In this document: piece after piece, positions 1-64,000 of the stretch
Layout: the number at the start of each line of letters is the position of its first letter
Position numbering within the stretch: the first letter of the stretch is position 1
From: Haloferax litoreum
GTDB taxonomy: Archaea > Halobacteriota > Halobacteria > Halobacteriales > Haloferacaceae
Assembly: GCF_009674605.1 (NCBI RefSeq)
Contig: NZ_WKJO01000001.1
Location: 1,488,001-1,552,000 of the forward strand
DNA: 64,000 nucleotides
Direction: 5' to 3'
Translations under genes and position numbers: made by a program
Notes under the pieces: generated by a model
The model's database searches: none
Seen by the model: the letters and a program-made list of their open reading frames with translations, nothing else
Told to the model about the DNA's origin: nothing

Positions 1-740
1 GCCTCGCCGATTCCGCGGATGTTCCGCAGGTCTTCTGGGTCGCGTTCTTCTTCGACCACCGTCTCGACGACAGGGACGATGTCCGCGAGTTGTTCGGTCA
101 TGGAATCGACCCGCCCGTCGAGTCCATCGACGCGTGATTCGAGGCGGTCGACTCTCTCGACGATATCCTCGTGGGTGTGGTCGGTCCCGGTCTCTTCTGT
201 CGGTGCTTTGGTCACACCTTCGACAGCAGCTTCGACACCTGCCGAGATTGCAGTCTCGTCGGCTGGTTTTTCAGCCCCGAACTCTCCGTCGGGTTCTACT
301 GCTTCTGCTCGTCCTGTCTCTGCGTCGCCGTCTGATTCCGATTCCGCCTCTTCCCCTTCGGTCACTTCAGTCGCTTCCTCACCTTCGGACTCCGTTTCTG
401 CTTCCTCCTCGCTCTCTCCCGCCGATTCCTCTCCTCGTTCTTCTTCACTTTCTCCTTCCTCTTCCCGTTCCCCTCGTTCTTCCTCTTCTTCGTCCTCGCT
501 CTCTTCGGTCTCTTCTACTTCTACTTCTGCTTCGCTCTCTCCAGTCACCTCTTCTTCTCTTCCTTCCCTGTCACGTTCAGCAGCGACTTCGTCTGGGAGG
601 ATGTAGACGAGTGCCTCTGCGGGCACGTATCCGACGACGTGCTTTCGCTTCTTGTCGGATGTGAGAACGACACCACCGGAATCGAGCGCTTTGTACCCGC
701 CGCACTCGAAACTCGTTCCGTCTGTGAGGTAGACTTTCAT
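1..740 (-). CDS. Partial acidic-linker protein, probable helix-hairpin-helix C-terminus
   Basis: The reading frame starts at the ATG at 738-740 and stays open to the window edge, so about 246 residues are visible and the C-terminus is missing. Residues 1-50 look folded and start MKVYLTDGTSF. Residues about 55-140 are almost entirely Glu, Ser and Asp. A coiled-coil-like stretch (IVERVDRLESRVDGL) follows. The last visible residues, IRGIGEA, look like the start of a helix-hairpin-helix DNA-binding motif. The Ser/Arg-rich frames on the plus strand here are shadows of the acidic tract. The function is unknown; the DNA-binding idea rests only on the IxGIG pattern. Confidence 0.75.
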   Translation of the reverse strand, partial: MKVYLTDGTSFECGGYKALDSGGVVLTSDKKRKHVVGYVPAEALVYILPDEVAAERDREGREEEVTGESEAEVEVEETEESEDEEEEERGEREEEGESEEERGEESAGESEEEAETESEGEEATEVTEGEEAESESDGDAETGRAEAVEPDGEFGAEKPADETAISAGVEAAVEGVTKAPTEETGTDHTHEDIVERVDRLESRVDGLDGRVDSMTEQLADIVPVVETVVEEERDPEDLRNIRGIGE

Positions 741-823
741 GGTCTATAGTAATAGCTCTAACAGGATGAGTGTTTTCGGTACACCTCACGGGTCTTTATT
801 CACACACGGCACCCTCTGGATGC

Positions 824-1843
824 ATGCGCGTATTCATCGTCGGCGGGACAGGACTTCTCGGCCGTGACATCGTTCGACGACTCGTCGACGCCGGTCACGA
901 CGTGACGAGTCTCCAGCGAGGCGAGACGGACGGTTCCCTCCCCGAGGAAGTAACCCGCGTCACCGGTGACCGCGGCGACGACGCAGCACTCCGTGCCGCC
1001 GTTCGCGACGCTGACCCATCTGTCGTGGTCGATTTGGCGTGCTTCGACGCAGATGCTGCTCGTTCGGCGGTTGAAATATGCGAGGGCGTCGTCGACCGAT
1101 ACGTCTTCTGCAGCACGATAGACGTGTACCACCGACCTCCGCCGAAGAATCCCGTCTCCGAATCGAGTCCCCGAAACCCGCCGGTGAGCGACTACGCTGC
1201 GGGAAAGATTGCTGCCGAAGACGTGTTCTTCGATGCGCACGAAGCCGGCGACTTCGACGTCGTCGTCCTCCGTCCGTGGAACACCTACGGCGAAGGTGGA
1301 ACCCTCGTCCACACCTTCGGAATGGGGTCGTACTACGTCGACAGAATCCGCGCGGGGAAACCCATCGTCGTCCACGGTGACGGCACGTCGCTGTGGGGGC
1401 CGTGCCACACCGAGGACGTGGCCCGTGCGTTCTGTGGCGCAGTCGAACGCCCCGGCGTCGGTGGCCGGGCGTACAACGTCACGAGCGAAGAGACGATGAC
1501 GTGGAACCAATACCACAGGAGAGTTGCGTCCGCGCTCAACGCCCCCGAACCGGACCTCGTCCACATCCCCACGGACGTTCTCCGGCAGGTCGCCCCGGAG
1601 CGGACACGGATGCTCCGTGATCACTTCCAGTACAGCACCGTCTTCGACAACTCGCGGGCTATCGCGGACCTCGGCTTCCGCTACACGGTCGATTTCGAGA
1701 CGGGTGTCCGGCGGACTGTCGATTGGTTAGACGACCACGACGCAGTCGAGCGCTGGGAGACAGAACCGCTGGACGATACGCTCGTCGCCGCGTGGACAGA
1801 CGCGACGGATTCGTTCGTCGAGTCGTTCGAGGACGCCAACTAA
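824..1843 (+). CDS. NAD-dependent epimerase/dehydratase (extended SDR)
   Basis: A 339-residue protein beginning MRVFIVGGTGLLG, which is the GxxGxxG dinucleotide-binding loop. The catalytic YxxxK is visible in SDYAAGKIAAED, and a Ser/Thr triad member is likely in the FCSTIDVY strand. The length and C-terminal substrate domain fit the nucleotide-sugar epimerase/reductase branch. The ATG at 824 was chosen over the in-frame start at 770 because the Rossmann strand begins immediately after it. The substrate cannot be read from the sequence. The gene stands alone and faces the GNAT gene downstream. Confidence 0.85.
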   Translation: MRVFIVGGTGLLGRDIVRRLVDAGHDVTSLQRGETDGSLPEEVTRVTGDRGDDAALRAAVRDADPSVVVDLACFDADAARSAVEICEGVVDRYVFCSTIDVYHRPPPKNPVSESSPRNPPVSDYAAGKIAAEDVFFDAHEAGDFDVVVLRPWNTYGEGGTLVHTFGMGSYYVDRIRAGKPIVVHGDGTSLWGPCHTEDVARAFCGAVERPGVGGRAYNVTSEETMTWNQYHRRVASALNAPEPDLVHIPTDVLRQVAPERTRMLRDHFQYSTVFDNSRAIADLGFRYTVDFETGVRRTVDWLDDHDAVERWETEPLDDTLVAAWTDATDSFVESFEDAN

Positions 1844-1903
1844 CGCCACCCTGTTTGCAGTCGTCGCACCGGTGCTCACTCGTGCGTCTGGAGGACCAGA
1901 TAC

Positions 1904-2410
1904 TCAGATGTGGTCGAACGGTTCGGGGTACGAAAGCGGGCCACCCGTCTCCGGGTCGTCGCCAACCGTGGCGAGCATGAACACTTCTGGCGGCGTCTCG
2001 AACGGGTTCTCGAACCCACGGATGCCTGCGGGGTGGAAGCCGAATCGTGAGTAGAACGCCGGGTCGCCGTGGAGGAAGACGAGGTCGAACCCGGCCGCGG
2101 CGGCGGCGTCGAGGGCAGCTTCGACCAACGAACTCCCGATTCCTCGCTCCTGTTCTTCCGGAACGACGCCGACGGGGGCGAGCGTGAGTGCCGGAATCGA
2201 CGGGTCGTCTTCGACCGTGATTCGCGTACAGAGGACGTGCCCGACCACATCGTCGTCGTCGCGGGCGACGAACGAGAGTTCGGGTTCGAACGCGTCAGTT
2301 TCGCGGAGGGCGTCGACGAGTATCGCCTCGTCGTCGGTGGGGAAGGCGGCGGCGTGGACGGCGGCGACAGCGTCGGTATCGGCGGGAGTTTCCTGTGTGA
2401 TGAGGACCAT
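1904..2410 (-). CDS. GNAT family N-acetyltransferase (YhbS-like)
   Basis: A 168-residue acetyltransferase. The acetyl-CoA loop of motif A is visible as VGVVPEEQERGIGSSLV, and the later FYSRFGFHPAGIRGFENPF segment is typical of the COG3153/YhbS branch. The ATG at 2408-2410 was preferred to an upstream in-frame start because the fold begins at MVLITQE. It converges with the epimerase upstream and is divergent from the small membrane protein on its other side. The acetylated substrate is unknown. Confidence 0.85.
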   Translation of the reverse strand: MVLITQETPADTDAVAAVHAAAFPTDDEAILVDALRETDAFEPELSFVARDDDDVVGHVLCTRITVEDDPSIPALTLAPVGVVPEEQERGIGSSLVEAALDAAAAAGFDLVFLHGDPAFYSRFGFHPAGIRGFENPFETPPEVFMLATVGDDPETGGPLSYPEPFDHI

Positions 2411-2509
2411 CGTGTGGTCCGAGACTGCCCGTCGGCTAAGCACACTCGATTCTCTCGTCTCGTGAGAACTGACAGAGGTTTTTCATCGGTAGTGAGACGA
2501 CATACTCGT

Positions 2510-2719
2510 ATGATTCGAGGATTACTCGCCGTGTTTGGCATCGTAGAACTGCTGTTTCCCGACCAACTCGTCGCCGCGCTGACTCGCGTCGCCTACGAAG
2601 ACGGCGACGAGATGACGCCGAAGCCGTGGGTTTCGAGCGTCGCGCGAATCGAGGGCGCAGTCTTCGTCTTCCTCGCACTGTTCGTCGTCGGCCGACGGTG
2701 CGGAAGCGACGACGAGTAA
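2510..2719 (+). CDS. Small membrane protein, unknown
   Basis: A 69-residue protein starting MIRGLLAVFGIVELLFP. It has one hydrophobic segment at residues 1-25 and a second near the C-terminus (EGAVFVFLALFVVG), with a short polar loop between, which suggests a two-pass membrane protein. The ATG at 2510 is the only sensible start, because the longer frame upstream runs antisense through the GNAT gene. I recognise no function. Confidence 0.6.
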   Translation: MIRGLLAVFGIVELLFPDQLVAALTRVAYEDGDEMTPKPWVSSVARIEGAVFVFLALFVVGRRCGSDDE

Positions 2720-2852
2720 CCCTGCCCTGCTCACTTTTCGCGTCGCTCGTGGTCGCCCAGTCGATACGTGACGCTCACTGGACAGCGTCGTGACTCTCCC
2801 CCGAGCAAGAAACGTAGAAGTGAGAACAGAGACGAGAGACGCTGCGACTCGA

Positions 2853-3461
2853 TTAGGCGAGTTCGGCGAACGCGAGCGACCCGCTCGTGTTCTTGATGTA
2901 GACGCGGACGGTCTGGCCTTCCTGGGCACCGGGGACGAAGATGGTGTACTTCCCGCGCTGGGCGACACCGTCGCCCTTGCGGCCAGTCCCGGTAATTTCG
3001 ACTTCGTAGGTGCGCCCTTCTTCCACTGCTTCGCGCTGGCGCTTCTTGCTCGTACTGGAGCGTTTCTGGACGGGACGGAAGGCACCACACGCCTCACAGC
3101 GAAGCATGTCGACGCCGTCTTCGGTCACGAGACGTGTGTCGGGGAGGCCACACTCAGAGCACGTGACGTACTCTTCGACGTAGTCGTCGAGGGCCTCTTC
3201 GAAGTCGTTGATGGAGAACGACCCACTGTAGCGGGCGCGGTCGCCTTCGAGTTGACCGCTCGTACCGAACGTGCGCTGGATGGCGCTGTGGAGGTGTTCG
3301 GTCGTCCGCGAGAGTGCGTCGGCGATTTCGCCGAGGTTCGTGAGGCGCGTGAACGCACCGTCTGTCTCGCCTTCGGGGTCTGGTATCTTCAGACGTTCTT
3401 GTTCGACGTTTCGTTCCGGAAGGATATCGAGCGCCCGGTCGAGCGCAGATTGATACTCCAT
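2853..3461 (-). CDS. eif2b: Translation initiation factor aIF2 subunit beta with TRAM domain
   Basis: A 202-residue protein. It has the aIF2-beta core (RFTRLTNLGEIADAL-type region, then YVTCSECGLPDT and MLRCEACGAFRPV, the four-Cys zinc ribbon) followed by a C-terminal TRAM-like domain (YEVEITGTGRKGDGVAQ... FVPGAQEGQTVRV). The TRAM extension is characteristic of haloarchaeal beta subunits. With the alpha and gamma subunits it delivers initiator Met-tRNA to the ribosome. The start is the ATG at 3459-3461, before MEYQSALDRAL. The upstream in-frame extension is basic and Ser-rich, unlike halophilic protein. Confidence 0.92.
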   Translation of the reverse strand: MEYQSALDRALDILPERNVEQERLKIPDPEGETDGAFTRLTNLGEIADALSRTTEHLHSAIQRTFGTSGQLEGDRARYSGSFSINDFEEALDDYVEEYVTCSECGLPDTRLVTEDGVDMLRCEACGAFRPVQKRSSTSKKRQREAVEEGRTYEVEITGTGRKGDGVAQRGKYTIFVPGAQEGQTVRVYIKNTSGSLAFAELA

Positions 3462-3663
3462 AGGCCTTGGAGTGTCTGCCGACGTATAGCCGTTCCGTGA
3501 GCGTCTTTCCCGAGGACGCGACGAGGGTGGCACCGCCCCGTCGTTCGATGACGGCACGAGCGAACCGAAGCGACTCCATTCGGTGCCACTCGCCTTCGTT
3601 TCGCAATCGCTCAGTGCGAAACCGGTCGCCACTCCTTCGGTGCTGGCGCTCGAACGCGTTCGC

Positions 3664-3882
3664 ATGGGGTACACGTGGCAGTACTACGACCTGGTTCTCG
3701 CGGGAATCTTCCTGAGTCTCGTCCTCGGGGTTCTCGTCGGACAGTTCACCGCGATGGAACCGACGACAGCAGTCGTCGGGTTCAGTTTCGTCGCAGCAGC
3801 GGTGATGGGCCACGGCCTGTTCGTCAACGGTCCAGTGGACCAACCGACAGACCTCGCCGACGAAGTCGATGCGCTGAACTGA
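3664..3882 (+). CDS. Small two-helix membrane protein, unknown
   Basis: A 72-residue protein beginning MGYTWQYYDLVLAG. It has two hydrophobic helices (LVLAGIFLSLVLGVLVG and TAVVGFSFVAAAVMGHGLFV) and an acidic C-terminal tail. The ATG at 3664 was chosen because upstream residues in the frame are not hydrophobic or acidic. It is divergent from aIF2-beta. The function is unknown, though proteins of this shape are common in haloarchaea. Confidence 0.65.
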   Translation: MGYTWQYYDLVLAGIFLSLVLGVLVGQFTAMEPTTAVVGFSFVAAAVMGHGLFVNGPVDQPTDLADEVDALN

Positions 3883-3932
3883 ACGCCAGCGACGACTCGC
3901 CGCCGGTCACGCTCCTTCTCGCCTCGCCCTCG

Positions 3933-4655
3933 TCAGTCAGACGCGTCCACGACGGTGTTCGTGAGCGTGCCGACGCCTTCGTACCATATCTCGACGTCGT
4001 CACCGGGTTCGACGAGGCCGGGGTTCGCCGGACTGCCGAACGAGACGACGTCGCCCGGTTTGAACGTGTAACGCTCCGAGAGGAACGAGACGACTTCGGC
4101 GGGTGAAAACAGCATCTGCTCGGTGTTCGCTTCCTGCCGCAACTCGCCACCGACGTGGGTCGTCATGTCGAGGGTAGACGGGTCCACGTCGGTCTCTATC
4201 CACGGGCCGAGTGGACCGGACCCGTCGAACGCCTTTCGTGCTGTCCGACCCGGTTGGTCGAGGGCGTCGAGGTCGTTCAGGATGGTGTATCCGCGGACGA
4301 CGTCGGAAACCTCGTCTTCGGCCACGTCGTGGCACTCGTGGTCGATGACGGCGGCCAACTCCCCCGCGTATGTCAGTTCGTCGGTCCACGACGGATACTC
4401 GACGTCCGCACCCGGGTCGAGCACTGAGACGGGTGGCTTGATGAACCAGTCCGGTTGGTCGGGAACGTCGTAGTCCATCTGGTCGACCGTCGCCGCGTAG
4501 TTTCGGCCGACGCAGTAGAGTGCAGACGGGTCGCACGGCGCGAGCAACTCGGCGTCGACGCCGACTTCGTACTCCTCGCCGTCGACCGTCACGAGGCCGT
4601 CGTCGTACCGTCCTGTCGCGACACCGTCGTCGGTTCGAATCCGTGCCAATCGCAT
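3933..4655 (-). CDS. Fumarylacetoacetate hydrolase family protein
   Basis: A 240-residue protein of the FAH superfamily, whose members are metal-dependent hydrolases, decarboxylases or isomerases of beta-diketo acids. It has an N-terminal MRLARIRTDDGVATG segment, a catalytic YCVGRNYA motif, a central ELAAVIDHECHDV metal-ligand region and a C-terminal PGDDVEIWYEGVGTL. Length and motifs match single-domain FAH family proteins that degrade aromatic catabolites, but the substrate cannot be assigned. No pathway neighbours are adjacent. Confidence 0.88.
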   Translation of the reverse strand: MRLARIRTDDGVATGRYDDGLVTVDGEEYEVGVDAELLAPCDPSALYCVGRNYAATVDQMDYDVPDQPDWFIKPPVSVLDPGADVEYPSWTDELTYAGELAAVIDHECHDVAEDEVSDVVRGYTILNDLDALDQPGRTARKAFDGSGPLGPWIETDVDPSTLDMTTHVGGELRQEANTEQMLFSPAEVVSFLSERYTFKPGDVVSFGSPANPGLVEPGDDVEIWYEGVGTLTNTVVDASD

Positions 4656-4739
4656 CGCTGTGGAGTGGACGCTCCACTCACTTCAAGCGATGTGTCTGCG
4701 CAAGACGGGAAACAGAAAACGGCCGTCGATGGGGTGCGC

Positions 4740-5777
4740 TCAGTCGGCCGTCGACGTCCCGGCGGCACCGGATGCACGCATGGACTTGAGGGCACTGTAG
4801 ATGACAGCACCGGCGACCATGAGCGCAGACCCGAGGATGAGTGCGAGGCTGACGTAGTCGAGAACACCCATCCCGAGGTAGTTACCAGCCTGCCGGACGG
4901 CAACTGCGAGGGCGCCGAGGAGCAGCATCAGGCCGAAGTAAATCTTGATTTCGTCTTCGTTGACGATGGACGTCGCCGCGGACCCGACCCGAGCGCCGAG
5001 GGCGGACCCAGCGAGGAGCGGAGCGACGATAGAGAGGTCGACACCACCGGATTGCGCGTAGAGGAAGGAACCAATCCCACCCGAGAACATAATCTCGAAG
5101 AGGTCAGTCCCAACCGCAATCGGAACGGGCACGCCAATCAGGTAGAACAGCGCGGGCATGCGGATGAAGCCGCCACCGACGCCGAGGAACCCGGACAGCA
5201 AGCCAGTCGCGAACGCAACCAAGAGGACCATCCAGAGCGAGACTTGGATGCCACCGCGCAGGGTTATCATCGGCGGGAGCGAGTAGCTCTGAATCTTTTT
5301 CGCTATCTCGGGGATATCGTCGGCGTTGATTTCGGCATCTTCGTCGACGTCGTGGCTGACGCCGCCGTCGCCGCCACCTTTCAGTGCTTCGTAGGTGACG
5401 AACGCACCGATTCCACCGAGCAGCAGCACGTACGTGATGCTGATGATGTTGCCGGCGAGACCCAGTTCTTCGAGGTGCAGGACGATTTCCTTCCCGATTT
5501 CGAGACCGATTGTGGTCCCGATAATCATCGAGACACCGAGTTTGTAGTCGACTTGGCCGAGGTCACGGTGCTTCAGCGTCGCGATGACAGAGGTACCGAA
5601 CACGAACGCCAGTCCGGACCCGACAGCGACACGAGATGGGTATCCCATCACAAGCAGTGCTGGGGTGACGAGGAACGACCCGCCCATCCCGAAGAAGCCG
5701 AAGAGGATGCCGATGAGGAGGCCGAACCCGGCGAACATCGCCAACATGGCGGCCGAGATACCGAATATCTCCATCAT
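4740..5777 (-). CDS. TauE/SafE family sulfite or anion exporter
   Basis: A 345-residue polytopic membrane protein with two homologous halves. Each opens with a glycine-rich GFGLLIGILFGFFGMGGSF or GLLSGFLGVGGGFIRMP motif, the signature of the TauE/SafE (DUF81) family. A charged cytoplasmic loop (residues about 140-165) separates the halves. A strong Shine-Dalgarno (GGAGGTGA) lies six bases before the first of two adjacent ATGs. It sits directly after the DUF7512-like gene and downstream of the persulfide dioxygenase-like gene, so export of sulfite or thiosulfate made by that enzyme is a reasonable inference. Confidence 0.9.
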   Translation of the reverse strand: MMEIFGISAAMLAMFAGFGLLIGILFGFFGMGGSFLVTPALLVMGYPSRVAVGSGLAFVFGTSVIATLKHRDLGQVDYKLGVSMIIGTTIGLEIGKEIVLHLEELGLAGNIISITYVLLLGGIGAFVTYEALKGGGDGGVSHDVDEDAEINADDIPEIAKKIQSYSLPPMITLRGGIQVSLWMVLLVAFATGLLSGFLGVGGGFIRMPALFYLIGVPVPIAVGTDLFEIMFSGGIGSFLYAQSGGVDLSIVAPLLAGSALGARVGSAATSIVNEDEIKIYFGLMLLLGALAVAVRQAGNYLGMGVLDYVSLALILGSALMVAGAVIYSALKSMRASGAAGTSTAD

Positions 5778-5779
5778 CG

Positions 5780-5929
5780 TCAGTCACCTCCGAGGAGTTT
5801 CAGGACAGTCGGGCCGAGGACGCTCTCTAGTGCGCCGTATCCAACGTACAGTACCATGGCCTCGACGAGAACGATTCCGACGAGCGCCGCTGCTTGCGAG
5901 TTTCCGGACAGGTTTTCGATTCCAAACAT
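5780..5929 (-). CDS. Small DUF7512-like membrane protein
   Basis: A 49-residue protein starting MFGIENLSGNSQAAALVG, with one hydrophobic helix (AAALVGIVLVEAMVLYVGYG). Its stop codon lies two bases before the exporter's ATG, and the exporter's ribosome-binding site is inside its last codons, which suggests translational coupling. I recall haloarchaeal small proteins of this type (DUF7512) next to TauE-type exporters. A role as an accessory subunit is inference. Confidence 0.75.
   Translation of the reverse strand: MFGIENLSGNSQAAALVGIVLVEAMVLYVGYGALESVLGPTVLKLLGGD
5784..5791 (-). promoter_or_regulatory. Shine-Dalgarno for the TauE/SafE gene
   Basis: GGAGGTGA on the minus strand, six bases upstream of the exporter's ATG and inside the end of the preceding small gene. 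It is notable because most starts in this genome look leaderless. It supports coupled translation of the two proteins. Confidence 0.7.
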
Positions 5930-6000
5930 GCGGTGACAGGGTGAGGGGTGGAGGGTGCGGTGTGGTGGTGGGGGAGTCAGTGGACCGTGGGTGAGGGGAT

Positions 6001-7182
6001 TCAGTCGTCGGCGACGGCGCTGTCGGACGTCGCCGCACAGCGGTTCGGGCCGAGTTCGAGTTCGTTCTCTTCGTCCTCGCCGTCCGGTTCGTACTCGCCG
6101 GCGTTCGTGGCGATGACCGTCTCGTAGTTCGGGGGCTTCGAGGGGAGGTTCTCGAACATGTGTTCGACGAAGTCGTCTTCTGCCATCCGGAGAATCTCGT
6201 TGTTCTCCCAGAGGTAGCCGACCGTCGAGAACATCGGCTGACCGGGCGTCACGTCGATGTACTGCCCGTCGTCGGTGACCGAGAAGTGCCCGGGCAGAAT
6301 CTTCACGTCGTTCGGTTCGGTCATGATGACGCGGTGGAGCGTCTCGTACTGGACGCGAGCGCCGTCACGGGCGTCCTTGTCGGCGAACTGCAGTTCGGTC
6401 CGGCCGATGGACTCGACGAACAGGGTGTCGCCGGTGAGGAGTGCCTCGTCGTCGACGAGGTAGGAAGTCATGCCGGTCGTGTGACCGGGCGTGTGGACGG
6501 CCTTGATGTCCACGTCGCCGAGTTCGACGGTCCCGTTCGGTTCGATGGCGTCGAACTCGAACTGTGGGTCGCGTGTCTCGGCGGGCTTGCCGAGGTGGTA
6601 CGGCACGTCGAGTTTACTGGCGAGGCGGCGACCACCGGAGATGTGGTCCGCGTGGATGTGGGTGTCGAGGATGTGTGTGACTTCCAGACCGCGTTCGGTG
6701 GCGGCGTCCACGAAGACGTCGGTCGCACGGGTCACGTCGACGAGGGCGGCCTCTCCTGCCGACTTCGAGCCGACGAGGTAGCCGAGACAGCCCTTCGACC
6801 GACGCTGGAACTGAAGGAGGACGAGGTCGTCGTTCGAGGTGGAAATCGGAACGACGTCGTAGACCATACTCCACGACTCCATCCCACCTTCGACGGTCTT
6901 GACGTCGTGGGCGAAGCCCTCTCGTTCGAGGTATTCGGCGAAACTGCTCGCCGAGTTGCCGGTGGCACAGATGGTCACCACGGTGTCGCCAGCGCCGATG
7001 TCGTCTTTGTAGGCGTCGAAGTCACCGACGAGTTCGTCGTTGTCGCCCGAGTATTCGACGTTCTCGGCTTCGGCGATGTGCCACCCCTCGAAGTCCTCGG
7101 GGTTTCGCGTGTCGAAGAGGACGAAGTCCTCGTCCGCATCGATCATATCCCTCAGCTCTTCAGCCGTGATGGTTTCGACCAT
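6001..7182 (-). CDS. Rhodanese/metallo-beta-lactamase fusion, persulfide dioxygenase-like
   Basis: A 393-residue fusion. Residues about 1-105 form a rhodanese domain with active-site Cys in ICATGNSAS. Residues about 125-360 form a metallo-beta-lactamase domain with the THIHADHISGG metal motif, AVHTPGHTTG and LPGH, resembling ETHE1-type persulfide dioxygenases. This family oxidises glutathione or protein persulfide to sulfite. The start MVETITAEEL at 7182 is supported by a TATA-like box 29 bases upstream, consistent with a leaderless mRNA. It leads the DUF7512-like/TauE cluster, which could carry the sulfite away. Confidence 0.88.
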   Translation of the reverse strand: MVETITAEELRDMIDADEDFVLFDTRNPEDFEGWHIAEAENVEYSGDNDELVGDFDAYKDDIGAGDTVVTICATGNSASSFAEYLEREGFAHDVKTVEGGMESWSMVYDVVPISTSNDDLVLLQFQRRSKGCLGYLVGSKSAGEAALVDVTRATDVFVDAATERGLEVTHILDTHIHADHISGGRRLASKLDVPYHLGKPAETRDPQFEFDAIEPNGTVELGDVDIKAVHTPGHTTGMTSYLVDDEALLTGDTLFVESIGRTELQFADKDARDGARVQYETLHRVIMTEPNDVKILPGHFSVTDDGQYIDVTPGQPMFSTVGYLWENNEILRMAEDDFVEHMFENLPSKPPNYETVIATNAGEYEPDGEDEENELELGPNRCAATSDSAVADD

Positions 7183-7208
7183 ACACGGTATTGTATAGGA
7201 AATGCACG

Positions 7209-7213
7209 TATAA
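7209..7213 (-). promoter_or_regulatory. TATA-like box for the persulfide dioxygenase-like gene
   Basis: TTATA on the minus strand, centred 29 bases from the ATG at 7182. That spacing places the transcription start at or next to the initiation codon. The call is made by position and composition only. Confidence 0.5.
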
Positions 7214-7395
7214 GGGTTCGAGCGAGACACGTTATTTCCGGCTTCTTACGGGTCGAATCGGCTATTTCCCGTTTCAGAACGAGATACATACAATAATTGT
7301 GGCTACCTCTCTCGGAACCTCCCGACGAAGCGACCGGTCACTAGTGAAACAATACCTTCATGCAAGGTGAATTCATACCCAATATTGCGAGGTAC

Positions 7396-8493
7396 ATGAA
7401 CAACTCTGAGATAGAAGACGTCCTCCGAGAGTTGCCGCCGAGTTCGAAGTTCATCTACAATACGCTCCTTCGGATGGGGTCGATGACGCTGAAAGGACTC
7501 ACCGAAGAGACGCTCCTCTCGTCGCGCACGACGCGCTACGGACTCACGCAACTCGAAGAAGCGGGTCTGGTCGAGTCGTCGCCGGCGCTCCACGACGGCC
7601 GACAATCCTGTTACAGTATCGCCTACGGCGCAGTCGGAGGCGACAGAACGGAGTTCGCCCGCGGTGCGCTCGTCGACCCCGAGTGGGTCCGGCAGCGTCT
7701 CGACGCGTTCGAGGCGGACGACCCCGAACTTAGACTCGTCGAGGTCACCGACTCCTACGACGAGGGCCACGTCCGTGGTGCGGTTCACCTCGACCCGAGC
7801 GAAGACTTCCTCGACGTCGATACGGCGAGTATTCCGGGAACCGAGACGCTCGAACCCGTCCTCGGCGAACTGGGTATCACACCCGACAGTACCGTCGTCC
7901 TCTACAGCGACGGGTTGAACGAGTACGCTTCGCTCGTCTACTGGACGCTCAAGTATTACAGACACATGGACGTGCGACTCCTCGACGGCGGGAAGTCGTA
8001 CTGGGTCGACGCGGGGTTCCCGACGACGCACGACGTGCCTGTCGTCTCGGAGGTGGCATACACGGCGCAGAACCCTCACGAGCGCATTCGGGCGTATCGG
8101 CGCGACGTGCAAGCGGCGCTCTCCCGAGACGTGACCATCGTGGACGTTCGCTCGCCCGAAGAGTACCGCGGCGAGACGGCAGGGGGGGCAGATGCTCGCG
8201 TCGCCGGCCGGGTTCCCAACACGGTCAACGTGGAGTGGACGCAGATGGTCGGCGATGCGGGTCGGTTCAAAGGTCGCGGCGCACTCGAACAGGAGTTCGC
8301 CGAGATGGACCTCGACGAAGACGATGAGGTCATCGTCTACTGTAACGTCGGCGAACGCTCGGCACTTGTGTGGTTCGTCCTCTCTGAACTCCTCGGCTAT
8401 CAGGCCGTCTCGAACTACGACGGGTCGTGGACGGAGTGGGGCAACATGGTTGGCGCACCGATACGTACCGGCGACCCCTCAGAAAACGAGTAA
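7396..8493 (+). CDS. Winged-helix/tandem rhodanese sulfurtransferase-like protein
   Basis: A 365-residue protein. Residues about 1-75 form a winged-helix domain (SKFIYNTLLRMG... RTTRYGLTQLEEAGLVES). Two rhodanese domains follow. The first has Ser where Cys is expected (VLYSDGLNEYAS) and should be inactive. The second has Cys316 in VYCNVGERSA and should be active. Tandem inactive/active rhodaneses are typical of thiosulfate sulfurtransferases; the DNA-binding domain suggests a sulfur-responsive regulator. It is divergent from the persulfide dioxygenase-like gene. The start at 7396 was preferred to 7360 because the winged-helix domain begins with MNNSEIEDVL; this choice is uncertain. Confidence 0.85.
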   Translation: MNNSEIEDVLRELPPSSKFIYNTLLRMGSMTLKGLTEETLLSSRTTRYGLTQLEEAGLVESSPALHDGRQSCYSIAYGAVGGDRTEFARGALVDPEWVRQRLDAFEADDPELRLVEVTDSYDEGHVRGAVHLDPSEDFLDVDTASIPGTETLEPVLGELGITPDSTVVLYSDGLNEYASLVYWTLKYYRHMDVRLLDGGKSYWVDAGFPTTHDVPVVSEVAYTAQNPHERIRAYRRDVQAALSRDVTIVDVRSPEEYRGETAGGADARVAGRVPNTVNVEWTQMVGDAGRFKGRGALEQEFAEMDLDEDDEVIVYCNVGERSALVWFVLSELLGYQAVSNYDGSWTEWGNMVGAPIRTGDPSENE

Positions 8494-8521
8494 CGCCGCA
8501 TTTCACCTTTCTTTTCCTGTG

Positions 8522-9352
8522 CTACTCGCGCCCCACGCGTCCGAGTGCGCGGGCGGCGGCGACGAGTCTCCCGAGTGCGCGACGAACGTCGGCGTCGAAG
8601 AGTGCGCCGAGGAGTCCGAAGAGACCGACTGGTTTCGGGTCGTCGTCGGCGAACGCGCCGAGTGTCGCTTCGAGTGCCTCCGTGACCTGTGGGTCGCCGA
8701 GCGTCTCGGTGAGTGCGACCACGTTTGCCGCGTTGTGGCCGAGTTCGTACATGTCCACGTCGTGGTCGGCGTAGCCGTCGGCAAATCCGGCGGCGGCCAT
8801 CCGGAGGTCCTCGATGGCGTGGCGGTTCTCCCGCGTCGCGTCGAGGACGCCGGGGACGAGTTCTTCGGCGAGGTCCGTCGTCGCGTCGAGCAAGTCGACG
8901 AGTTCGACGAACGTCTCCATATTCTCGCCGAGTCGTTCGACGAGGACGATGGTCTCCTCGCGTTCGAGGGCGAATCGGAGTCGTTCGACGACGTCGCGGT
9001 TCTCTCGAACGGCGTCGAGGACGCCGGGGACGAGTTCGTCCGCGACGCGTTGCGACACTGCGAGCACGTCGAGGAGTTCGACGAGTGTGTCGGCCTCGTC
9101 GCCGACTTTCTGGAAGAGTCGCAGCGTCTCTTCGCGCTCGAAGGCGATTCGGAGTTCACGGATGGGTTCGCGGTTTTCGCGGACCGTCTCGCGAAGTTCG
9201 GGCGTGAGGTCCGCCGCGAGGTCCTGCGCCGTGACCATCAACTCCAGCAGTTCGGCCAGTTCGTCGGCGTTCCGCTCGATAGCCTGCGCGAGGACTTCGG
9301 TGTCGCTGTCGGCGTCGACCATCCCGTCGAGCGCCTGATTTTCGGATGCCAT
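8522..9352 (-). CDS. DUF1641 family helical protein
   Basis: A 276-residue acidic, almost fully helical protein with repeated LxELLxLLxxxxxLxxELxPxL-type units. Three copies are evident, around residues 35-70, 90-130 and 145-180, each containing a conserved REN segment. The C-terminal glycine-rich stretch (VGLFGLLGALFD) is typical of DUF1641 proteins. It lies three bases downstream of the SQR-like gene and is probably co-transcribed with it. DUF1641 proteins occur beside sulfide:quinone oxidoreductases and formate dehydrogenases; their biochemical role is unknown. Confidence 0.82.
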   Translation of the reverse strand: MASENQALDGMVDADSDTEVLAQAIERNADELAELLELMVTAQDLAADLTPELRETVRENREPIRELRIAFEREETLRLFQKVGDEADTLVELLDVLAVSQRVADELVPGVLDAVRENRDVVERLRFALEREETIVLVERLGENMETFVELVDLLDATTDLAEELVPGVLDATRENRHAIEDLRMAAAGFADGYADHDVDMYELGHNAANVVALTETLGDPQVTEALEATLGAFADDDPKPVGLFGLLGALFDADVRRALGRLVAAARALGRVGRE

Positions 9353-9355
9353 GGT

Positions 9356-10540
9356 TCAGGGGAGGGGGTCGTACCCGCGCATCCAGGCGTTCCAGTAGAA
9401 CGCGGGCAGGACGTTGATGTCCATTATCCAGTTCATCCGACTCTCGACCGGAGCGGAGATGCTCTCCTCGTAGTCGAACTCTGCGACCATCGCCTTGCCC
9501 TTCTTCGTGAGGAGCGGACACGCCGCGTATCCGCTGTACTCCTTCGTCATCCGTCCGCCTTCGACGAGCGACGAAAGGTTGTCGGCGACGACGTGGGCCT
9601 GCTTGCGGGCGGCAGCGGCGGTGCGCGACTTGGGCGTGTCGTCGGCGTCACCGAGGGCGAACACGTTGTCGTACTCGGTGTGTTGCAGGGTGTAGTCGTC
9701 GACGGTGATGTACTCGCCGTCGTTCTCTTCGTCACCTTCGGTCAGCGGCGAGTTCTCGGTGACTGCGGGTTGGCCGTACTGAGGCGAGACGGGAGCGTAC
9801 AGGTCGTAGTCGAGTTCGTCGCCTTCTGCCGAGTGGATGACCTGATTCTCGTGGTCGACTTCGGAGACGGTGAAGTTCGGTTTGAACTCGATGTCGCGGT
9901 CCTCGTATATCTCTTCGAGTTTCTCGCGGTAAGGTGAGACGCCGAAGATGGCATCGCCGGGTTTGGTCATCACGACGTCGACGTCGTCGCGGATACCCTG
10001 TCGCTGGAAGTAATCTTCCGCCAGCATGGTCATCTTCATCGGCGCGCCGCCGCACTTGATGGGAGTGTCGGGGACGGTCACGACGAACGTCCCGCCGTCG
10101 AAGTCTTCGAGTGCCTCGCGCATCGCCACCGCGGCCTCGTAGTGGTAGTACGGATACACCGCGTCGGTCTGTTCCCACCCCTCTGCCATGCCGGGGATGG
10201 TCTCGGGGGCCAGTCGGTGGCCGAGCGAGACGACGAGGTAATCGTACGTGAGGTCGTCTTCGGCGGCGTCCAGATTGACTTCCTGAGCATCCGGGTCGAT
10301 GCCGACGACTTCGTCCTCGACGAACTCGACGCCCGACTGCATCACGTCGCGAACGTCGCGGAACTGGTCTTCCGGTTCCATGTACCCGAACGGAATCAGG
10401 TAGAACGACGGTTGGTAGACGTGGTCGCTGCTCTTGTCGACGATACTGATACGGACGTCGGAGCGGTCGAGTTTCCGACGGAGGATGTTTGCCGTCATCG
10501 CTCCGCCAGCACCAGCCCCTAGCACGACAATGTGCTCCAT
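9356..10540 (-). CDS. Sulfide:quinone oxidoreductase-like FAD/NAD(P) protein
   Basis: A 394-residue flavoprotein beginning MEHIVVLGAGAGG (the FAD Rossmann loop), with a GDADDTPKSRTAAAARKQAHVV second FAD motif. Cysteines in TPIKCGGAPMK and GYAACPLLTKKGK sit where SQR enzymes place their redox cysteines, and the Tyr/Trp-rich C-terminus would suit membrane or quinone contact. It probably oxidises sulfide to persulfide or polysulfide, feeding quinone. The start at 10540 was chosen over GTG 10552 because the Rossmann strand begins there. It forms an operon with the DUF1641 gene. Confidence 0.87.
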   Translation of the reverse strand: MEHIVVLGAGAGGAMTANILRRKLDRSDVRISIVDKSSDHVYQPSFYLIPFGYMEPEDQFRDVRDVMQSGVEFVEDEVVGIDPDAQEVNLDAAEDDLTYDYLVVSLGHRLAPETIPGMAEGWEQTDAVYPYYHYEAAVAMREALEDFDGGTFVVTVPDTPIKCGGAPMKMTMLAEDYFQRQGIRDDVDVVMTKPGDAIFGVSPYREKLEEIYEDRDIEFKPNFTVSEVDHENQVIHSAEGDELDYDLYAPVSPQYGQPAVTENSPLTEGDEENDGEYITVDDYTLQHTEYDNVFALGDADDTPKSRTAAAARKQAHVVADNLSSLVEGGRMTKEYSGYAACPLLTKKGKAMVAEFDYEESISAPVESRMNWIMDINVLPAFYWNAWMRGYDPLP

Positions 10541-11139
10541 AGACATCCACACTATGAGGGTGTACTATCTGAACGATGAGGTAGCAGAGACAACTAGTCC
10601 CAGTCACGCCGCCGCCGACGGGTGACGGAGATTATTGTTGGTACTCTGGGGAACGAGCGGAGAGAACCGCCAGCGAATGCGGAGACGCGTCGCTCAGAAA
10701 CAGGAACAGGATACTCGTACGACGGGCACGTCCCGTCTTTCAGTCCATCTTCGGCATCGACTGGTTCTCCCGGTCGAAGAGGTTGTGGATGCGTTCGGTT
10801 CGAGTAGACTCGAACTGGCGTTGACATCGGGCGACCCACGAGTCGGTGCCGGTGGTGTCGGACGTCGTGTTCGGCGACGGGCGGTCTGTTTGCAGGGTCG
10901 GTTCGTACGTTGGGCGTGTGTGTGTGCTCACGATTAGTGGGGTGTTGTTCGGGTCGGTCGGACGGCGATGCTACGACGAGGAGAGTTAGTGAAGTACGCG
11001 TACGACCGACATGGTGTACCCGGCAGTACAGAGTAATCTATAATAAATGTTCATGTTCAATCAGCGGCGTCTGTCTGATTGTCCCGTCCATCGGCGAGAC
11101 ACGTCGTGGCCGAGGTGACTCCCGGCCGACAGACTCGCG
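10541..11139. other. Long intergenic stretch without a convincing gene
   Basis: About 600 bases between the SQR-like gene and the aldo-keto reductase. A weak frame of 63 residues with a GTG start lies at 10740-10931 on the minus strand (it ends RENQSMPKMD). Its composition is not clearly coding and no ribosome-binding site is visible. The stretch around 11030-11060 is AT-rich (TAATCTATAATAAATG). Promoters of the minus-strand SQR-like gene should lie near 10560-10580. Nothing else is recognisable. Confidence 0.5.
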
Positions 11140-12111
11140 TTACTCGTGTCCCGAAACGCGAACCGATTGGTAGGGTTCTTCGAGGTAGTCGATGTCGGAC
11201 GACGAGAGTTTGATGTCGAGGGCTTCGACGGCGTCTTCGAGGTGTTCGATGCTCGACGTGCCGACGATTGGCGTCGTGACCCAGTCTTTGTGGACCTGCC
11301 AGGCGAGGGCGATTTGGGCCATCTTCACGTCCTTCTCCTCGGCGAGTTCCTGCACACGTTCGTTCACAGCGGGGCCGCCGCCTTCCTCGTATGGGCGGCC
11401 GACATCTGCTTCGTGTTCGCCCCGAGTCGTCGATTCGAACTCCTCGTGTGGACGCGTGAGGAACCCGGCGGCCAGCGGACTCCACGGCATCACGGCGACG
11501 TCCTCCTTCGCACAGAGCGGGAGCATCTCTCGCTCTTCTTCCCGGTACGCGAGGTTGTAGAGGTTCTGCATGGAGACGAACCGTTCGAGACCGAGTCGGT
11601 CAGACGTGTAGAGTGCGTCGGCGAACTGGTAGGCCCACATCGACGACGCGCCGACGTGCCGGACTTTGCCGCGACGGACCGCGTCGTCGAGGGCGCGGAG
11701 TGTCTGCTCGATTGGCGTGTCGTAATCCCAGCGGTGAATCTGGTAGAGGTCGATTGTGTCCATCCCGAGTCTGTCGAGTGAGTTGTCGAGTTCCTGCTCG
11801 ATGGCCTTCCGCGAGAGGCCGCCCGAGTTCGGGTCGTCGTCGCGCATCTGCCCGTAGACTTTCGTGGCGACGACCATCTCGTCGCGGTCGTACTCCGCGA
11901 GCACCTCGCCGAGAATCTCCTCGGACTCGCCGTACGAGTACACGTTCGCCGTGTCGAAGAAGTTGATACCGAGTTCGATTGCGCGCTCGATGAGTTCGCG
12001 ACTCTCTTCGCGGCCGAGTGTCCAGTCGTCCCAGTCGGTCCCGAAGCTCATACACCCGAGGCAGAGTTCGCTCACGGTGGTTCCGGTCGACCCGAACGTC
12101 GTGTAGTCCAT
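11140..12111 (-). CDS. Aldo/keto reductase
   Basis: A 323-residue TIM-barrel oxidoreductase using NAD(P)H. The catalytic tetrad is visible: Asp and Tyr in FFDTANVYSYGESE, Lys in VATKVYG and His in YQIHRWD. The C-terminal VGTSSIEHLEDAVEAL segment is the cofactor-phosphate-binding region of the YajO/AKR type. A TATA-like TTTTACATA lies about 25 bases before the ATG, pointing to a leaderless transcript. The substrate is unknown and no pathway neighbours are adjacent. Confidence 0.9.
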   Translation of the reverse strand: MDYTTFGSTGTTVSELCLGCMSFGTDWDDWTLGREESRELIERAIELGINFFDTANVYSYGESEEILGEVLAEYDRDEMVVATKVYGQMRDDDPNSGGLSRKAIEQELDNSLDRLGMDTIDLYQIHRWDYDTPIEQTLRALDDAVRRGKVRHVGASSMWAYQFADALYTSDRLGLERFVSMQNLYNLAYREEEREMLPLCAKEDVAVMPWSPLAAGFLTRPHEEFESTTRGEHEADVGRPYEEGGGPAVNERVQELAEEKDVKMAQIALAWQVHKDWVTTPIVGTSSIEHLEDAVEALDIKLSSSDIDYLEEPYQSVRVSGHE

Positions 12112-12345
12112 ACGTAACGTTCGGAGGCACCGTATGTAAAATCGGTCGGGGGACGATGGCCGATGTTGACTCGATAGTTGTGGTTGGTTTAGGCAATGTC
12201 GTCCCGCGACAGCAACCAGAGGAAAGCCTCAGAAGTACATAAATAGTGGTGTTTGCGTCAAATTCAAATGCTCTGACCCGGTACGACACGATACAGTCTT
12301 GCCCGTAATACACAATATGGATTGCGGGACGGACACTGCAACCAC

Positions 12346-12825
12346 ATGAAACGGAGAACCTTCATCAACAGATTGGGTACAGTTTCCCTCGGTGGTCTCG
12401 CTGCCGCGGGCGTGGCGACGACTGCATCCGCCGCCGACGATGGATACGACCTCGAACTCGCGCCCGGCGACACGTTCTACTTCGCCGAGACGAGTCGAGC
12501 GGAGTCACTGATTTACGCGCCGCTTCAGGACGGGAGTACCTACGCGATGTTCCAGGTCCCGAACGGCTTTTTCGACGTCGACACCGTCATCATCGTCCTC
12601 GCAGAGAACGGCGAAGTCCTCTACCTCGAGAGCCTCGACGGCGTCCTCTACACAGAAGACCAAATCGGCGAGATGGCCGACCGTATCGGTGAGATGGCCG
12701 ACCGTATCGTCTACACTGAAGAACTCATCGTCGAGACGGAGTACCTCATCGTCGACGTCACCGAATTCTCGCAGGAGAATCTCCTGACGTTCGTGAGCAT
12801 GCTCAACCCCCTGAGCCTGTTCTAA
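12346..12825 (+). CDS. Secreted Tat-type small protein with internal repeat
   Basis: A 159-residue protein. The N-terminus MKRRTFINRLGTVSLGG...ATTASAADD is a twin-arginine signal peptide (twin Arg at residues 3-4, hydrophobic core, Ala-x-Ala cleavage about residue 30). The mature part is very acidic. It carries a direct repeat of IGEMADR and a helical VYTEELIVETEYLIVDV segment with heptad-like spacing. The ATG at 12346 was chosen because the signal peptide begins there. A TATA-like run (CATAAATAG) lies about 105 bases upstream. I recognise no function. Confidence 0.7.
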   Translation: MKRRTFINRLGTVSLGGLAAAGVATTASAADDGYDLELAPGDTFYFAETSRAESLIYAPLQDGSTYAMFQVPNGFFDVDTVIIVLAENGEVLYLESLDGVLYTEDQIGEMADRIGEMADRIVYTEELIVETEYLIVDVTEFSQENLLTFVSMLNPLSLF

Positions 12826-12960
12826 CCGACGATAGAGCGTCGGCCCTCGAACCTCCATCACCTGACCGGCACCAACACGGACGCCCGTGTCTCCCACCCA
12901 CCGCCGGTCGTTCTGCTGTCGAAAGACGTCCAGTCGCTCCTTCCTGTGACCACACCCACG

Positions 12961-13803
12961 TCACTCCCGTGAGTCGTACTCTTGGTAGATGACGTGGCCG
13001 CACGACTTGCAGTGCGACGCATCGGGGTCGTGGTACTCCAGTCCGCAACTCTCGCAGACGACGTTGACCTGGTCTTTGTGCGCCCACTCTTTGACGATTT
13101 TACTCGCCTGCCATGGGATGAGGATGATACCCGCCAAGATTGCAGCGACGGTGACCCACCTGCCGCCCTGTGTGACGGGGACGATGTCACCGAATCCGAC
13201 CGTCGTGAGAGCGACGACGACGAAGTAGAACGCGTCACCGAACGTGGCGACACCCGGATTCACCCGGAATTCGAACGAGTAGAACATGCCCGCGGCGACG
13301 AAGAAGATGGTCAACACGGTCAACAGTAACTTCATGACGCGAAGCGTGCCGACCGTGACTGTTCCGAAGAAGAACTCTTCATCCTGTGTGAAGCGGTAGA
13401 ACCGAAGGACACGGACCACCCGAATCGCGCGGAGGAACCCGATGTTGGCCGCGACGACGGGGAACGGAGATATCATGACGGCGAGTGTCGGCAGAATCGC
13501 CAGCAAGTCCACCATCGAGTACGCGTTGAAAATCTCGCCGACCCGACTCTTCGCCCCGTACACTCTGAGGATGTACTCCGCGAGGAAGACGAGCGAGATG
13601 GCGACTTCGATACGCCAGAACGTCTCTTGGAGTCGCGCCGAAAACGGGTACGTCTCGAGGACGAACACTCCCACGAACACGAGGTTGAGCACGAGAAGAG
13701 CGATGTCGATTGCTTTCCCAACGATGGTCCGATGGTCGAGGAGATAGAACCTGACGACGTCTCTCGGTGTGTCGCCGTGACCGGTAGACGCGTGACCCGC
13801 CAT
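12961..13803 (-). CDS. Voltage-gated-type potassium channel with C-terminal zinc ribbon
   Basis: A 280-residue six-helix channel. Helices S1-S4 span residues about 30-140. The S4-like segment is Arg-rich (IGFLRAIRVVRVLRFYRF), the S5-pore-S6 region follows, and the selectivity filter TTVGFGD is near residue 200. The C-terminal 35 residues have two CxxC pairs (CESCG and CKSCG), a treble-clef or zinc-ribbon tail that is unusual for this family. A metal- or redox-sensing role for the tail is inference. The start MAGHAS at 13803 precedes the cytoplasmic segment; upstream residues in frame are not acidic. Confidence 0.88.
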   Translation of the reverse strand: MAGHASTGHGDTPRDVVRFYLLDHRTIVGKAIDIALLVLNLVFVGVFVLETYPFSARLQETFWRIEVAISLVFLAEYILRVYGAKSRVGEIFNAYSMVDLLAILPTLAVMISPFPVVAANIGFLRAIRVVRVLRFYRFTQDEEFFFGTVTVGTLRVMKLLLTVLTIFFVAAGMFYSFEFRVNPGVATFGDAFYFVVVALTTVGFGDIVPVTQGGRWVTVAAILAGIILIPWQASKIVKEWAHKDQVNVVCESCGLEYHDPDASHCKSCGHVIYQEYDSRE

Positions 13804-14134
13804 AGGTGCATTTGGATTCGGTGGGTAATGATATCGTCGCCGACTGACGAGTGTGGTGCCCACTATCAATACATATATCTATATAGCAAATCTCATTTCT
13901 GAGATTCACGGGCTGAATTCAACGGACAAGTTATCAAAATGTGACACTACTGTCTACTTGGGGGTCCTCTTCCTCGAACCTCCTAACACCATTCAAAAGC
14001 TCTAAAACGCCCACTTGTGCGCACAGCTTGAATATCTCCAGTTAGCGACCGATTTCGTATCTATTCGGCACTATCTCTCTCAACATACTATATAGTAGCT
14101 TAATTTATCACTGTTGAGAAACAAGGCCGAGTCG
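13804..14134. other. AT-rich divergent intergenic region
   Basis: About 330 bases between the divergently transcribed channel and transducer genes. An AT-rich run near 13868-13892 (ATACATATATCTATATAG) is a likely minus-strand promoter for the channel. A perfect 12-bp palindrome sits upstream of the transducer at 14086-14097. No coding potential was seen. Confidence 0.6.
14086..14097 (+). promoter_or_regulatory. Palindromic TATA region of the transducer gene
   Basis: TACTATATAGTA is a perfect palindrome 37 bases before the ATG at 14135. It most probably contains the TATA box, with a short leader following. Its symmetry could also bind a dimeric regulator, which the sequence cannot decide. Confidence 0.45.
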
Positions 14135-16576
14135 ATGCGTAAACGCTGGTTGCGTGGCCGGAAGTTGGTCCCCGTGCGTCTGTTCGACAGCCTCACCGCT
14201 CGGATATCGAGTGTGATACCCTCGTCGACCGTTTCGCGGGCGGTCCGGAAGACGTACGCACGCAAGTTCTTCACGGCGGTGGTCCTCGCGATGGTCGTCA
14301 TGGCGGGCGTCGGTGCTGTCACCTACACGAAGGTACAGGAGTCGCTGGACGACCAGGTCGAACAGCAACTCACGTCGACTGCGGAACTTCAAGCGGATGG
14401 GCTCGAGTCGTGGATATCGAGTAAACGGTTGGAGACGCGAACCACGTCTGCGGCGTGGCAACTCCAACTCGGGAACCAGCAGGCGGCGAGTAGTTACCTC
14501 TTCCAGCGGAGTTCGGAACTCGGACAGGACGATTTGACGGCGATACACTACGTCGACTTCACCACGGGTGAAATCGAAGAGAGCACGGCCAGTTCGTTGG
14601 AAGGAAAGACTGTCGCCGAAGCGGGACTCCCGTGGGGCGACATCGAACAGAACGTCAACCCGGAACCGAACCTCGTCTACGTCTCGTCGGAGACGTTCTC
14701 GTCACCTGTCGACGGCGAGCAGTCGTTCGCACTGGCGAGCAAACCGCCAGAAAATGCCGAGTCTGTCGTGGTCGTCACCGTCGGTCTCCCGGCGCGCGTC
14801 GCCCAGACAGAACAGACGATGGCCGGAAGCCAAACGACCCTGTACGAGTCCGATGGGTCGGAAATCGTCTCCACGGCGAAGAACGGGAGTGTACCGGCCG
14901 CCGCTTCTGACCTCGACGCGAACGGTACGGCACTCGAACAGACAGACGACGCCGTCGTCGCGTACACGACTCTCGACGGTGTCGACTGGACACTCTCGAC
15001 GGCGGTTCCGACGTCGAGCGCCTACAGTGTCCGCGATAGCGTCGGAAGCGGTCTCCTCGTGACGATTCTCACCGCGATTGGCGCACTCGGTGCCGTCGCA
15101 CTCGTCGTCGGTCGGCGCACGACACGAACACTCGGCGAGTTGACGACGCGGGCCGAAGAGATGGCGAACGGTGACCTCGACGCGGACCTCGAGACGGACC
15201 GAATCGACGAGTTCGGGACGTTGTATCGTTCGTTCGACGAGATGCGTGTGTCCCTCCGACAGAATCTCCGCGAAGCAGAGGACCTGAACGCACACCTCGA
15301 ATCGAAGGCCGAAGCGTACCGGAGAGTCATGGAACGGTGTGCCGAGGGGGACATCGCGTGTCGGATGGACCCCGACTCCGAGAGTGAGGCGATGGCAGAC
15401 ATCGCGCGGACCTACAACCAGACGATGGACGAACTCGGGACGGTCATCGCCGACGCACAGACGTTCAGCGAGTCGGTCGCCGAAGCGAGCGAAGAGACCA
15501 GCGCCAGCGTCGGAGACGTGAACGAGGCCAGTGAAGCGGTCACGGAGTCGATGACGACTATCCTCGACGACGTGGTCGAACAAGACGACCACCTCGACGA
15601 CGTGACAGAGCGGATGAACGACTTCTCGGCGACGATTCAACAAGTGAGTGCGTCCGCCGCGGAAGTCGCAGACCGTGCCGACGCGGCGGTCGACCGCGGT
15701 GAATACGGGCGGGACGCCGCCGCCGAAGCGGTTGCGGAACTTCGAACTATCGAGACGGCCACCGAGAACACCGTCGAACAGGTCGAAGAACTCGAGACTG
15801 TCATCGGAGACATCGAGTCTGTCGTCGACTTCATCGACCAAATCGCCTCACAGACACACATTCTCGCACTGAACGCGTCGATAGAAGCGGCCCGTGCGGG
15901 CGAGGCGGGCGACGGTTTCGCCGTCGTCGCCGACGAAGTCAAACAACTTGCAGAGGAGACGCAAGATGCGACCGGTCAGATTGGGTCGTCTATCGAGCGA
16001 GTCCGTGAACAGACCGAGGCGACGGCGACCGATATCCGCGAGACACAGACCCGCGTCGGCGAGGGCTCAGAGACTATCGAGGAGGCGATGGGTGCTATCG
16101 ACACCATCGTGGACGACGTCGAAGAGACTGCCGACGGTATCCAGGAGATTCGACGAGCGACTGAACGGCAGGCCCGCGCGACGAGTGAAGTCGTCGCCAT
16201 GGTCGAAGACGTCTCCGAGATTAGCGAACGAACCAGTGCGGGTGCACGAGACGCCGTCGGGGCGACAGAGGAACAGACCGCGTCGCTGTCGGACGTCTCT
16301 GAGCGTGTCGACCGTCTCGCCGAACGCGCCGGTGAGCTCCGTCTCGCCCTCGATAGATTCGACGTGGCCGGTGACACAGTCGAACCCGTCGATATCGACG
16401 TAGACGACGCGGCCCTCGTGGTCTCCGACGCGTCTGACGCCCCGTCCACCGACTCACCGGACGACGTCGAGACGACGAACGCGTCCCCCAACGACACTGA
16501 CGACACGGCTGTCGAACCGAAAGCAGAGGCAGACGGCGGCATCGAGTCCACCGACGGAGACAGGACGGAGAGATGA
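14135..16576 (+). CDS. Methyl-accepting taxis transducer (Htr-type)
   Basis: An 813-residue haloarchaeal transducer. TM1 is at residues about 45-65, then an extracellular sensor of about 240 residues, then TM2 about 303-325 ([20 protein letters not shown]). Two HAMP-like segments follow. The cytoplasmic signalling hairpin tip is near residue 567 ([22 protein letters not shown]). The tail is acidic and Ser/Thr-rich. It would signal to CheA/CheW from an extracellular stimulus or small molecule; the ligand is unknown. The start at 14135 (MRKRWLRGR) was preferred to TTG at 14114. Confidence 0.92.
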
Positions 16577-16589
16577 CGACAGAACGGGG

Positions 16590-17405
16590 TTAGATGACGA
16601 TACTCCCATCGGGGAGTAACTCACGTTCGGTGCGTGCTGCTTCTCGTCCTTCGTCGACGAGCGTGGGCTGGTCGACTGGTTCCGAGAACCTGTCTGGGTC
16701 GGTGTCGACACGCTGAAGCATCGACGAGAACACAGACCCTTTTCGCCCGCCGGCGGAGACGATGCCGCCGTACTTTCGCTCTTCGAAGGGGACCTCGTCG
16801 GGGTCTTGGAACTCTTCGCGGATGATTTGGGCGGTGTCGCGGATGTACTCGGCCGCCTCCTTCTGTGAGTACAGACTCTCGTTGTAGTACGTCTCGGCGT
16901 ACTTGTCGTCGAGTTCCTCTCTGGAGTGTTCCGGCGACTCGTAGAGGACCGAATCCGTGGTCTTGTACCCGCTGGCGAACCGGATGTTCACCGTGAAACT
17001 GTCCGGGTACCGCAGGATAACCGGGAAGAACAGCATGTCCGTGACGGTGATGCGTTGTTGCATCCGCCACAGTCCCTCGAAGTAGTACGCCGTCAGGGCA
17101 CCGACCCGGTCCGTCCGTTCCCCACGCTGGTATGCCTGTGCGACGTCCTCGTAGTCGTCGCCTGCGATGTGACGACAGCGCCGTTTGTAACTCGCGGCGA
17201 TGCCTTCGAGTTGCGTCTCGTACGCTTCGAGGAGCGATACGTCTGGGTCAGCGAGCATGTCGGCTTTCTGCTCTTGTGCGTCCGCAACGTTCATCATGTT
17301 CTCGTAGAACACACGTTCGGCTTCCTCGTTCGGCAGCGGTGTCCGGACTGCTTGCCGAAAGAGCACTTCTGTGTCCCCGTTGAACGTCACCTGCTGCTCG
17401 CTCAT
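16590..17405 (-). CDS. Conserved-looking hypothetical protein
   Basis: A 271-residue soluble acidic protein that I do not recognise. It is mostly helical in its first 120 residues (NEEAERVFYENMMNVADAQEQ). A central hydrophobic strand-like part (TDMLFFPVILRYPDSFTVNIRFASG) and a charged C-terminal third follow. It has no signal peptide or clear catalytic motif. The ATG at 17403-17405 was chosen because the longer upstream frame is Cys- and Arg-rich. It is convergent with the transducer gene, 13 bases after its stop. Confidence 0.75.
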   Translation of the reverse strand: MSEQQVTFNGDTEVLFRQAVRTPLPNEEAERVFYENMMNVADAQEQKADMLADPDVSLLEAYETQLEGIAASYKRRCRHIAGDDYEDVAQAYQRGERTDRVGALTAYYFEGLWRMQQRITVTDMLFFPVILRYPDSFTVNIRFASGYKTTDSVLYESPEHSREELDDKYAETYYNESLYSQKEAAEYIRDTAQIIREEFQDPDEVPFEERKYGGIVSAGGRKGSVFSSMLQRVDTDPDRFSEPVDQPTLVDEGREAARTERELLPDGSIVI

Positions 17406-17841
17406 CTGGCCACATCGTTTGTGACGGAAAGAAATGAATTCGTCGGTCAAACACCGTCTATCTCGACATATCGTGGACATGAATTTAAAAAGGGCTCAGA
17501 AATCAACGCCTGCGTGGGAGGTCCGAATCAATCGTCCGCGCGAATCACGGATTCGGACGGCCTGTCGACGTCGACCACGTCGTCTCTCCCCGGTTTCCGG
17601 GTCGGAAGGAACGTCGCTGCGGTGAGCATCGCTTCGGCGCTCCCGTCTGGAGCGAAGTGTGGATACCACAGAAGCAGTGACTCTCGCCGTCGATGTGGGT
17701 GGTGAGCGTCCCCAAAGCCAAATGTACGTGTACAAATGTCTACCAAAATGGCTCAAAAAGAAATAGATTCAAAAATATTTCTCAAATAGGGAAACAAATA
17801 CCGATGGTCTTATCCATCTGCTCCGATTGTGTCCAAAAGCA
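17406..17841. other. Intergenic region ahead of the cold-shock gene
   Basis: About 435 bases. The part after 17747 is AT-rich with a TATA-like run (CAAAAATATTT near 17770-17780), probably the cold-shock gene promoter, with a leader of several tens of bases. The part before it holds a possible small minus-strand gene listed separately. Nothing else was seen. Confidence 0.5.
17528..17746 (-). CDS. Possible small hypothetical protein
   Basis: A 72-residue frame starting MVDICTRTFGFGDAHHPHRRRESLL. The second half has G/C-rich third positions and acidic composition (PGRDDVVDVDRPSESVIRADD), as in real haloarchaeal genes. The N-terminal third is unusually rich in His and Arg. The start is uncertain and no ribosome-binding site is evident. 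No family was recognised; it may not be expressed. Confidence 0.35.
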   Translation of the reverse strand: MVDICTRTFGFGDAHHPHRRRESLLLWYPHFAPDGSAEAMLTAATFLPTRKPGRDDVVDVDRPSESVIRADD

Positions 17842-18036
17842 ATGGCGAAAGGAAACGTTGATTTCTTCAACGACACTGGCGGCTACGGTTTCATCTCGAC
17901 GGACGACGCGGACGACGACGTGTTCTTCCACATGGAAGACATCGGCGGCCCGGACCTCGAAGAGGACCAAGAAGTGGAGTTCAGCATCGAATCGTCCCCC
18001 AAGGGACCTCGCGCAGCGAACCTGACGCGCCTGTAA
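17842..18036 (+). CDS. cspA: Cold-shock domain protein
   Basis: A 64-residue OB-fold nucleic-acid-binding protein. RNP1-like (GGYGFISTDD) and RNP2-like (DVFFHMEDI) motifs are visible, and the length is that of a single cold-shock domain. Compared with bacterial CspA it is much more acidic, as expected in a halophile. It probably binds single-stranded RNA as a chaperone. The start MAKGNVDFF was preferred to an in-frame ATG five codons upstream. Confidence 0.95.
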   Translation: MAKGNVDFFNDTGGYGFISTDDADDDVFFHMEDIGGPDLEEDQEVEFSIESSPKGPRAANLTRL

Positions 18037-18144
18037 ACTAGTTTAGTACACCGCTTGACGGCGGCGAAAGACACCGATTTTACCAACGATAACTCTTCCC
18101 GAGAGGATTCTATACTGGTTCGGTTCGTGACGTGCGTCTCGCCG

Positions 18145-18468
18145 TCACCCAATCGAGACGACTTTGTCCGTGTGTTCGACGATACCGAGCAAGTCGCTCA
18201 TCGCCGACCGAGGGCGGAGTTCACTCGCTTCGAGGCCTCGTGAATCGAGACACGTCCCACAGGCGAACAGTTCACCGCCGTTCTGGAGGAACTGCCGTAT
18301 CACGCCGTGTGGGTTGTACGTCTCTGTCTCGATGTCCGGCGCTTCGACACCGTCTCCCAGAAGGAACACTTCGACGAGGTTGCCTTCGTCGAGCGCCGTG
18401 TTAGCCAGTCGGAACGCGTTCCAGATTCGTTCTGGTTCGTTCGTCTCGATGATGAGCCCAAGGTGCAT
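18145..18468 (-). CDS. DsrE family protein
   Basis: A 107-residue protein starting MHLGLIIETNEPERIWNAF, with FLLGDGVEAP and a Cys pair in FACGTCLDSRGL. This matches the DsrE/DsrF-like fold, whose members include sulfur-relay carriers. The CxxC could hold persulfide sulfur. The start at 18468 was chosen because MHLGL is the first beta strand and the upstream frame is Cys- and Arg-rich. It is not adjacent to the sulfur block at 5-10 kb, so a connection to it is only inferred. Confidence 0.85.
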   Translation of the reverse strand: MHLGLIIETNEPERIWNAFRLANTALDEGNLVEVFLLGDGVEAPDIETETYNPHGVIRQFLQNGGELFACGTCLDSRGLEASELRPRSAMSDLLGIVEHTDKVVSIG

Positions 18469-18596
18469 AAGTCTCGGTTCGTCGTGTCGACTCTTAACAA
18501 CGTTCTCGATTCTCACTGTGCTACAACAGGGCTCGGCGGTTTGGCCACGTCGGTGAAGAATACAGAGCGAGCGATGCGTAACGCTCTGCTGTGCGC

Positions 18597-19280
18597 TCAG
18601 CACTCGGCTGGTGTGAACCGACGTGCTGCAACCCAGTATGCGAGGCCCGCGGCGCCGACGAGGAGCACAGCGCCAGCAACGACTTGCGAAGCACGCTTTA
18701 CTCCGGGCGTCTCTCCCTTCTCGGCACCGCGACTGGTGACACGCGCGTCCACGTCGTTCGCGAACGCCTCCGCGAACGCTTCCACGTCGTCCCAGTCGGT
18801 GTACTCGTAGTCACGGGAGGTGTCCGTGTCGCCAGTCGTCACCGCCGAGACGAGTTTGAACAGCACGCGTTCCAGTGGGTCGTATTGCGAGTACGTCACC
18901 GCGCCGGCGAAGCGGCCGACGTGGTCGGGGTGCCATCCCGTGTTCGACACGAAGTCGTCGACGTACTCCTGTGCACCACTCTGCGCCCACCTGAGTGGGA
19001 CGATGGACGCGAGCGACAACTGGAAGAACCCGTTCGGCCGACTGGCGAGTTCCTCTCGGTTCTTCTCGACGAACTCGACGACTGCTGGCAGGTGTCTTCG
19101 GTTGTTGACCGGCGACCCGACCAGCACCGCGTCGAACGCGCTCACGTCGATATCTGGCTCGTCAGCGACGCGTCTCACGGTGGCTTCGTGTCCTCGTTCC
19201 ATGAGTTTCTCTCCGACGTAGTCGGCAACCTTCTCTGTCTGTCCCTCACCCGACCCGTACGCGACAAGAATCGATACCAT
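18597..19280 (-). CDS. Flavodoxin-domain protein with C-terminal membrane anchor
   Basis: A 227-residue protein. The N-terminal FMN-binding loop is YGSGEGQTEKVADYVG, followed by AVLVGSPVNNRRHLP and FFQLSLAS segments typical of the HemG-like/menaquinone-dependent protoporphyrinogen oxidase flavodoxin branch. The last 30 residues contain a hydrophobic helix (VVAGAVLLVGAAGLAYWVA), which would tether it to the membrane. Electron transfer to or from quinone is plausible; the HemG function itself is unproved. The start at 19280 precedes MVSILVAYG. Confidence 0.83.
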   Translation of the reverse strand: MVSILVAYGSGEGQTEKVADYVGEKLMERGHEATVRRVADEPDIDVSAFDAVLVGSPVNNRRHLPAVVEFVEKNREELASRPNGFFQLSLASIVPLRWAQSGAQEYVDDFVSNTGWHPDHVGRFAGAVTYSQYDPLERVLFKLVSAVTTGDTDTSRDYEYTDWDDVEAFAEAFANDVDARVTSRGAEKGETPGVKRASQVVAGAVLLVGAAGLAYWVAARRFTPAEC

Positions 19281-19540
19281 CTGGAACCACACGAAGAGAT
19301 ACGCGCGCCGTCATATTAACTGACAGTCGCGGGGCGAATTCCGCCGAACTCGATGTTCGACGGTTCCCGAACGAGGGGTACGTGTACGGGGGTGGTGACG
19401 GTGACGGAAGGCACTGTTCCTCTGTCGAAGGGGCAGTGCGAACATATCAGAATTCGTTACTCAAGGTACAATTATACTGGTCGAAGACGTACATCAAGCC
19501 GGACCTACGGGCCACCGTTTGCGGGGCTACAGTTTCGTCC

Positions 19541-20827
19541 ATGTGTATGGAGACAGAGATATCGAGCAGTCGTCGGGCAGTCGGAACCGTCGTGATTCCG
19601 GGAATCGCGGCCCCGAGTAGCGTCGCCTGTGTTCGCTCGCTCGGCCGGCGCGGAATCAACACCATCGTCGTCTCAGAGAACCCGACTGCGGCAGCTTTCT
19701 CCTCGAAATACTGCGACGAAGCGGTTGTCACTGCCCCGCCGACAGATACCGAAGCGTACCGTGACGAATTGCTGGCACTCGCGAGACGCCCGGACGTTCG
19801 TGCGATAATCCCCGTTCGTGAGGAAGACATCTACGTCCTCTCGCGGTTCAAAGACGAGTTCGCAGAACACATCGGGACGCCGTGGCCATCGTTCGAGACG
19901 CTTCGGCGCGTCCAAGACCGAAAAGAACTCTTCGAAGCGGCCGCCGAGGCGGGCGTCCCGGCCCCGAAAACGAGGCTGTTCGACGAGTGGGACGACTGGG
20001 ACCAGCGACTCATCGTCAAGTCGCGGTACAACCTCGTCGCAGACGAGTATCTCGGGAGCGAAACCGGCCAACAGGTGTCTGGACGGGGCACCACGCAGTA
20101 CGTCGAACAGGGCGAGACTCCCGTCCTCGACGACTTGCTCGCGACGATGAACCACGTCCCCATCGTGCAGGAGTACGTCCCGACGACCGACGAGTACGGG
20201 TTCTTCGCGCTCTACGACGACGGTGAGGCCGTCGCGACGTTCCAGCACCGGCAGATTCGCGGCTACAAGTACGCCGGTGGCCCGAGTTCGTTCCGCGAGT
20301 CGGTGTCTATCCCGGAACTGGACGCCGCGGGTCGCCGTCTCCTCGACCACCTCGAATGGGACGGGCTGGCGATGGTCGAGTTCCTCCGCGACCCGGAGAC
20401 GGGCGAGTTCAAACTGATGGAGATCAACCCGCGCTTCTGGTCGTCGCTCCCGTTCACCGTACAGGCAGGCGTCGACTTCCCCTACTACTACTGGTTGCTC
20501 GCCAACGGCCGCCGCGACGAAATCGACTCGTCGTACCGAGTCGGCATCGCCGGGCACCTCATCAGGGGCGAACTGCTGTACCTTCACAGCGTCCTCTTCG
20601 ACGACTTCCCGCTCGTCGAACGCCCGTCTCGACTGAAGGCGTTCGCCGACGTGGCGTGGTCACTCGTGAAGCATCCGCGGTTCGACTACCTCGACTTCGA
20701 CGACTACCGGCCGTTCGTTCGAGACTTGGCAAATGGATTCGTCAGTCAGCGACGGGCAGCCAACGAACGACCAGAACGTGTATCCGTCCCACCGGAGCGA
20801 GACCCACAGACTCGCCTCCTCGAATAA
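19541..20827 (+). CDS. ATP-grasp domain protein
   Basis: A 428-residue protein. The N-terminal Rossmann-like subdomain starts TVVIPGIAAPSSVACVRSLGRRGI. An ATP-grasp core follows with RLIVKSRYNL, PIVQEYVPTTDEYG and the metal-binding MEINPRFWSSLPF. The family ligates a carboxylate to an amine or thiol through an acylphosphate. The substrate is unknown; similar proteins occur in amino-acid ligases and surface-polymer loci. The ATG at 19541 was chosen; the ATG at 19547 is an equal alternative. Confidence 0.85.
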   Translation: MCMETEISSSRRAVGTVVIPGIAAPSSVACVRSLGRRGINTIVVSENPTAAAFSSKYCDEAVVTAPPTDTEAYRDELLALARRPDVRAIIPVREEDIYVLSRFKDEFAEHIGTPWPSFETLRRVQDRKELFEAAAEAGVPAPKTRLFDEWDDWDQRLIVKSRYNLVADEYLGSETGQQVSGRGTTQYVEQGETPVLDDLLATMNHVPIVQEYVPTTDEYGFFALYDDGEAVATFQHRQIRGYKYAGGPSSFRESVSIPELDAAGRRLLDHLEWDGLAMVEFLRDPETGEFKLMEINPRFWSSLPFTVQAGVDFPYYYWLLANGRRDEIDSSYRVGIAGHLIRGELLYLHSVLFDDFPLVERPSRLKAFADVAWSLVKHPRFDYLDFDDYRPFVRDLANGFVSQRRAANERPERVSVPPERDPQTRLLE

Positions 20828-20892
20828 CGTACCCGTCTCCCGAAGAGGAGAACAGACGAAACACTTTGTACGAGAACGAGGGAGCGACAAAC

Positions 20893-21621
20893 GTGTCTCG
20901 ACAGCGTGACCTCGACCGGTTCTATGGACTGCTCTCTGACCTCACAGAGCGAGTCAGTGGGACTCGAAAGCTCAAGGACTGTACGGGCTATATGGAGTGG
21001 CCCACCCGCGGTGTCTACTTCTTCCTCGAACCGGGAACGACAAGAGCGTCGTCTGACCAGTTGCGTGTCACTCGTATCGGGACGCACGCTGTGTCTGCGG
21101 GTAGCAGCACGTCACTCTGGGACCGATTGAAACAGCACTACGGAACCGGGAGCGGGAGTTCCAACCACCCACACGGCGGGAACCACCGTGGTTCGGTCTA
21201 TCGGAAGCGTGTCGGCGAAGCGATTATCGAGCGATACGGCCTCCACGACGACTACCCCGACTGGGACGCCCGATGGTCGAGCATCGAGCGCGACCGGTCG
21301 GTGGTTCGTGACGAGGAGTACGTTCTCGAACGGCGTGTGAGTGCCTACATCAGAGAACAACCGTTCTTGTGGCTCGCCGTCGACGACGAACCGAGTGCGG
21401 ACAGTCAGCGAGCGTACATCGAGCGAAACGCAATCGCACTCCTCAGCAACTACCAACAAGCGACCGTCGACGCTCGCTCTGACGAGTGGCTTGGAAACGA
21501 CAGTCGGAGCGAGAAGATACGGGAATCAGGGTTGTGGAACGTGAACCACGTCGACGAGGAATACGACCCAGCGTTCTTGGACGAGTTGCGTGTCGCTGTC
21601 GACGAAACGGACCCTGTTTAA
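20893..21621 (+). CDS. Probable GIY-YIG nuclease-like protein
   Basis: A 242-residue protein with a likely GTG start preceded by GAGGGAG. The segment RGVYFFLEP resembles the GIY strand and VTRIGTHAV the YIG strand, followed by SLWDRLKQHYG, which resembles the Arg-containing helix of GIY-YIG nucleases. A Glu-rich C-terminal half follows. It has backbone-like codon use, so it lies outside the island. The catalytic assignment is tentative. A possible role is DNA end or junction cleavage. Confidence 0.6.
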   Translation: MSRQRDLDRFYGLLSDLTERVSGTRKLKDCTGYMEWPTRGVYFFLEPGTTRASSDQLRVTRIGTHAVSAGSSTSLWDRLKQHYGTGSGSSNHPHGGNHRGSVYRKRVGEAIIERYGLHDDYPDWDARWSSIERDRSVVRDEEYVLERRVSAYIREQPFLWLAVDDEPSADSQRAYIERNAIALLSNYQQATVDARSDEWLGNDSRSEKIRESGLWNVNHVDEEYDPAFLDELRVAVDETDPV

Positions 21622-21667
21622 GCGTGACATCTATCGAGCGTACGACTCGAATCCGTGGAAGTAGGGT

Positions 21668-21680
21668 GGCCTCGGCACTC
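21668..21680 (+). repeat. Left copy of the 13-bp island-edge direct repeat
   Basis: GGCCTCGGCACTC is identical to 44577-44589. It lies just after the last high-GC backbone gene and just before the AT-rich island. It is a candidate left attachment site. The similarity does not extend perfectly beyond the 13 bases. Confidence 0.5.
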
Positions 21681-21741
21681 GAACCAGGAACTATTACCGA
21701 CCTATGAGCCACTCTGTCAAATCAAATTTCAAAAACAGGGC

Positions 21742-21858
21742 TCACGCATGAAATGTCTCATCGCAACTTGAGCAGGTCGTCCACTGTCCAGAATTCACCT
21801 TCTGCTTCTTGCCGCACTCAGGACACTCTCGCCACACCGAGCGGTTGCCATATGCCAT
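21742..21858 (-). CDS. Small two-CxxC zinc-finger protein
   Basis: A 38-residue protein. Two Cys pairs, CPECG near residue 12 and CSSCD near residue 29, are spaced like a zinc ribbon. Its C-terminus is DETFHA. A TATA-like GATATACATC lies upstream at roughly leaderless distance from the ATG at 21858. It is at the island's left edge. It could bind nucleic acid or act as a structural peptide; the evidence is the Cys pattern only. Confidence 0.6.
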   Translation of the reverse strand: MAYGNRSVWRECPECGKKQKVNSGQWTTCSSCDETFHA

Positions 21859-22030
21859 ACTTCTAATTACAACGACCTGATGTATATCTCTACCTCGTGA
21901 TTGTATCCATATTCGTTGAGACCACTTTCACCCTGGTTTGCAGACATTCATCATAGTCGGCCACAGTGTGTAGATAAGACTCGGATAGAGGAACAGGCCC
22001 TACGGAACTTCCATACGAGAATTAACCACT

Positions 22031-22480
22031 ATGTCATTCCGAAACAACCGAATTGACTCGCTAAGCGCGAAACGCCGGACAGAATATCGACTTTTCATCT
22101 CGCACTCATGGAGTTACAGCAATGAGTACGAACGAATGATTGGTCTGCTGGATGACGCGAGCTACTTCAAGTACAAGAATTACAGTATTCCTTCAGAGAA
22201 GGAAATTGATGCTGATACTGACGAGGAATTAGAAGAAGCACTTCGGGAGGGTCAGATAAAGCCATCATCTGTTGTCGTGGTACTCGCTGGGTTGTACTCG
22301 ACGTATAGCGACTGGATTGGAAAGGAGATACGGATTGCCGAAGAAGAAAACAAACCCATTCTTGGTGTCAAACCTTGGGGTAGTCAACGGACTTCAGACT
22401 ATGTTGAGCGCCATGCCGACAAAATGGTTGGATGGAATACCGACTCTGTTGTCGGAGGGATTCGTGATTTATCTCCATGA
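22031..22480 (+). CDS. TIR-like (MTH538/ThsB-type) domain protein
   Basis: A 149-residue protein that is essentially one TIR-like domain of the DUF1863/MTH538 family (TIR-like PF08937). It shows LFISHSW, VVVVLAGLYSTY, a DWIGKEI segment whose Glu corresponds to the candidate catalytic residue, and PILGVKPWG. Thoeris ThsB belongs to this family and makes a nucleotide signal from NAD on infection. No ThsA-type effector is next to it. Its stop overlaps the start of the RipA-like membrane gene by four bases, so the two are co-translated and likely act together. Confidence 0.85.
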   Translation: MSFRNNRIDSLSAKRRTEYRLFISHSWSYSNEYERMIGLLDDASYFKYKNYSIPSEKEIDADTDEELEEALREGQIKPSSVVVVLAGLYSTYSDWIGKEIRIAEEENKPILGVKPWGSQRTSDYVERHADKMVGWNTDSVVGGIRDLSP

Positions 22481-23085
22481 GCAGGGGAGAGAGCGAACAT
22501 CCAGGAAAAACGAGCGACGGAAATGAACAAAACGCCGAGCTTGAGCAATGGAAATTCTATGGACAGTCTACTCACCAAGTAAGCAACCGCCGACTCAAGA
22601 ATAATCGCTTCTACCTTCGCCTTCTAATCGCATTATTGGGCGTTACCGGAATAGGAGTTAAACTCGGCTACGTGACCCCTGTAGGAATCATGTTCATCGG
22701 GGCTATTGGTCTTCCATTCTGTGTTCTTTGGACATTCCATATCCTCTCGTATAAACAGCTGAACAGCGGGAAGTACCGTGTTCTCTGGGAGATGGCAGAG
22801 AACCTCCCATACGACCCATTCAAAATGGAATGGGACCGGCTTGATGAAGGCGACAACCCTGACGTATACATAAAACACACCACAGTCGAAGTCTGGTGGC
22901 CACGTGTATTTGGGTTCTTCTACGCTGTATTATTCATCTATGGGACACTCTCATTGCTGAGCCTGTTAAGTTACTATTGGTGGGCTGTTGGCATTCTCGC
23001 TGGCATTTGGGCGATATACGCTTTCTTTGTGCTTCGGGGCAAAAGTCCGACGCAGAAATACTGGGATTACACCGGAAATGAATAA
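22477..23085 (+). CDS. RipA-like membrane protein, partner of the TIR-like gene
   Basis: A 202-residue protein. The N-terminal polar part contains EQWKFYGQSTHQVSNRR. Two hydrophobic helices follow at about residues 50-92 (FYLRLLIALLGVTGIGV and GIMFIGAIGLPFCVLWTF), then a soluble middle with LPYDPFKMEWDRL. Two more helices are at about 145-190. The pattern of a polar start, LxxNxRxLxxNxFYLxL, YKQLNSGKYxVL and LPxxPFxxEW resembles the RipA family of octameric membrane proteins, as I recall it. Direct overlap with the TIR gene suggests a membrane effector or sensor that pairs with the TIR enzyme. Confidence 0.7.
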   Translation: MSRGESEHPGKTSDGNEQNAELEQWKFYGQSTHQVSNRRLKNNRFYLRLLIALLGVTGIGVKLGYVTPVGIMFIGAIGLPFCVLWTFHILSYKQLNSGKYRVLWEMAENLPYDPFKMEWDRLDEGDNPDVYIKHTTVEVWWPRVFGFFYAVLFIYGTLSLLSLLSYYWWAVGILAGIWAIYAFFVLRGKSPTQKYWDYTGNE

Positions 23086-23095
23086 GTTACAACGA

Positions 23096-23920
23096 CTAGA
23101 GCGAGTGGTCGACAATCGCTCTGACGATTGAATTCTGCCTCCATCCTACCATCTCAATCGCAGCTTCTTCCACTAAGTTTGGTGTCTGCTTCGCCCCGTG
23201 TGGACGAATTCCGACGATTGGTTTATCGAATTCATTCGCTAGTTCTATCTCGTTCTGAATCCACTCCCTGTGGGCACTATACATCCCTGCAAGCACGAGG
23301 ACGACAGAAGTCGTCCGAATTTGGTCCCGAAGCCGAGCACGAAGATGGACATCATTTACCGTATCAAGCGGGTCGGTCAACGGAACGCTGTGGTCCTGCC
23401 ATTCTAGTTCGTTGAAATCATCGAGGAATTCGACTACTCGCTCGTAATCGTCGTTGTAGTCCCAAGCATGGCTGATGAACACGTTGTACTGGCGGTTTTC
23501 GGGACGTGGTCGCTGTTGAGTGGCACCTCCAGCACTTCCAGTTGACGAACTCGTACCCGAATCAAGAATTGTCTTCAATAGGTCCCAGAGGACTTTCACA
23601 ATAAAAGCCCCGCCAGCTAGCATTAGAACGGCCAGCACTCCATCAGGAATCTCATCCTTGCTATTCAGCAATTGCTGTACTGCTCGGTACTTGGTCACAA
23701 AGTAGACGTTCGTATTTCCTGGTTCCCAAATCGCAATATCATCTGGGTTTGCGAAACTTCGATGATGAACTCGGACACCTGGGAGAACATCCGTGTGTCC
23801 ATCAAAATCATAAGGTATCGGGGGCACCTCGTCTTGTTGGACAAACTCGATTGGGTTATTCCGTTGTACGCTGTGGCGAATTTCTTGCCAAGTCCGTCCT
23901 GGTCGGTCCGGCAAATCCAT
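23096..23920 (-). CDS. Membrane-anchored TIR-like domain protein
   Basis: A 274-residue protein. The N-terminal unknown region (residues 1-92) is followed by a hydrophobic helix near residues 95-118 (GVLAVLMLAGGAFIVKVLW) and a Ser/Gly linker. A TIR-like domain from about 145 carries VFISHAWDYNDDYERV, VLVLAGMYSAHREWIQNEIELAN and PIVGIRPHG. It is clearly paralogous to the 22031 protein, including EMVGWRQNSIV against KMVGWNTDSVV. The conserved WIxxEI Glu is retained. It faces the TIR/RipA pair tail to tail, with stops 10 bases apart. Confidence 0.8.
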   Translation of the reverse strand: MDLPDRPGRTWQEIRHSVQRNNPIEFVQQDEVPPIPYDFDGHTDVLPGVRVHHRSFANPDDIAIWEPGNTNVYFVTKYRAVQQLLNSKDEIPDGVLAVLMLAGGAFIVKVLWDLLKTILDSGTSSSTGSAGGATQQRPRPENRQYNVFISHAWDYNDDYERVVEFLDDFNELEWQDHSVPLTDPLDTVNDVHLRARLRDQIRTTSVVLVLAGMYSAHREWIQNEIELANEFDKPIVGIRPHGAKQTPNLVEEAAIEMVGWRQNSIVRAIVDHSL

Positions 23921-24028
23921 ACGCTTCTGTTGTCGCTTATTATGTTATAATTTCGCAACTTAATAACAACTGTTAGAATATTTTCAATTGGTCAGTCTAT
24001 CAGCAATGGTGCTTGAATCTAAATCCAA

Positions 24029-24526
24029 TCAAGTCGTCTTTTGGCTACGCGAATCGAATAGCACTTCTCGCCATTCGTTTAGCGGCTGGAGAAATTCATC
24101 ACCCTCTATCCATGATGGAGCAAGGTTTGATTCCATAATGTATCGGTCGCTACTTTCTGCGTCAAAAATTCCTTCTTTGGCCACTCCCGTCTCTACAATG
24201 ATTATCATTGGAAGGTTAAGCATGTATGCCATTCCTGCTTCCAGATTGTTCCATGCGGTCGGAAGATAGAGGTCAGATATTTTGTTTTCATTCCGGTCCA
24301 CCCCAGTCTGTATCTGTTTTTGACGGAATCCAAGAATTATCGCACCCTCACACTCTCTCATTACTTCTCGGACCTGCTGTAACGGTGTTTTAATTGAGTA
24401 ATCCGAATATCCGATAGACCGAACTTCGAGATTTCGGCTGGTTAACTCTCCTTCAAGCTTCTTCCAGAATTGCTCCTGTGAGTCGGTAAGCCCGTTCGGC
24501 TTACTCACAAAGATATTCTGTTTCAT
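24029..24526 (-). CDS. TIR/nucleoside deoxyribosyltransferase-like protein
   Basis: A 165-residue protein starting MKQNIFVSKPNGLTDSQEQFW. It shows GAIILGFRQKQ and LPTAWNNLEAGMAYMLNLPMIIIVETG, the pattern of a Rossmannoid TIR/deoxyribosyltransferase fold in which the Glu of NLEAG is the expected catalytic residue. A NAD- or nucleotide-cleaving activity is inferred. It is oriented the same way as the membrane TIR gene, with about 110 bases between. It is not recognisable as a named defence family. Confidence 0.65.
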   Translation of the reverse strand: MKQNIFVSKPNGLTDSQEQFWKKLEGELTSRNLEVRSIGYSDYSIKTPLQQVREVMRECEGAIILGFRQKQIQTGVDRNENKISDLYLPTAWNNLEAGMAYMLNLPMIIIVETGVAKEGIFDAESSDRYIMESNLAPSWIEGDEFLQPLNEWREVLFDSRSQKTT

Positions 24527-24604
24527 GGCTACTACCATTCTGTCGAAGTTTCTTAAAGACATAGAAGAAATCACCTTGCTGAAAAATGGCAAGATAGATG
24601 ATTC

Positions 24605-24751
24605 TCAGCTTGAAGCGGTTGGAGGAGTGAGGGCAACGTTCTTCAGCCGAATGGCGATGTACGCGATGAGCGCTAGGATACCCGGAAGCGCCACGCCGGT
24701 CGTTGCAAAGACGGTGCTGAGAATTCCAGAAATGATGATTTCCTTGCTCAT
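24605..24751 (-). CDS. 48-residue single-helix membrane peptide
   Basis: A reading frame beginning MSKEIIISGILSTVFATTG with one hydrophobic helix (residues about 5-34), then a short basic tail ending TPPTASS. It lies 78 bases upstream of the TIR/deoxyribosyltransferase-like gene in the same direction. Short hydrophobic peptides often accompany defence NADases or act as toxins, but this is inference. The ATG at 24749-24751 is the only start. Confidence 0.5.
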   Translation of the reverse strand: MSKEIIISGILSTVFATTGVALPGILALIAYIAIRLKNVALTPPTASS

Positions 24752-25013
24752 TTGTCGGAGTATGTTGATGACGGTACTCTCCGAACCGCCGTTATGCCCT
24801 CAGCAGGACTTGAACCTGCAATACCAGGGTTCCCGTCGATTAACTCCGACGCACCGTTCTTACATTGAGACTCTCCTAGAGATTGATAAACCTGACTCAA
24901 GTCTGTTTGAGGTTACTATTGGAGAACTTTGTGCCCGAATTTCGCACATAGACCCGGTTATTACCGGTAATCTCATTATTCTAACAGCCAAATGACTATT
25001 CGAGAGTAATTGT
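24752..25013. other. Intergenic stretch with partial tRNA-like sequence
   Basis: About 260 bases between the membrane peptide and the integrase-partner gene. It contains a tRNA 3'-end-like segment, listed separately, and AT-rich sequence from 24890 that probably includes the promoter of the next gene. No convincing gene was seen. Confidence 0.5.
24796..24820 (-). other. tRNA 3'-half-like remnant (possible attachment site)
   Basis: On the minus strand this reads as a T-arm and acceptor end: GCAGG, loop TTCAAGT, CCTGC, then TGAGGGC and a discriminator A. A paired five-base stem and seven-base loop are exactly tRNA-like. The 100 bases upstream contain no complementary 5' acceptor strand (GCCCTCA), so it is not a complete tRNA. 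It sits 0.7 kb from the integrase gene and may be a remnant of a tRNA-targeted integration. Confidence 0.45.
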
Positions 25014-25526
25014 ATGACAGAGACATCTACGGACAGCCCTAGCGACGGCCAGAACTATCAAACACTCAATGAAAATACGACTCGGGCTGAAATATTCCCA
25101 GCGAAACAGCACAAAGAGGAATGGTGGGAAGAAGCCGAACACGAAGGGTCCAGCCTCAGTCGCTATCTCTACGACCTGATTCAAGAAGCCAGGATGTACC
25201 GAGACAGCGGCGCACCCTTCATCCAGACACAAGACCAGACAGTGAAGCAACTCCAAAACAAAATCGACGACCTCCAATCCCAACTGGAAGAAGCTCGGCA
25301 GGGTGGTGGTGGTGGTCGAACCCATCTCAGTATTGATGACCTCGTTACCCGAATTCTGAACGAGCAATATCAATCGCTAGACGAACTCATCGAACGAATC
25401 TCTGCGAGTGATGAAGTAGCCAATCATCTGCAAGGCCAAATCGAGAATCGACTGTACTCTCTCGCAGAAAAAGGCCGAGTAGAATATCAACGCGGTCACG
25501 GATGGCGGCTCAAGGAGGAGAACTAG
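25014..25526 (+). CDS. Integrase-partner protein, coiled-coil, unknown
   Basis: A 170-residue protein immediately upstream of the integrase, with one base between the two genes. Residues about 35-60 read KEEWWEEAEHEGSSLSRYLYDLIQEA, followed by a coiled-coil (QTVKQLQNKIDDLQSQLEEA), a Gly run and a C-terminal winged-helix-like part (ENRLYSLAEKGRVEYQRGHGW). I have seen such genes beside haloarchaeal integrases. It may act as a directionality or DNA-binding factor. A truncated relative is encoded at 38010-38180. Confidence 0.7.
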   Translation: MTETSTDSPSDGQNYQTLNENTTRAEIFPAKQHKEEWWEEAEHEGSSLSRYLYDLIQEARMYRDSGAPFIQTQDQTVKQLQNKIDDLQSQLEEARQGGGGGRTHLSIDDLVTRILNEQYQSLDELIERISASDEVANHLQGQIENRLYSLAEKGRVEYQRGHGWRLKEEN

Positions 25527-25527
25527 C

Positions 25528-26463
25528 ATGGGAGCTGAACCCGGTTCCTCGAAAATCTATGAGAACAAACACTACGAGGTCAACTACTTCATCACACGAA
25601 AACAGGCAGCTGGCAGGAGCGAGAGAACGCTTAATTCGTACAGCCGAGTCCTCCGCAAGTTCTTCCACGACCAATTCCCAGAACTCTCGCCTGATGAAGT
25701 AGAGGTTCGGCACGTTGAGGACTATCTAATGGCCCTAACGAAACGTGGCGTCTCCCAGAACTCGAAAAAGAAGTACCTGGAAGTCCTCTCCAGTTTCTAT
25801 GGCTATACGCTGAAACGGCCGCAGTTTGAGGGAATCACGAGTAATCCCGCAGCAATCGTACTGGAAGAGATATCTCGAATTCGTCCTGACCGCCCCGACT
25901 GTGCGACGTGGGAGAATGCCTGTAAACTCATCCACGCCATTCCAGACCCACGAGACAAAACTGTAGCCATCATCTTAGCGAAAACGGGGGCTCGTCTCCT
26001 CGAAGCTCTCTCAATCGAAGAAGACGACGTAGACTTAGAGAAGGGATTCATCCGACTCCGAGAACGAAAAGGCGGAGGCCAGACTGTAGTACCCATTGAC
26101 GACGAGACAATCTACGCTATCAAACGCTATCAGTTCATCAACGCCGATTCCGATTCCCCGTATCTCTTCACGAGCAACCTGGGAGGGCGTCTCAGTAAAG
26201 AAAGAATCCGACGAGAAGTAAAAGCCGCTGCCGACCGCGCTGGTGTCGCCCCCAAGGAAGAACGGCGGTTCGAGAAGAAGTTCACACCTCACACGTTCCG
26301 AACGGTATTCACAACCCTGATGCGGAAGCAGGGGATGAAGCCGTACATTCTGAAATACATCCGTGGTGACGCCAAGACCGAGACGATGGATATCTATACT
26401 CGCATCGACCGGGATGATGCGAAAGAAGAGTACCTGAACTGCATCAAGGAAATCGGATTGTAG
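25528..26463 (+). CDS. Tyrosine recombinase (XerC/D-type integrase)
   Basis: A 311-residue integrase. The N-terminal SAM-like core-binding domain spans residues about 15-95. The catalytic domain has Arg in KTGARLLEAL, a beta-hairpin Lys in RERKGGGQT, His-x-x-Arg in HTFR (residues 255-258) and nucleophile Tyr290 in MDIYTRI. It is thus complete and apparently active. It starts one base after the partner gene and probably belongs to the element that built this island. Confidence 0.9.
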   Translation: MGAEPGSSKIYENKHYEVNYFITRKQAAGRSERTLNSYSRVLRKFFHDQFPELSPDEVEVRHVEDYLMALTKRGVSQNSKKKYLEVLSSFYGYTLKRPQFEGITSNPAAIVLEEISRIRPDRPDCATWENACKLIHAIPDPRDKTVAIILAKTGARLLEALSIEEDDVDLEKGFIRLRERKGGGQTVVPIDDETIYAIKRYQFINADSDSPYLFTSNLGGRLSKERIRREVKAAADRAGVAPKEERRFEKKFTPHTFRTVFTTLMRKQGMKPYILKYIRGDAKTETMDIYTRIDRDDAKEEYLNCIKEIGL

Positions 26464-26665
26464 CGGCGGACAGCCCGTGTTTGAGGTATCATTGCCATCT
26501 TGATTTTCCAGAAGGTACCTTTTTCTAGCGACAATTCTCAATCAACATTCTGGCACCCGGTAGATATATTCCATTGACAGGTAATCATTTGATAGTCATT
26601 ATAGACGAACTGGCCGTATTCGGGTTTCCCGGATGAATCTGCACCAATATAATTTGAGGATAAGA

Positions 26666-27127
26666 ATGTCCATAGTTCGGGAGTTCGAGGAGTTCTTCGC
26701 TTGGTCACTAGTGTCTTCTGTCCGAGTTGGGTTTATTTTGGTCGGCGTGGCTGCCGCGATATTGCTTTGGCCGATTACAATCGTCGTGGGAGCATACTAT
26801 CTGTTCAAGAGGTTCAGAATTGGCTCGAAAGTAGCCTCTTCAGGATTTGTGGGCTCTCTGAACAAAATAAACGACCAAGTTCAAAAAAATGGGTTATACT
26901 CGACACTTCCAGAGCGAATGTCCCCGTATATGAACCTGTTAGACAAGCTTGGAGAAATTTTATTCATATACGGGAGTGTTGCCGTACTTCCTTACTGTAT
27001 TTGGATGGTCGGAGGCGAGCTCGGTGAAATTGCTGTGGTACTCATGGCAGGCATTGAGGGAGCACTAGCAGTATTTCTGTTCAGACGAATTCTTTCATCA
27101 AATAAGAAAGCCAGCAATGACGCATAG
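26666..27127 (+). CDS. Membrane protein, unknown
   Basis: A 153-residue protein with hydrophobic helices near residues 15-45 (VRVGFILVGVAAAILLWPITIVVGAYYLF) and again near 100-140. The start at 26666 (MSIVREFEEF) was chosen because GAGGA lies five bases before it; the ATG at 26633 is an alternative. It lies downstream of the integrase and just before another small gene. No family was recognised. Confidence 0.6.
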   Translation: MSIVREFEEFFAWSLVSSVRVGFILVGVAAAILLWPITIVVGAYYLFKRFRIGSKVASSGFVGSLNKINDQVQKNGLYSTLPERMSPYMNLLDKLGEILFIYGSVAVLPYCIWMVGGELGEIAVVLMAGIEGALAVFLFRRILSSNKKASNDA

Positions 27128-27142
27128 AGAGTATTCATTCAA

Positions 27143-27457
27143 ATGGTCGAAATCATTATTTTCAGAAATCCGTTGGAGGACTGTAAAGAGGTTGCCCGTG
27201 TTACTATCGAAGGCAATGTCACAGGTGAGACGCCTACCGCGGAGTCTCTCAGGGACCGAATCAAAGACGAAAGAGACCCTATCATTAGTGAATACACGGA
27301 TGGTCGTGAACTTTTGCGCTACCTAGCTTCTTCTTACTCAAATGGCTATGTCCTGGCGAACTACGATAGTGAAGAGTCCCGGCGAGTAGTAGAGGACCTG
27401 AACGATGAAGCATATCGGAATTGGGTTCGAGATGCTGGGCTCGACACCAAACTCTGA
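27143..27457 (+). CDS. Hypothetical protein
   Basis: A 104-residue acidic soluble protein starting MVEIIIFRNPLEDCKEVARVTI, with LRYLASSYSNGYVLANYDSEESRR. It has no signal peptide, metal motif or known domain that I recognise. It starts 16 bases after the previous gene and is probably co-transcribed with it. Confidence 0.6.
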   Translation: MVEIIIFRNPLEDCKEVARVTIEGNVTGETPTAESLRDRIKDERDPIISEYTDGRELLRYLASSYSNGYVLANYDSEESRRVVEDLNDEAYRNWVRDAGLDTKL

Positions 27458-27830
27458 ACCCCCTCAAACTTTACGCTGATTACTGTCGCTCGACTCCTCA
27501 CGCATTCCTGAACGAATCGAATAGAATGAATCTCGGTCGTTCTCGAACGGTTCTCTGGCCCAGATAGGTGACACTCAGCCCAATGTTGTCTTGGACTGTG
27601 GAGTCCTGAGATTTTCTCTATCAATCAATGGGTGTCCCCTAGTGTGCGTAATTGCTCCAGAGAACGGATTGTTGTTCTCGATGATGATTGGTATTCGAGT
27701 GGTGGTGGACGCATTCTCTGTCCTCTCAGCTTTGACCTCCACACCGTTGCAGATCAATAGAGACTGAAACAGTCTGTTGCTCGGGACTCTTATGATGCAA
27801 CAGAGCGAACACTTTGTACGGTGATTCCAC
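27458..27830. other. Intergenic stretch, possibly a gene remnant
   Basis: About 370 bases. A minus-strand frame ending near 27575 reads VKAERTENASTTTRIPIIIENN. It looks protein-like for about 60 codons but has no start, and it runs antisense into the next gene, so it could be a degraded gene. No promoter or repeat was identified. Confidence 0.35.
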
Positions 27831-28040
27831 TTGGCATTACTCTTTCTGGGGCTCAACGAGGACCGAGACGGCTGGGATGTCCTCGGCAAGATTGCTGACG
27901 GCGAGATAATCGAGGACCCGACTGGCGAGCTTGAGGCGACGTTAAAGGGAGCGTACGATTTGGATGATGAGGTGCGACTGAGAGAGGTGTTCAACAATCA
28001 CTATATCAACGCTGTTCCGCTGGCAGAGGACGAGGAGTAG
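27831..28040 (+). CDS. Small hypothetical protein, first of a tandem pair
   Basis: A 69-residue protein with a probable TTG start, LALLFLGLNEDRDGWDVLGKI. It parallels the next gene: a hydrophobic strand at the start, then a KIADGEII segment comparable to IEDGDVV, then an acidic tail. Four bases separate the two genes. The pair looks like a small paralogous family; the function is unknown. The TTG start is chosen by that alignment. Confidence 0.5.
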   Translation: MALLFLGLNEDRDGWDVLGKIADGEIIEDPTGELEATLKGAYDLDDEVRLREVFNNHYINAVPLAEDEE

Positions 28041-28043
28041 CTA

Positions 28044-28256
28044 ATGCGGATTCTCTTTCAGATGTACCATGCCGGCGAGCTACACGACCTTGGTATCATT
28101 GAGGATGGCGACGTGGTCGAAAGCATCGAGGATGGTTTTGAGGACTGGGTACGCTTGGAACTAAGTCACCACACGACTCCCGACCTCGATGATGCAGAGG
28201 GAATTCTAGAAGCGTATGAGGGGCCGAATCTGATTGCGAAGATAGTCGACGAGTGA
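28044..28256 (+). CDS. Small hypothetical protein, second of a tandem pair
   Basis: A 70-residue acidic protein starting MRILFQMYHAGELHDLGIIEDGDVV. It follows its relative directly and shares the start strand, GIIEDGDVV-type segment and length. No catalytic motif is visible. It could be a small antitoxin- or inhibitor-like protein; this is speculative. Confidence 0.6.
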   Translation: MRILFQMYHAGELHDLGIIEDGDVVESIEDGFEDWVRLELSHHTTPDLDDAEGILEAYEGPNLIAKIVDE

Positions 28257-28413
28257 CTGTCCTAGATATACTATAAATAGGGGAATCTACGGACCCACGC
28301 CTCCAGATACGTCCTCTTGTGTGCTCTCCGCATCTATTATGGAATATTCACGGTGTACAGTATCTACAGAGTAGAATTATTATCGGTTCGTGGTCATCGA
28401 GAAACTAGATTAG

Positions 28414-28767
28414 ATGTCTAGAAGCAATGGCGGTGGAATTCTATTTGAGACATTCGTAAATGTCGTTCGAGCATTACAAGACCTAGATGGTAAAGCTAGA
28501 AACAAGGACATAGTCGAATCAGAGTACACGACTCGGGATGAACGCCAAGTCCTCAATGTTCTCCAAGAACTTCGGAGAATGGGATACGTCACGGATGAAA
28601 AACGAGGGATGTACACATACTGGATAGCAGATGAATATGACCTAACTGTCTTCTATACTAGAGAAAAAGAATACTTGGACAATCTAACGACTGGAGAAGA
28701 ATGGAACGAACAAAAAAGAGAATATATGTTAAAGAAGCTTCGTGACAAGAGTCCCGAATTAGAGTAG
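28414..28767 (+). CDS. Winged-helix DNA-binding protein
   Basis: A 117-residue protein. Residues about 8-70 form a winged-helix fold (IVESEYTTRDERQVLNVLQELRRMGYVTDEKRGMYTYWI), where the recognition helix and wing are evident. The rest is charged and helical. Its position between small unknown genes and the 14-bp iterons suggests an island regulator. Binding to the iterons is only a possibility. Confidence 0.7.
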   Translation: MSRSNGGGILFETFVNVVRALQDLDGKARNKDIVESEYTTRDERQVLNVLQELRRMGYVTDEKRGMYTYWIADEYDLTVFYTREKEYLDNLTTGEEWNEQKREYMLKKLRDKSPELE

Positions 28768-28811
28768 GTGTTGTCCCAAAGAAGAGTGTACGAGTCTCCT
28801 CTCTTCTATAC

Positions 28812-28826
28812 TACTATAATATAGTA
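28812..28826. repeat. Palindrome TACTATAATATAGTA
   Basis: An inverted repeat with seven-base arms around one central base, just after the winged-helix gene's stop. It may be a terminator or a binding site. Its arms match those of the palindrome upstream of the transducer gene. Confidence 0.4.
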
Positions 28827-28990
28827 ATAATGCATTTCGTCACCTCTGCGCAGTCTGTTGTTTTCCCTCAATGAGAATAGCCAAAATCGACATATATTTT
28901 AATTAGATTGAGATGGCTGATTTTTGTCGTGCGAAGGATAGGGGCATAAATTTTATGCAATTATTGACAAGGAAATTATCACTTTTCTAT

Positions 28991-29057
28991 TTGTAACCTT
29001 TGGAATGGCCAAAATGAAGTTTCCAAAGGTTACAAGCGCTCTCTCCAAAGGTTACAA
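28991..29057. repeat. Three 14-bp iterons (TCCAAAGGTTACAA)
   Basis: Identical 14-bp copies lie at 29022-29035 and 29044-29057 on the plus strand, and at 28991-29004 in inverted orientation. Centres are 31 and 22 bases apart. They sit 75-140 bases ahead of the 29132 gene. Such an array suggests an operator or a Rep-type origin. No Rep gene was recognised beside it. Confidence 0.75.
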
Positions 29058-29131
29058 ACAGAATTCGGAGTTAGATATATACGCACTCGTCAATTTTTCT
29101 CAAATAGGCAGAATACCTGCCCAGATAAAAT

Positions 29132-30001
29132 ATGAGTAGCGATACTTCATCCAAGCAGCCACCGCTAAAAGCAAGAATCGACGTTCGCCCGACGCAAATG
29201 AAAGAGCTCCTTGAGCACGCCGGACTCCGACCAGACGGCCGATACAACTCCTACCACCCTGAGATTCGACTCCGAATCAGCAACGACCAGGTCGAGACGA
29301 TTGCATACAACTCCGCAAAAGGCGCAATCACCTACGGAGTCTACGAATCCGAATACTTCGACAGTCTCTCCGTCGTAAACGGAGAAACCATCAATGCAAT
29401 CGTCAACCCCTACAAGATGCAGGAGGGACTGAAGCTCCTTCTGAATCAGCGTCAGGGGACCGGGAAAAAGTCCCCACCCGTGTTCCATATCGAGTTCTAT
29501 GATGTGGCCCCTAGCGGATACGCACAGAGCTATACAGCCGAGGCAGGGCTGAAACAGATTCGGGAATGTCCGGTTGCAAAGCGCGCGAAGAACAGCTTCC
29601 CTACCGGAGTCACAAACCTGTTCAATTCGAACGGCCGACTCTGCATCAGCGACAGCCCGGCACCGACTGTCATTCAGACGAAGACGGACGCTTTGATGCG
29701 CATCACGAAGGCAGGGATGAAAGTCAACCACGGCGACTCATTCGAGATTAAGGTCGAAAACGGAGACTTCCGCATCGACATCCACGATAAGAAAGGTAAC
29801 AGCGTCAGAGGAGTCCTCAGCTCGAACGTTCAGGGGCCAGACTTCAAAAATGCGTACGGAGAGGCATTTGCTCAGGTTGCAAAAAGTCTCGAAGACGGAA
29901 ACGTAGAGCTACAGAGCGGGCCAGGTCAGCGGCTCGCGGTAATTCAGGAAGGCGACCACTATCGCGCTCACCACGTAATCGCTCCGGTCAAGAAGCCGTA
30001 A
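29132..30001 (+). CDS. Hypothetical protein behind iterons
   Basis: A 289-residue protein, mostly beta-rich, starting MSSDTSSKQPPLKARIDVRP. The N-terminal half alternates short strands with charged loops (LRISNDQVETIAYN... YFDSLSVVNGETINAIV), which is faintly reminiscent of a PCNA/beta-clamp arrangement, but no clamp signature is certain. It has no signal peptide or metal-site pattern. I do not recognise a family. It is downstream of the iteron region and may be controlled by it or may bind it. Confidence 0.6.
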   Translation: MSSDTSSKQPPLKARIDVRPTQMKELLEHAGLRPDGRYNSYHPEIRLRISNDQVETIAYNSAKGAITYGVYESEYFDSLSVVNGETINAIVNPYKMQEGLKLLLNQRQGTGKKSPPVFHIEFYDVAPSGYAQSYTAEAGLKQIRECPVAKRAKNSFPTGVTNLFNSNGRLCISDSPAPTVIQTKTDALMRITKAGMKVNHGDSFEIKVENGDFRIDIHDKKGNSVRGVLSSNVQGPDFKNAYGEAFAQVAKSLEDGNVELQSGPGQRLAVIQEGDHYRAHHVIAPVKKP

Positions 30002-30202
30002 CAGCGCCTCTATAACGGCTGTTTCCTGAATAGATTACCACAGGCGATTCTTTTTCTTCAGAGACCAGTATTCAGGTTGCTGTCTTCGGCGTCCTGAGCG
30101 AGTTTTCTCCGTCAATAATGATTCACTCTCACTTCTTCGTAGACCGCGTCTCTGTCACAGCAACGGAAACCTGCTCGCTGTTCTCGACCCTCCAAGCGTG
30201 AG

Positions 30203-30469
30203 TCAGTCCTCAGAACTCCCCTCCTCGTAGCCAGCTTCGTATTCCTCGCGTAGCGTCTCTGACGCCTTCTTTGAGACTTTGATGACGCCCTTGTTGAAGC
30301 GCCTGATGGCGATGTAGATGTACAGCAGGAGGAGATACGGCCAGAGAAACAGCCCGATGACGGCATAGACGACGAGTTTGAGAAATCTGTACTCTAACGG
30401 ACCGATATGAATGCCACCAATCTGAATGCCGCGCGATTCGCCATGCTCGTCGCTGTCTAAATCAGTCAT
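30203..30469 (-). CDS. Small membrane protein, unknown
   Basis: An 88-residue protein with an acidic start (MTDLDSDEHGESRG). Two adjoining hydrophobic segments follow (FLKLVVYAVIGLFLWPYLLLLYIYIAI), and then a charged coiled tail ending SSED. It faces the 29132 gene tail to tail. The start is the ATG at 30467-30469. No family was recognised. Confidence 0.6.
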   Translation of the reverse strand: MTDLDSDEHGESRGIQIGGIHIGPLEYRFLKLVVYAVIGLFLWPYLLLLYIYIAIRRFNKGVIKVSKKASETLREEYEAGYEEGSSED

Positions 30470-30744
30470 TGTATTCTTCCGGCCAAAGCCGTCGCTGCTA
30501 GAACCAGCAACGCCAGTAGGACCTATCCAGAGAGATGGCAGACAAGAATATCAAATTACTTACCATATGTCCTAAACCTGGTTTCTGGACGTCCTCGAAT
30601 AACAGTGCTCAGCGTACAGTCTCAGAACTGCCGACCGAGTCCACAGTACGAATGATAATTGGCATTCAGTAGACTATCAGATGCGTCATTGCTCGGATGG
30701 TGTTACTCTGCGTGCCATCTGTAGCCAATTGAACGAGAAAACGA

Positions 30745-32016
30745 TCAGCTATCCTCTAACAGAGAACAAATCTGCTCGTCCATTCTGTTGTGGACGCGGT
30801 CAATATACTCACTGAAACTCTCGGTTGTGGTCGGGATCGGGAATTCTGCCAGAGTAAGAGGATACTCGTCTACGACAGAGTACTGTGTCTCGACATCGCC
30901 TCCTTGCTCAGGATAAATCAGAATACCAGGGACATCGTGAGCGAACTGATACGAAACCATCTGATAGAAGTCCGAATTCGGAGGGCGACCCAGCTTCCAC
31001 TTTGCATCACCAACAAGTACGATCTGCTCTTCCGAGTCCCGAATGAGGATGTCCGGCCGAATTGAAATGGCCCGCTTTCCATCGGTGACTAGGTTTCGGG
31101 TTGTCACTTGTGATGCGGCTCTCCACTCGGTATGTCCCTCGGTTACTTCTGCAACCGCTCGCTCTACAGCTCGCTCGAAAATTTGGTTCATGTCGATGAG
31201 CAGAGCAAACGAACTTTGGTTCCCAGTTACAAACTCTTTGACGTAGATACTCCTGAGAACAAGTCTTGTGAGGCGGAGTAGGTCTGCATAGTACTCATTC
31301 AGACGTGTGAGCTCAACGCGATCTAACGCCGCAGGCTTAGTCGGTTTTAGTGTGACTCGTTGACGAAGGAGATGACGGTGCTTGAGTAGAGAACGCTTCA
31401 GATGCTTGCCACGGACGAATCGGGTGAGTATGGATGTTGCAAAGAGAATCGACTGATTTGGGACCGTATCATAGGTCAGCTCTTCGTAGGAGCATTCAAA
31501 TTGAGTCGGAGCAACGCCTTGTTTCTGAATCTGCTTCTGGACGTTTAGCCGCCCTCGAAGGTGCTTTTCAGTCTCTTCGACTCGCCGATAATCCCGATGT
31601 AGACCTTGGCGAATAACGCTCTCAAGTTCAGCTTCATACAGTGCTGCGAGGGCCTCGATAAACGTGCTCCCGGCCGATATAGAGGTTTCTCGCTCAATAG
31701 TCACGGACTCGACGCCATGAGCATATCGCAAGAAATGAAGGAGGTTAGTTTGCTTCGTCTTTGGACGAATCTGTATTGTCGGACCATCTGGGAGCGATAC
31801 AATCCCCACGTGCTGTGTTGCCCGAAGCACCGCATTCCCGTCACGGTCAAATGAAACGCTCAGACGTTCTCCATCGCTGTTAACTTCCGTCTTTAGCATC
31901 CGTAGCGCGGAATCAGTCAGATCGAGTGGATCGGTTTCCTCATACTCTCGCAATATGATGTCGACACTCTCGCCATCTTCGCTGTCCAGTAGTGGGAACG
32001 AAGTAGACTGTGCCAT
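30745..32016 (-). CDS. mcrC: McrC-family restriction endonuclease subunit
   Basis: A 423-residue McrC-like protein. The N-terminal part reads TQHVGIVSLPDGPTIQIRPKT. The C-terminal PD-(D/E)xK nuclease core has RPDILIR near residue 320 and LVGDAKWK near 336, with the catalytic Asp and Asp-x-Lys. It is the nuclease partner of the McrB-type motor just upstream, six bases away. Together they cut DNA with modified bases. No cognate methyltransferase gene is adjacent, as expected for a modification-dependent system. Confidence 0.9.
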   Translation of the reverse strand: MAQSTSFPLLDSEDGESVDIILREYEETDPLDLTDSALRMLKTEVNSDGERLSVSFDRDGNAVLRATQHVGIVSLPDGPTIQIRPKTKQTNLLHFLRYAHGVESVTIERETSISAGSTFIEALAALYEAELESVIRQGLHRDYRRVEETEKHLRGRLNVQKQIQKQGVAPTQFECSYEELTYDTVPNQSILFATSILTRFVRGKHLKRSLLKHRHLLRQRVTLKPTKPAALDRVELTRLNEYYADLLRLTRLVLRSIYVKEFVTGNQSSFALLIDMNQIFERAVERAVAEVTEGHTEWRAASQVTTRNLVTDGKRAISIRPDILIRDSEEQIVLVGDAKWKLGRPPNSDFYQMVSYQFAHDVPGILIYPEQGGDVETQYSVVDEYPLTLAEFPIPTTTESFSEYIDRVHNRMDEQICSLLEDS

Positions 32017-32022
32017 GATCTG

Positions 32023-35000
32023 TTAGTGCTCTCTATCTGCGTTCGTCAGTGTTCCCGATTGAACCTCTGAGCGAATGGAATCAAGGCGCTTGTTGTCGAA
32101 TGCAGGGTGTCGCCAGTAATCTGGCCCCGAAACAGGTCTATCGTGATCGGAGACTTGCTCAAGTACAGCTCTCGCCAACCCGGAGAACGAGTATTCTTCG
32201 TCATTGAACAGCCACCGGACACCGTTACTCTGCCCCGATTTTCCGGTGACCTCACATCTCCAGAAGGGATCTGAAGAATCGTATGGTCGGTTAGATTCCT
32301 CAGGGACTTTATCGTCGCTAAAAACAAGCTCGTCACCGCTCTGGAGTACGTTCTCTTCTAGTAGAAGGTTCAGCGTATAGATTGTCTCTGAACTGTCGTC
32401 AGCACTCCCATTGACCTCCTCCTCAACTAGGTCGATATCTACGAACTCAGCAAGTGCTCGTCGCAGATCATCTCGTGTGAAGTCCGAGATCTCCTCTGAC
32501 TCCCAGTGGAACAATCTTCCTCCACTCGCCTGGAAGAGCTCTTCTCGAATCCGTTCAAACTGCCCGAAATAGTACTCTTCGAGGAGCGGAAGAATCTCGA
32601 ATTTCCAGGCGTCAACGATGTCTGCTGCTTCATCGAGATTCATCAGATAGGAATGACCGATCTGCTTCCCCTTCCCCAAATCAGGTGTATCAACGATGGT
32701 CTCGTTTAGCTCCCGAACCGCCAAAACTGAGAGCGCCACCAAACTTTGGTAGGGGTCCGAACTGGTCTGCGCCACCTCCTGAATCTCACCTAAGCTCTCG
32801 AAGTCGTGGTGGTCGATCAAGACGGAGTAGTTTGGCGGGAATGCTAAGAATCGGAATCGGCGACGAAGGGCGGCGTCAACTAATGCAATCGAACGGTCCG
32901 CCGTGTTCATCGTCCCGATCACATAGAGATTTGGAGGGACTGTGAACGGTTCTCTGGAGTGAGATAGAGTGATCTCTACTTCGTTGGGTTGGTCGAGGCG
33001 CTTGTCACTTTCGAGGAGCGTGATGGTCTCACCGAAGATCTGCGCGAGGTTCCCGCGGTTGATCTCGTCGACGATCAAGACAAAGCGACGTGCTTCATCG
33101 AGGTCGTCATTCTGTTTGGCGTGTTGGTATGCCGTTTCTGCCCGTTGGCAAATCCGTTTGAAAACCCCAGCCTGAATTCTGTATTCCACCATCCCGTCAT
33201 CAGCCTCAGCGGTCAATCCTTCAATGAAGTCCTCGTAGGAGAATGAAGGATGGAATGTGACTGTTTCGAGCTGCTGTGTCGTCGGTGTGTGATCTGATTG
33301 CTGATTAAGCCACCAGTGAGCGAACTGACGTGCAGTATACGTTTTCCCGGTTCCCGGCGGTCCGTAGAAGACGAGTTGTTGAGCTTGCTCTAATTGGCGC
33401 TCAATTGTGTCGGTATCTGACGGTTGCCGGTCTGGTGGAGTGAGGATATCACCACCATCTCCCCTATGTCGACCCTGTAGTAGAGCTTTGAACTTCACGT
33501 GATTCATGTTCGGAGTGATCTCTACCTCGCTCTGGAGATCACGCAATAGGACAACGAACAGTACCTCTCCCTGATTCAAACTCGAATTTTTGATCGTCCC
33601 AGATCCAATCTCGTCTGCTAATTCCTTGAGTTGAATTCGGTGATCTTCGTAGACATCCACGATCTGTTCACACTTGACCGAGTCTGTCGCGGTAACGACA
33701 GCATCAATAAGATCGCTACGACGAAGTGCTTCGGTCCAATCACGAACAATTGTCTCTGCGAGTCTCTCGTTTAACCAGTTTTGAGCACCTTCGACCTGAT
33801 CGATACGTGCACGAATGTCCTTCGTTGCTTCCTTTATCCCGTCATACTGGTCGGCTGGCGGGAGTTGAATATCCCCGTTTAGATCGTATCCTCTCTCTTC
33901 GAGTAAATTTGCGAGATGGGGCGACTCCTCAACAAAGATCTTAACCAGCTCATCTGGACACTGCGTGAAATAGTGACCTTGGTTGAGTGAAAGTCGTTTG
34001 CTGTAGAATATTTTCCCGCTCTCTTCTCTGATCTCGCGCAGACGGTCTTGATACTCAGGGTTCTCTAGGATCTGTTTGTATACATGGATATGTGGCTCAA
34101 TTCCTTGGTAGTCTTTGAGCCAACGGAGGTATCCACCTTGCACCTGTTGTTCTTCGGTCCATCGATCATCCGGCGGCCCCTCAAAGTCTTCTTGGAGCGC
34201 TGAATCAATCACCGATATTCCAACAATTTGGTGTTGATCCTGAAGGAGATGGAGAACGATATCTCCAGCTTCGGCTTCGCGCATCGCTTCGTAGCGCTTC
34301 TGTCCCCCTTTGTCTCGACTGGGGGACATGATCGCCTTCCCGAGTTTGAATTCTCCTTTTTGTTTGTACGGGCGATTTGCAACCTGTGTCTTCTCGATCC
34401 AAATTGATGGGTCTGGGCTTGTGTCTTGTCTCATGTCCTCAGAACTTTCTAATTCAGAAGAGTCACTAGTCTCCTCAGTGAGACCAGATGAGCCTGGCCT
34501 GCGTTGGACTACATTCTCTTCGTCGAATGAATCCAGGAGTGACTGGTAAAAGCCGCTTTCAACGATTTCCTGGTATGAAGCAACAAGCTCGCACAAATCG
34601 ATCACAAGGTCATTTTCACTAGGGAATTGACTAGCGTCATAGGAACGGTAGCAGATCGTTGAATCGCCGTAGTACTTGTTTCGCCCAGTCAGCAATTGGC
34701 TTGGGAGTTCGATACTTTCCATCTCGAATCGGTCGAGGTCGATCCGAGTTCGGAGTATCTCAGCACGCTTTGAGAGGACCTCTTTCGTTGCCCCAAGGCC
34801 ATAATTGTCCTTGAGCTGAGTCATCCCCTGGTTGAGAGTCAGAAAGAGCCGATCCTCGACCGTGTCAAACAAATAGACAACATAGAGGCCATCTTGTGGC
34901 CCTTCCGCAACTCGTTGATCGAAAACTCCAATCCAAGGGATATTCGCCATTCTCCCTGTACCGCTTGACCCACGTACGTTCAGATGCTCAGGCTCGATTC

Positions 35001-35433
35001 CATAGGTAGTTGCAGCATCGTGTTTTAGTTTAGATTGAAATTCCCCAGGGAGTTCGGAGTTAATTAGAGAAACGACAGGATGATCCCAATCTTCCTCTGA
35101 CTTTGCCTCCAGGAAGTGGGTAAGTGCATACTGGGCCTTCATGTTGAGAGAAGAATGAGGGATAGGGAGGCTTTCTGATGAGTTGTTACTGGAGGGAGCG
35201 CTCAAATTCTCAACCCGATATCGGCCATTTCCTTTCGCATCTAATTCACCAGCATCTCGGAGCTCTTGGAGAGTTCGCCGAGTAGTTGCCTCCCACGTAT
35301 TATTATCTGGAAATTTTTCTCGAAGAGTCGATTCGGAGAACGCCAGTAGGTCTTGTAGATCAAATTCCTGCGTATCATGTTGATCGCAGTACCGCGTGAT
35401 TTCAGCGCGGATCGTGTCCCGCCATTCAGACAT
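32023..35433 (-). CDS. mcrB: McrB-type AAA+ motor with N-terminal wHTH, MrcB_N-like and EVE-like readers
   Basis: An 1136-residue multidomain protein. Residues about 1-75 form a winged-helix region (TTRRTLQELRDAGELDAKGNGRY). Residues about 95-300 resemble the MrcB N-terminal DUF3578 domain. Residues about 343-520 are EVE/PUA-like (DIVLHLLQDQHQIVGISVI), a modified-base pocket fold. Residues about 690-1000 are the McrB AAA+ domain with Walker A GPPGTGKT at 691-698 and RFVLIVDEINRGNL as Walker B, plus GTMNTADRSIALVD. The GTP- or ATP-driven motor would translocate DNA for the McrC cut. The domain stack suggests an unusual target modification. Confidence 0.87.
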   Translation of the reverse strand: MSEWRDTIRAEITRYCDQHDTQEFDLQDLLAFSESTLREKFPDNNTWEATTRRTLQELRDAGELDAKGNGRYRVENLSAPSSNNSSESLPIPHSSLNMKAQYALTHFLEAKSEEDWDHPVVSLINSELPGEFQSKLKHDAATTYGIEPEHLNVRGSSGTGRMANIPWIGVFDQRVAEGPQDGLYVVYLFDTVEDRLFLTLNQGMTQLKDNYGLGATKEVLSKRAEILRTRIDLDRFEMESIELPSQLLTGRNKYYGDSTICYRSYDASQFPSENDLVIDLCELVASYQEIVESGFYQSLLDSFDEENVVQRRPGSSGLTEETSDSSELESSEDMRQDTSPDPSIWIEKTQVANRPYKQKGEFKLGKAIMSPSRDKGGQKRYEAMREAEAGDIVLHLLQDQHQIVGISVIDSALQEDFEGPPDDRWTEEQQVQGGYLRWLKDYQGIEPHIHVYKQILENPEYQDRLREIREESGKIFYSKRLSLNQGHYFTQCPDELVKIFVEESPHLANLLEERGYDLNGDIQLPPADQYDGIKEATKDIRARIDQVEGAQNWLNERLAETIVRDWTEALRRSDLIDAVVTATDSVKCEQIVDVYEDHRIQLKELADEIGSGTIKNSSLNQGEVLFVVLLRDLQSEVEITPNMNHVKFKALLQGRHRGDGGDILTPPDRQPSDTDTIERQLEQAQQLVFYGPPGTGKTYTARQFAHWWLNQQSDHTPTTQQLETVTFHPSFSYEDFIEGLTAEADDGMVEYRIQAGVFKRICQRAETAYQHAKQNDDLDEARRFVLIVDEINRGNLAQIFGETITLLESDKRLDQPNEVEITLSHSREPFTVPPNLYVIGTMNTADRSIALVDAALRRRFRFLAFPPNYSVLIDHHDFESLGEIQEVAQTSSDPYQSLVALSVLAVRELNETIVDTPDLGKGKQIGHSYLMNLDEAADIVDAWKFEILPLLEEYYFGQFERIREELFQASGGRLFHWESEEISDFTRDDLRRALAEFVDIDLVEEEVNGSADDSSETIYTLNLLLEENVLQSGDELVFSDDKVPEESNRPYDSSDPFWRCEVTGKSGQSNGVRWLFNDEEYSFSGLARAVLEQVSDHDRPVSGPDYWRHPAFDNKRLDSIRSEVQSGTLTNADREH

Positions 35434-35564
35434 ACATCTATCACTTCAAGCAGACCATATGAATATGGTGACCACTCTTGTTTCGATGTAGAGGAAGTTA
35501 GAACGATTGCCTCGCTTTCTGTTTGACAACTGCTGAGTGAGGCAAGTAACAGCTACTACGAACG

Positions 35565-37679
35565 ATGGTCAAATATCTGTACTGTCATCATAACAGATAT
35601 GTCCCACACGAACCTTTGTTAAATCGAACAATGGTAAAGGTCCGAACAGAAACGCTACAACGGGCATACAGCAAAATTGTAGACGACGGAAAGGACCTTC
35701 ATATCTCTGGGCAGCCAGGGATTGGGAAAACAGAGTTCCTCAACAATCTGACCGAAGAGATACCCAGTCAGTATACGGTCAAATCAACGACTGTCCGCGC
35801 ACACCACGATCACAACAGTCTTGAACGCGATCTCCTTCATCTCGCCCGTAGAGCAGCACCAGAACGAGATACAAAACCAAACCAACTTATCAGCGCTTCT
35901 GCTGGTGCCGGACCCATTAGTGGCGGTGGAACAGTGGATGACCGTGTCCGCGACCTATACAAACTAGAGGATCTAACTGCAAATTGGTCGAACGACCCGC
36001 TCCTCCTCTGCATTGATGATATCCACAAAATCGCCGACGATGAGCAAGTTGTCCGGGACATTATCGGCGAACTTTCCTCTAGCCTAGGTCAGGGTGTCCA
36101 GCTCATCACCCTCGGGCAAATTCGGATGCCTGGTGGCCATGAGCTCGAGGATATCCACCTAAACCTATACACACTTGGTGAGACCCGAGTGTTCCTCCAA
36201 GAAGAGTTTGGGAATCTTCCGGAGGATACTGTTCGTGATGTTCACTCTGTAGTTGAAGGCCACCCACTCTATCTCAGTTTACTCACCGAGTCCTCTGAGG
36301 ATGAAACAGACTTCGATCTCCCTGAATATGCAGTACTGGATACTATCGAAGAACGATACTTGGAAGCTCTCCCCCGAGATACGGTGAAATTTCTGCGCCA
36401 ATTCGCACCTCTCCCGGAATTAAGCGAAAAACTCTGTGCTGGACTGTTTGAGGAATGGGATGCTCTCGAAATCGACCAGAAACTCCGAGAATTGGATCGA
36501 CGAGTAATCGTCCAACAGGTAAACCGGACTGATGACGGTGATAAAATCTACAAAATCCACGAACGCTTCCGCACCTTCCTTGTCCGAAAAAACCGTGACG
36601 CAGACGACGTCCACCGCGGAGCCTTCCAGTACCACCTCCAAGAGGTGACTGATATGCTGGCGCAAGAGCGTGACGAGAAGTGGGTGAACTCACTTCCGCA
36701 CTGGTTCTATGCACGGTACCACTTAGATCAGGTTCATGGGGAAAATGCTGGGTCAGAAGCGTTTCGAGAAGAACTCGACTGCATTGATCTCACCTACCCA
36801 CACCGTGGCCTTGTCATGCTTTATGCGGGAGTCTGCCTTCTCCCAGGAAACATTTTCTCTGCCTGGGAGCAGGAACTTCCCCTGTTCCGGGAATGGGTGT
36901 TCGATACGGTTGAGAACCAGCAACAAGCAGAACTGGTTGTTCGGGTATGTGAATGGGCATTGAGCCAGCTTGGAGATGAACCGATGGAACTCTCGGAGAT
37001 CCAAATTGAAGGGAGCCTGGATGATCTCCCTGAGGAATCACAGGTCTTCAACGATGTTGAATTGGCCGACGCCCATCTTCATCGTCTGCGGAAACTACGG
37101 GGGCACATCCTGCGATTTCTCTTTCTTGAGGAGCCGTATCAAAGTAAAGCCCATCGGGAGTTGATGATCAATGTTCTCAGCACATATGGGATCAGCAAAG
37201 AGATTCTCTCTCAATTAAAACAGCGTATCAAATCCATTCTCAAGGCAAGTGAACTTGGTGAGGAGTTTGATCAGCTTATAGAGCAGTATGCTGAATCTAT
37301 TGGAACTGAGTTTGAGAATAGTTTGAATAGCAGCCTTGACTTCTATGAGTTGCGGGACCAAGCGATGAACCTAGGCCGTGAGGCGTTTGACAACCTTCAC
37401 TACGACCTGTTGCTTGATTCGGGGTTGATCCATGAGATTGCTTTAGAGGGCGGTGAGGTACTCGAGGAAGCAGAGAATCCTGTTTTTGCGATGGTGTGGT
37501 ACAGTCTATTTGCGACGTACTTCCGCAATGCAAATGTGGTTCCTTCAGCCTTTGACCAGGTGAAGGAAAAATACATGGAGCAGTTAGAGCGGCGTAAGCA
37601 GTATGAGCAATCGATTGAGCATCCCATTATATTCGCAGAGGACTCTGCAGAGGGGCTGTCATTAGATGAGCAGGATTAG
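35565..37679 (+). CDS. STAND-type P-loop NTPase
   Basis: A 704-residue protein. It has Walker A GQPGIGKTEF near residue 49, a Walker B LLLCIDDIHKI near 145, sensor-like ITLGQ and a winged-helix-like region with KIYKIHERFRTFLVR near 320. The C-terminal 350 residues are helical with no recognised effector. It is a STAND/AAA_16 member, a class that includes many antiviral sensors. It is divergent from McrB across 131 bases. The start at 35565 is uncertain; MVKVRTETL at 35631 is an alternative. Confidence 0.75.
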   Translation: MVKYLYCHHNRYVPHEPLLNRTMVKVRTETLQRAYSKIVDDGKDLHISGQPGIGKTEFLNNLTEEIPSQYTVKSTTVRAHHDHNSLERDLLHLARRAAPERDTKPNQLISASAGAGPISGGGTVDDRVRDLYKLEDLTANWSNDPLLLCIDDIHKIADDEQVVRDIIGELSSSLGQGVQLITLGQIRMPGGHELEDIHLNLYTLGETRVFLQEEFGNLPEDTVRDVHSVVEGHPLYLSLLTESSEDETDFDLPEYAVLDTIEERYLEALPRDTVKFLRQFAPLPELSEKLCAGLFEEWDALEIDQKLRELDRRVIVQQVNRTDDGDKIYKIHERFRTFLVRKNRDADDVHRGAFQYHLQEVTDMLAQERDEKWVNSLPHWFYARYHLDQVHGENAGSEAFREELDCIDLTYPHRGLVMLYAGVCLLPGNIFSAWEQELPLFREWVFDTVENQQQAELVVRVCEWALSQLGDEPMELSEIQIEGSLDDLPEESQVFNDVELADAHLHRLRKLRGHILRFLFLEEPYQSKAHRELMINVLSTYGISKEILSQLKQRIKSILKASELGEEFDQLIEQYAESIGTEFENSLNSSLDFYELRDQAMNLGREAFDNLHYDLLLDSGLIHEIALEGGEVLEEAENPVFAMVWYSLFATYFRNANVVPSAFDQVKEKYMEQLERRKQYEQSIEHPIIFAEDSAEGLSLDEQD

Positions 37680-37822
37680 ACTACGGCTCGTTTCTTGGTC
37701 ACTGCAATACTGATATTCAGTTCAAGACTTTCAGGATCAATGCGGGGCTCAACAAACATCATGGGTGTTCCGTAGGCAACAAGCGTTCCGAGAACATAGG
37801 GTTCTTCCTCGGGGTCGACTTC
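37676..37822 (-). pseudogene. C-terminal gene fragment
   Basis: An open frame of 48 codons lacking a proper start, ending AVTKKRAVV. It begins after an in-frame TAG. The residues read EVDPEEEPYVLGTLVAYG, which look genuinely coding. A second stop-ended stretch in the same frame upstream (SHSNLRYDDLPGQHSVRHI) suggests a decayed gene. Its end overlaps the STAND gene's stop. The family is not identified. Confidence 0.35.
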
Positions 37823-38009
37823 CTATCTCACTATGTGGCGGACAGAATGTTGGCCGGGTAAATCATCGTACCGGAGATTAGAATGAGAGAAATGGAGGCT
37901 CGGTGAGAGTTCGGCCTCAGAATTCAAGAAATTCGACACAATTCATAGATATATGAAATCTGGTGGGTAATGGAACCACCACGCACCAGACGCATGAAGG
38001 CATCTCGAG
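37680..38009. other. Module junction with gene remnants and a repeat
   Basis: About 330 bases between the STAND gene and the truncated integrase-partner gene. It contains the pseudogene fragment and the middle copy of the 34-bp repeat (37885-37918). It marks the boundary between the two island modules. No intact gene was seen. Confidence 0.5.
37885..37918 (+). repeat. Middle copy of the 34-bp degenerate repeat
   Basis: A 34-base segment that matches 44549-44582 at 30 of 34 positions and shares its CGGCCTC end with the left-edge repeat. On the minus strand both read as similar peptide pieces (SEAELSPSLHFS and SAEAELLPTLHFS). It separates module A from module B. Confidence 0.6.
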
Positions 38010-38180
38010 ATGACTGACAGAGGATGGAGAGACAAGCAAAGTCTAGCCGACGACTCCGGCAGAGTCGTCATCTACTACAAGGTAGACAACCAAAAACAAT
38101 GGATCCAAGAAGCTGAGAACGCCGGCTACAGAAGCAGAAACGCTATCCTTCCAACGAATCTGTATCTGCATTCTGGCTAA
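38010..38180 (+). pseudogene. Truncated integrase-partner homologue
   Basis: A 56-residue frame starting MTDRGWRDKQSLADDSGRVVIYYK and then KQWIQEAENAGYRSRNAILP. That last part parallels KEEWWEEAEHEGSSLSRYLY of the 25014 protein but stops early, without the coiled-coil and winged-helix parts. It is likely the leftover of a second integrase cassette. The OLD gene's upstream GTG follows directly after its stop. Confidence 0.5.
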
Positions 38181-38228
38181 GTGATAGATGGTAAAGAAAT
38201 ATGTATCAGAAAGACTCCAGTGACAGTA

Positions 38229-40205
38229 GTGCAAATTCGTCGTATCTTTGTGGAAAACTTCAAAGCGATAAAAGGATCTGGGTGGATTGAATTAGAACCC
38301 AATCCTACGACCATTATCGGTCGGAATGAAGCTGGGAAGACTTCGATTTTAAATGCGATTTCTTATCTGGGTAATGATGATAGAGTTCCTGATTCCAAAC
38401 TCAATGAACGAGGTGTCGCTGAATTTGATGGGTCAGGGGAACTGGTTCCGGTGGTTACTGCAGAATTGTTGATCGAAGCAGGGGATAAGACAGAGCGAAA
38501 ATTGCCTCGTGGTAGTGGTATTGAAACGACTTACTTAACGAAATTCGCCGATGGCTCCAGGGAAGTATTCTATAAACGAGCTGAAACAAGTTCACCTCCG
38601 GAGATCTTCGAAGCAGGTGTAGCACGGAACCTTCTCCGGAAAAAATTACACTCAGCTGGTGTAGAGATTCCAAATAATCCAGCCGCCCGAAACGATACTG
38701 AAGCTAAAGAAGCATTGATGGATTTTGTATTGCTTGAATCAGAGTATGTTAGGGATACTGTTGGTATCTTCAGAGAGATCGATAGCAGTATCTCTGATGT
38801 TGATTATCCTGAGCTAGAAGAAATCGGGCAGGTACTTCAAGAATTGCTAAGTGACGCGGAAGAAGCTAGTATTTGTTCAGCTGATGTCCGAGATGACTTT
38901 CCCCCAGTAATTTTTGAGGAGACAACTAGAAAAATTTCGGACTCAATCTCAAGATCAGAGATTGAGGACGGTGGGGTAGGAAAGCCGGTATTATACAACC
39001 TTGTAAATTCAATAGATGTCAACTGGACCGATTCAGCTACTGGAGAGATTGAGCGTAAACTCAATAATCTAAGTCGAGACCTTGAATACGCGATAAATGA
39101 TGCTTGGAGTCAAAAGTCTGTAAGAATCGACATCGTGCCAAACTTCTCTGAAGATGATCTGACTGAAATAGAAATTCGGGTATCTGATTTTCAGACACAC
39201 GATGGAGAAAGAGCTCGTAGTCCTCGAGATCACCCTTCTGACCGGAGTGATGGATTCCATCGATTCTTGACCTTATATCTGGATGTCATTTCACGGAAAC
39301 CAGAAAATGGTTCTGCACTCGTGCTTCTTGATGATCCAGGGGTATATTTTCACCCGATCCAGAAGGGAGAGATGCTTGAAACAATCTCGAGCGACTTTGC
39401 TGAATCCAGCACTGTAATCTACACCACTCATTCTCCTTTCATGATCAACCTACAGAACCCAGCCGGGACCAGAGTGATTGATCAAGGATCAGGAACGATT
39501 AAAAATAGAATAATGGATGCGGAAGAAGGGTCTATTCGTCCGGTATCTGAAGCTCTTGGTTTGTCTGTGGGACTGGATTTATTCGGAGCCTCTGGGCGAA
39601 TTCTTGCGGAAGGGCCAACAGAGTATTATCTTATTCCAGCAATTTCAGAGTATTTCAGAGAGAATGATTTGGAAGGACTTTCGCTAGACGGTTACCGCGT
39701 GCTTCAAATGGCAGGGGTTGGCAACTCAGAAAAATTTAGTAAATGGGCCGTTGAGGAGGACATTCCATTTGTGATTCTTCTCGATAATGATGAGCCTGGT
39801 GAAGAAATGAAAGATGAGCTGGTAAGGGATAATCCAGAACTTGAAGACTGCATCCAAATGCTGGATGAGAGAGAAGAAGATGATGACCGGAATGTGGAAT
39901 TCGAAGATATGTTCCCACCTGACGAATATCTACATGCAGTCAATGACCGATACAGTAGCTTTGATGAATTCACCACAATCAGGGTAGAGGATGAGTCGGA
40001 GGGCTGGTATATTGAAGATGAGCTGTACGAGGGAGAAAACTTGGCAAATATTGCTAAAAAACTGGTCGAGAATCAGATCGAGCACGACTTTTCAAAATTG
40101 AAAGTTGCACAAACACTCGGGCATCGAATCAGGGATGGTCAAGTAAGCACCGACAGTCTCGATCGATTTGTACAGCTGTTTCAAACAATCAAATATGAAC
40201 ACTAA
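38229..40205 (+). CDS. OLD-family ATPase/TOPRIM nuclease
   Basis: A 658-residue protein if GTG 38229 is used; GTG 38181 would add 16 residues. The start is MQIRRIFVENFKAIKG. The ABC-type ATPase has Walker A GRNEAGKTS near residue 31 and LVLLDDPGVYFHP as the signature Walker B with H-loop further on. The C-terminal TOPRIM domain has ILAEGPTEYYL near 459 and LLDNDEPGEEM near 518. OLD nucleases such as GajA act in phage defence. No UvrD-like GajB is adjacent, so it is not a standard Gabija pair. It directly precedes a restriction-modification gene. Confidence 0.87.
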   Translation: MQIRRIFVENFKAIKGSGWIELEPNPTTIIGRNEAGKTSILNAISYLGNDDRVPDSKLNERGVAEFDGSGELVPVVTAELLIEAGDKTERKLPRGSGIETTYLTKFADGSREVFYKRAETSSPPEIFEAGVARNLLRKKLHSAGVEIPNNPAARNDTEAKEALMDFVLLESEYVRDTVGIFREIDSSISDVDYPELEEIGQVLQELLSDAEEASICSADVRDDFPPVIFEETTRKISDSISRSEIEDGGVGKPVLYNLVNSIDVNWTDSATGEIERKLNNLSRDLEYAINDAWSQKSVRIDIVPNFSEDDLTEIEIRVSDFQTHDGERARSPRDHPSDRSDGFHRFLTLYLDVISRKPENGSALVLLDDPGVYFHPIQKGEMLETISSDFAESSTVIYTTHSPFMINLQNPAGTRVIDQGSGTIKNRIMDAEEGSIRPVSEALGLSVGLDLFGASGRILAEGPTEYYLIPAISEYFRENDLEGLSLDGYRVLQMAGVGNSEKFSKWAVEEDIPFVILLDNDEPGEEMKDELVRDNPELEDCIQMLDEREEDDDRNVEFEDMFPPDEYLHAVNDRYSSFDEFTTIRVEDESEGWYIEDELYEGENLANIAKKLVENQIEHDFSKLKVAQTLGHRIRDGQVSTDSLDRFVQLFQTIKYEH

Positions 40206-40271
40206 TAAACCGGTCCAGTACGTCCGATACTTACATAGGCGGCCCAACGCACTTACTCCCTAACACAATAT

Positions 40272-43200
40272 ATGGCAGATTCTAATACTCCTGAAGCGAT
40301 CTCTTCTGATGAGTTCACTGATAGCGTTATTGGCGAGTACTTGGATTTGTATGCGGAGATTCAAACCGGAGAACGAGCCGAACACGACTTGATGCCACGG
40401 CTCATTGACCACCTTTTCGTTAACATCCTCGACTTTTCAAAAGCTGATTACGAACAAGAAGACGAATGGAATGACATCCGATTCTTTGACGAAGACCGCA
40501 ATCCGGTAATCATCGTCGAAGGCAAACGCCGAGATGTTGAGGTCGAGGAAGGCATTGAACAGGTCTTCCGATATGCCTCTGGAACGCCTTACGTCCGCTT
40601 CCTTGTTAGCACGAACATCGACAATCTTCTACTCTATGAACGCTGTCCCAAATCTCACCCTGACGCTATCACACACTACGGTATCTCCGCACGGAAAATC
40701 GCAGAAGTACCCTTCGAAGGAATCGCTAACAGAGCCAGTGGGCAAGCGATTGCCAACGAACTCACTCTTGACGAACGGCAAGCGATTCTGCAACTCAAGC
40801 GTCTGCGAAAGTCTGAGATCACCCATGAAGACCGGTATAGCGAATTCGACATCGTCAACCGTCAAGATGTAGATACTGACGAAGGATTCGACAATCTTCT
40901 ACAAACGCTCGCTACCTGCCTAGAAGACTACTTTATACCCTATACCCTGGCAGCCTTTGATCACTACGAGGAACGGTACCAAGAATTTGAGCGTGAACGA
41001 CAAGACCTAGAAGCCCAAATCAAACGGTTGAAAGACAGCGGACACGACGACTCCGAAATCGCAGATTTGGAAAGCCAACTTGCAGATCTCAGGGACGAAT
41101 ACGAGATTTACGAGCAGTTCAATAGCGACTACGAAACCTGGGTCCGACTGAGCAACCGTCAAGACACAGACTACGACGAAAACAAGGAGGTATTCTGCCG
41201 AGAGAGTGTCTACGTCCAGCTCAATAAAATCCTGCTAATCCGAATTGCTGAGGACAAAGATCTCACAAACCGGATGATCAGCAATGGTGGAGTAGACGAT
41301 TACTTCGCCTTTTGGAATGATTACACACGCTACGTTAGCCGAAACTACGTTGATTTGTTCGAACTCGCCTCAGAAGAACTCGGCGAGATATACGACCATC
41401 TTTACACGCGACGCATCTTCGACTGGGAACTCCGTGATGATCCAGACCTCGATAATGTAATCCAAAGAACTCTTTGGCATCTCAACCATTTCGATTTCAG
41501 TGATGTCGACAGAGACGTTCTGGGTCACCTCTACCAAGAACACTTACCTCCGGAGGAACGCAAAGCTCTGGGCGAGTTCTACACACCAACTGCTGTTGTT
41601 GACCTGATTCTCGACAGTGTCGGATACACTTCAGACAAGCAGTTAGAGAAGGAAGAGTATGACTTACTCGACCCGGCATGTGGGAGTGGGACCTTCCTCG
41701 TTCGTGCGGCCAAACGGTTGTTAGACAGACTGGATCAGAAAGGAGTCCCACCACGAGACGCGATTGAGATTGTACGTGAACGGCTCCACGGATTCGACTT
41801 GAATCCATTCGCTACTCACATTGCGGAAATGAACCTACTGTTCCAAGTCATTGATCTCTACCGCGAAGTCAAGGAAGAAGATCCAGAATATACCTTGGAT
41901 CGGTTCCATATCTACCAAACGGATTCGCTTCGACGAGAGAACCAAGAAAGTTTGACTGCTCTTCATAGCAGTGCAGTTCAACGCCGGTATCGGGAGGAAA
42001 GACGACAAGCAAATGAGATGAAAACCCGAAAGGACTACGGGTTTGTTGTCGGCAATCCTCCATACGTCCGAATTCAAAACATTCCAAAAGGACCTGCGCG
42101 TGATGATTACGACGAATTTCATTCAGCCCACTACAATTACGACCTCTACATCTTGTTCATCGAGCGTGCAGGTGACTGGCTTGCCGAGGGTGGAGAACTT
42201 GGCTTCATAACTTCGAACAAATTCATTCGTAATCGATACGGTGAGAAGATTCGGGACTACATCATCCAGAATTACAAAGTCGAAGAGCTGATTAATTTTG
42301 GAGATATATCTGTATTTCCCACGGTTCAAAGTTACCCAATAATTCTCGTAGGACAGCGAATTAATAAGGAGGAGCGAGCTCGGTCCCCAGAAGAGTTCAA
42401 ACCAGATCAGTATGCATTCACCTATGCTACTGTCCGAGAATCGCTTCCAGAGATCACCCAAACCGCATTGAATGGGGCAACAGGAGATGAGAAGTCCAGT
42501 GCGAACGGGGGCAGCCGGATAGCTGACATTATCCGATCTTGCCTACCTGAAACACCAGGCGGTGAACCGCCGAGCGAAGAACTGGTACTGGAGCGGCTAG
42601 GGAATGTCGCGTCCGATGTAGAGGCCAACACAGTTCCTCTAGATGTCTTCCCTGTAGAATCACTGATGTTGAGTGACGGTGACTGGCGGTTCGTTCCAGC
42701 AGATGAGGGGAAGGCAATGCGAGCGATAGAGGCTGGCGGTGATGAATTCGGTAGTTTCGCCGGGGCTCAAGCGATGAACGGTGCCCAGACTGGAGCGAAT
42801 GACGTGTTTGTGATTGATTCAGCAACAGTGGAAGAGTGGGATATGGAAGAAGAAATTGTCAAGCCTTTAGTGACTGGTGAAGACATCCACCGCTGGCATA
42901 CCGAGATCGAGGATGAATACTTAATCTACACAACTCCTGACCTGGATCTCGATGAGTACCCGAGAGTGAAGGCATATCTGGAATCGAACCGAGAGGAATT
43001 GCAGAACCGATATGCTGTCCAGCAAGGAAAAAATTGGTACCAACTTGCACGTCATCGTCCTGGTACTTTCGATCGTAAGAAGGTGGTCTCTCCAGACATT
43101 TGCTACTATAGCAACTTCTGGTTAGATGACAGCGAGGAAGTGACTGCTTTGAACACTGCATACTGCCTCTGGGCAGACTCTCTGGACGGCGATTATCTTA

Positions 43201-43871
43201 CTGGGATCTTCAACAGTAATGCAGTCCAGTTCTACATGCGTCGGTCGGCCCCGAAGTACAGCAACAATTACATGCGTTACCAGCGGGACTACTTGCTGGC
43301 AGTACCCATCCCTAATCCTGAAGAGAATGAATCTGAGCAGACAGAACTTGTGATCGACACAGCAAAGAAGCTCAAAGAGACGACTATGAAGTATCGACGC
43401 GCTCAAAAAATAAGAGAGCATCCAGAGTCGTTGCTCGAAGATGTAGATACTGAGTCTCTTTCGTATACGGAGTATATAATGCAGATGGATTTCGATAACG
43501 ATGATGCGGATGTGAGCCCATCACATGATGGGGTGACGGTACGACTCAACGTTCAGGACAGTATCGAGTTTATCGGGGAGAATTGTGCCGCTGCATTTGT
43601 CCGGCTTCTCAATGCATTGGACGTGGGAACAGTAGGGGAACTTCGGAAGCTGGAGGTCCCTGTATCTGCAGAGGAACTTTCCAACCTAATGAAATCTTAT
43701 CATGATGCAGAACTGGCTGTCAATGAGTTGGCTGAAGAAGCTATTTCCTTAGAAAAAGAGCTGAATGGCGCGGTCTACGAGTTGTATGGCCTTGGGGACG
43801 AAGTAAAACGATTAATAGAAGAGAGAGTTGATCGACCTTCTAACCCGCTTGAGTCTAAAGTCCGAGGGTAG
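40272..43871 (+). CDS. Type IIG-like restriction-modification enzyme (Eco57I/MmeI type)
   Basis: A 1199-residue single-chain enzyme. The N-terminal nuclease has NPVIIVEGKRRD near residue 80 (PD-ExK core). A coiled-coil linker spans residues about 240-285. The adenine methyltransferase has SAM motif LDPACGSGTFLV near 466 and catalytic NPPY near 593. A C-terminal target-recognition region reads VSPDICYYSNFWLDD and PKYSNNYMRYQRDYLLAVPIP. It should both methylate adenine and cleave at its site without separate subunits. The nuclease and NPPY motifs look intact, so it is probably active. Confidence 0.87.
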   Translation: MADSNTPEAISSDEFTDSVIGEYLDLYAEIQTGERAEHDLMPRLIDHLFVNILDFSKADYEQEDEWNDIRFFDEDRNPVIIVEGKRRDVEVEEGIEQVFRYASGTPYVRFLVSTNIDNLLLYERCPKSHPDAITHYGISARKIAEVPFEGIANRASGQAIANELTLDERQAILQLKRLRKSEITHEDRYSEFDIVNRQDVDTDEGFDNLLQTLATCLEDYFIPYTLAAFDHYEERYQEFERERQDLEAQIKRLKDSGHDDSEIADLESQLADLRDEYEIYEQFNSDYETWVRLSNRQDTDYDENKEVFCRESVYVQLNKILLIRIAEDKDLTNRMISNGGVDDYFAFWNDYTRYVSRNYVDLFELASEELGEIYDHLYTRRIFDWELRDDPDLDNVIQRTLWHLNHFDFSDVDRDVLGHLYQEHLPPEERKALGEFYTPTAVVDLILDSVGYTSDKQLEKEEYDLLDPACGSGTFLVRAAKRLLDRLDQKGVPPRDAIEIVRERLHGFDLNPFATHIAEMNLLFQVIDLYREVKEEDPEYTLDRFHIYQTDSLRRENQESLTALHSSAVQRRYREERRQANEMKTRKDYGFVVGNPPYVRIQNIPKGPARDDYDEFHSAHYNYDLYILFIERAGDWLAEGGELGFITSNKFIRNRYGEKIRDYIIQNYKVEELINFGDISVFPTVQSYPIILVGQRINKEERARSPEEFKPDQYAFTYATVRESLPEITQTALNGATGDEKSSANGGSRIADIIRSCLPETPGGEPPSEELVLERLGNVASDVEANTVPLDVFPVESLMLSDGDWRFVPADEGKAMRAIEAGGDEFGSFAGAQAMNGAQTGANDVFVIDSATVEEWDMEEEIVKPLVTGEDIHRWHTEIEDEYLIYTTPDLDLDEYPRVKAYLESNREELQNRYAVQQGKNWYQLARHRPGTFDRKKVVSPDICYYSNFWLDDSEEVTALNTAYCLWADSLDGDYLTGIFNSNAVQFYMRRSAPKYSNNYMRYQRDYLLAVPIPNPEENESEQTELVIDTAKKLKETTMKYRRAQKIREHPESLLEDVDTESLSYTEYIMQMDFDNDDADVSPSHDGVTVRLNVQDSIEFIGENCAAAFVRLLNALDVGTVGELRKLEVPVSAEELSNLMKSYHDAELAVNELAEEAISLEKELNGAVYELYGLGDEVKRLIEERVDRPSNPLESKVRG

Positions 43872-43935
43872 GGCTCATACAAACAGAAAAACGCATAAAT
43901 AGTGATCTCTGGGTTTCAGTTCAGTTGGGCACTCA

Positions 43936-44394
43936 ATGACTCTCCCAAACGATGACAGTAGAGAAAAATCGCCTCCTTTGGAGTTAGGGTCTGAACCAGC
44001 CGAATCAGCGTTACAGCTTTCTGATGACCGCTTGTTTGATCTTTCTGACGAGGAAGTTAACCGGGTAAAGGAGGCGGCCAACGCGTTGGCGGAGTATGAG
44101 CGTGCAACGGCGGAACGGGAACGGGCTGGAAAGGAGAAGGAGAATGCGGCTGCTAGTCGTGAAGCTGCTGCATCACGACGGATATTCATTGAACGAATCG
44201 GAGAACAGTACCTACCCTATGCCGGGTACATCTTGTTCGTCTTCCCCGCGATGGTGATTAGTTATACCCAAATCGTTCAATATACTGATTTCCGTTTCTG
44301 GATTGGAAGCCTGGTTTTGTCGCTTGGACCTGTAGGTGCTTTTCTGCTGTTGATGGCTGCTGACTGGGATAATATTTCTAATTGGGTATCCTAG
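43936..44394 (+). CDS. Coiled-coil membrane protein, unknown
   Basis: A 152-residue protein. The N-terminal half has an acidic region followed by a long charged helix (RATAERERAGKEKENAAASREAAASRR), and the C-terminal half has two hydrophobic helices (YAGYILFVFPAMVISYTQIV and FWIGSLVLSLGPVGAFLLLMA). It is 64 bases after the restriction-modification gene and may be part of its operon. The function is unknown; a membrane effector role is speculation. Confidence 0.6.
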   Translation: MTLPNDDSREKSPPLELGSEPAESALQLSDDRLFDLSDEEVNRVKEAANALAEYERATAERERAGKEKENAAASREAAASRRIFIERIGEQYLPYAGYILFVFPAMVISYTQIVQYTDFRFWIGSLVLSLGPVGAFLLLMAADWDNISNWVS

Positions 44395-44548
44395 ATTACG
44401 GTAGGTCTGGAAAATTATATCGAGATATTATTAAAAGCTCTATGCGGCATTCTTAGGAAGAATGTGCACCTCCAAATCCTATAGGAGATGCAGACCTCGG
44501 CATTCACGTTGAGCGTTGATGTCTGCATTCTATTGTTCTGCGATGAGC

Positions 44549-44582
44549 GAGAGAAATGAAGAGTCGGTAAGAGTTCGGCCTC
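44549..44582 (+). repeat. Right copy of the 34-bp degenerate repeat
   Basis: It matches 37885-37918 at 30 of 34 bases. Its last six bases are the start of the 13-bp repeat (44577-44589) that equals 21668-21680. A small frame of 16 residues starting MSERNEESVRVR runs through it on the plus strand, which is probably incidental. Confidence 0.6.
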
Positions 44583-44589
44583 GGCACTC
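44577..44589 (+). repeat. Right copy of the 13-bp island-edge direct repeat
   Basis: GGCCTCGGCACTC is identical to 21668-21680. It lies at the boundary where codon use returns to the high-GC backbone pattern. It is a candidate right attachment site. Confidence 0.5.
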
Positions 44590-44706
44590 ATAGGGCTCCG
44601 CATCACCGAGTGCCTAGTTCGGTTCGGAACGGTGCCGTCGTCATCGGCCACCTGAAAATCGCCCTGCATCCGAGTAATCACCATCGGTCTCGAACCGACA
44701 CCTGAC

Positions 44707-45801
44707 TCACGCCTCCTCCAGTACCGACACGTCGATTCGTGGGTAGGTCACGCCACCAGAAATTGAGCCTTCGCCGGCGACGACGCCCCAGAACCGAACG
44801 CGCTCGCCTTCGAGCAGTCGGAAACTGACGTCGTTGTCGAAGAACTGTCCCGTGGGCCACCGGATGACGACGTCACCACGTGGTTTCCCGGCGTCGTTTT
44901 CGACGGTGACGGTGGCGAGGCGTGTGCCCTTGCGCTCGAGCGTCTCGGAGACGCGGCCTGCGTAGGTCACAGACGTGCCAGTGTACGAGTCTGGGTCCGT
45001 CCGGAGGTCTCCGTACGGAATCACCGACGCGTCGTCGAGAGTGCTCGCCGTCGTCGTGGTGTTGGACTGCGGACCGTCTTCGTAGAGTGGTTGTGGTTCC
45101 GGGAGCGACCACTCGACAGACGGCAGTTCGATATCAGGAAGTCGGGAGTCGACCCACGCGACGCGACGTGCGATTGCCGCACGGACTGCCGGCGACTGTT
45201 GGACGAGGTCGGAGATGCGTTCGACGACGAGGTACGTGACGAAGCCGCCAACGACGTACTGACTCGCCTTCTTCAGGGCTTCTCGCCGGGAGATAGCGTC
45301 GTCGTCTTCGTCGGATGTATCGGCGTTCGACGCTTCTTCCTCACCGGACTCGTCGCCATCTTCGATTGGGTCGCCCAACCAGTTCGTCTGCGGTCGGTCG
45401 GTCGAAGCGGCCATGTCACGGACGAACGACTCGATACCCGCCTCGCGGACTTCGACGGCGATAGTGGGGGCATCGAGTTCGACCAGTCCGGGTCGGTGTG
45501 CGTCGTCTTCGAGTCGGCCACGACCGATGGCCGCCACGTAGGGTTCCTCTCCGGCGTGGTCGCAGTTCCGAACGAACGCGCTGGTCTTGTCTGCGGTGAC
45601 GCGCTTCGTCGTCGAAATCCAGATGCGGACCGCTCTGTGTGCGCCTTCGGTCGTCTCTCCCTCTGCTTCGACGTGAACGTCCGTACCATGAAAGGTGACG
45701 TGCGTCTCGTACCCGCGGGACTCCCAAATGCGCTCGAAGATGGCGGCGAGTTCGACGTCGGAACGGTCTGCGATGACTGCCCCGAGCGACCGGTCTCTCA
45801 T
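44707..45801 (-). CDS. Restriction-endonuclease-fold protein with membrane and soluble OB-like domains
   Basis: A 364-residue protein. The N-terminal part (residues about 10-130) reads FERIWESRGYETHVTFHGTDVHVEAEG and resembles restriction endonuclease-like folds. An acidic linker follows, then a hydrophobic stretch (ASQYVVGGFVTYLVVERI), and a C-terminal OB-like part with VTYAGRVSETLERKGTRLATVTV and FWGVVAGEGSI. The start at 45801 was chosen because the upstream frame is Thr- and Asn-rich. It is the first gene after the island with backbone codon use. The function is unknown. Confidence 0.6.
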   Translation of the reverse strand: MRDRSLGAVIADRSDVELAAIFERIWESRGYETHVTFHGTDVHVEAEGETTEGAHRAVRIWISTTKRVTADKTSAFVRNCDHAGEEPYVAAIGRGRLEDDAHRPGLVELDAPTIAVEVREAGIESFVRDMAASTDRPQTNWLGDPIEDGDESGEEEASNADTSDEDDDAISRREALKKASQYVVGGFVTYLVVERISDLVQQSPAVRAAIARRVAWVDSRLPDIELPSVEWSLPEPQPLYEDGPQSNTTTTASTLDDASVIPYGDLRTDPDSYTGTSVTYAGRVSETLERKGTRLATVTVENDAGKPRGDVVIRWPTGQFFDNDVSFRLLEGERVRFWGVVAGEGSISGGVTYPRIDVSVLEEA

Positions 45802-45941
45802 TCGGTTCGAGGTTGTCACTTCGGCATTGTTAGCTGTTTTCTCCCAGTTCTCGGCGGTGAGAACAGCGACCAACGAGCGGGAAGATAGTGGGTACGAATC
45901 GACAGCAGAAGAGCAGACGGCACGAAGCGACAGCGAGGTTC

Positions 45942-47183
45942 TCAGTCGAGCAGTCGAACGGCGGCGTCGGCGACGATGTCCGCGACTTCCACCACTTCGT
46001 CGGTGTAGACGAACTCGCCGGCCCCGTGGATGTTCTCGCCGTCCGGGCCGACGATGACTGTCGGGAGGCCTGCCCTGTCACCGAGGTAGTTGAAGTCGCC
46101 CACGCTGGAGAAGTAGCCGTAGTCCGGGTCGGTCCCCGAGACGGCGCGGGTCGAGTCGGTGAGGGCCGTGACGAGTGGGTGGTCCTCGTCCGTGACGTAC
46201 GGACCGTAGAGGATGTCGTCTTCGGGGGCCTCGCGGAAGCCAACGTCTACGTCGCTCTCTAGGCCGAGTTCGTCGACGACGCGTTCTGCGTCGGCGCGGG
46301 CGTCTTCGAGCGTCTCGCCGACGACCACGTGGCGGTCGACCATGAGGCGTGCCCGCTCCGGCACCGAGAGCGTCTGACTCCCGCCTTCTATCTTCAGCGG
46401 GCAGACCGACCCGTCGCCGAGTTTCGGATGGGACCCGACTTCGAGGTCGTCCAGTGCTGCGGCGAGTTTCCCGGCCTCGACGACGGCGTTGATACCGGTG
46501 TGGGGTTTCGACCCGTGAGCGGCCTTTCCGCGGACTTCGATGTCGTAGAAGTACCGCCCACGAGCGCCGAGTAAGAGCGCCGGATTCTCGATGTCCTCTT
46601 GCGCGAGAATTGGACCGGGTTCGGTGACGATTGCCGCGTCGCAGTCGTCGACGATGCCGTCTCTGATGAGGCGGTCGGTCCCGAGGCCGTACGGTCCTTC
46701 TTCGTCCACGACGGCCGTGAGAAGCACGTCGCCGGCGAGGTCGTACTCCGCGAGTGCGTCGAACGCCATCATGACGGCCGCGAGGCCGCCTTTCATGTCG
46801 CACGCACCCTGTCCGTACAGTTTGCCGTCTTCGATGCGACCCGACGTGGGGTCTTCCTCCCAGTCTTCGACGAGGAGGACCGTGTCCATGTGGGCGTTGA
46901 GCAGGAGTGTCGGCGCGTCCGGGTCAGACCCTTCCAACCGGGCGACGACGTTGTCGCCTTCGTACTCGGTGATGTCTGGTTCGCTCACGTGGTGGTACTC
47001 CGGGTCGTGTCCGCGGGCGTCTAGCCACTCGTAGACGAACTCGGCTATCTCGTCTTCCTCGAAGTACGGACTCGGAATCTGCACGAGGTCTTGCAGGAGG
47101 TCGATGGTTTCGTCCGGGTCGACGCGTGGGGCGTCGCCCGATACGCGACCATCCTCCCCAGAAGTGTCGAGTTCCTCAGTCAT
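45942..47183 (-). CDS. M20 family metallopeptidase (ArgE/DapE-like)
   Basis: A 413-residue enzyme. The metal-binding motif TLLLNAHMDTVLL is followed by GACDMKGGLAAVMMAF and VVDEEGPYGLG, which give the His, Asp and Glu ligands and the general-base Glu of the M20 dinuclear zinc deacylases. A dimerisation lid domain sits around residues 200-310. It would hydrolyse an N-acyl amino acid or small peptide. The start at 47183 overlaps the permease's end by eight bases, so the two are probably co-expressed, with the permease importing the substrate. Confidence 0.9.
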   Translation of the reverse strand: MTEELDTSGEDGRVSGDAPRVDPDETIDLLQDLVQIPSPYFEEDEIAEFVYEWLDARGHDPEYHHVSEPDITEYEGDNVVARLEGSDPDAPTLLLNAHMDTVLLVEDWEEDPTSGRIEDGKLYGQGACDMKGGLAAVMMAFDALAEYDLAGDVLLTAVVDEEGPYGLGTDRLIRDGIVDDCDAAIVTEPGPILAQEDIENPALLLGARGRYFYDIEVRGKAAHGSKPHTGINAVVEAGKLAAALDDLEVGSHPKLGDGSVCPLKIEGGSQTLSVPERARLMVDRHVVVGETLEDARADAERVVDELGLESDVDVGFREAPEDDILYGPYVTDEDHPLVTALTDSTRAVSGTDPDYGYFSSVGDFNYLGDRAGLPTVIVGPDGENIHGAGEFVYTDEVVEVADIVADAAVRLLD

Positions 47184-48576
47184 CGCTCACACTCCGAACA
47201 GAGGGGTTGTACTCGTCGGATGGCACGCCCGGAAGCGTGCCGAGGATGGCCTCCACGTCGTGGTCGTTCTGCTGGCCGCGGTACCAGTACGCGCCGAAGA
47301 TGACGAGGCCGAGGGCGACCCACGGGACGTACACCGACAGCGACCCTTTGTACGCCTCGGTCAGGAGGCCGACGGCACCGAGCGACCCGACCAGACCGGT
47401 GATAGTGAGGAGCGCCGGACGCGAGAATCCTGCTTCTTCGCCGAGCGTCGAGTCGGTGTAGAGGATGTAGAGGACCGTTATCGACACCGCTGCATAGGCG
47501 ATGAGGTAACTGAACGTCGCGATGGCGATGGCCTGACTCAGACCGGTACTCCAGAACGTGAGACCGGAGGCGACGACGTAGAGCGTCAAGAGCGACCAGT
47601 GCGGCGTCCCGAAGCGGTCGGAGACGGCCGAGAATTTCTTCGGGAACACTTCGTCCCACGCCCACGAGTACGGCATCTTGATGCCGGCGGCCATGACCGC
47701 GTGAACCGACGAGGCAGTCGCCAGCAGGCCACCGATGGCGACGATAGTCGTCCCGACGTCGCCGAGGAACACTTCCGCTGCCGTCGAGAGTGGACGCGCC
47801 GAATTGGCGAGGACGGTATAGTCGCCGACGACGCCATAGATGACGGCGGCAGTGAACACGTACAGCAGGATGAGGATAGCCGTCCCGCCAGCCATGGCGA
47901 GTGGCAGGTTGCGCGAGGGGTTCTTCACTTCTGCGCCCATCTGGCCGGCGACGGCGATGCCGATGTAGGCGTAGAACAACGGGACGGCGGCGGCGACGAA
48001 GCCGTCGAAGCCGCCGGTGAAGAACGGTTGATAGTTCGCGGCGTCGATGTTGAGCGCCCCCGGAAGCACGAGGACGAGTATCGACAGGATGAGGAAGCCG
48101 AAGATGGCGTTCTGCGAGACGCTGTAACTCTTCGACCCGACGAGGTTGACGAGGAAGAGGACCGTCAACAGTCCGAATCCGGCCAACGCGGGGTCGACGG
48201 CGGGGTAGAACACCTGCAAGTAACTGCCGAACCCGATGGCGAGGACGGCGTCAGCGGCCATGTATCCCAACCACTTCGACCACGTGACCACGAACCCGGG
48301 CAGGCGACTCTCGAACGTCCGAGAGACGTAGGCGTACGACCCGGCCGCCGCGGGGAAGATGGTCGCCATCCACCCGTAGTTGAGCGCGATGCTCATCGCC
48401 AACAACCCAGAGAGGATGACGACGAGAATCACGCTCGGTCCGGTCGTCGAACTTGCGGTGCCGAGCGTGACGAACAACCCTGCGCCGAGAGTTCCCGCCA
48501 CCACGGTACTTATCGCTCCGAACAGTCCGATGTCGCGGGACAGACTCCGTCCGTCGTTCACGTCTATCGATGACAT
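47176..48576 (-). CDS. APC family amino-acid permease
   Basis: A 466-residue polytopic protein of about 12 helices. The start SLSRDIGLFGAISTVVAGTLGAGLFVTLG is the APC family TM1 glycine-rich motif. A second conserved stretch (PLFYAYIGIAVAGQMGAEVKNPSRNLPLAM) fits TM6 and its loop. It probably imports amino acids or peptides by proton or sodium symport. It is paired with the M20 peptidase on the same strand. The start at 48576 is the ATG before SSIDVNDG. Confidence 0.9.
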   Translation of the reverse strand: MSSIDVNDGRSLSRDIGLFGAISTVVAGTLGAGLFVTLGTASSTTGPSVILVVILSGLLAMSIALNYGWMATIFPAAAGSYAYVSRTFESRLPGFVVTWSKWLGYMAADAVLAIGFGSYLQVFYPAVDPALAGFGLLTVLFLVNLVGSKSYSVSQNAIFGFLILSILVLVLPGALNIDAANYQPFFTGGFDGFVAAAVPLFYAYIGIAVAGQMGAEVKNPSRNLPLAMAGGTAILILLYVFTAAVIYGVVGDYTVLANSARPLSTAAEVFLGDVGTTIVAIGGLLATASSVHAVMAAGIKMPYSWAWDEVFPKKFSAVSDRFGTPHWSLLTLYVVASGLTFWSTGLSQAIAIATFSYLIAYAAVSITVLYILYTDSTLGEEAGFSRPALLTITGLVGSLGAVGLLTEAYKGSLSVYVPWVALGLVIFGAYWYRGQQNDHDVEAILGTLPGVPSDEYNPSVRSVSDD

Positions 48577-48636
48577 GCTATGACATGGAACGATTGTTCG
48601 GTAAAAGACCCCTGCCTCTCATGAGAGGGACGCGTC

Positions 48637-49326
48637 TCAATCGTCGCCGAGAAGCTTCGACTCTGCCTTTCTGAGGTGTTCGAGGAGCGTCGCCTTCGAG
48701 ATGTCCAACTCGTCGGCCAACTCCGCGGCACTCACTTCGCGCGGCCACGTGTAGTAGTCGCGGCGGCGGGCCAACTCGTACACCTCTCGCTGGCGGTCCG
48801 AGAGCGTGTCCATCCGGAAGATGCCACTCCCACTGTCCGGTGCGGTGATGAGTTCGACGTCGACGTCCGCGTCCATCTCGTCGCGGACTTCTTCGAGACG
48901 TTCGTGGACGGTCTGGCGCGTCTCGTGGACGATGACGGTCCACCGTTCACGGCCGCCCTGCATCCGCACCGGTTCGTCGGGGATGAACCCCCGCGAGACG
49001 AGTGCGTCGTTGATAGAGTTCGAGAGGTTGTAGCGGACGACGATACCGCGGGAGGCACGGCCCGGAACAGTGGTGTCGCCGTCGTGTTCGTCCGTCTCCC
49101 ACACCGACTCCGTCAGGTCGGACGCCCGAATCGTCTCGACCAGTTCGTCGAGTTCGGACACCGTGTCCGCGTAGGCCGTGAACCGGCCGTTCGCGAGACC
49201 GTCTATCTCGTGGACGCCGTGGCCGAGGAGTCCTGCGTCTGTCTCGTCGGTGACTTCCAGTGTCCAACAGTCCGGATGCCAGATATCGAGACAGACTCGA
49301 ACTCCCCGCGCGCCCTCCTGTGCCAT
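48637..49326 (-). CDS. Bat-type HTH transcriptional regulator
   Basis: A 229-residue haloarchaeal regulator. The N-terminal domain (residues about 1-160) is a ligand-binding-like alpha/beta region. The C-terminal helix-turn-helix (LSDRQREVYELARRRDYYTWPREVSAAELADELDISKATLLEHLRKAE) is the HTH_10 bat-type. It lies upstream of the permease, 60 bases away and in the same orientation, so it may regulate the permease/peptidase pair. No effector is known. Confidence 0.87.
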   Translation of the reverse strand: MAQEGARGVRVCLDIWHPDCWTLEVTDETDAGLLGHGVHEIDGLANGRFTAYADTVSELDELVETIRASDLTESVWETDEHDGDTTVPGRASRGIVVRYNLSNSINDALVSRGFIPDEPVRMQGGRERWTVIVHETRQTVHERLEEVRDEMDADVDVELITAPDSGSGIFRMDTLSDRQREVYELARRRDYYTWPREVSAAELADELDISKATLLEHLRKAESKLLGDD

Positions 49327-49406
49327 GTCTTCACGTTGAAGGGTACTATTCGTCCAAAAAGGTATCCCACGACCGTCAGGTTGGGGACGGGAGTGACTCG
49401 TTCAGT

Positions 49407-50474
49407 TCAGTCGAGACGGTCTCGCGCCGCCGCCACGAGCAACGGGAGCATGATGGTCGCGTCGCCGAGGACCGTCGCGTTCCTGGCGTCTTTCTCCAAC
49501 TTGCCCCACGAACGCGCCTCGTCGAGCGTCGCACCGGAGAGGCCGCCGGTCGCCGCGGGGTCCATCGTAATCTGGACGCCGTAGTCGTACGCACCGGGCG
49601 TGACGAGCATCGTCTGGAGCGTGAAGTTCTTCGGGACGCCGCCGCCGACGAGGAGGCACCCTGCTTTGTCGGCGTCGTACGCGAGGTCCGTGAGCGGCGT
49701 CATGTCCGAGAGTGCGTCCAGCGAGAACGACGACGTCTGCGAGTACATCCACGCTTGCAGACCGAGGACGGAGTCCTGCACTGCGGGACAGTAGATGGGC
49801 ACGTCGGACTCGTAGGCCGCGGCGGCGACACCCGCGTCCTCTTCGATACCCTTCTCTTCGTTCACCTCGCTGTTGGCCCGGCCGAGTTCGCGGCAGAGGC
49901 GTTCGATGCTGACGACACCCTCTGCTTCGAGTGCCGGGAACACCTCTTCGCGCAGGTGCGACTCGAACAGGGCGAAGTGTTCCTGTGGGAGGTAGACGTT
50001 GTAGATGCGGTCGACTTCCTCGTCGCGGAGCGTCTCGTCGTGTTCGCGCGGGGTCTTCTGGTCGTGATGTTCGGCCCCGTGGTGGTGTTTGCCGCCGATT
50101 GCCTCGATAGCGTCGTGCGTCAGGTTCGCGCCCGTCGTCACCAGTGCGTCCACGTAGCCGTCGCGGATGAGGTCGGAGACGATTTTCCGCATCCCGGTCG
50201 GAACCATCGCGCCCGCGAGCGACATGAAAACCGTGCAGTCCTCGTCGGCGAGCATCTCGGCGTAGATGTCGGCCGCTTCGTGGACGTCCGCCGCACCGAT
50301 GCCGGCGTGGCCGTACTGTTCGACGAGTTCGCCGACGGTCATGCCGGCGTGGACTTCAGCGTGGCCGAGTGGGTCGTGACTGAATTCCTCGCGCTCTGGC
50401 ATCTCGTACCCGCCGTCGTGGTCGTGGGCGTCGTCCTCGTGCCCCCCATCGTGGGCGTCGTCGTGGTCGCTCAT
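49407..50474 (-). CDS. dys: Deoxyhypusine synthase
   Basis: A 355-residue protein with a His/Asp-rich N-terminal extension, then the DHS core: SLAGAMVPTGMRKIVSDLI, VDALVTTGANLTHDAIEAIGG, PIYCPAVQDSVLG and SWGKLEKDARNATVLGDATIMLPL. The Lys in SWGK matches the catalytic Lys of the family. It transfers a butylamine-type group to a lysine of aIF5A. In haloarchaea a route using agmatine rather than spermidine has been described, and the agmatinase-like gene nearby fits it. Confidence 0.9.
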   Translation of the reverse strand: MSDHDDAHDGGHEDDAHDHDGGYEMPEREEFSHDPLGHAEVHAGMTVGELVEQYGHAGIGAADVHEAADIYAEMLADEDCTVFMSLAGAMVPTGMRKIVSDLIRDGYVDALVTTGANLTHDAIEAIGGKHHHGAEHHDQKTPREHDETLRDEEVDRIYNVYLPQEHFALFESHLREEVFPALEAEGVVSIERLCRELGRANSEVNEEKGIEEDAGVAAAAYESDVPIYCPAVQDSVLGLQAWMYSQTSSFSLDALSDMTPLTDLAYDADKAGCLLVGGGVPKNFTLQTMLVTPGAYDYGVQITMDPAATGGLSGATLDEARSWGKLEKDARNATVLGDATIMLPLLVAAARDRLD

Positions 50475-50566
50475 GCGAGGGAGTGCGACGTCCGAGCGTT
50501 TGAACGCCCCGGTCCGGCGAGGCTATGCGGGGGATTGCCAGACGAGACGACGGGGTGACGACCGTC

Positions 50567-51328
50567 CTACAACCCGGTCGGGTGACTGATGTACACCGCT
50601 TCCAGCCCCATCTTTCGGGCACGCTCGGCGAGACTGCGAACGCCGAACGTCTCCGTCGCGTAGTGTCCGGCGAGGAAGACGGTGATGCCCGCCTCACGCG
50701 CCTCGTGGTACACCTTCTGTTTGCCTTCGCCCGTGACGAGTGCGTCCGCACCGGACTCGATAGCCTCGTCTAGCCAATCGACGCCCGACCCGGTGACGAT
50801 GGCGACGTCCGAAATCTCGTCGGGACCGAAGTCGAAGACCTGCGTTTCCTCGTTCCCGTCCAGTTCGTCGAGTGCGTCGCGGACCTCGTCGGTCGTCTTC
50901 GGCGACTCGAACGACCCCGCCTGCCCGATGTGGACCGGTCCGAGCGACCCGAATGGGTCGCGGTCCACGAGGCCGAGATGGTCCGCGAGGCCGGCGGCGT
51001 TGCCCAGTTCTTGGTGTCCGTCGAGTGGCAGGTGCGACACGTAGAGCGCCACGTCTTCACGGATGAGTGGTTCGATGCGGGAGAAGTCACGCCCAGTTAC
51101 GCGGTCGAGGCCGCCCCAGACGAGTCCGTGGTGTGTGACGAGGAGGTCTGCGCCAGCCTCGACGGCGGCCTCGATGGTCGCTTCGGCGGCGTCGACGGCG
51201 AAGGCGACCGTCTCGACTGACATCTCGTCCGGTCCAACTTGCAGGCCGTTCGCGCTGGCGTCTACGTCGGCGAACTCGCCGGTCGCGAGCGTCTCGTCGA
51301 ATCGAGCGACGACGGTGGAGAGGTCCAT
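50567..51328 (-). CDS. Nif3-like dinuclear metal protein
   Basis: A 253-residue member of the NIF3/GTP cyclohydrolase I type 2 family. It has LLVTHHGLVWGGLD with the metal-binding His pair, a central domain, and a C-terminal ALVTGEGKQKVYHEAREAGITVFLAGHYATE that supplies the remaining ligands. The biochemical role of the family is not firmly known. It lies between deoxyhypusine synthase and the agmatinase-like gene, on the same strand. Confidence 0.87.
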   Translation of the reverse strand: MDLSTVVARFDETLATGEFADVDASANGLQVGPDEMSVETVAFAVDAAEATIEAAVEAGADLLVTHHGLVWGGLDRVTGRDFSRIEPLIREDVALYVSHLPLDGHQELGNAAGLADHLGLVDRDPFGSLGPVHIGQAGSFESPKTTDEVRDALDELDGNEETQVFDFGPDEISDVAIVTGSGVDWLDEAIESGADALVTGEGKQKVYHEAREAGITVFLAGHYATETFGVRSLAERARKMGLEAVYISHPTGL

Positions 51329-51424
51329 ACAGGTCAGTTGTGGCTCGATGACTTGTAAGAAGCGGGATGACGACCGAGACGTGGTGGTCGAATCCGATGT
51401 GGCGGTGGCCGGCCCCGATGGTGG

Positions 51425-52237
51425 TCAGTCGTGGGCGACGGCGTGTGAGAAGACGAACTCCCGCAGCACCTTCGCCGCGAGCGACGCCGCCTGTCCGTCG
51501 TCTCTGTCGTTCACTTCGACCACGTCGAATCCGTCTGCATACGGTGCGACTGCGCGGACCACGTCTCGAATCTCGCGGGAGGTGAGGCCGAACGGTTCTT
51601 TCGTGCCCGTTCCCGGTGCGAACGCCGGGTCGGCGGCGTCGATATCGACGCTCAGGTAGACGGACTCGTCGTCGAATTCTGGTTCCCACTCGGGCACGTC
51701 TTCGGGAGCGACGACGGTCACGTCGTCGGCCTCGGCGCGTTCCCACTCGTCAGGGGACCCGGTTCGTGCGCCGAGAATGACCGCTTCGTCCACGTCGAGT
51801 TCGTCGAGGACTCGGCGCGTAATCGTCGCGTGACTCCACTCGTTGCCGTCGTACTCTTCTCTCAGGTCGAGGTGGGCGTCGAGACAGACGAACACGTCTG
51901 GGTCGATACCCGTGACGCCCGCCGCGGTGACAGTGTGCTCACCGCCGAGGACGACCGGAACGGCGTCGTCCCAGACGGCGTCGGTGACGCTCCCGGAGAG
52001 CCAATCGATGTAGTCGGGAGCGTCGTCCCACGCGCGGACGTCGCCCGCGTCGTGGACAGCTAATTCGGTGAAGAATTGGTCGGTCCGCCGGTCGTAGTCG
52101 TCGAACGACTCGGCGAACCGGCGGATGCGATTCGGTCCGAAACGGGTTCCTGGTTGGAAGGACGTGGAGATGTCGAGTGGGGCACCGAGCAGTACGTAGT
52201 CGGCGACCTCGCGGTCTGCGATTGCCCCGGGGAACAT
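51425..52237 (-). CDS. speB: Agmatinase-like ureohydrolase
   Basis: A 270-residue arginase-fold hydrolase with the family's metal motifs: LGGEHTVTAAGVTG, VCLDAHLDLREEY (DAHxD) and YLSVDIDAADPAFAPGTGT (DxDxxDP). It removes urea from agmatine or, as proposed in haloarchaea, from a guanidinobutyl-lysine intermediate on aIF5A. It starts 15 bases after aIF5A's stop, same strand, so translation factor and modifier are likely expressed together. Confidence 0.9.
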   Translation of the reverse strand: MFPGAIADREVADYVLLGAPLDISTSFQPGTRFGPNRIRRFAESFDDYDRRTDQFFTELAVHDAGDVRAWDDAPDYIDWLSGSVTDAVWDDAVPVVLGGEHTVTAAGVTGIDPDVFVCLDAHLDLREEYDGNEWSHATITRRVLDELDVDEAVILGARTGSPDEWERAEADDVTVVAPEDVPEWEPEFDDESVYLSVDIDAADPAFAPGTGTKEPFGLTSREIRDVVRAVAPYADGFDVVEVNDRDDGQAASLAAKVLREFVFSHAVAHD

Positions 52238-52252
52238 CTCTGTGTCTCCCGT

Positions 52253-52627
52253 TTAGACGATTTTGCGCTGGCCTTCGTACTCGAGGTACTCGATTTCGTC
52301 TTCGGGGTTGAGGTCCTCGTCGTCGGGGATACGCATCGTGAACGTCTGGTAGGTTTCGAGGTCCATAATCTGGGCGTCGTCGCCAGTGACGGAGACGACC
52401 TGTCCCTGCTTTCGCTCGATAATTGGGACCCACACCTTCGCGTCGACGGGCTGGGAGAGCGAGCGCTTCTTGCCGTCGAAGACGCCACGGGCCTCGACGC
52501 GGGCCTTGGCGCTACCGTGCTTACCGGGCTTCGCGGTACTGTAGGCGTAAATCTTGCACGGCTTGTCTTCCATGTTGACGTAGCTGCCTTCTTGGAGCTC
52601 GCGCACCTGCTTCTGCTCTTTCGCCAT
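52253..52627 (-). CDS. eif5a: Translation factor aIF5A
   Basis: A 124-residue protein with the aIF5A N-terminal beta-barrel and C-terminal OB domain. The hypusination loop [13 protein letters not shown] is present and Lys36 (in GKHG) is the modified residue. The start [11 protein letters not shown] at 52627 was chosen; an ATG two codons earlier is equivalent. It rescues ribosomes on difficult sequences. It leads the agmatinase-like gene. Confidence 0.95.
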
Positions 52628-52770
52628 GCTCATTCGTTATCGGATGGAGGGTATAAACGGTTTGGAACCGCTCTCGCACGCGAATCTTTCACGTAGCCCC
52701 GCTGAACCTCGAGAGGCCGTTCTCGTCGGTCAGTCTCCCGAGTCACCTCGACCGCTTCACGCACTCGTCG

Positions 52771-53199
52771 TCAGGCGTCCTCGACGGCGTCTACCTCTGC
52801 CATCGACGGGTCGAACCACGTTCCCTGCGCATCGCGCCGTCCGAGACTGCCGAGCGCTCCCGACGCGACGTTCGGCAACGAGAGTGCCAGCATAATCGCC
52901 GTCGTGAGTTCGCCGGGTGACTCGAACATGGGGATGAGGTACTGGAACGGAAAGAGAATCGGCGTCCGGTTGAGGAACGTGAGGAGAATCGCGACGGGCA
53001 TCAGGACACACCCCCAGACGACACCGGTCATCAACCCGTGCCAGCCTCCGTCGGCGGGGTCGGTGCCGACTGTATAGCCCGCGAGGGCGCTTCCGGTGAC
53101 GCCGCCGACGAGGGTGAACTGCCCCGTCATGAAGAAGACGAGTGCCTCGGTACACGCGGCGAGGCACACCCCCACGACCACCGGACGCCACTCCGTCAT
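52771..53199 (-). CDS. DUF5518-type membrane protein
   Basis: A 142-residue protein with four hydrophobic segments and glycine-rich turns (GQFTLVGGVTGSALAGYTVG). This matches the haloarchaeal DUF5518 pattern of a four-helix membrane protein with an acidic tail. The start MTEWRPVVVG at 53199 was preferred to MALPP six codons upstream. The function is unknown. Confidence 0.75.
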   Translation of the reverse strand: MTEWRPVVVGVCLAACTEALVFFMTGQFTLVGGVTGSALAGYTVGTDPADGGWHGLMTGVVWGCVLMPVAILLTFLNRTPILFPFQYLIPMFESPGELTTAIMLALSLPNVASGALGSLGRRDAQGTWFDPSMAEVDAVEDA

Positions 53200-53256
53200 G
53201 GCCGGAGGTAACGCCACGGGGGCGCATAAAATTACGCGCCCGATTCTCAGCTTTGA

Positions 53257-54933
53257 TTACTCTTCGCGGCGCTGCCGAAGGTTCTGCCTCGTGAACTGTG
53301 GCGTCGCCCGGATACCTTTTCGACTCCGGAACGACCGCCACAGGAGGACGGCGACGAACGCCGTCGGGACGCCCGCCGCGCCGACGGCGAGGAGGTTCTG
53401 TGGGTCTAACGCGTAGACGATGACCGTCGAGACGAACCCGAACGAGAGGAAGATGCCGTAGATGAGTCGCTTCGCCAGTTTGTCGAGGACGCCTTTGTTG
53501 TCTTCGAGACGGACGTTGACCGTCAGGTTGTCGCGGTCCGCCCTGTCGAGGACGCGTTCGAGTTTCGGTGGGACGCGGAACAGCGATTGGGCGGTCTTCT
53601 GTGCCTGTTGGCCGACACCCTTGGCGACTTTCTCGATGCTCTCTTCGCGGTACCCCTGTTCGGTGAGGTAGTCGGTCGCCACCGCGATGAAGTCGAAGTC
53701 CGGGTCGAGGGTGACGCAGACGCCTTCGACCACACCCGCGACACGGAGGACCAACGCGAGGTTGCGCGGCAGTCGGAGGGGGAACTCGTAGATGGTCGAT
53801 TCGACCTGTTCGAGAATCTGGTTGACGCGGTACTGTTCGATGTCGTCGCCGCGCGCGTCGGCGATGGCGAGTTCCATCACGTCGCCCATCACCTGTCTAT
53901 CGACGTTGGGGCTGAGCGTCCCCATCTCGATGAGTGTGTCGAGGATACCGTCGACGTCCTGGTTGGCGACGGCGATGTAGAACTCCACAATCTTCTCTTG
54001 GATGAACGGGTCCACCTCGCCGTGCATCCCGAAGTCGTAGAAGATTATCTTCCCGTCGTCGGTCACCGAGAGGTTTCCGGGGTGCGGGTCGGCGTGGAAG
54101 ACGCCGTCTTGGACTATCATCTGCAGGTAGGTTCGCTGCAAGTTCGTCGCCAGTTCGGTTCGGTCGATACCGAGTTCGTCGAGGGCGGCGACGTTGTTTA
54201 TCTTCGTCCCCGGGAGGTACTCCATCGTCAGCACTCGGTCGTCGGAGCGTTCTTCGATGGGTTCGGGGATGACGAGTGTGTCGTCGTCTGCGAAGTTCTC
54301 CTGAATCTGCCGGAGGGTCCTCGCTTCCTCGTCGTAGTCCATCTCCTCGCGGATGGTCTTGGCGAACTCGTCGGCGAGGTTCTCCAACGAGAAGGCGCGT
54401 CCCTGTCCGATGAACCGCATGAGGATGGGAAGCGACCAACGAACAACTCGCAGGTCGGCCTCGACGAGGGCTTCGATACCGGGGCGACGAACCTTGACGG
54501 CGACTTTCTCGCCTTCGTACTCCGCGACGTACACCTGCCCGAGACTCGCGCCGCTAATCGGGTCGGTGTCGAACGAGTCGAACGCCTCGTCGACCGGGCC
54601 GAGTTCCTCTTCGATGACCGCCTTCGACTCGGCCCACGGTGCAGGTGGGACGTTGTCTTGCAACTGGCCGAGTACGTCGATGTACTCGGGTGGGAGGATG
54701 TCGGGGCGTGTCGACAGCAGTTGCCCGAGTTTGATGAACGTCGGTCCGAGGGTAAGTAGTGACTCTAAGAGGACTTCGGCGCGTTCGACACGCATCTCTG
54801 AGGAGACGGTGCGTCCACGGCCGAAGAACAGGTACTTCCGCTTGTCACGGGTGTACGCGACGATGAGCGGGAAGAACTGATAGACGACGACGAGGAACCG
54901 CCAGTAGGCGCGGAAATTGACCAGCGTGACCAC
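53257..54933 (-). CDS. ABC1/UbiB-family atypical kinase
   Basis: A 558-residue protein of the ABC1/UbiB/AarF kinase-like family. The KxGQ motif is in FIKLGQLLSTRPDIL, the Ala-rich nucleotide loop in GASLGQVYVAEYEGEKVAVKVRRPG, the HxDxHPxN motif in VFHADPHPGNLSV, and FYDFG follows as the DFG element. Two hydrophobic helices near the C-terminus anchor it to the membrane. Family members support quinone or lipid metabolism and have ATPase activity. A role in menaquinone metabolism is inferred. Confidence 0.9.
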   Translation of the reverse strand: MVTLVNFRAYWRFLVVVYQFFPLIVAYTRDKRKYLFFGRGRTVSSEMRVERAEVLLESLLTLGPTFIKLGQLLSTRPDILPPEYIDVLGQLQDNVPPAPWAESKAVIEEELGPVDEAFDSFDTDPISGASLGQVYVAEYEGEKVAVKVRRPGIEALVEADLRVVRWSLPILMRFIGQGRAFSLENLADEFAKTIREEMDYDEEARTLRQIQENFADDDTLVIPEPIEERSDDRVLTMEYLPGTKINNVAALDELGIDRTELATNLQRTYLQMIVQDGVFHADPHPGNLSVTDDGKIIFYDFGMHGEVDPFIQEKIVEFYIAVANQDVDGILDTLIEMGTLSPNVDRQVMGDVMELAIADARGDDIEQYRVNQILEQVESTIYEFPLRLPRNLALVLRVAGVVEGVCVTLDPDFDFIAVATDYLTEQGYREESIEKVAKGVGQQAQKTAQSLFRVPPKLERVLDRADRDNLTVNVRLEDNKGVLDKLAKRLIYGIFLSFGFVSTVIVYALDPQNLLAVGAAGVPTAFVAVLLWRSFRSRKGIRATPQFTRQNLRQRREE

Positions 54934-54942
54934 CTCGCCCCG

Positions 54943-55350
54943 TCAGGCGTCGCCGTCGCCAGAATTCTTCTGACCGGCCGACGAGGCTTCCTCGTCACCT
55001 GAGGTGATGGGGATGGTCCGCTCCGGGGCGGCCTCACGTTTGGGGAGGCGGATTTCGAGAACCCCACGTTCCATCGACGCCTCGGCGTCGTCGGCGACGG
55101 CATCCGGGGGGAGGGGGAGTTCGGCGTCGAGAAACAGCGGACGCTCTTCGCGGACGTAGTCGAACTCCGGGGGGAGTTGCTTGTCACGCCGCGCCTCGAC
55201 GAGCAACCGCCCTCTCTCGACTTTGAGGTCGGCAGTCTCAGCGGTCACGCCCGGAAGGTCGAGGACCAACAGGTACGACGTCTCGGACTCCAACAGGTCG
55301 GCGAACACCGCGTCCGGCAGTTCGGACAGCGCGTCGCGCAATGTTGACAT
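54943..55350 (-). CDS. Hsp20/alpha-crystallin-like chaperone
   Basis: A 135-residue protein. It has an alpha-crystallin core of beta strands (YLLVLDLPGVTAETADLKVERGRLLVEARR), a short loop and the C-terminal strand with GVLEIRLPKRE. The tail is acidic and polar. It would be an ATP-independent holdase. The stop lies nine bases upstream of the UbiB-like gene's start on the same strand, so they may share a transcript. Confidence 0.85.
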   Translation of the reverse strand: MSTLRDALSELPDAVFADLLESETSYLLVLDLPGVTAETADLKVERGRLLVEARRDKQLPPEFDYVREERPLFLDAELPLPPDAVADDAEASMERGVLEIRLPKREAAPERTIPITSGDEEASSAGQKNSGDGDA

Positions 55351-55506
55351 GAACGACCATAGGGAGGCGGTGTCGAAAAAGCCGGCGGTAGTTCACCGTG
55401 TGTATACGCGTGTGAGTCGGCAATTTCGGCCGGCACCGAGGGGTCGTTCGAGACCGGCCGGTGCCGTGAGGCCGACGCTTTTTGCCCCCGGCACCGAAGG
55501 ACGGCC

Positions 55507-56727
55507 ATGAACCACCACGACCGACGCACGGCCGGGTTCAAGGAACGAACTCGGCTTGCGGACGCCCGCGAGACACTCCTCGCGGCGGTCACGCCGCACG
55601 AACGGACCGAACGACTTCCGCTCGGCGAGGCCGATGGTCGAGCACTCGCAGACCCGGCCGTCGCGCCCGCGGACGTTCCGGGCTACGACCGCGCCGCGAT
55701 GGACGGATTCGCCGTCCGCGCTAGCGACACCTTCGGTGCCAGCGGTCGGTCCCCGAACGTCCTCCGGGTCGCCGACGAGTCAGTCGCACCGGGTGAGGCA
55801 GTCCGCGTCCACACGGGGAGTGACCTCCCGGACGGTGCTGACGCCGTGGTGATGGTCGAAGACACCGAGCGATTCGACGACGAACTCGAAGTGTTCGACG
55901 CCCTCGCGGAGGGGGAGAACGTCGGCGAACGCGGCGAAGACGTTCGCGAAGGTGACGCACTCTTCGACGTTGGACACGAACTTCGTCCCTCGGACCTCGG
56001 CCTCCTCCGCTCTGTCGGCATCGAGGAGGTGACCGTCTTCGAGCGTCCGCGTGTCGCCATCGTCCCGACCGGCGAGGAACTCGTCGAGTCCGACCCCGGC
56101 CCCGGCGAAGTCATCGAGACGAACGGATTGACCGTCTCGCGTCTGGTCGAGCGTTGGGGCGGCGACGCGACGTATCGAGACATCGTCGTCGACGACGCCG
56201 ACTTGCTCCGCGAAGCGGTCGAATTTGACCTCGACCACGACGTCATCGTCACCACCGGCGGGTCGTCCGTCGGTGAGCGTGACCTCATCCCCGAAGTCGT
56301 CTCCGAGATGGGCGAGATACTGGTCCACGGCGTTGCGCTCAAACCCGGCCATCCCGTCGCCCTCGGCGTGGTCCAAGACACCCCCGTCGTGATGCTCCCC
56401 GGCTATCCGGTCGCCTGCGTCGTCAACGCCTTCCAGTTCCTCCGCCCGGCGCTCAAGGCCGTCGGGTCGCTTCCGATGCGACCCTTCCCGACTGTCGAAG
56501 CGACGCTGACCCGGAAGATTCCCAGTTCGCCCGGTACCCGAACGTTCGCCCGCGTCCGCCTCGACGAGTCGGGCGACGAACCCACCGCCGAACCGACCAG
56601 AACGAGTGGGTCCGGTATCCTCTCCAGTGTCGCCCTCGCGGACGGGTGGGTCGAAGTCCCGGAGAAGAAAGAGGGGTACGAGGAAGGCGAAACCGTATCT
56701 GTCGCGGGATGGGAGTGGTCCGCATGA
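55507..56727 (+). CDS. moeA: Molybdopterin molybdenumtransferase MoeA
   Basis: A 406-residue MoeA. It has PGYDRAAMDGFAVRA in domain 1, the catalytic domain with TTGGSSVGERDLIPEV (the GGxSxGxxD motif), and LPGYPVACVVNAF near the C-terminal domain. It inserts molybdate (or tungstate) into adenylated molybdopterin. Its stop overlaps the next moeA's start by four bases (ATGA), so the two are translationally coupled. Two MoeA paralogues in tandem may separate metal or cofactor specificity. Confidence 0.92.
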   Translation: MNHHDRRTAGFKERTRLADARETLLAAVTPHERTERLPLGEADGRALADPAVAPADVPGYDRAAMDGFAVRASDTFGASGRSPNVLRVADESVAPGEAVRVHTGSDLPDGADAVVMVEDTERFDDELEVFDALAEGENVGERGEDVREGDALFDVGHELRPSDLGLLRSVGIEEVTVFERPRVAIVPTGEELVESDPGPGEVIETNGLTVSRLVERWGGDATYRDIVVDDADLLREAVEFDLDHDVIVTTGGSSVGERDLIPEVVSEMGEILVHGVALKPGHPVALGVVQDTPVVMLPGYPVACVVNAFQFLRPALKAVGSLPMRPFPTVEATLTRKIPSSPGTRTFARVRLDESGDEPTAEPTRTSGSGILSSVALADGWVEVPEKKEGYEEGETVSVAGWEWSA

Positions 56728-58607
56728 GAAAGCAGTTCCGTGACCTCGCGTCCCCCGAAGCGGCCCGTGAGACCATCGCGTCGCTCGAACTGACGCCCGA
56801 CACGGAGATGGTCGCGCTCTCGGACGCCCGAGGCCGAATCCTCGCCGAGCGAATCGACGCCGAGATGGACGTTCCCGGATTCGACCGTGCGAGCATGGAC
56901 GGCTATGCGGTCCGCGCCCGCGACACCTTCGGCGCGGACGAGGCCGACCCTCTCGAACTCGAACTCGTCGGGGAAGTCCACGCAGGAACCGAACCCGACG
57001 TGGAAGTCGAACCCGGAACCGCCGCCGAGATTTCGACGGGGGCGGTCATGCCACCCGGTGCGAACGCCGTCGTCATCGTCGAACGAACTGAGGAACGCGA
57101 CGGGAACCTCGTCGTCTACAAGGCCGTCGCACCGGGCGACAGCGTGATGCCCGCCGGGACGGACATCGCGGCGGGCGCACGCGCCCTCGGACCCGGCACT
57201 CGCATCACGCCGCGGGAGATTGGCCTCCTCTCGGCGCTCGGACTCGACGAAGTCCCCGTCCGCGGCGCTCCCGTCGTCGGTATCGTCTCGACTGGTGACG
57301 AACTCGTCCGCCCCGGCGAGGACCTTCGTCCCGAGGCGGGCCAAATCTACGACGTGAACTCGTACACCATCGCCGCTGGCGTCGAAGAGGCGGGTGGCGT
57401 CCCCAAACTCTACCCACACGCCGGCGACGACTACGACGAGATGGAGCGACTGCTCCACGAGGCAGCAGCGGAGTGTGACCTCGTCCTCTCTTCGGGGTCC
57501 ACCTCGGCGAGCGCCGTCGACGTCATCTACCAAGTCGTCGAAGAACGCGGTGAACTGCTCCTCCACGGCGTCGCGGTCAAGCCGGGGAAACCGATGCTGG
57601 TCGGCACGCTTGGCGAGAGAAGCGCCTACATCGGCCTGCCGGGGTATCCAGTCTCGGCGCTCACCATCTTCCGAACCTTCGTCGCGCCGGCCATCCGCGA
57701 CGCCGCCGGCCTCCCCGAACCACAGACGGCGACCATCGAGGGTTCGATGGCCGTCCGCGAGCGATACGCCGAGGGTCGGACGCGACTCATGCCAGTCGGT
57801 CTGGTGACTGACGGGTCGGGTGAGACGCTGGTCTACCCGGTGGACAAAGGGTCCGGTGCGACGACGAGTCTGGTCGAAGCGGACGGCGTGGTCGAAGTTC
57901 ACGCCGACGTGGAGTACCTCGCCGAAGGTGAGACGGTCACGGTCACACTCTTCTCACCCGACGTTCGACCGCCGGAACTGCTCGGTGTCGGCGAGGACGA
58001 CCCGGCACTGTCGCGACTGCTCGACCACGCTCCGTCGCCGCGATATCTCGCCGTCGGGTCGCGAGAAGGACTCCGGAGACTTCGTGACGGCGTCCCGGAC
58101 GTTGCCGTCGTCGCGGGCGACTCGCGAAGCGACGTAGACGCCGTCGAACTCGGGTCGTGGACCCGCGAGTGGGGACTCGTCGTCCCCGCCGACAACCCTG
58201 CCGACGTGGCGGGCCTCGGCGACTTGGTCGACTCGGACCTTCGGTTCGTCAATCGTGATACGAACTCGGGACTCCGAACCGAACTCGGAACCGCCGTCGC
58301 CGCCCTCGCGGAGGAACGCGGGGAGACACGACACGAACTCGTCGAGGGAATCGTCGGGTTCGACAGTGGGCTGAAAGCGTTCGAGAGTCCCGCACGCGCC
58401 GTCCTCTCCGGGCGGGCGGACGTCGGTCTCGGCCTCCGGGAGACGGCCGACGCACTCGGTCTCGGATTCGTGACACTCGGCGAACAACCGGTTCGTGTCG
58501 TCGCCAACCCGGACCGAACGGAAAAACAGAGCGTGCGCCGTCTCCGCGAGTTACTCGCAGACAGTGACGACGTGTTCGAATCGCTCAGCGGGTACGAGAG
58601 CGAGTAA
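56724..58607 (+). CDS. moeA: MoeA with C-terminal periplasmic-binding-protein-like domain
   Basis: A 627-residue fusion. Residues about 1-400 are MoeA: PGFDRASMDGYAVRARD, VLSSGSTSASAVDVI and GLPGYPVSALTIF. Residues about 430-625 resemble a periplasmic solute-binding fold (YLAVGSREGLRRL, RFVNRDTNSGLRTELG, RADVGLGLRETADALG), as in the MoeA fusions with a binding-protein domain known in archaea. The extra domain may bind molybdate or tungstate. The start is the ATG at 56724. Confidence 0.92.
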   Translation: MRKQFRDLASPEAARETIASLELTPDTEMVALSDARGRILAERIDAEMDVPGFDRASMDGYAVRARDTFGADEADPLELELVGEVHAGTEPDVEVEPGTAAEISTGAVMPPGANAVVIVERTEERDGNLVVYKAVAPGDSVMPAGTDIAAGARALGPGTRITPREIGLLSALGLDEVPVRGAPVVGIVSTGDELVRPGEDLRPEAGQIYDVNSYTIAAGVEEAGGVPKLYPHAGDDYDEMERLLHEAAAECDLVLSSGSTSASAVDVIYQVVEERGELLLHGVAVKPGKPMLVGTLGERSAYIGLPGYPVSALTIFRTFVAPAIRDAAGLPEPQTATIEGSMAVRERYAEGRTRLMPVGLVTDGSGETLVYPVDKGSGATTSLVEADGVVEVHADVEYLAEGETVTVTLFSPDVRPPELLGVGEDDPALSRLLDHAPSPRYLAVGSREGLRRLRDGVPDVAVVAGDSRSDVDAVELGSWTREWGLVVPADNPADVAGLGDLVDSDLRFVNRDTNSGLRTELGTAVAALAEERGETRHELVEGIVGFDSGLKAFESPARAVLSGRADVGLGLRETADALGLGFVTLGEQPVRVVANPDRTEKQSVRRLRELLADSDDVFESLSGYESE

Positions 58608-58666
58608 ACACACCGCTCGAACGGTTAGACACTATCGTCTCAGAGAACTATAAGATACGTAGAATG

Positions 58667-58675
58667 TTTTTATCC
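58667..58675 (+). promoter_or_regulatory. TATA-like box of the response-regulator gene
   Basis: TTTTTATCC, centred about 26 bases before the ATG at 58697. The spacing implies a leaderless transcript. It is the only AT-rich hexamer in this short gap. Confidence 0.5.
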
Positions 58676-58696
58676 TCGTAGTGAGTACGACCGGGT

Positions 58697-59443
58697 ATGT
58701 GTAGCTCCCGGACGGTCCTCCACGTCGACGACGATGCCGATATGCTCGCGCTCTCAGAGGCGACGTTTCGGCAACTCGACGCTGTCTCTCTTCTCACCGC
58801 AGCAACAGCCACTGAAGCCCTCCAGGTCCTCTCGTCACACCCAGTGGACTGCGTCGTGAGTGACTCGCTGGTGCTCCCTGACGGCGTCCCACTCGTGGAA
58901 GCACTTCGGCAGCAGGACGAGGAGGTTCCCATCGTTCTGTTCACCGCGAAAGAGTGGTCTGAAGTCGCCGGCACCGCGTCCAACGCGGAGGTGTCCGAGT
59001 ACGTCCAGAAGGCCGGCCCGGACGACTTTGCGGCGGTCCTTCGACACGTGGACGAACTCGTGTACGGTACCGGTGTTGAGAAGTCACTCACGGGTGGTAT
59101 CTCGGCGATAGCCGAAGCACTCGCAGACCACGAGAGCGCCACCTCCGAGGCGACGCTTCGCCTCGACCAGGACTGGGAACTCATCGGTCAGTGGCTTGGT
59201 GAGGAAGAACTGGGTATCGTCGTCGTCGAGTCCATCGAGTCGCACGCTGGGCTTCCGGCTATCGAACATCCACTCTACGAATCTATCGACGCCGACGCAC
59301 TCGAAGCGTTACTCCGGCCGGTCCTCGAAGACGAAGAACGACCCGGTATCGAGGTTCGGTTCCCGTACGGCGACTACCAACTCGCCATCACGAGTTCGGG
59401 CGACATCTTCGTTCGGCAGGCGCCCGACGAGACGCTCTACTGA
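58697..59443 (+). CDS. Receiver-domain response regulator with HalOD1 output
   Basis: A 248-residue protein. The N-terminal receiver (VLHVDDDADMLALSEATF, with the phospho-acceptor Asp near residue 55 in CVVSDSLVLPDG, and LFTAKEW) is followed by a C-terminal HalOD1-type output (VVVESIESHAGLPAIEHPLYESIDADALEAL... VRFPYGDYQLAITSSGDIFV). HalOD1 is a haloarchaeal output domain of unknown mechanism. No histidine kinase is adjacent, so it is an orphan regulator. Confidence 0.85.
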   Translation: MCSSRTVLHVDDDADMLALSEATFRQLDAVSLLTAATATEALQVLSSHPVDCVVSDSLVLPDGVPLVEALRQQDEEVPIVLFTAKEWSEVAGTASNAEVSEYVQKAGPDDFAAVLRHVDELVYGTGVEKSLTGGISAIAEALADHESATSEATLRLDQDWELIGQWLGEEELGIVVVESIESHAGLPAIEHPLYESIDADALEALLRPVLEDEERPGIEVRFPYGDYQLAITSSGDIFVRQAPDETLY

Positions 59444-59512
59444 ATATACGATTTCTCTTCTACTGCCGTTCGACGAGTTCGGAGATTCTCGGTCTCACCG
59501 GGTTTCGAGCCG

Positions 59513-60181
59513 TCACGCCGACCGGAGGAGTTCGTCGAACGTCTGGACGCGATACTCACCGAGGACACATCGCCCACGGTGTTCGGGGCCGTGTCGTTCG
59601 ACGTGGATGCCGTCGAGGCCGGCGTTCCACGCCGCGCCGATGTCGCTCTCGCCGTCCCCGGCGAGGACACCGGACGTTCCGCCGTCAGTCAGGAGTTCGC
59701 CGCCGAGTCCGAGTTGCGAGATGGCGCGCTTGACCGGTGCGGAGTCGGGTTTCCACCCGGTCTCTTCGGTACAGCAGACGACGGTATCGAACCAGTCGCG
59801 GATGTCGAGGTGGTCCAACACGGGGTCGGTCAGGAATTGCTGACAGTGCGTGACGATACCGACCGGTCGGCCGGTGGCGTGGATGTCTTCGACCAGTCGG
59901 GCGGCGTCGTTGTGGAGGTACGTCGCCTCGGCACGCTTCGACGGGTCTTCTTCGCGGTGGAAGGCAGGCCAGAAGTCCTGAGGGTCGACACCCCACTCGC
60001 GAAGGGTCGGGTCGCGTGCGCCACCGAGCCCGTGCCAGATTGTCTCCGCCTCTCGGTCGGTAAACTCGCGACCTAACCGGTCGCCGACCCGGTCGAACAC
60101 GTCACGCGTGTACGACCACTCGGCATCGACGAGTGTTCCATCGAGGTCGAACAGCCAGAAGTCGTAGTTGTCGGCGACCAT
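59513..60181 (-). CDS. HAD-superfamily phosphatase
   Basis: A 222-residue HAD hydrolase. Motif I is FWLFDLDGTLVDAEWS (nucleophile Asp and DxD), motif II IVTHCQQF and motif IV SGVLAGDGESDIGAAWNAG. The cap is of the beta-phosphoglucomutase type. The start was placed at 60181 (MVADNYDFWLF); 60202 is an alternative. The substrate is unknown. It is convergent with the response regulator. Confidence 0.87.
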   Translation of the reverse strand: MVADNYDFWLFDLDGTLVDAEWSYTRDVFDRVGDRLGREFTDREAETIWHGLGGARDPTLREWGVDPQDFWPAFHREEDPSKRAEATYLHNDAARLVEDIHATGRPVGIVTHCQQFLTDPVLDHLDIRDWFDTVVCCTEETGWKPDSAPVKRAISQLGLGGELLTDGGTSGVLAGDGESDIGAAWNAGLDGIHVERHGPEHRGRCVLGEYRVQTFDELLRSA

Positions 60182-60298
60182 TCGGGCAACCAAGTAGGTC
60201 ATCTGGAGATAAAGGTCTTCTGCCGACGAGTATCGCCGGTCGTCGGCACCGTCTCGCCTGTCGTCGGCACCGTCTCACCGGTCCCCGTCGGGGAATAC

Positions 60299-60682
60299 TC
60301 AGTCCTCCCTGTCCGCCGATTCCACGTGAATCGCGCTCCCGAAGTACTTGTGAAGCACATCGCGGACCGATTCGGCGTTGAACTCGTCTAACTCGGCGGC
60401 GATAGCCTCCCGAAGGGCCGTCAAGTCCTCCTCGTCGGTTCGGAGTTCGGCGAACTCACAGGAGACGACCGGAACGTCTAGCCACGACTCCGCGAGTTGG
60501 CAGGCGTAGACTGGGTCGTTCACCTCGCCGCGCCAGAGTGCATCACGGAACAGCATCCACCCGGATTCACCGGGTTCTGGTGGGGTGACGCGGACGACTG
60601 TCTCGAACTCTCGGGGGTCGGTTCCGACGCCGGGGGCCGTATCCAGTCGAAAGCGCACCCGGAAGACGTATCTGAGCGGCAT
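60299..60682 (-). CDS. LWR-salt protein
   Basis: A 127-residue acidic protein with the LWR motif in FRDALWRGEVNDPVYAC, which gives this haloarchaeal family its name. It begins MPLRYVFRVRFRLDTAPG and carries an acidic helical C-terminus. The start is the ATG at 60680-60682, three bases after the pterin dehydratase's stop on the same strand, so the two are likely co-transcribed. The function is unknown. Confidence 0.8.
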   Translation of the reverse strand: MPLRYVFRVRFRLDTAPGVGTDPREFETVVRVTPPEPGESGWMLFRDALWRGEVNDPVYACQLAESWLDVPVVSCEFAELRTDEEDLTALREAIAAELDEFNAESVRDVLHKYFGSAIHVESADRED

Positions 60683-60685
60683 CCC

Positions 60686-60961
60686 TCACAACTCGGCGTC
60701 GAACAGGTCGGCGAGACGCAGGTCCTTCTCGGTGATGCCGCCTTCTTCGTGACTCGTGAGGCGGACTTCGACCTTCTTGTACCGGATGGTTATCTCGGGG
60801 TGGTGGAACTCCTCTTCGGCGACTTCGCCGATGCTCGCGGCGAACGCGACGCCGTCGAGGTAGTCGTCGAACTCGTAGACACGGACGATTTCGTCGCCGT
60901 CACGCTCCCACTCGTCGTTCAACCGTTCGTCGACGTCTGCTTCGGAGAGTACCTCGGCCAT
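60686..60961 (-). CDS. 4a-hydroxytetrahydrobiopterin dehydratase (PCD/DCoH)
   Basis: A 91-residue protein. It has the fold of pterin carbinolamine dehydratases, with the active-site segment EEEFHHPEITIRYKKVEVRLTSHEEGGIT, where the conserved His residues lie. It would regenerate oxidised pterin. The start MAEVLSEADV at 60961 was chosen over MFGMAEV three codons upstream. It is just before LWR-salt. Confidence 0.92.
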   Translation of the reverse strand: MAEVLSEADVDERLNDEWERDGDEIVRVYEFDDYLDGVAFAASIGEVAEEEFHHPEITIRYKKVEVRLTSHEEGGITEKDLRLADLFDAEL

Positions 60962-61003
60962 ACCAAACATGTCGTCCGGCGAACCGATAAGGATTCGCCC
61001 GGG

Positions 61004-61510
61004 TCACGGCGGCGGCGTGACGACACACCGTGGGCCAGTTAGTATCTGCGTCCCGCCACGCCCCCGACGAACCCGCCCACTCACCGACACGCGGTCACCT
61101 TCGTCGACGGCTATCTGAACGGTGGTTCGCCCACCGACCGCGGTTCGCTCTCCGCCCTCGCCGACGAGGACGCCGCTATCGGGCGGGACTCGAACTCGAA
61201 CGTCACCGGTTCCATCGTCCAAGACGAACGGCCGTGTCTCCCGTCCGCTGACTGGGCGGCCTTCGGCCTCGGTTTGGACCCACGTCCGGAGTGCTGGGCC
61301 GTCACCGGCGACTTCGGTGACGGTCCCGACGACAGTCGCCCGGTTTGCGCCGGCGAGGTCACAGACCCGTCGTCTCGGTGTCGCCTCGGCGAGGCGGCGG
61401 TCACGGGACGTGCGAAGTCGAACAACGAGTCGTCTGGTACGCGAGCGTACCCAGTGCGAGACAGCGTTGGAACTCCGCTGGACGGTCCACTGGTGGAGTG
61501 AGACAGTCAT
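61004..61510 (-). CDS. OB-like hypothetical protein
   Basis: A 168-residue protein. The N-terminal 60 residues are basic and poorly ordered. The rest reads as beta strands with ATVVGTVTEVAGDGPALRTWVQ, ETRPFVLDDGTGDVRVRVPP and GDRVSVSGRVRRGRGGTQIL, resembling an OB-fold or GIDE-type domain. The start MTVSLHQWTV at 61510 was preferred to a longer start at 61609. Its N-terminus is uncertain and the function is unknown. Confidence 0.55.
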   Translation of the reverse strand: MTVSLHQWTVQRSSNAVSHWVRSRTRRLVVRLRTSRDRRLAEATPRRRVCDLAGANRATVVGTVTEVAGDGPALRTWVQTEAEGRPVSGRETRPFVLDDGTGDVRVRVPPDSGVLVGEGGERTAVGGRTTVQIAVDEGDRVSVSGRVRRGRGGTQILTGPRCVVTPPP

Positions 61511-61634
61511 CGAAGCGACATGGCCTCGGCTTGGTACATGAACCTTCGCCGGAGAACGGGTCGAAACAGAACAGTCGTCGTCAGTCGCCGGGCACGGCCG
61601 TCGGTTCACCGAGGTCAGTCACCAGTCGTCGCGG

Positions 61635-63020
61635 TCAGTCGTCTGAGAGTTGCTCGATGACGCGGCGAGGTATCTCGTCTTCGGACGACTCACCGTCGAT
61701 ATCGGGGTGGTTTCCCTCAGAGACATCTCCCAGACGACTGGACGACGTCGCAGTGTCCGGGACGGAGTAGTCGTCGAATCCGGGGTCGAACAACCGCATC
61801 GCCGTCTGGATGGTCGTCCAGTCGTCGTCGCCCGCGGCGTCGCGGAGACTCTTCGTCGGCGCGGAGAGCAGTTGCCCGATGAGTGCGTCCGCGAGGGACT
61901 CGACGGTTTCGCGCTGTTCGTCGGTCAGGTCGCCCTGCGCTTCTAACTTCGAGAGAGCGGTCGAAACCTCGCGGCGTTTGACGTGTTCTGCCGCCTCGTA
62001 CATCGAACTAATCGCCTCGTCGGCACGCTTGCGCTTGTAGGCGGCAAGCAGGCGGTCGAACTCCTCGTCTATCATCGCCTCGACCTGTTTCGCGGCCTGT
62101 TCGCGCTGGGCCGCAGTCCGGTCGGTGACCGTCTCTAAGTCGTCGATGTCGTGGACGCGGACGCCGTCGACGTCGTCGGCGGCGGGGTCGACGTCGCGGG
62201 GTTGTGCAATGTCGATGAGCATCGTCGCACCGGCCGCTTCGAGGTGTGCCGACTCGACGACGTAGTCTGGACTGCTCGTCGCTGTGATGACGATGTCGGC
62301 GTCGACGAGCAACTCGCCGAGAGAGTCGAGTCCCGCGGCGGCGGTGATGCCCGGAATTTCGCGTGACAGATGCGCGGCGTGGGAGACGGTCCGGTTCGCG
62401 ACGACCAACTCGGACACGTCGACGGACGCGAGTGCCTTTGCGGCGAGGGTGCCCATCTCGCCTGCGCCGACGACGAGGGCACGGGCGTCTTCGACGGGGT
62501 GCCCCAGTTTCGAGCGAGCGAGTCTGACGGCGGCACTACCGAGCGAGACGGCACCTTCGTTGATGGCCGTCTCGTCGCGGGCGCGTTCGCCGACGTGGAT
62601 GGCTTTCATCAGTGCGTCTTCGAGCATTGGCCCGATGCTCCCGGCGTCGTGGGCCGCCTCGAACGCGTCCTTGAGTTGCCCGAGAATCTGGTCTTCGCCG
62701 AGGACGAGCGATTCGAGACCCGACGCCACCCGCATCAGGTGGCGAAGGCTCTCTTCGTGGTCCATGTGGCGGACGCTCCCGTCTCGAACGTCGGGTGCGA
62801 AGTCTTCCAGCGCACGGCGTCCATGGGTGGCGTCGTCGGTGACGACGTAGGCTTCTGCCCGGTTACACGTCTGCAGCGAAAACGCCTCCGTGACGCCCTC
62901 ACACGCGAGCAGTCGAGCGACGACCGTCTCGACGTCGTCGCTCGACGCGGATTCTATCTCCTGAACGCTCGCCCGGTCGTGGGCGACGCTCACACCAGAG
63001 ATGACACCCGCGTTTCTCAT
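61635..63020 (-). CDS. hemA: Glutamyl-tRNA reductase
   Basis: A 461-residue protein with a catalytic Cys52 in FSLQTCNRAEAYV, LVLGEDQILGQLKDAFEAAHDAG and the NADPH-binding ALVVGAGEMGTLAAKAL. The C-terminal helical dimerisation domain and a disordered acidic tail follow. It makes glutamate-1-semialdehyde, the first committed step to tetrapyrroles. Its start overlaps the siroheme synthase stop by four bases (ATGA). Confidence 0.93.
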   Translation of the reverse strand: MRNAGVISGVSVAHDRASVQEIESASSDDVETVVARLLACEGVTEAFSLQTCNRAEAYVVTDDATHGRRALEDFAPDVRDGSVRHMDHEESLRHLMRVASGLESLVLGEDQILGQLKDAFEAAHDAGSIGPMLEDALMKAIHVGERARDETAINEGAVSLGSAAVRLARSKLGHPVEDARALVVGAGEMGTLAAKALASVDVSELVVANRTVSHAAHLSREIPGITAAAGLDSLGELLVDADIVITATSSPDYVVESAHLEAAGATMLIDIAQPRDVDPAADDVDGVRVHDIDDLETVTDRTAAQREQAAKQVEAMIDEEFDRLLAAYKRKRADEAISSMYEAAEHVKRREVSTALSKLEAQGDLTDEQRETVESLADALIGQLLSAPTKSLRDAAGDDDWTTIQTAMRLFDPGFDDYSVPDTATSSSRLGDVSEGNHPDIDGESSEDEIPRRVIEQLSDD

Positions 63021-63664
63021 GAATCACCTCGCATTGTGTCTGTAATCACGCGCGCTGCCTCTCGTCGGGGGTTTGTATCCGCACTACGTAAAGCCTTCCA
63101 AACCGACGGGTCGCGCACGACGGCGCGAATCGCGTCACGGCGTTCGGCCGGCGAGTGGTCCGCGTCTTTGAGTTCGTCGCGGAGGTCGGCCGTCAATTCG
63201 GCCATCGCGCCGGCACCGTCGAGTTCGGCCTCGATGCGCTCACGCAGGTACTTCGACAGGGCCGGACTCGACCCGCCGGTTGTGATGGCCACGGACACAT
63301 CCCCGTCGTCCACGGTGGCGGGGACGACGACGCTCCCGGCCTCTCGTTCGCCGCTACGGTCTGCGCGGTTGACCAGCACGCCCCGTTCGCGGGCCGAGTC
63401 GACGATGGCGTCGTTCACCGCGGAATCGTTCGTCGCCGCGACGGCGAGTGCCGGGTCGAACCGGTCGAACCACTCGGAGATGTCGTCGGGTGCCGGGGCC
63501 GCACGCACGAGTTCGGCGTCGCCGAAGTCCCGGTCTGCGAACTCGGGGCTCACGACGACGGTCTGGGTCTCGCGGGCGAATCGCCGGGCTTTGCGGGCAC
63601 CGACAGGTCCACCTCCGAACACGAGGATGGTCTCGCCGGACAGGTCGTGAACCAGTGGAATCAT
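63017..63664 (-). CDS. Precorrin-2 dehydrogenase/siroheme synthase-like
   Basis: A 215-residue protein starting MIPLVHDLSGETILVFGGGPVGARKARRFA with the NAD-binding GGGPVG motif. ALAVAATNDSAVNDAI and ITTGGSSPALSKYLRERIE are typical of the precorrin-2 dehydrogenase/sirohydrochlorin ferrochelatase part of siroheme synthase. It prepares siroheme for the Ahb-type heme route. It is flanked by ahbB and hemA in one operon. Confidence 0.9.
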   Translation of the reverse strand: MIPLVHDLSGETILVFGGGPVGARKARRFARETQTVVVSPEFADRDFGDAELVRAAPAPDDISEWFDRFDPALAVAATNDSAVNDAIVDSARERGVLVNRADRSGEREAGSVVVPATVDDGDVSVAITTGGSSPALSKYLRERIEAELDGAGAMAELTADLRDELKDADHSPAERRDAIRAVVRDPSVWKALRSADTNPRREAARVITDTMRGDS

Positions 63665-63665
63665 C

Positions 63666-64000
63666 TCACTCCGTGTTGGCGTCTGCTCGCTCGTCCAGTC
63701 TGATACCGGTCTTCTTCAAGATTCGGGTCGAGAACAACGTGTCCCAGTCGTCGTCACCGACCTCCCAGTGTTCACTCATGACCTCACGGACGCGCTCGAC
63801 GCGGGCGTCGCTCTCTGCTTTCGACCGGCCGTGGGTCATCGCGAAGAAGTTGTACGGCCAGACGCCCTCGTGTCGTGGCCGGCGGTAACAGTGGGTGACG
63901 AAGTCGAGCGAGGCGATTTCCGGGCCAACCTCCATCACGATGTCGTCGGGGACGTTCCAGACCGTCATCCCGTTCTCGCTGTACCCGAGGGCGTAGTGGT
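63666..64000 (-). CDS. ahbB: Siroheme decarboxylase AhbB-like, partial
   Basis: The frame is open to the right edge; its N-terminus is missing. Visible residues read YALGYSENGMTVWNVPDD, then FVTHCYRRPRHEGVWPYNFFAMTHG, the AhbA/B (Lrp-like) decarboxylase hallmark, ending LDERADANTE. The segment GYSENGMTVWNV and the PYNFFAMTHG motif fit siroheme decarboxylase. The stop is one base from the siroheme synthase start, so translation is coupled. This enzyme supports heme formation from siroheme. Confidence 0.85.
   Translation of the reverse strand, partial: HYALGYSENGMTVWNVPDDIVMEVGPEIASLDFVTHCYRRPRHEGVWPYNFFAMTHGRSKAESDARVERVREVMSEHWEVGDDDWDTLFSTRILKKTGIRLDERADANTE

Follow-up and report, generated by a model that had tools for sequence, protein, structure and literature searches.

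A three-box repeat array follows a stand-alone winged-helix gene in an integrative element of Haloferax litoreum and four related elements

The window analyzed here, a 64,000-nt stretch of the Haloferax litoreum genome, contains three exact copies of a 14-bp box between the gene for a small winged-helix (wH) protein and the next gene downstream [Table 1]. An inverted pair of boxes at a nearly constant distance past this gene recurs in elements of four other haloarchaeal genomes, and the pair follows the wH gene, not that for the downstream clamp-like protein or the integrase. With moderate confidence, we favor the reading that the array is a cluster of binding sites for the wH protein that controls transcription of the first gene downstream; binding by the wH protein and the transcriptional output are both predictions from sequence. 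The preliminary description of this DNA had proposed an operator or origin array in a mobile element, and what stands of this proposal is an array that looks like a set of binding sites, with the same architecture in the elements of four more genomes.

Table 1. The repeat array of the window, the sequence elements around it, and the genes of the integrative element
Feature	Positions	Strand	Details
170-aa protein, directly before integrase	25014-25526	+	89% identical in G289 and G337
Tyrosine recombinase/integrase	25528-26463	+	PF00589 E 2.5e-22, PF13495 E 4.5e-10; NF040815 above cut-off
Conserved element protein, 104 aa	27143-27457	+	homologues in related elements
Conserved element protein, 69 aa	27831-28040	+	homologues in related elements
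Conserved element protein, 70 aa	28044-28256	+	homologues in related elements
wH protein, 117 aa, candidate box-binding factor	28414-28767	+	TrmB E 0.016, below cut-off
AT-rich segment past wH stop codon	28806-28844	+	ends in TGCATTTCGTCACC, invariant in 5/5 elements
Box 1	28991-29004	-	exact TCCAAAGGTTACAA; inverted arm, TTGTAACCTTTGGA on + strand
Box 2	29022-29035	+	exact TCCAAAGGTTACAA; second arm, beginning 31 bp after the start of box 1
Box 3	29044-29057	+	exact TCCAAAGGTTACAA; promoter-proximal, 22 bp from box 2
TATA-like element TATATAC	29076-29082	+	putative promoter element
Divergent protein, 289 aa, first gene past array	29132-30001	+	probably sliding-clamp-like (PCNA fold)
88-aa protein	30203-30469	-	homologues in G289, G337, G212, G365, and G441 elements

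The preliminary description had listed three exact copies, two direct and one inverted, in AT-rich DNA, and the positions, the orientation, and the G+C content (36.5% in 28768-29131 and 30.6% in 28870-28990, vs. 57.4% across the window) are all borne out. Together, boxes 1 and 2 make up a perfect inverted repeat of 15 bp around a 15-nt gap; with box 3 as its second arm, box 1 is part of a longer inverted repeat, of 20 bp, at 95%. The form of the array is that of a perfect inverted pair with one additional direct box and not that of a tandem iteron array. With low-complexity words excluded, the box is the sole exact 14-mer in the window with three non-overlapping copies inside 100 bp. No three-copy 14-mer of this kind occurred in 60 first-order Markov copies of the window, and among 3,000 Markov copies of the surrounding 380 bp not one had even two 14-mer copies inside 60 bp; two-copy repeats inside 60 bp are also present elsewhere in the window. 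At up to three mismatches, the three matches to the box are ordinary (shuffle mean 2.25, with three or more matches in 39 of 100 shuffles). This mismatch-tolerant control is uninformative on exact copies, and the excess therefore rests on the exact-copy Markov tests.

Genome-wide abundance of the motif, which had been named as the outcome that would speak against the preliminary description, is absent. Throughout the H. litoreum genome (3.56 Mb, three contigs), the box has its three exact copies, none with one or two mismatches, and 58 with three; the backward control gave 84 matches at up to three mismatches, i.e., above the 58 three-mismatch matches of the real motif. Because the genome holds no further copy, the array appears to be a dedicated local site. 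A chance repeat is ruled out by the genome-wide uniqueness together with the Markov tests and the recurrence across 392 genomes of the order.

In this latter search, the exact sequence TCCAAASGTTACAA was found in five of the 392 genomes at nine places: the three copies of the window, an inverted pair each in G289 and G337, and one copy each in G182 and G109. As an inverted pair, it occurs only in H. litoreum, G289, and G337, with the arms 30 and 31 bp apart in the latter two, and the backward control gave at most one match per genome per column (judged by eye). The single copy in G109 was taken as chance; its locus has no gene in common with the window element. Two more arrays, in G212 and G365, were found through the wH gene; they escape the exact pattern, as each arm bears one substitution, giving TCCAAGGGTTACAA. 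Relative to the window, the arms are unchanged in G289 and G337 and have a single mirrored base change in G212; G365 carries the same change, with one further change in its second arm. The five array-bearing elements span five genera and four families according to the genome labels.

What, then, does the array accompany? A profile built from three wH proteins and run over the 392 genomes matched nine of them. The protein stands alone, at 117 to 118 aa, in five (H. litoreum, G289, G337, G212, and G365; 77% identity to the window protein in G289 and 70% in G337), and the profile also matched longer frames in G002, G280, G260, and weakly G097; the G002 and G260 frames come after an integrase gene. 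A second search, of 222 genomes of the class, matched seven genomes and added no stand-alone wH protein. The weak matches in long frames, of G097 in the order search and of G097 and G290 in the class search, were excluded from the stand-alone count. All five stand-alone wH genes found among the order genomes are followed by the inverted pair. G441 provides the contrast: its locus (L057) retains the integrase operon, but its wH protein has 212 aa and is only 30% identical (alignment A3), and no motif copy at up to two mismatches, and no inverted pair, is present in 16 kb. A similar integrase operon with a different wH gene thus lacks the pair, from which it follows that the array accompanies the wH gene. 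Since the five elements share a common descent, this link stands on five lineages and one contrast.

The gene directly past the array changes. It had been described as the protein that the array lies "ahead of", and this part of the description needs revision: the array accompanies the wH gene and a promoter-like element, and the downstream gene differs in the other four elements, where the ORF is 123 to 178 aa as called and has no BLASTP match to the clamp-like protein (the two that were scanned, those of G289 and G212, have no Pfam match). The clamp-like protein was rejected as the partner of the array because G289, G337, G212, and G365 keep the wH gene and the array with a dissimilar gene downstream.

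In another, very improbable, reading, the boxes would be accessory sites that serve the integrase or proteins assisting it. The integrase gene is present in all five array-bearing elements at 90 to 95% identity across the set (91% in G289 and G337), in keeping with such a role, but the integrase of G441, where the inverted pair is absent, is 94% identical to that of G289, which makes the integrase unlikely as the array binder. Moreover, the array is internal and intact in integrated elements, and its spacer of 16 to 17 bp is much longer than the 6-nt spacer of dif sites (PMC8371274).

The geometry of the array is kept in all five elements. The inverted pair starts 226 to 229 nt past the last wH codon, the 14-bp arms are spaced 30 to 31 bp apart with a spacer of 16 to 17 bp between them, and box 3 sits 21 to 22 bp past box 2. 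The window repeats the sequence of box 2 as its box 3, while the other four elements have the palindrome CCAAACGTTTGG at the same position. TATAC follows the start of box 3 at 34 bp in the window and at 35 bp in the other four, i.e., the sites stand at a fixed distance from a putative promoter element in orthologous loci. This conservation is set in diverged flanking DNA: upstream of the inverted pair, the window aligns with the other four at 48 to 49%, and past TATAC at 39 to 41%, compared with 73 to 76% for the wH coding sequence. Between the wH gene and the boxes, the AT-rich segment past the stop codon is a candidate terminator or unwinding element.

Spacings of 30 to 31 and 21 to 22 bp correspond to about three and two helical turns and would thus align the boxes along the same side of the helix, a layout that fits cooperative binding. 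We propose that the wH protein would bind the three boxes cooperatively on this side and that its place on box 3 and the inverted pair would bring it beside the TATA-like element. There it would activate or repress the first downstream gene, here that of the sliding-clamp-like protein. Some features argue against an operator. The inverted pair, about 40 to 85 bp upstream of the TATA-like element, is further upstream than a simple operator needs. In addition, the inverted pair keeps a fixed distance from the wH stop codon, as an origin that follows a Rep gene would do too, and the wH proteins have relatives among replication proteins.

Box 3 itself seems to belong to a promoter, since a box-3-like copy with one mismatch lies upstream of the ParB-clamp operon in L056 (G182), where the block TCCAAACGTT has the TATA-like sequence ACACTTA at offset 30; this block is placed elsewhere relative to the Prim-Pol/wH gene of G182. 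A degenerate form of the box-3/TATA block is found in G441 (judged by eye). As box 3 of G212 and G365 lacks the substitution seen in the arms, boxes 1 and 2 may bind one protein and box 3 another.

The inverted pair could alternatively act as a nucleic-acid hairpin, either a transcript structure that ends the wH operon or a DNA cruciform, and not as a protein site, a reading that we consider quite unlikely. Its arms are perfect, and G212 and G365 each show the same substitution mirrored across the two arms. The predicted fold of the array region has z-scores of -3.8 to -5.9 in the five elements, each better than 200 shuffles, with box 1 pairing with box 3 in the best fold of the window. Micro-inversions linked to hairpins have been reported. 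In L109 (G365), positions 9399-9442, the inter-arm spacer runs opposite to that of the other four elements: the 16-nt spacer is the reverse complement of the G212 spacer at 15 of 16 positions, a pattern like that of such micro-inversions, and the flipped alignment outscores the direct one in each of the four comparisons (shuffle p of the flipped alignments between 0 of 2,000 and 0.0015). The direct alignments also beat most shuffles (p 0.004 for G212 and 0.011 for G289), and the case for a flip therefore rests on the score differences. The mirrored arm substitution and the spacer inversion suit a hairpin-prone repeat. A hairpin, however, leaves the extra direct box 3 of the window and the 21 to 22 bp phasing unexplained, the arm sequence itself is conserved beyond mere pairing, and no T-run is seen by eye past the arms.

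A further possibility, which we hold tentatively and incline against, is that the excised element would replicate from the array as its origin. The wH protein, as a stand-alone origin-binding domain, would bind the inverted pair, the AT-rich DNA would open, and the clamp-like protein would be a replication factor. In support of an origin, the pair has its constant place past the wH gene, in AT-rich DNA, and the region is hairpin-prone as judged by the fold energies above, even though the best fold of the window joins boxes 1 and 3. The wH protein is also homologous to the C-terminal wH part of Prim-Pol proteins from related elements (428 to 429 aa in G280 and G182; PF09250 E 4.2e-11 and 3.3e-9) and to the longer G002 and G260 ORFs. 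A possible parallel is the SNJ2 provirus, whose putative origin lies downstream of a wHTH-containing Rep (PMC13107129). On the other hand, no primase or nuclease domain, and no replication domain of its own, was detected in the wH protein by domain-model scans, a promoter-like element stands at a fixed distance past the array, and no copy of the motif at up to two mismatches is present in G280, G002, and G260, whose elements are of the Prim-Pol type. A plasmid or viral form was not found in the records searched, and all five arrays are on contigs of at least 345 kb. The halovirus search put forward in the preliminary description came out negative: the inverted pair was not found in viral contigs, and no phage or plasmid record matches the clamp-like protein or, above chance, the wH protein (none, or only at E of 2 and above). 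A more specific proposal, speculative and in our judgment unlikely, is that the array is the origin of haloarchaeal integrative replicons that form a so far undescribed family. Here a stand-alone wH protein, related to the C-terminal domain of Prim-Pol proteins, would initiate at a hairpin-prone pair with a flippable spacer, and an exchangeable cassette (clamp, ParB plus clamp, or other) would aid replication or partition. Operator and origin functions could also be combined in one shared complex. The AlphaFold model of the wH protein from the single sequence is poor (mean pLDDT 44.8).

The protein encoded downstream of the array had been called unidentified. It indeed has no Pfam, PHROG, or NCBIfam match, yet it belongs to a divergent family that, from profile comparisons, is probably PCNA/sliding-clamp-like. 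Relatives, some of them fragmentary, occur in 14 of 392 order genomes and 16 of 391 class genomes, H. litoreum included. The family profile was built from 14 members, with the matches of G344, G410, G056, and G310 excluded as fragmentary, truncated, or outlying, and the PCNA profile from 29 of 31 haloarchaeal PCNA loci, a motif filter having removed L064 and L075. The G310 protein bridges the two (PCNA profile E 1.2e-10, family profile E 1.7e-4) and is the best non-member for both among 1,137 sequences; against Pfam PCNA_C it reaches only E 0.059. Compared directly, the family and PCNA profiles give a weak match (global P 1e-4 with a probability of 29.6%; local P 0.013 with one of 3.3%). The PCNA profile did not raise family members above background ORFs, the curated PCNA model matched neither the window protein nor, at E of 1 or below, any of the 12 members of alignment A2, and the family profile matched solved structures only at E 0.22 and above, including a bacterial beta clamp at 0.65. 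The single-sequence model of the window protein is poor (mean pLDDT 35.2), with only the order of strands and helices compatible with a clamp. In comparison with PCNA and other sliding clamps, the protein is compatible in length and in the order of its secondary structure, and it is linked to the haloarchaeal PCNA profile by the G310 bridge; it differs in having no direct PCNA-model match, and the family differs in that one relative is fused to ParB_N and some lie in phenylacetate clusters.

In the fused relative, at L034 (G280) 6538-8136, the clamp-like domain and an N-terminal ParB_N share one 532-aa frame (PF02195 E 4.6e-6), and in L035, L056, and L057 a separate ParB-like gene adjoins the clamp gene. 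Chromosomal clamp-like copies in conserved synteny are found near 7000-9000 in L026, L027, L028, L029, L031, and L033; that of L028 adjoins phenylacetate (PaaA/PaaC), FeS-assembly, Nop, and GCS2 genes. No close clamp relatives were found in viral contigs, phages, or plasmids, and the wider genome contigs yielded a single short match, at 34% over 57 residues, on a contig of Candidatus Aegiribacteria. In G280, G182, G441, G231, and G056, no comparable array was found among the repeats in the examined stretches next to clamp or ParB-clamp genes. A 28-nt direct repeat (79%) is present just past the Prim-Pol gene in L056 (G182), at 7011-7038 and 7116-7143, the place that the array has in the window.

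The elements themselves share more than the array. In the four other genomes, the array adjoins homologues of the integrase, of the 25014, 27143, 27831, and 28044 proteins, and of the 28414 wH protein. The relatives of the integrase include one from a Natrinema plasmid, at 59.7%. No tRNA gene that would mark an edge of the element was found in the window or in seven loci. An McrBC-type pair (PF10117; MrcB_N and AAA_5) is encoded at 30745-35433 of the window, a related McrBC-type pair is present in the G182 element (L056 11314-15502), and the G289 element has a GmrSD-type restriction protein; these are exchangeable defense cargo of the elements. Beyond the McrBC pair of the window, positions 35565-37679 encode a protein of 704 aa that matches the AAA_16 ATPase family (PF13191 E 5.1e-9).

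A bare repeat has in this way become a testable pair, a small wH protein and its likely three-box site, the geometry of which is kept while the neighboring cargo changes. Should the array be an operator, it would give an integrative element of haloarchaea a compact switch, which might also be of use as a genetic tool; should it be an origin, it would show element replication without a recognizable Rep enzyme. The array has also led to an unannotated, probably clamp-like family on mobile elements, once fused to a ParB domain. A search of non-subscription literature found no title or abstract describing the array or the element family.

Among known systems, that of the SNJ2 provirus (a betapleolipovirus, Rep-Arvir family) is described as having a putative origin made up of an inverted repeat and an essential hairpin at most 210 bp downstream of the wHTH-containing Rep, whose operon includes the integrase after excision (PMC13107129). 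The two systems are alike in an integrase operon with a wHTH gene, followed by an inverted repeat or hairpin within about 200 to 230 nt, and in a conserved motif soon past the stop codon. They differ in that RepSNJ2 combines an endonuclease with the wHTH whereas the window protein is wH only; in that the SNJ2 hairpin spans 22 nt (176-197) next to a separate short inverted repeat, compared with 14-bp arms, a spacer of 16 to 17 bp, and a third box in the window; and in that replication is demonstrated for SNJ2 (PMC13107129), while the window array is known from sequence alone. The window has an inverted repeat, with a predicted hairpin, shortly past a wHTH gene, as in SNJ2, but no Rep-Arvir (PF25227) gene lies directly upstream or anywhere else in it. 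Two PF25227 matches occur in the H. litoreum genome outside the window (C1:113039-114064 and C1:1798645-1799670), which suggests betapleolipovirus-like elements there.

Iteron-type plasmid origins consist of three or more direct repeats at regular spacing. The array shares with the iterons of theta plasmids a similar box length, a spacing of about 22 bp, and nearby AT-rich DNA with the gene of a small DNA-binding protein. It is unlike them in having two direct copies and one inverted, and thus a single direct 22-bp step, with a different palindrome in place of box 3 in the four relatives; the gene adjoining it is not that of a known Rep but that of the wH protein, homologous to the C-terminal part of Prim-Pol proteins. 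Haloarchaeal upstream activator boxes, such as the GvpE sites, lie directly upstream of the TATA region. The array differs from the GvpE sites in sequence, in having a candidate rather than an established factor, and in the extra inverted pair further upstream, and it resembles them in the position of its boxes directly upstream of a TATA-like element.
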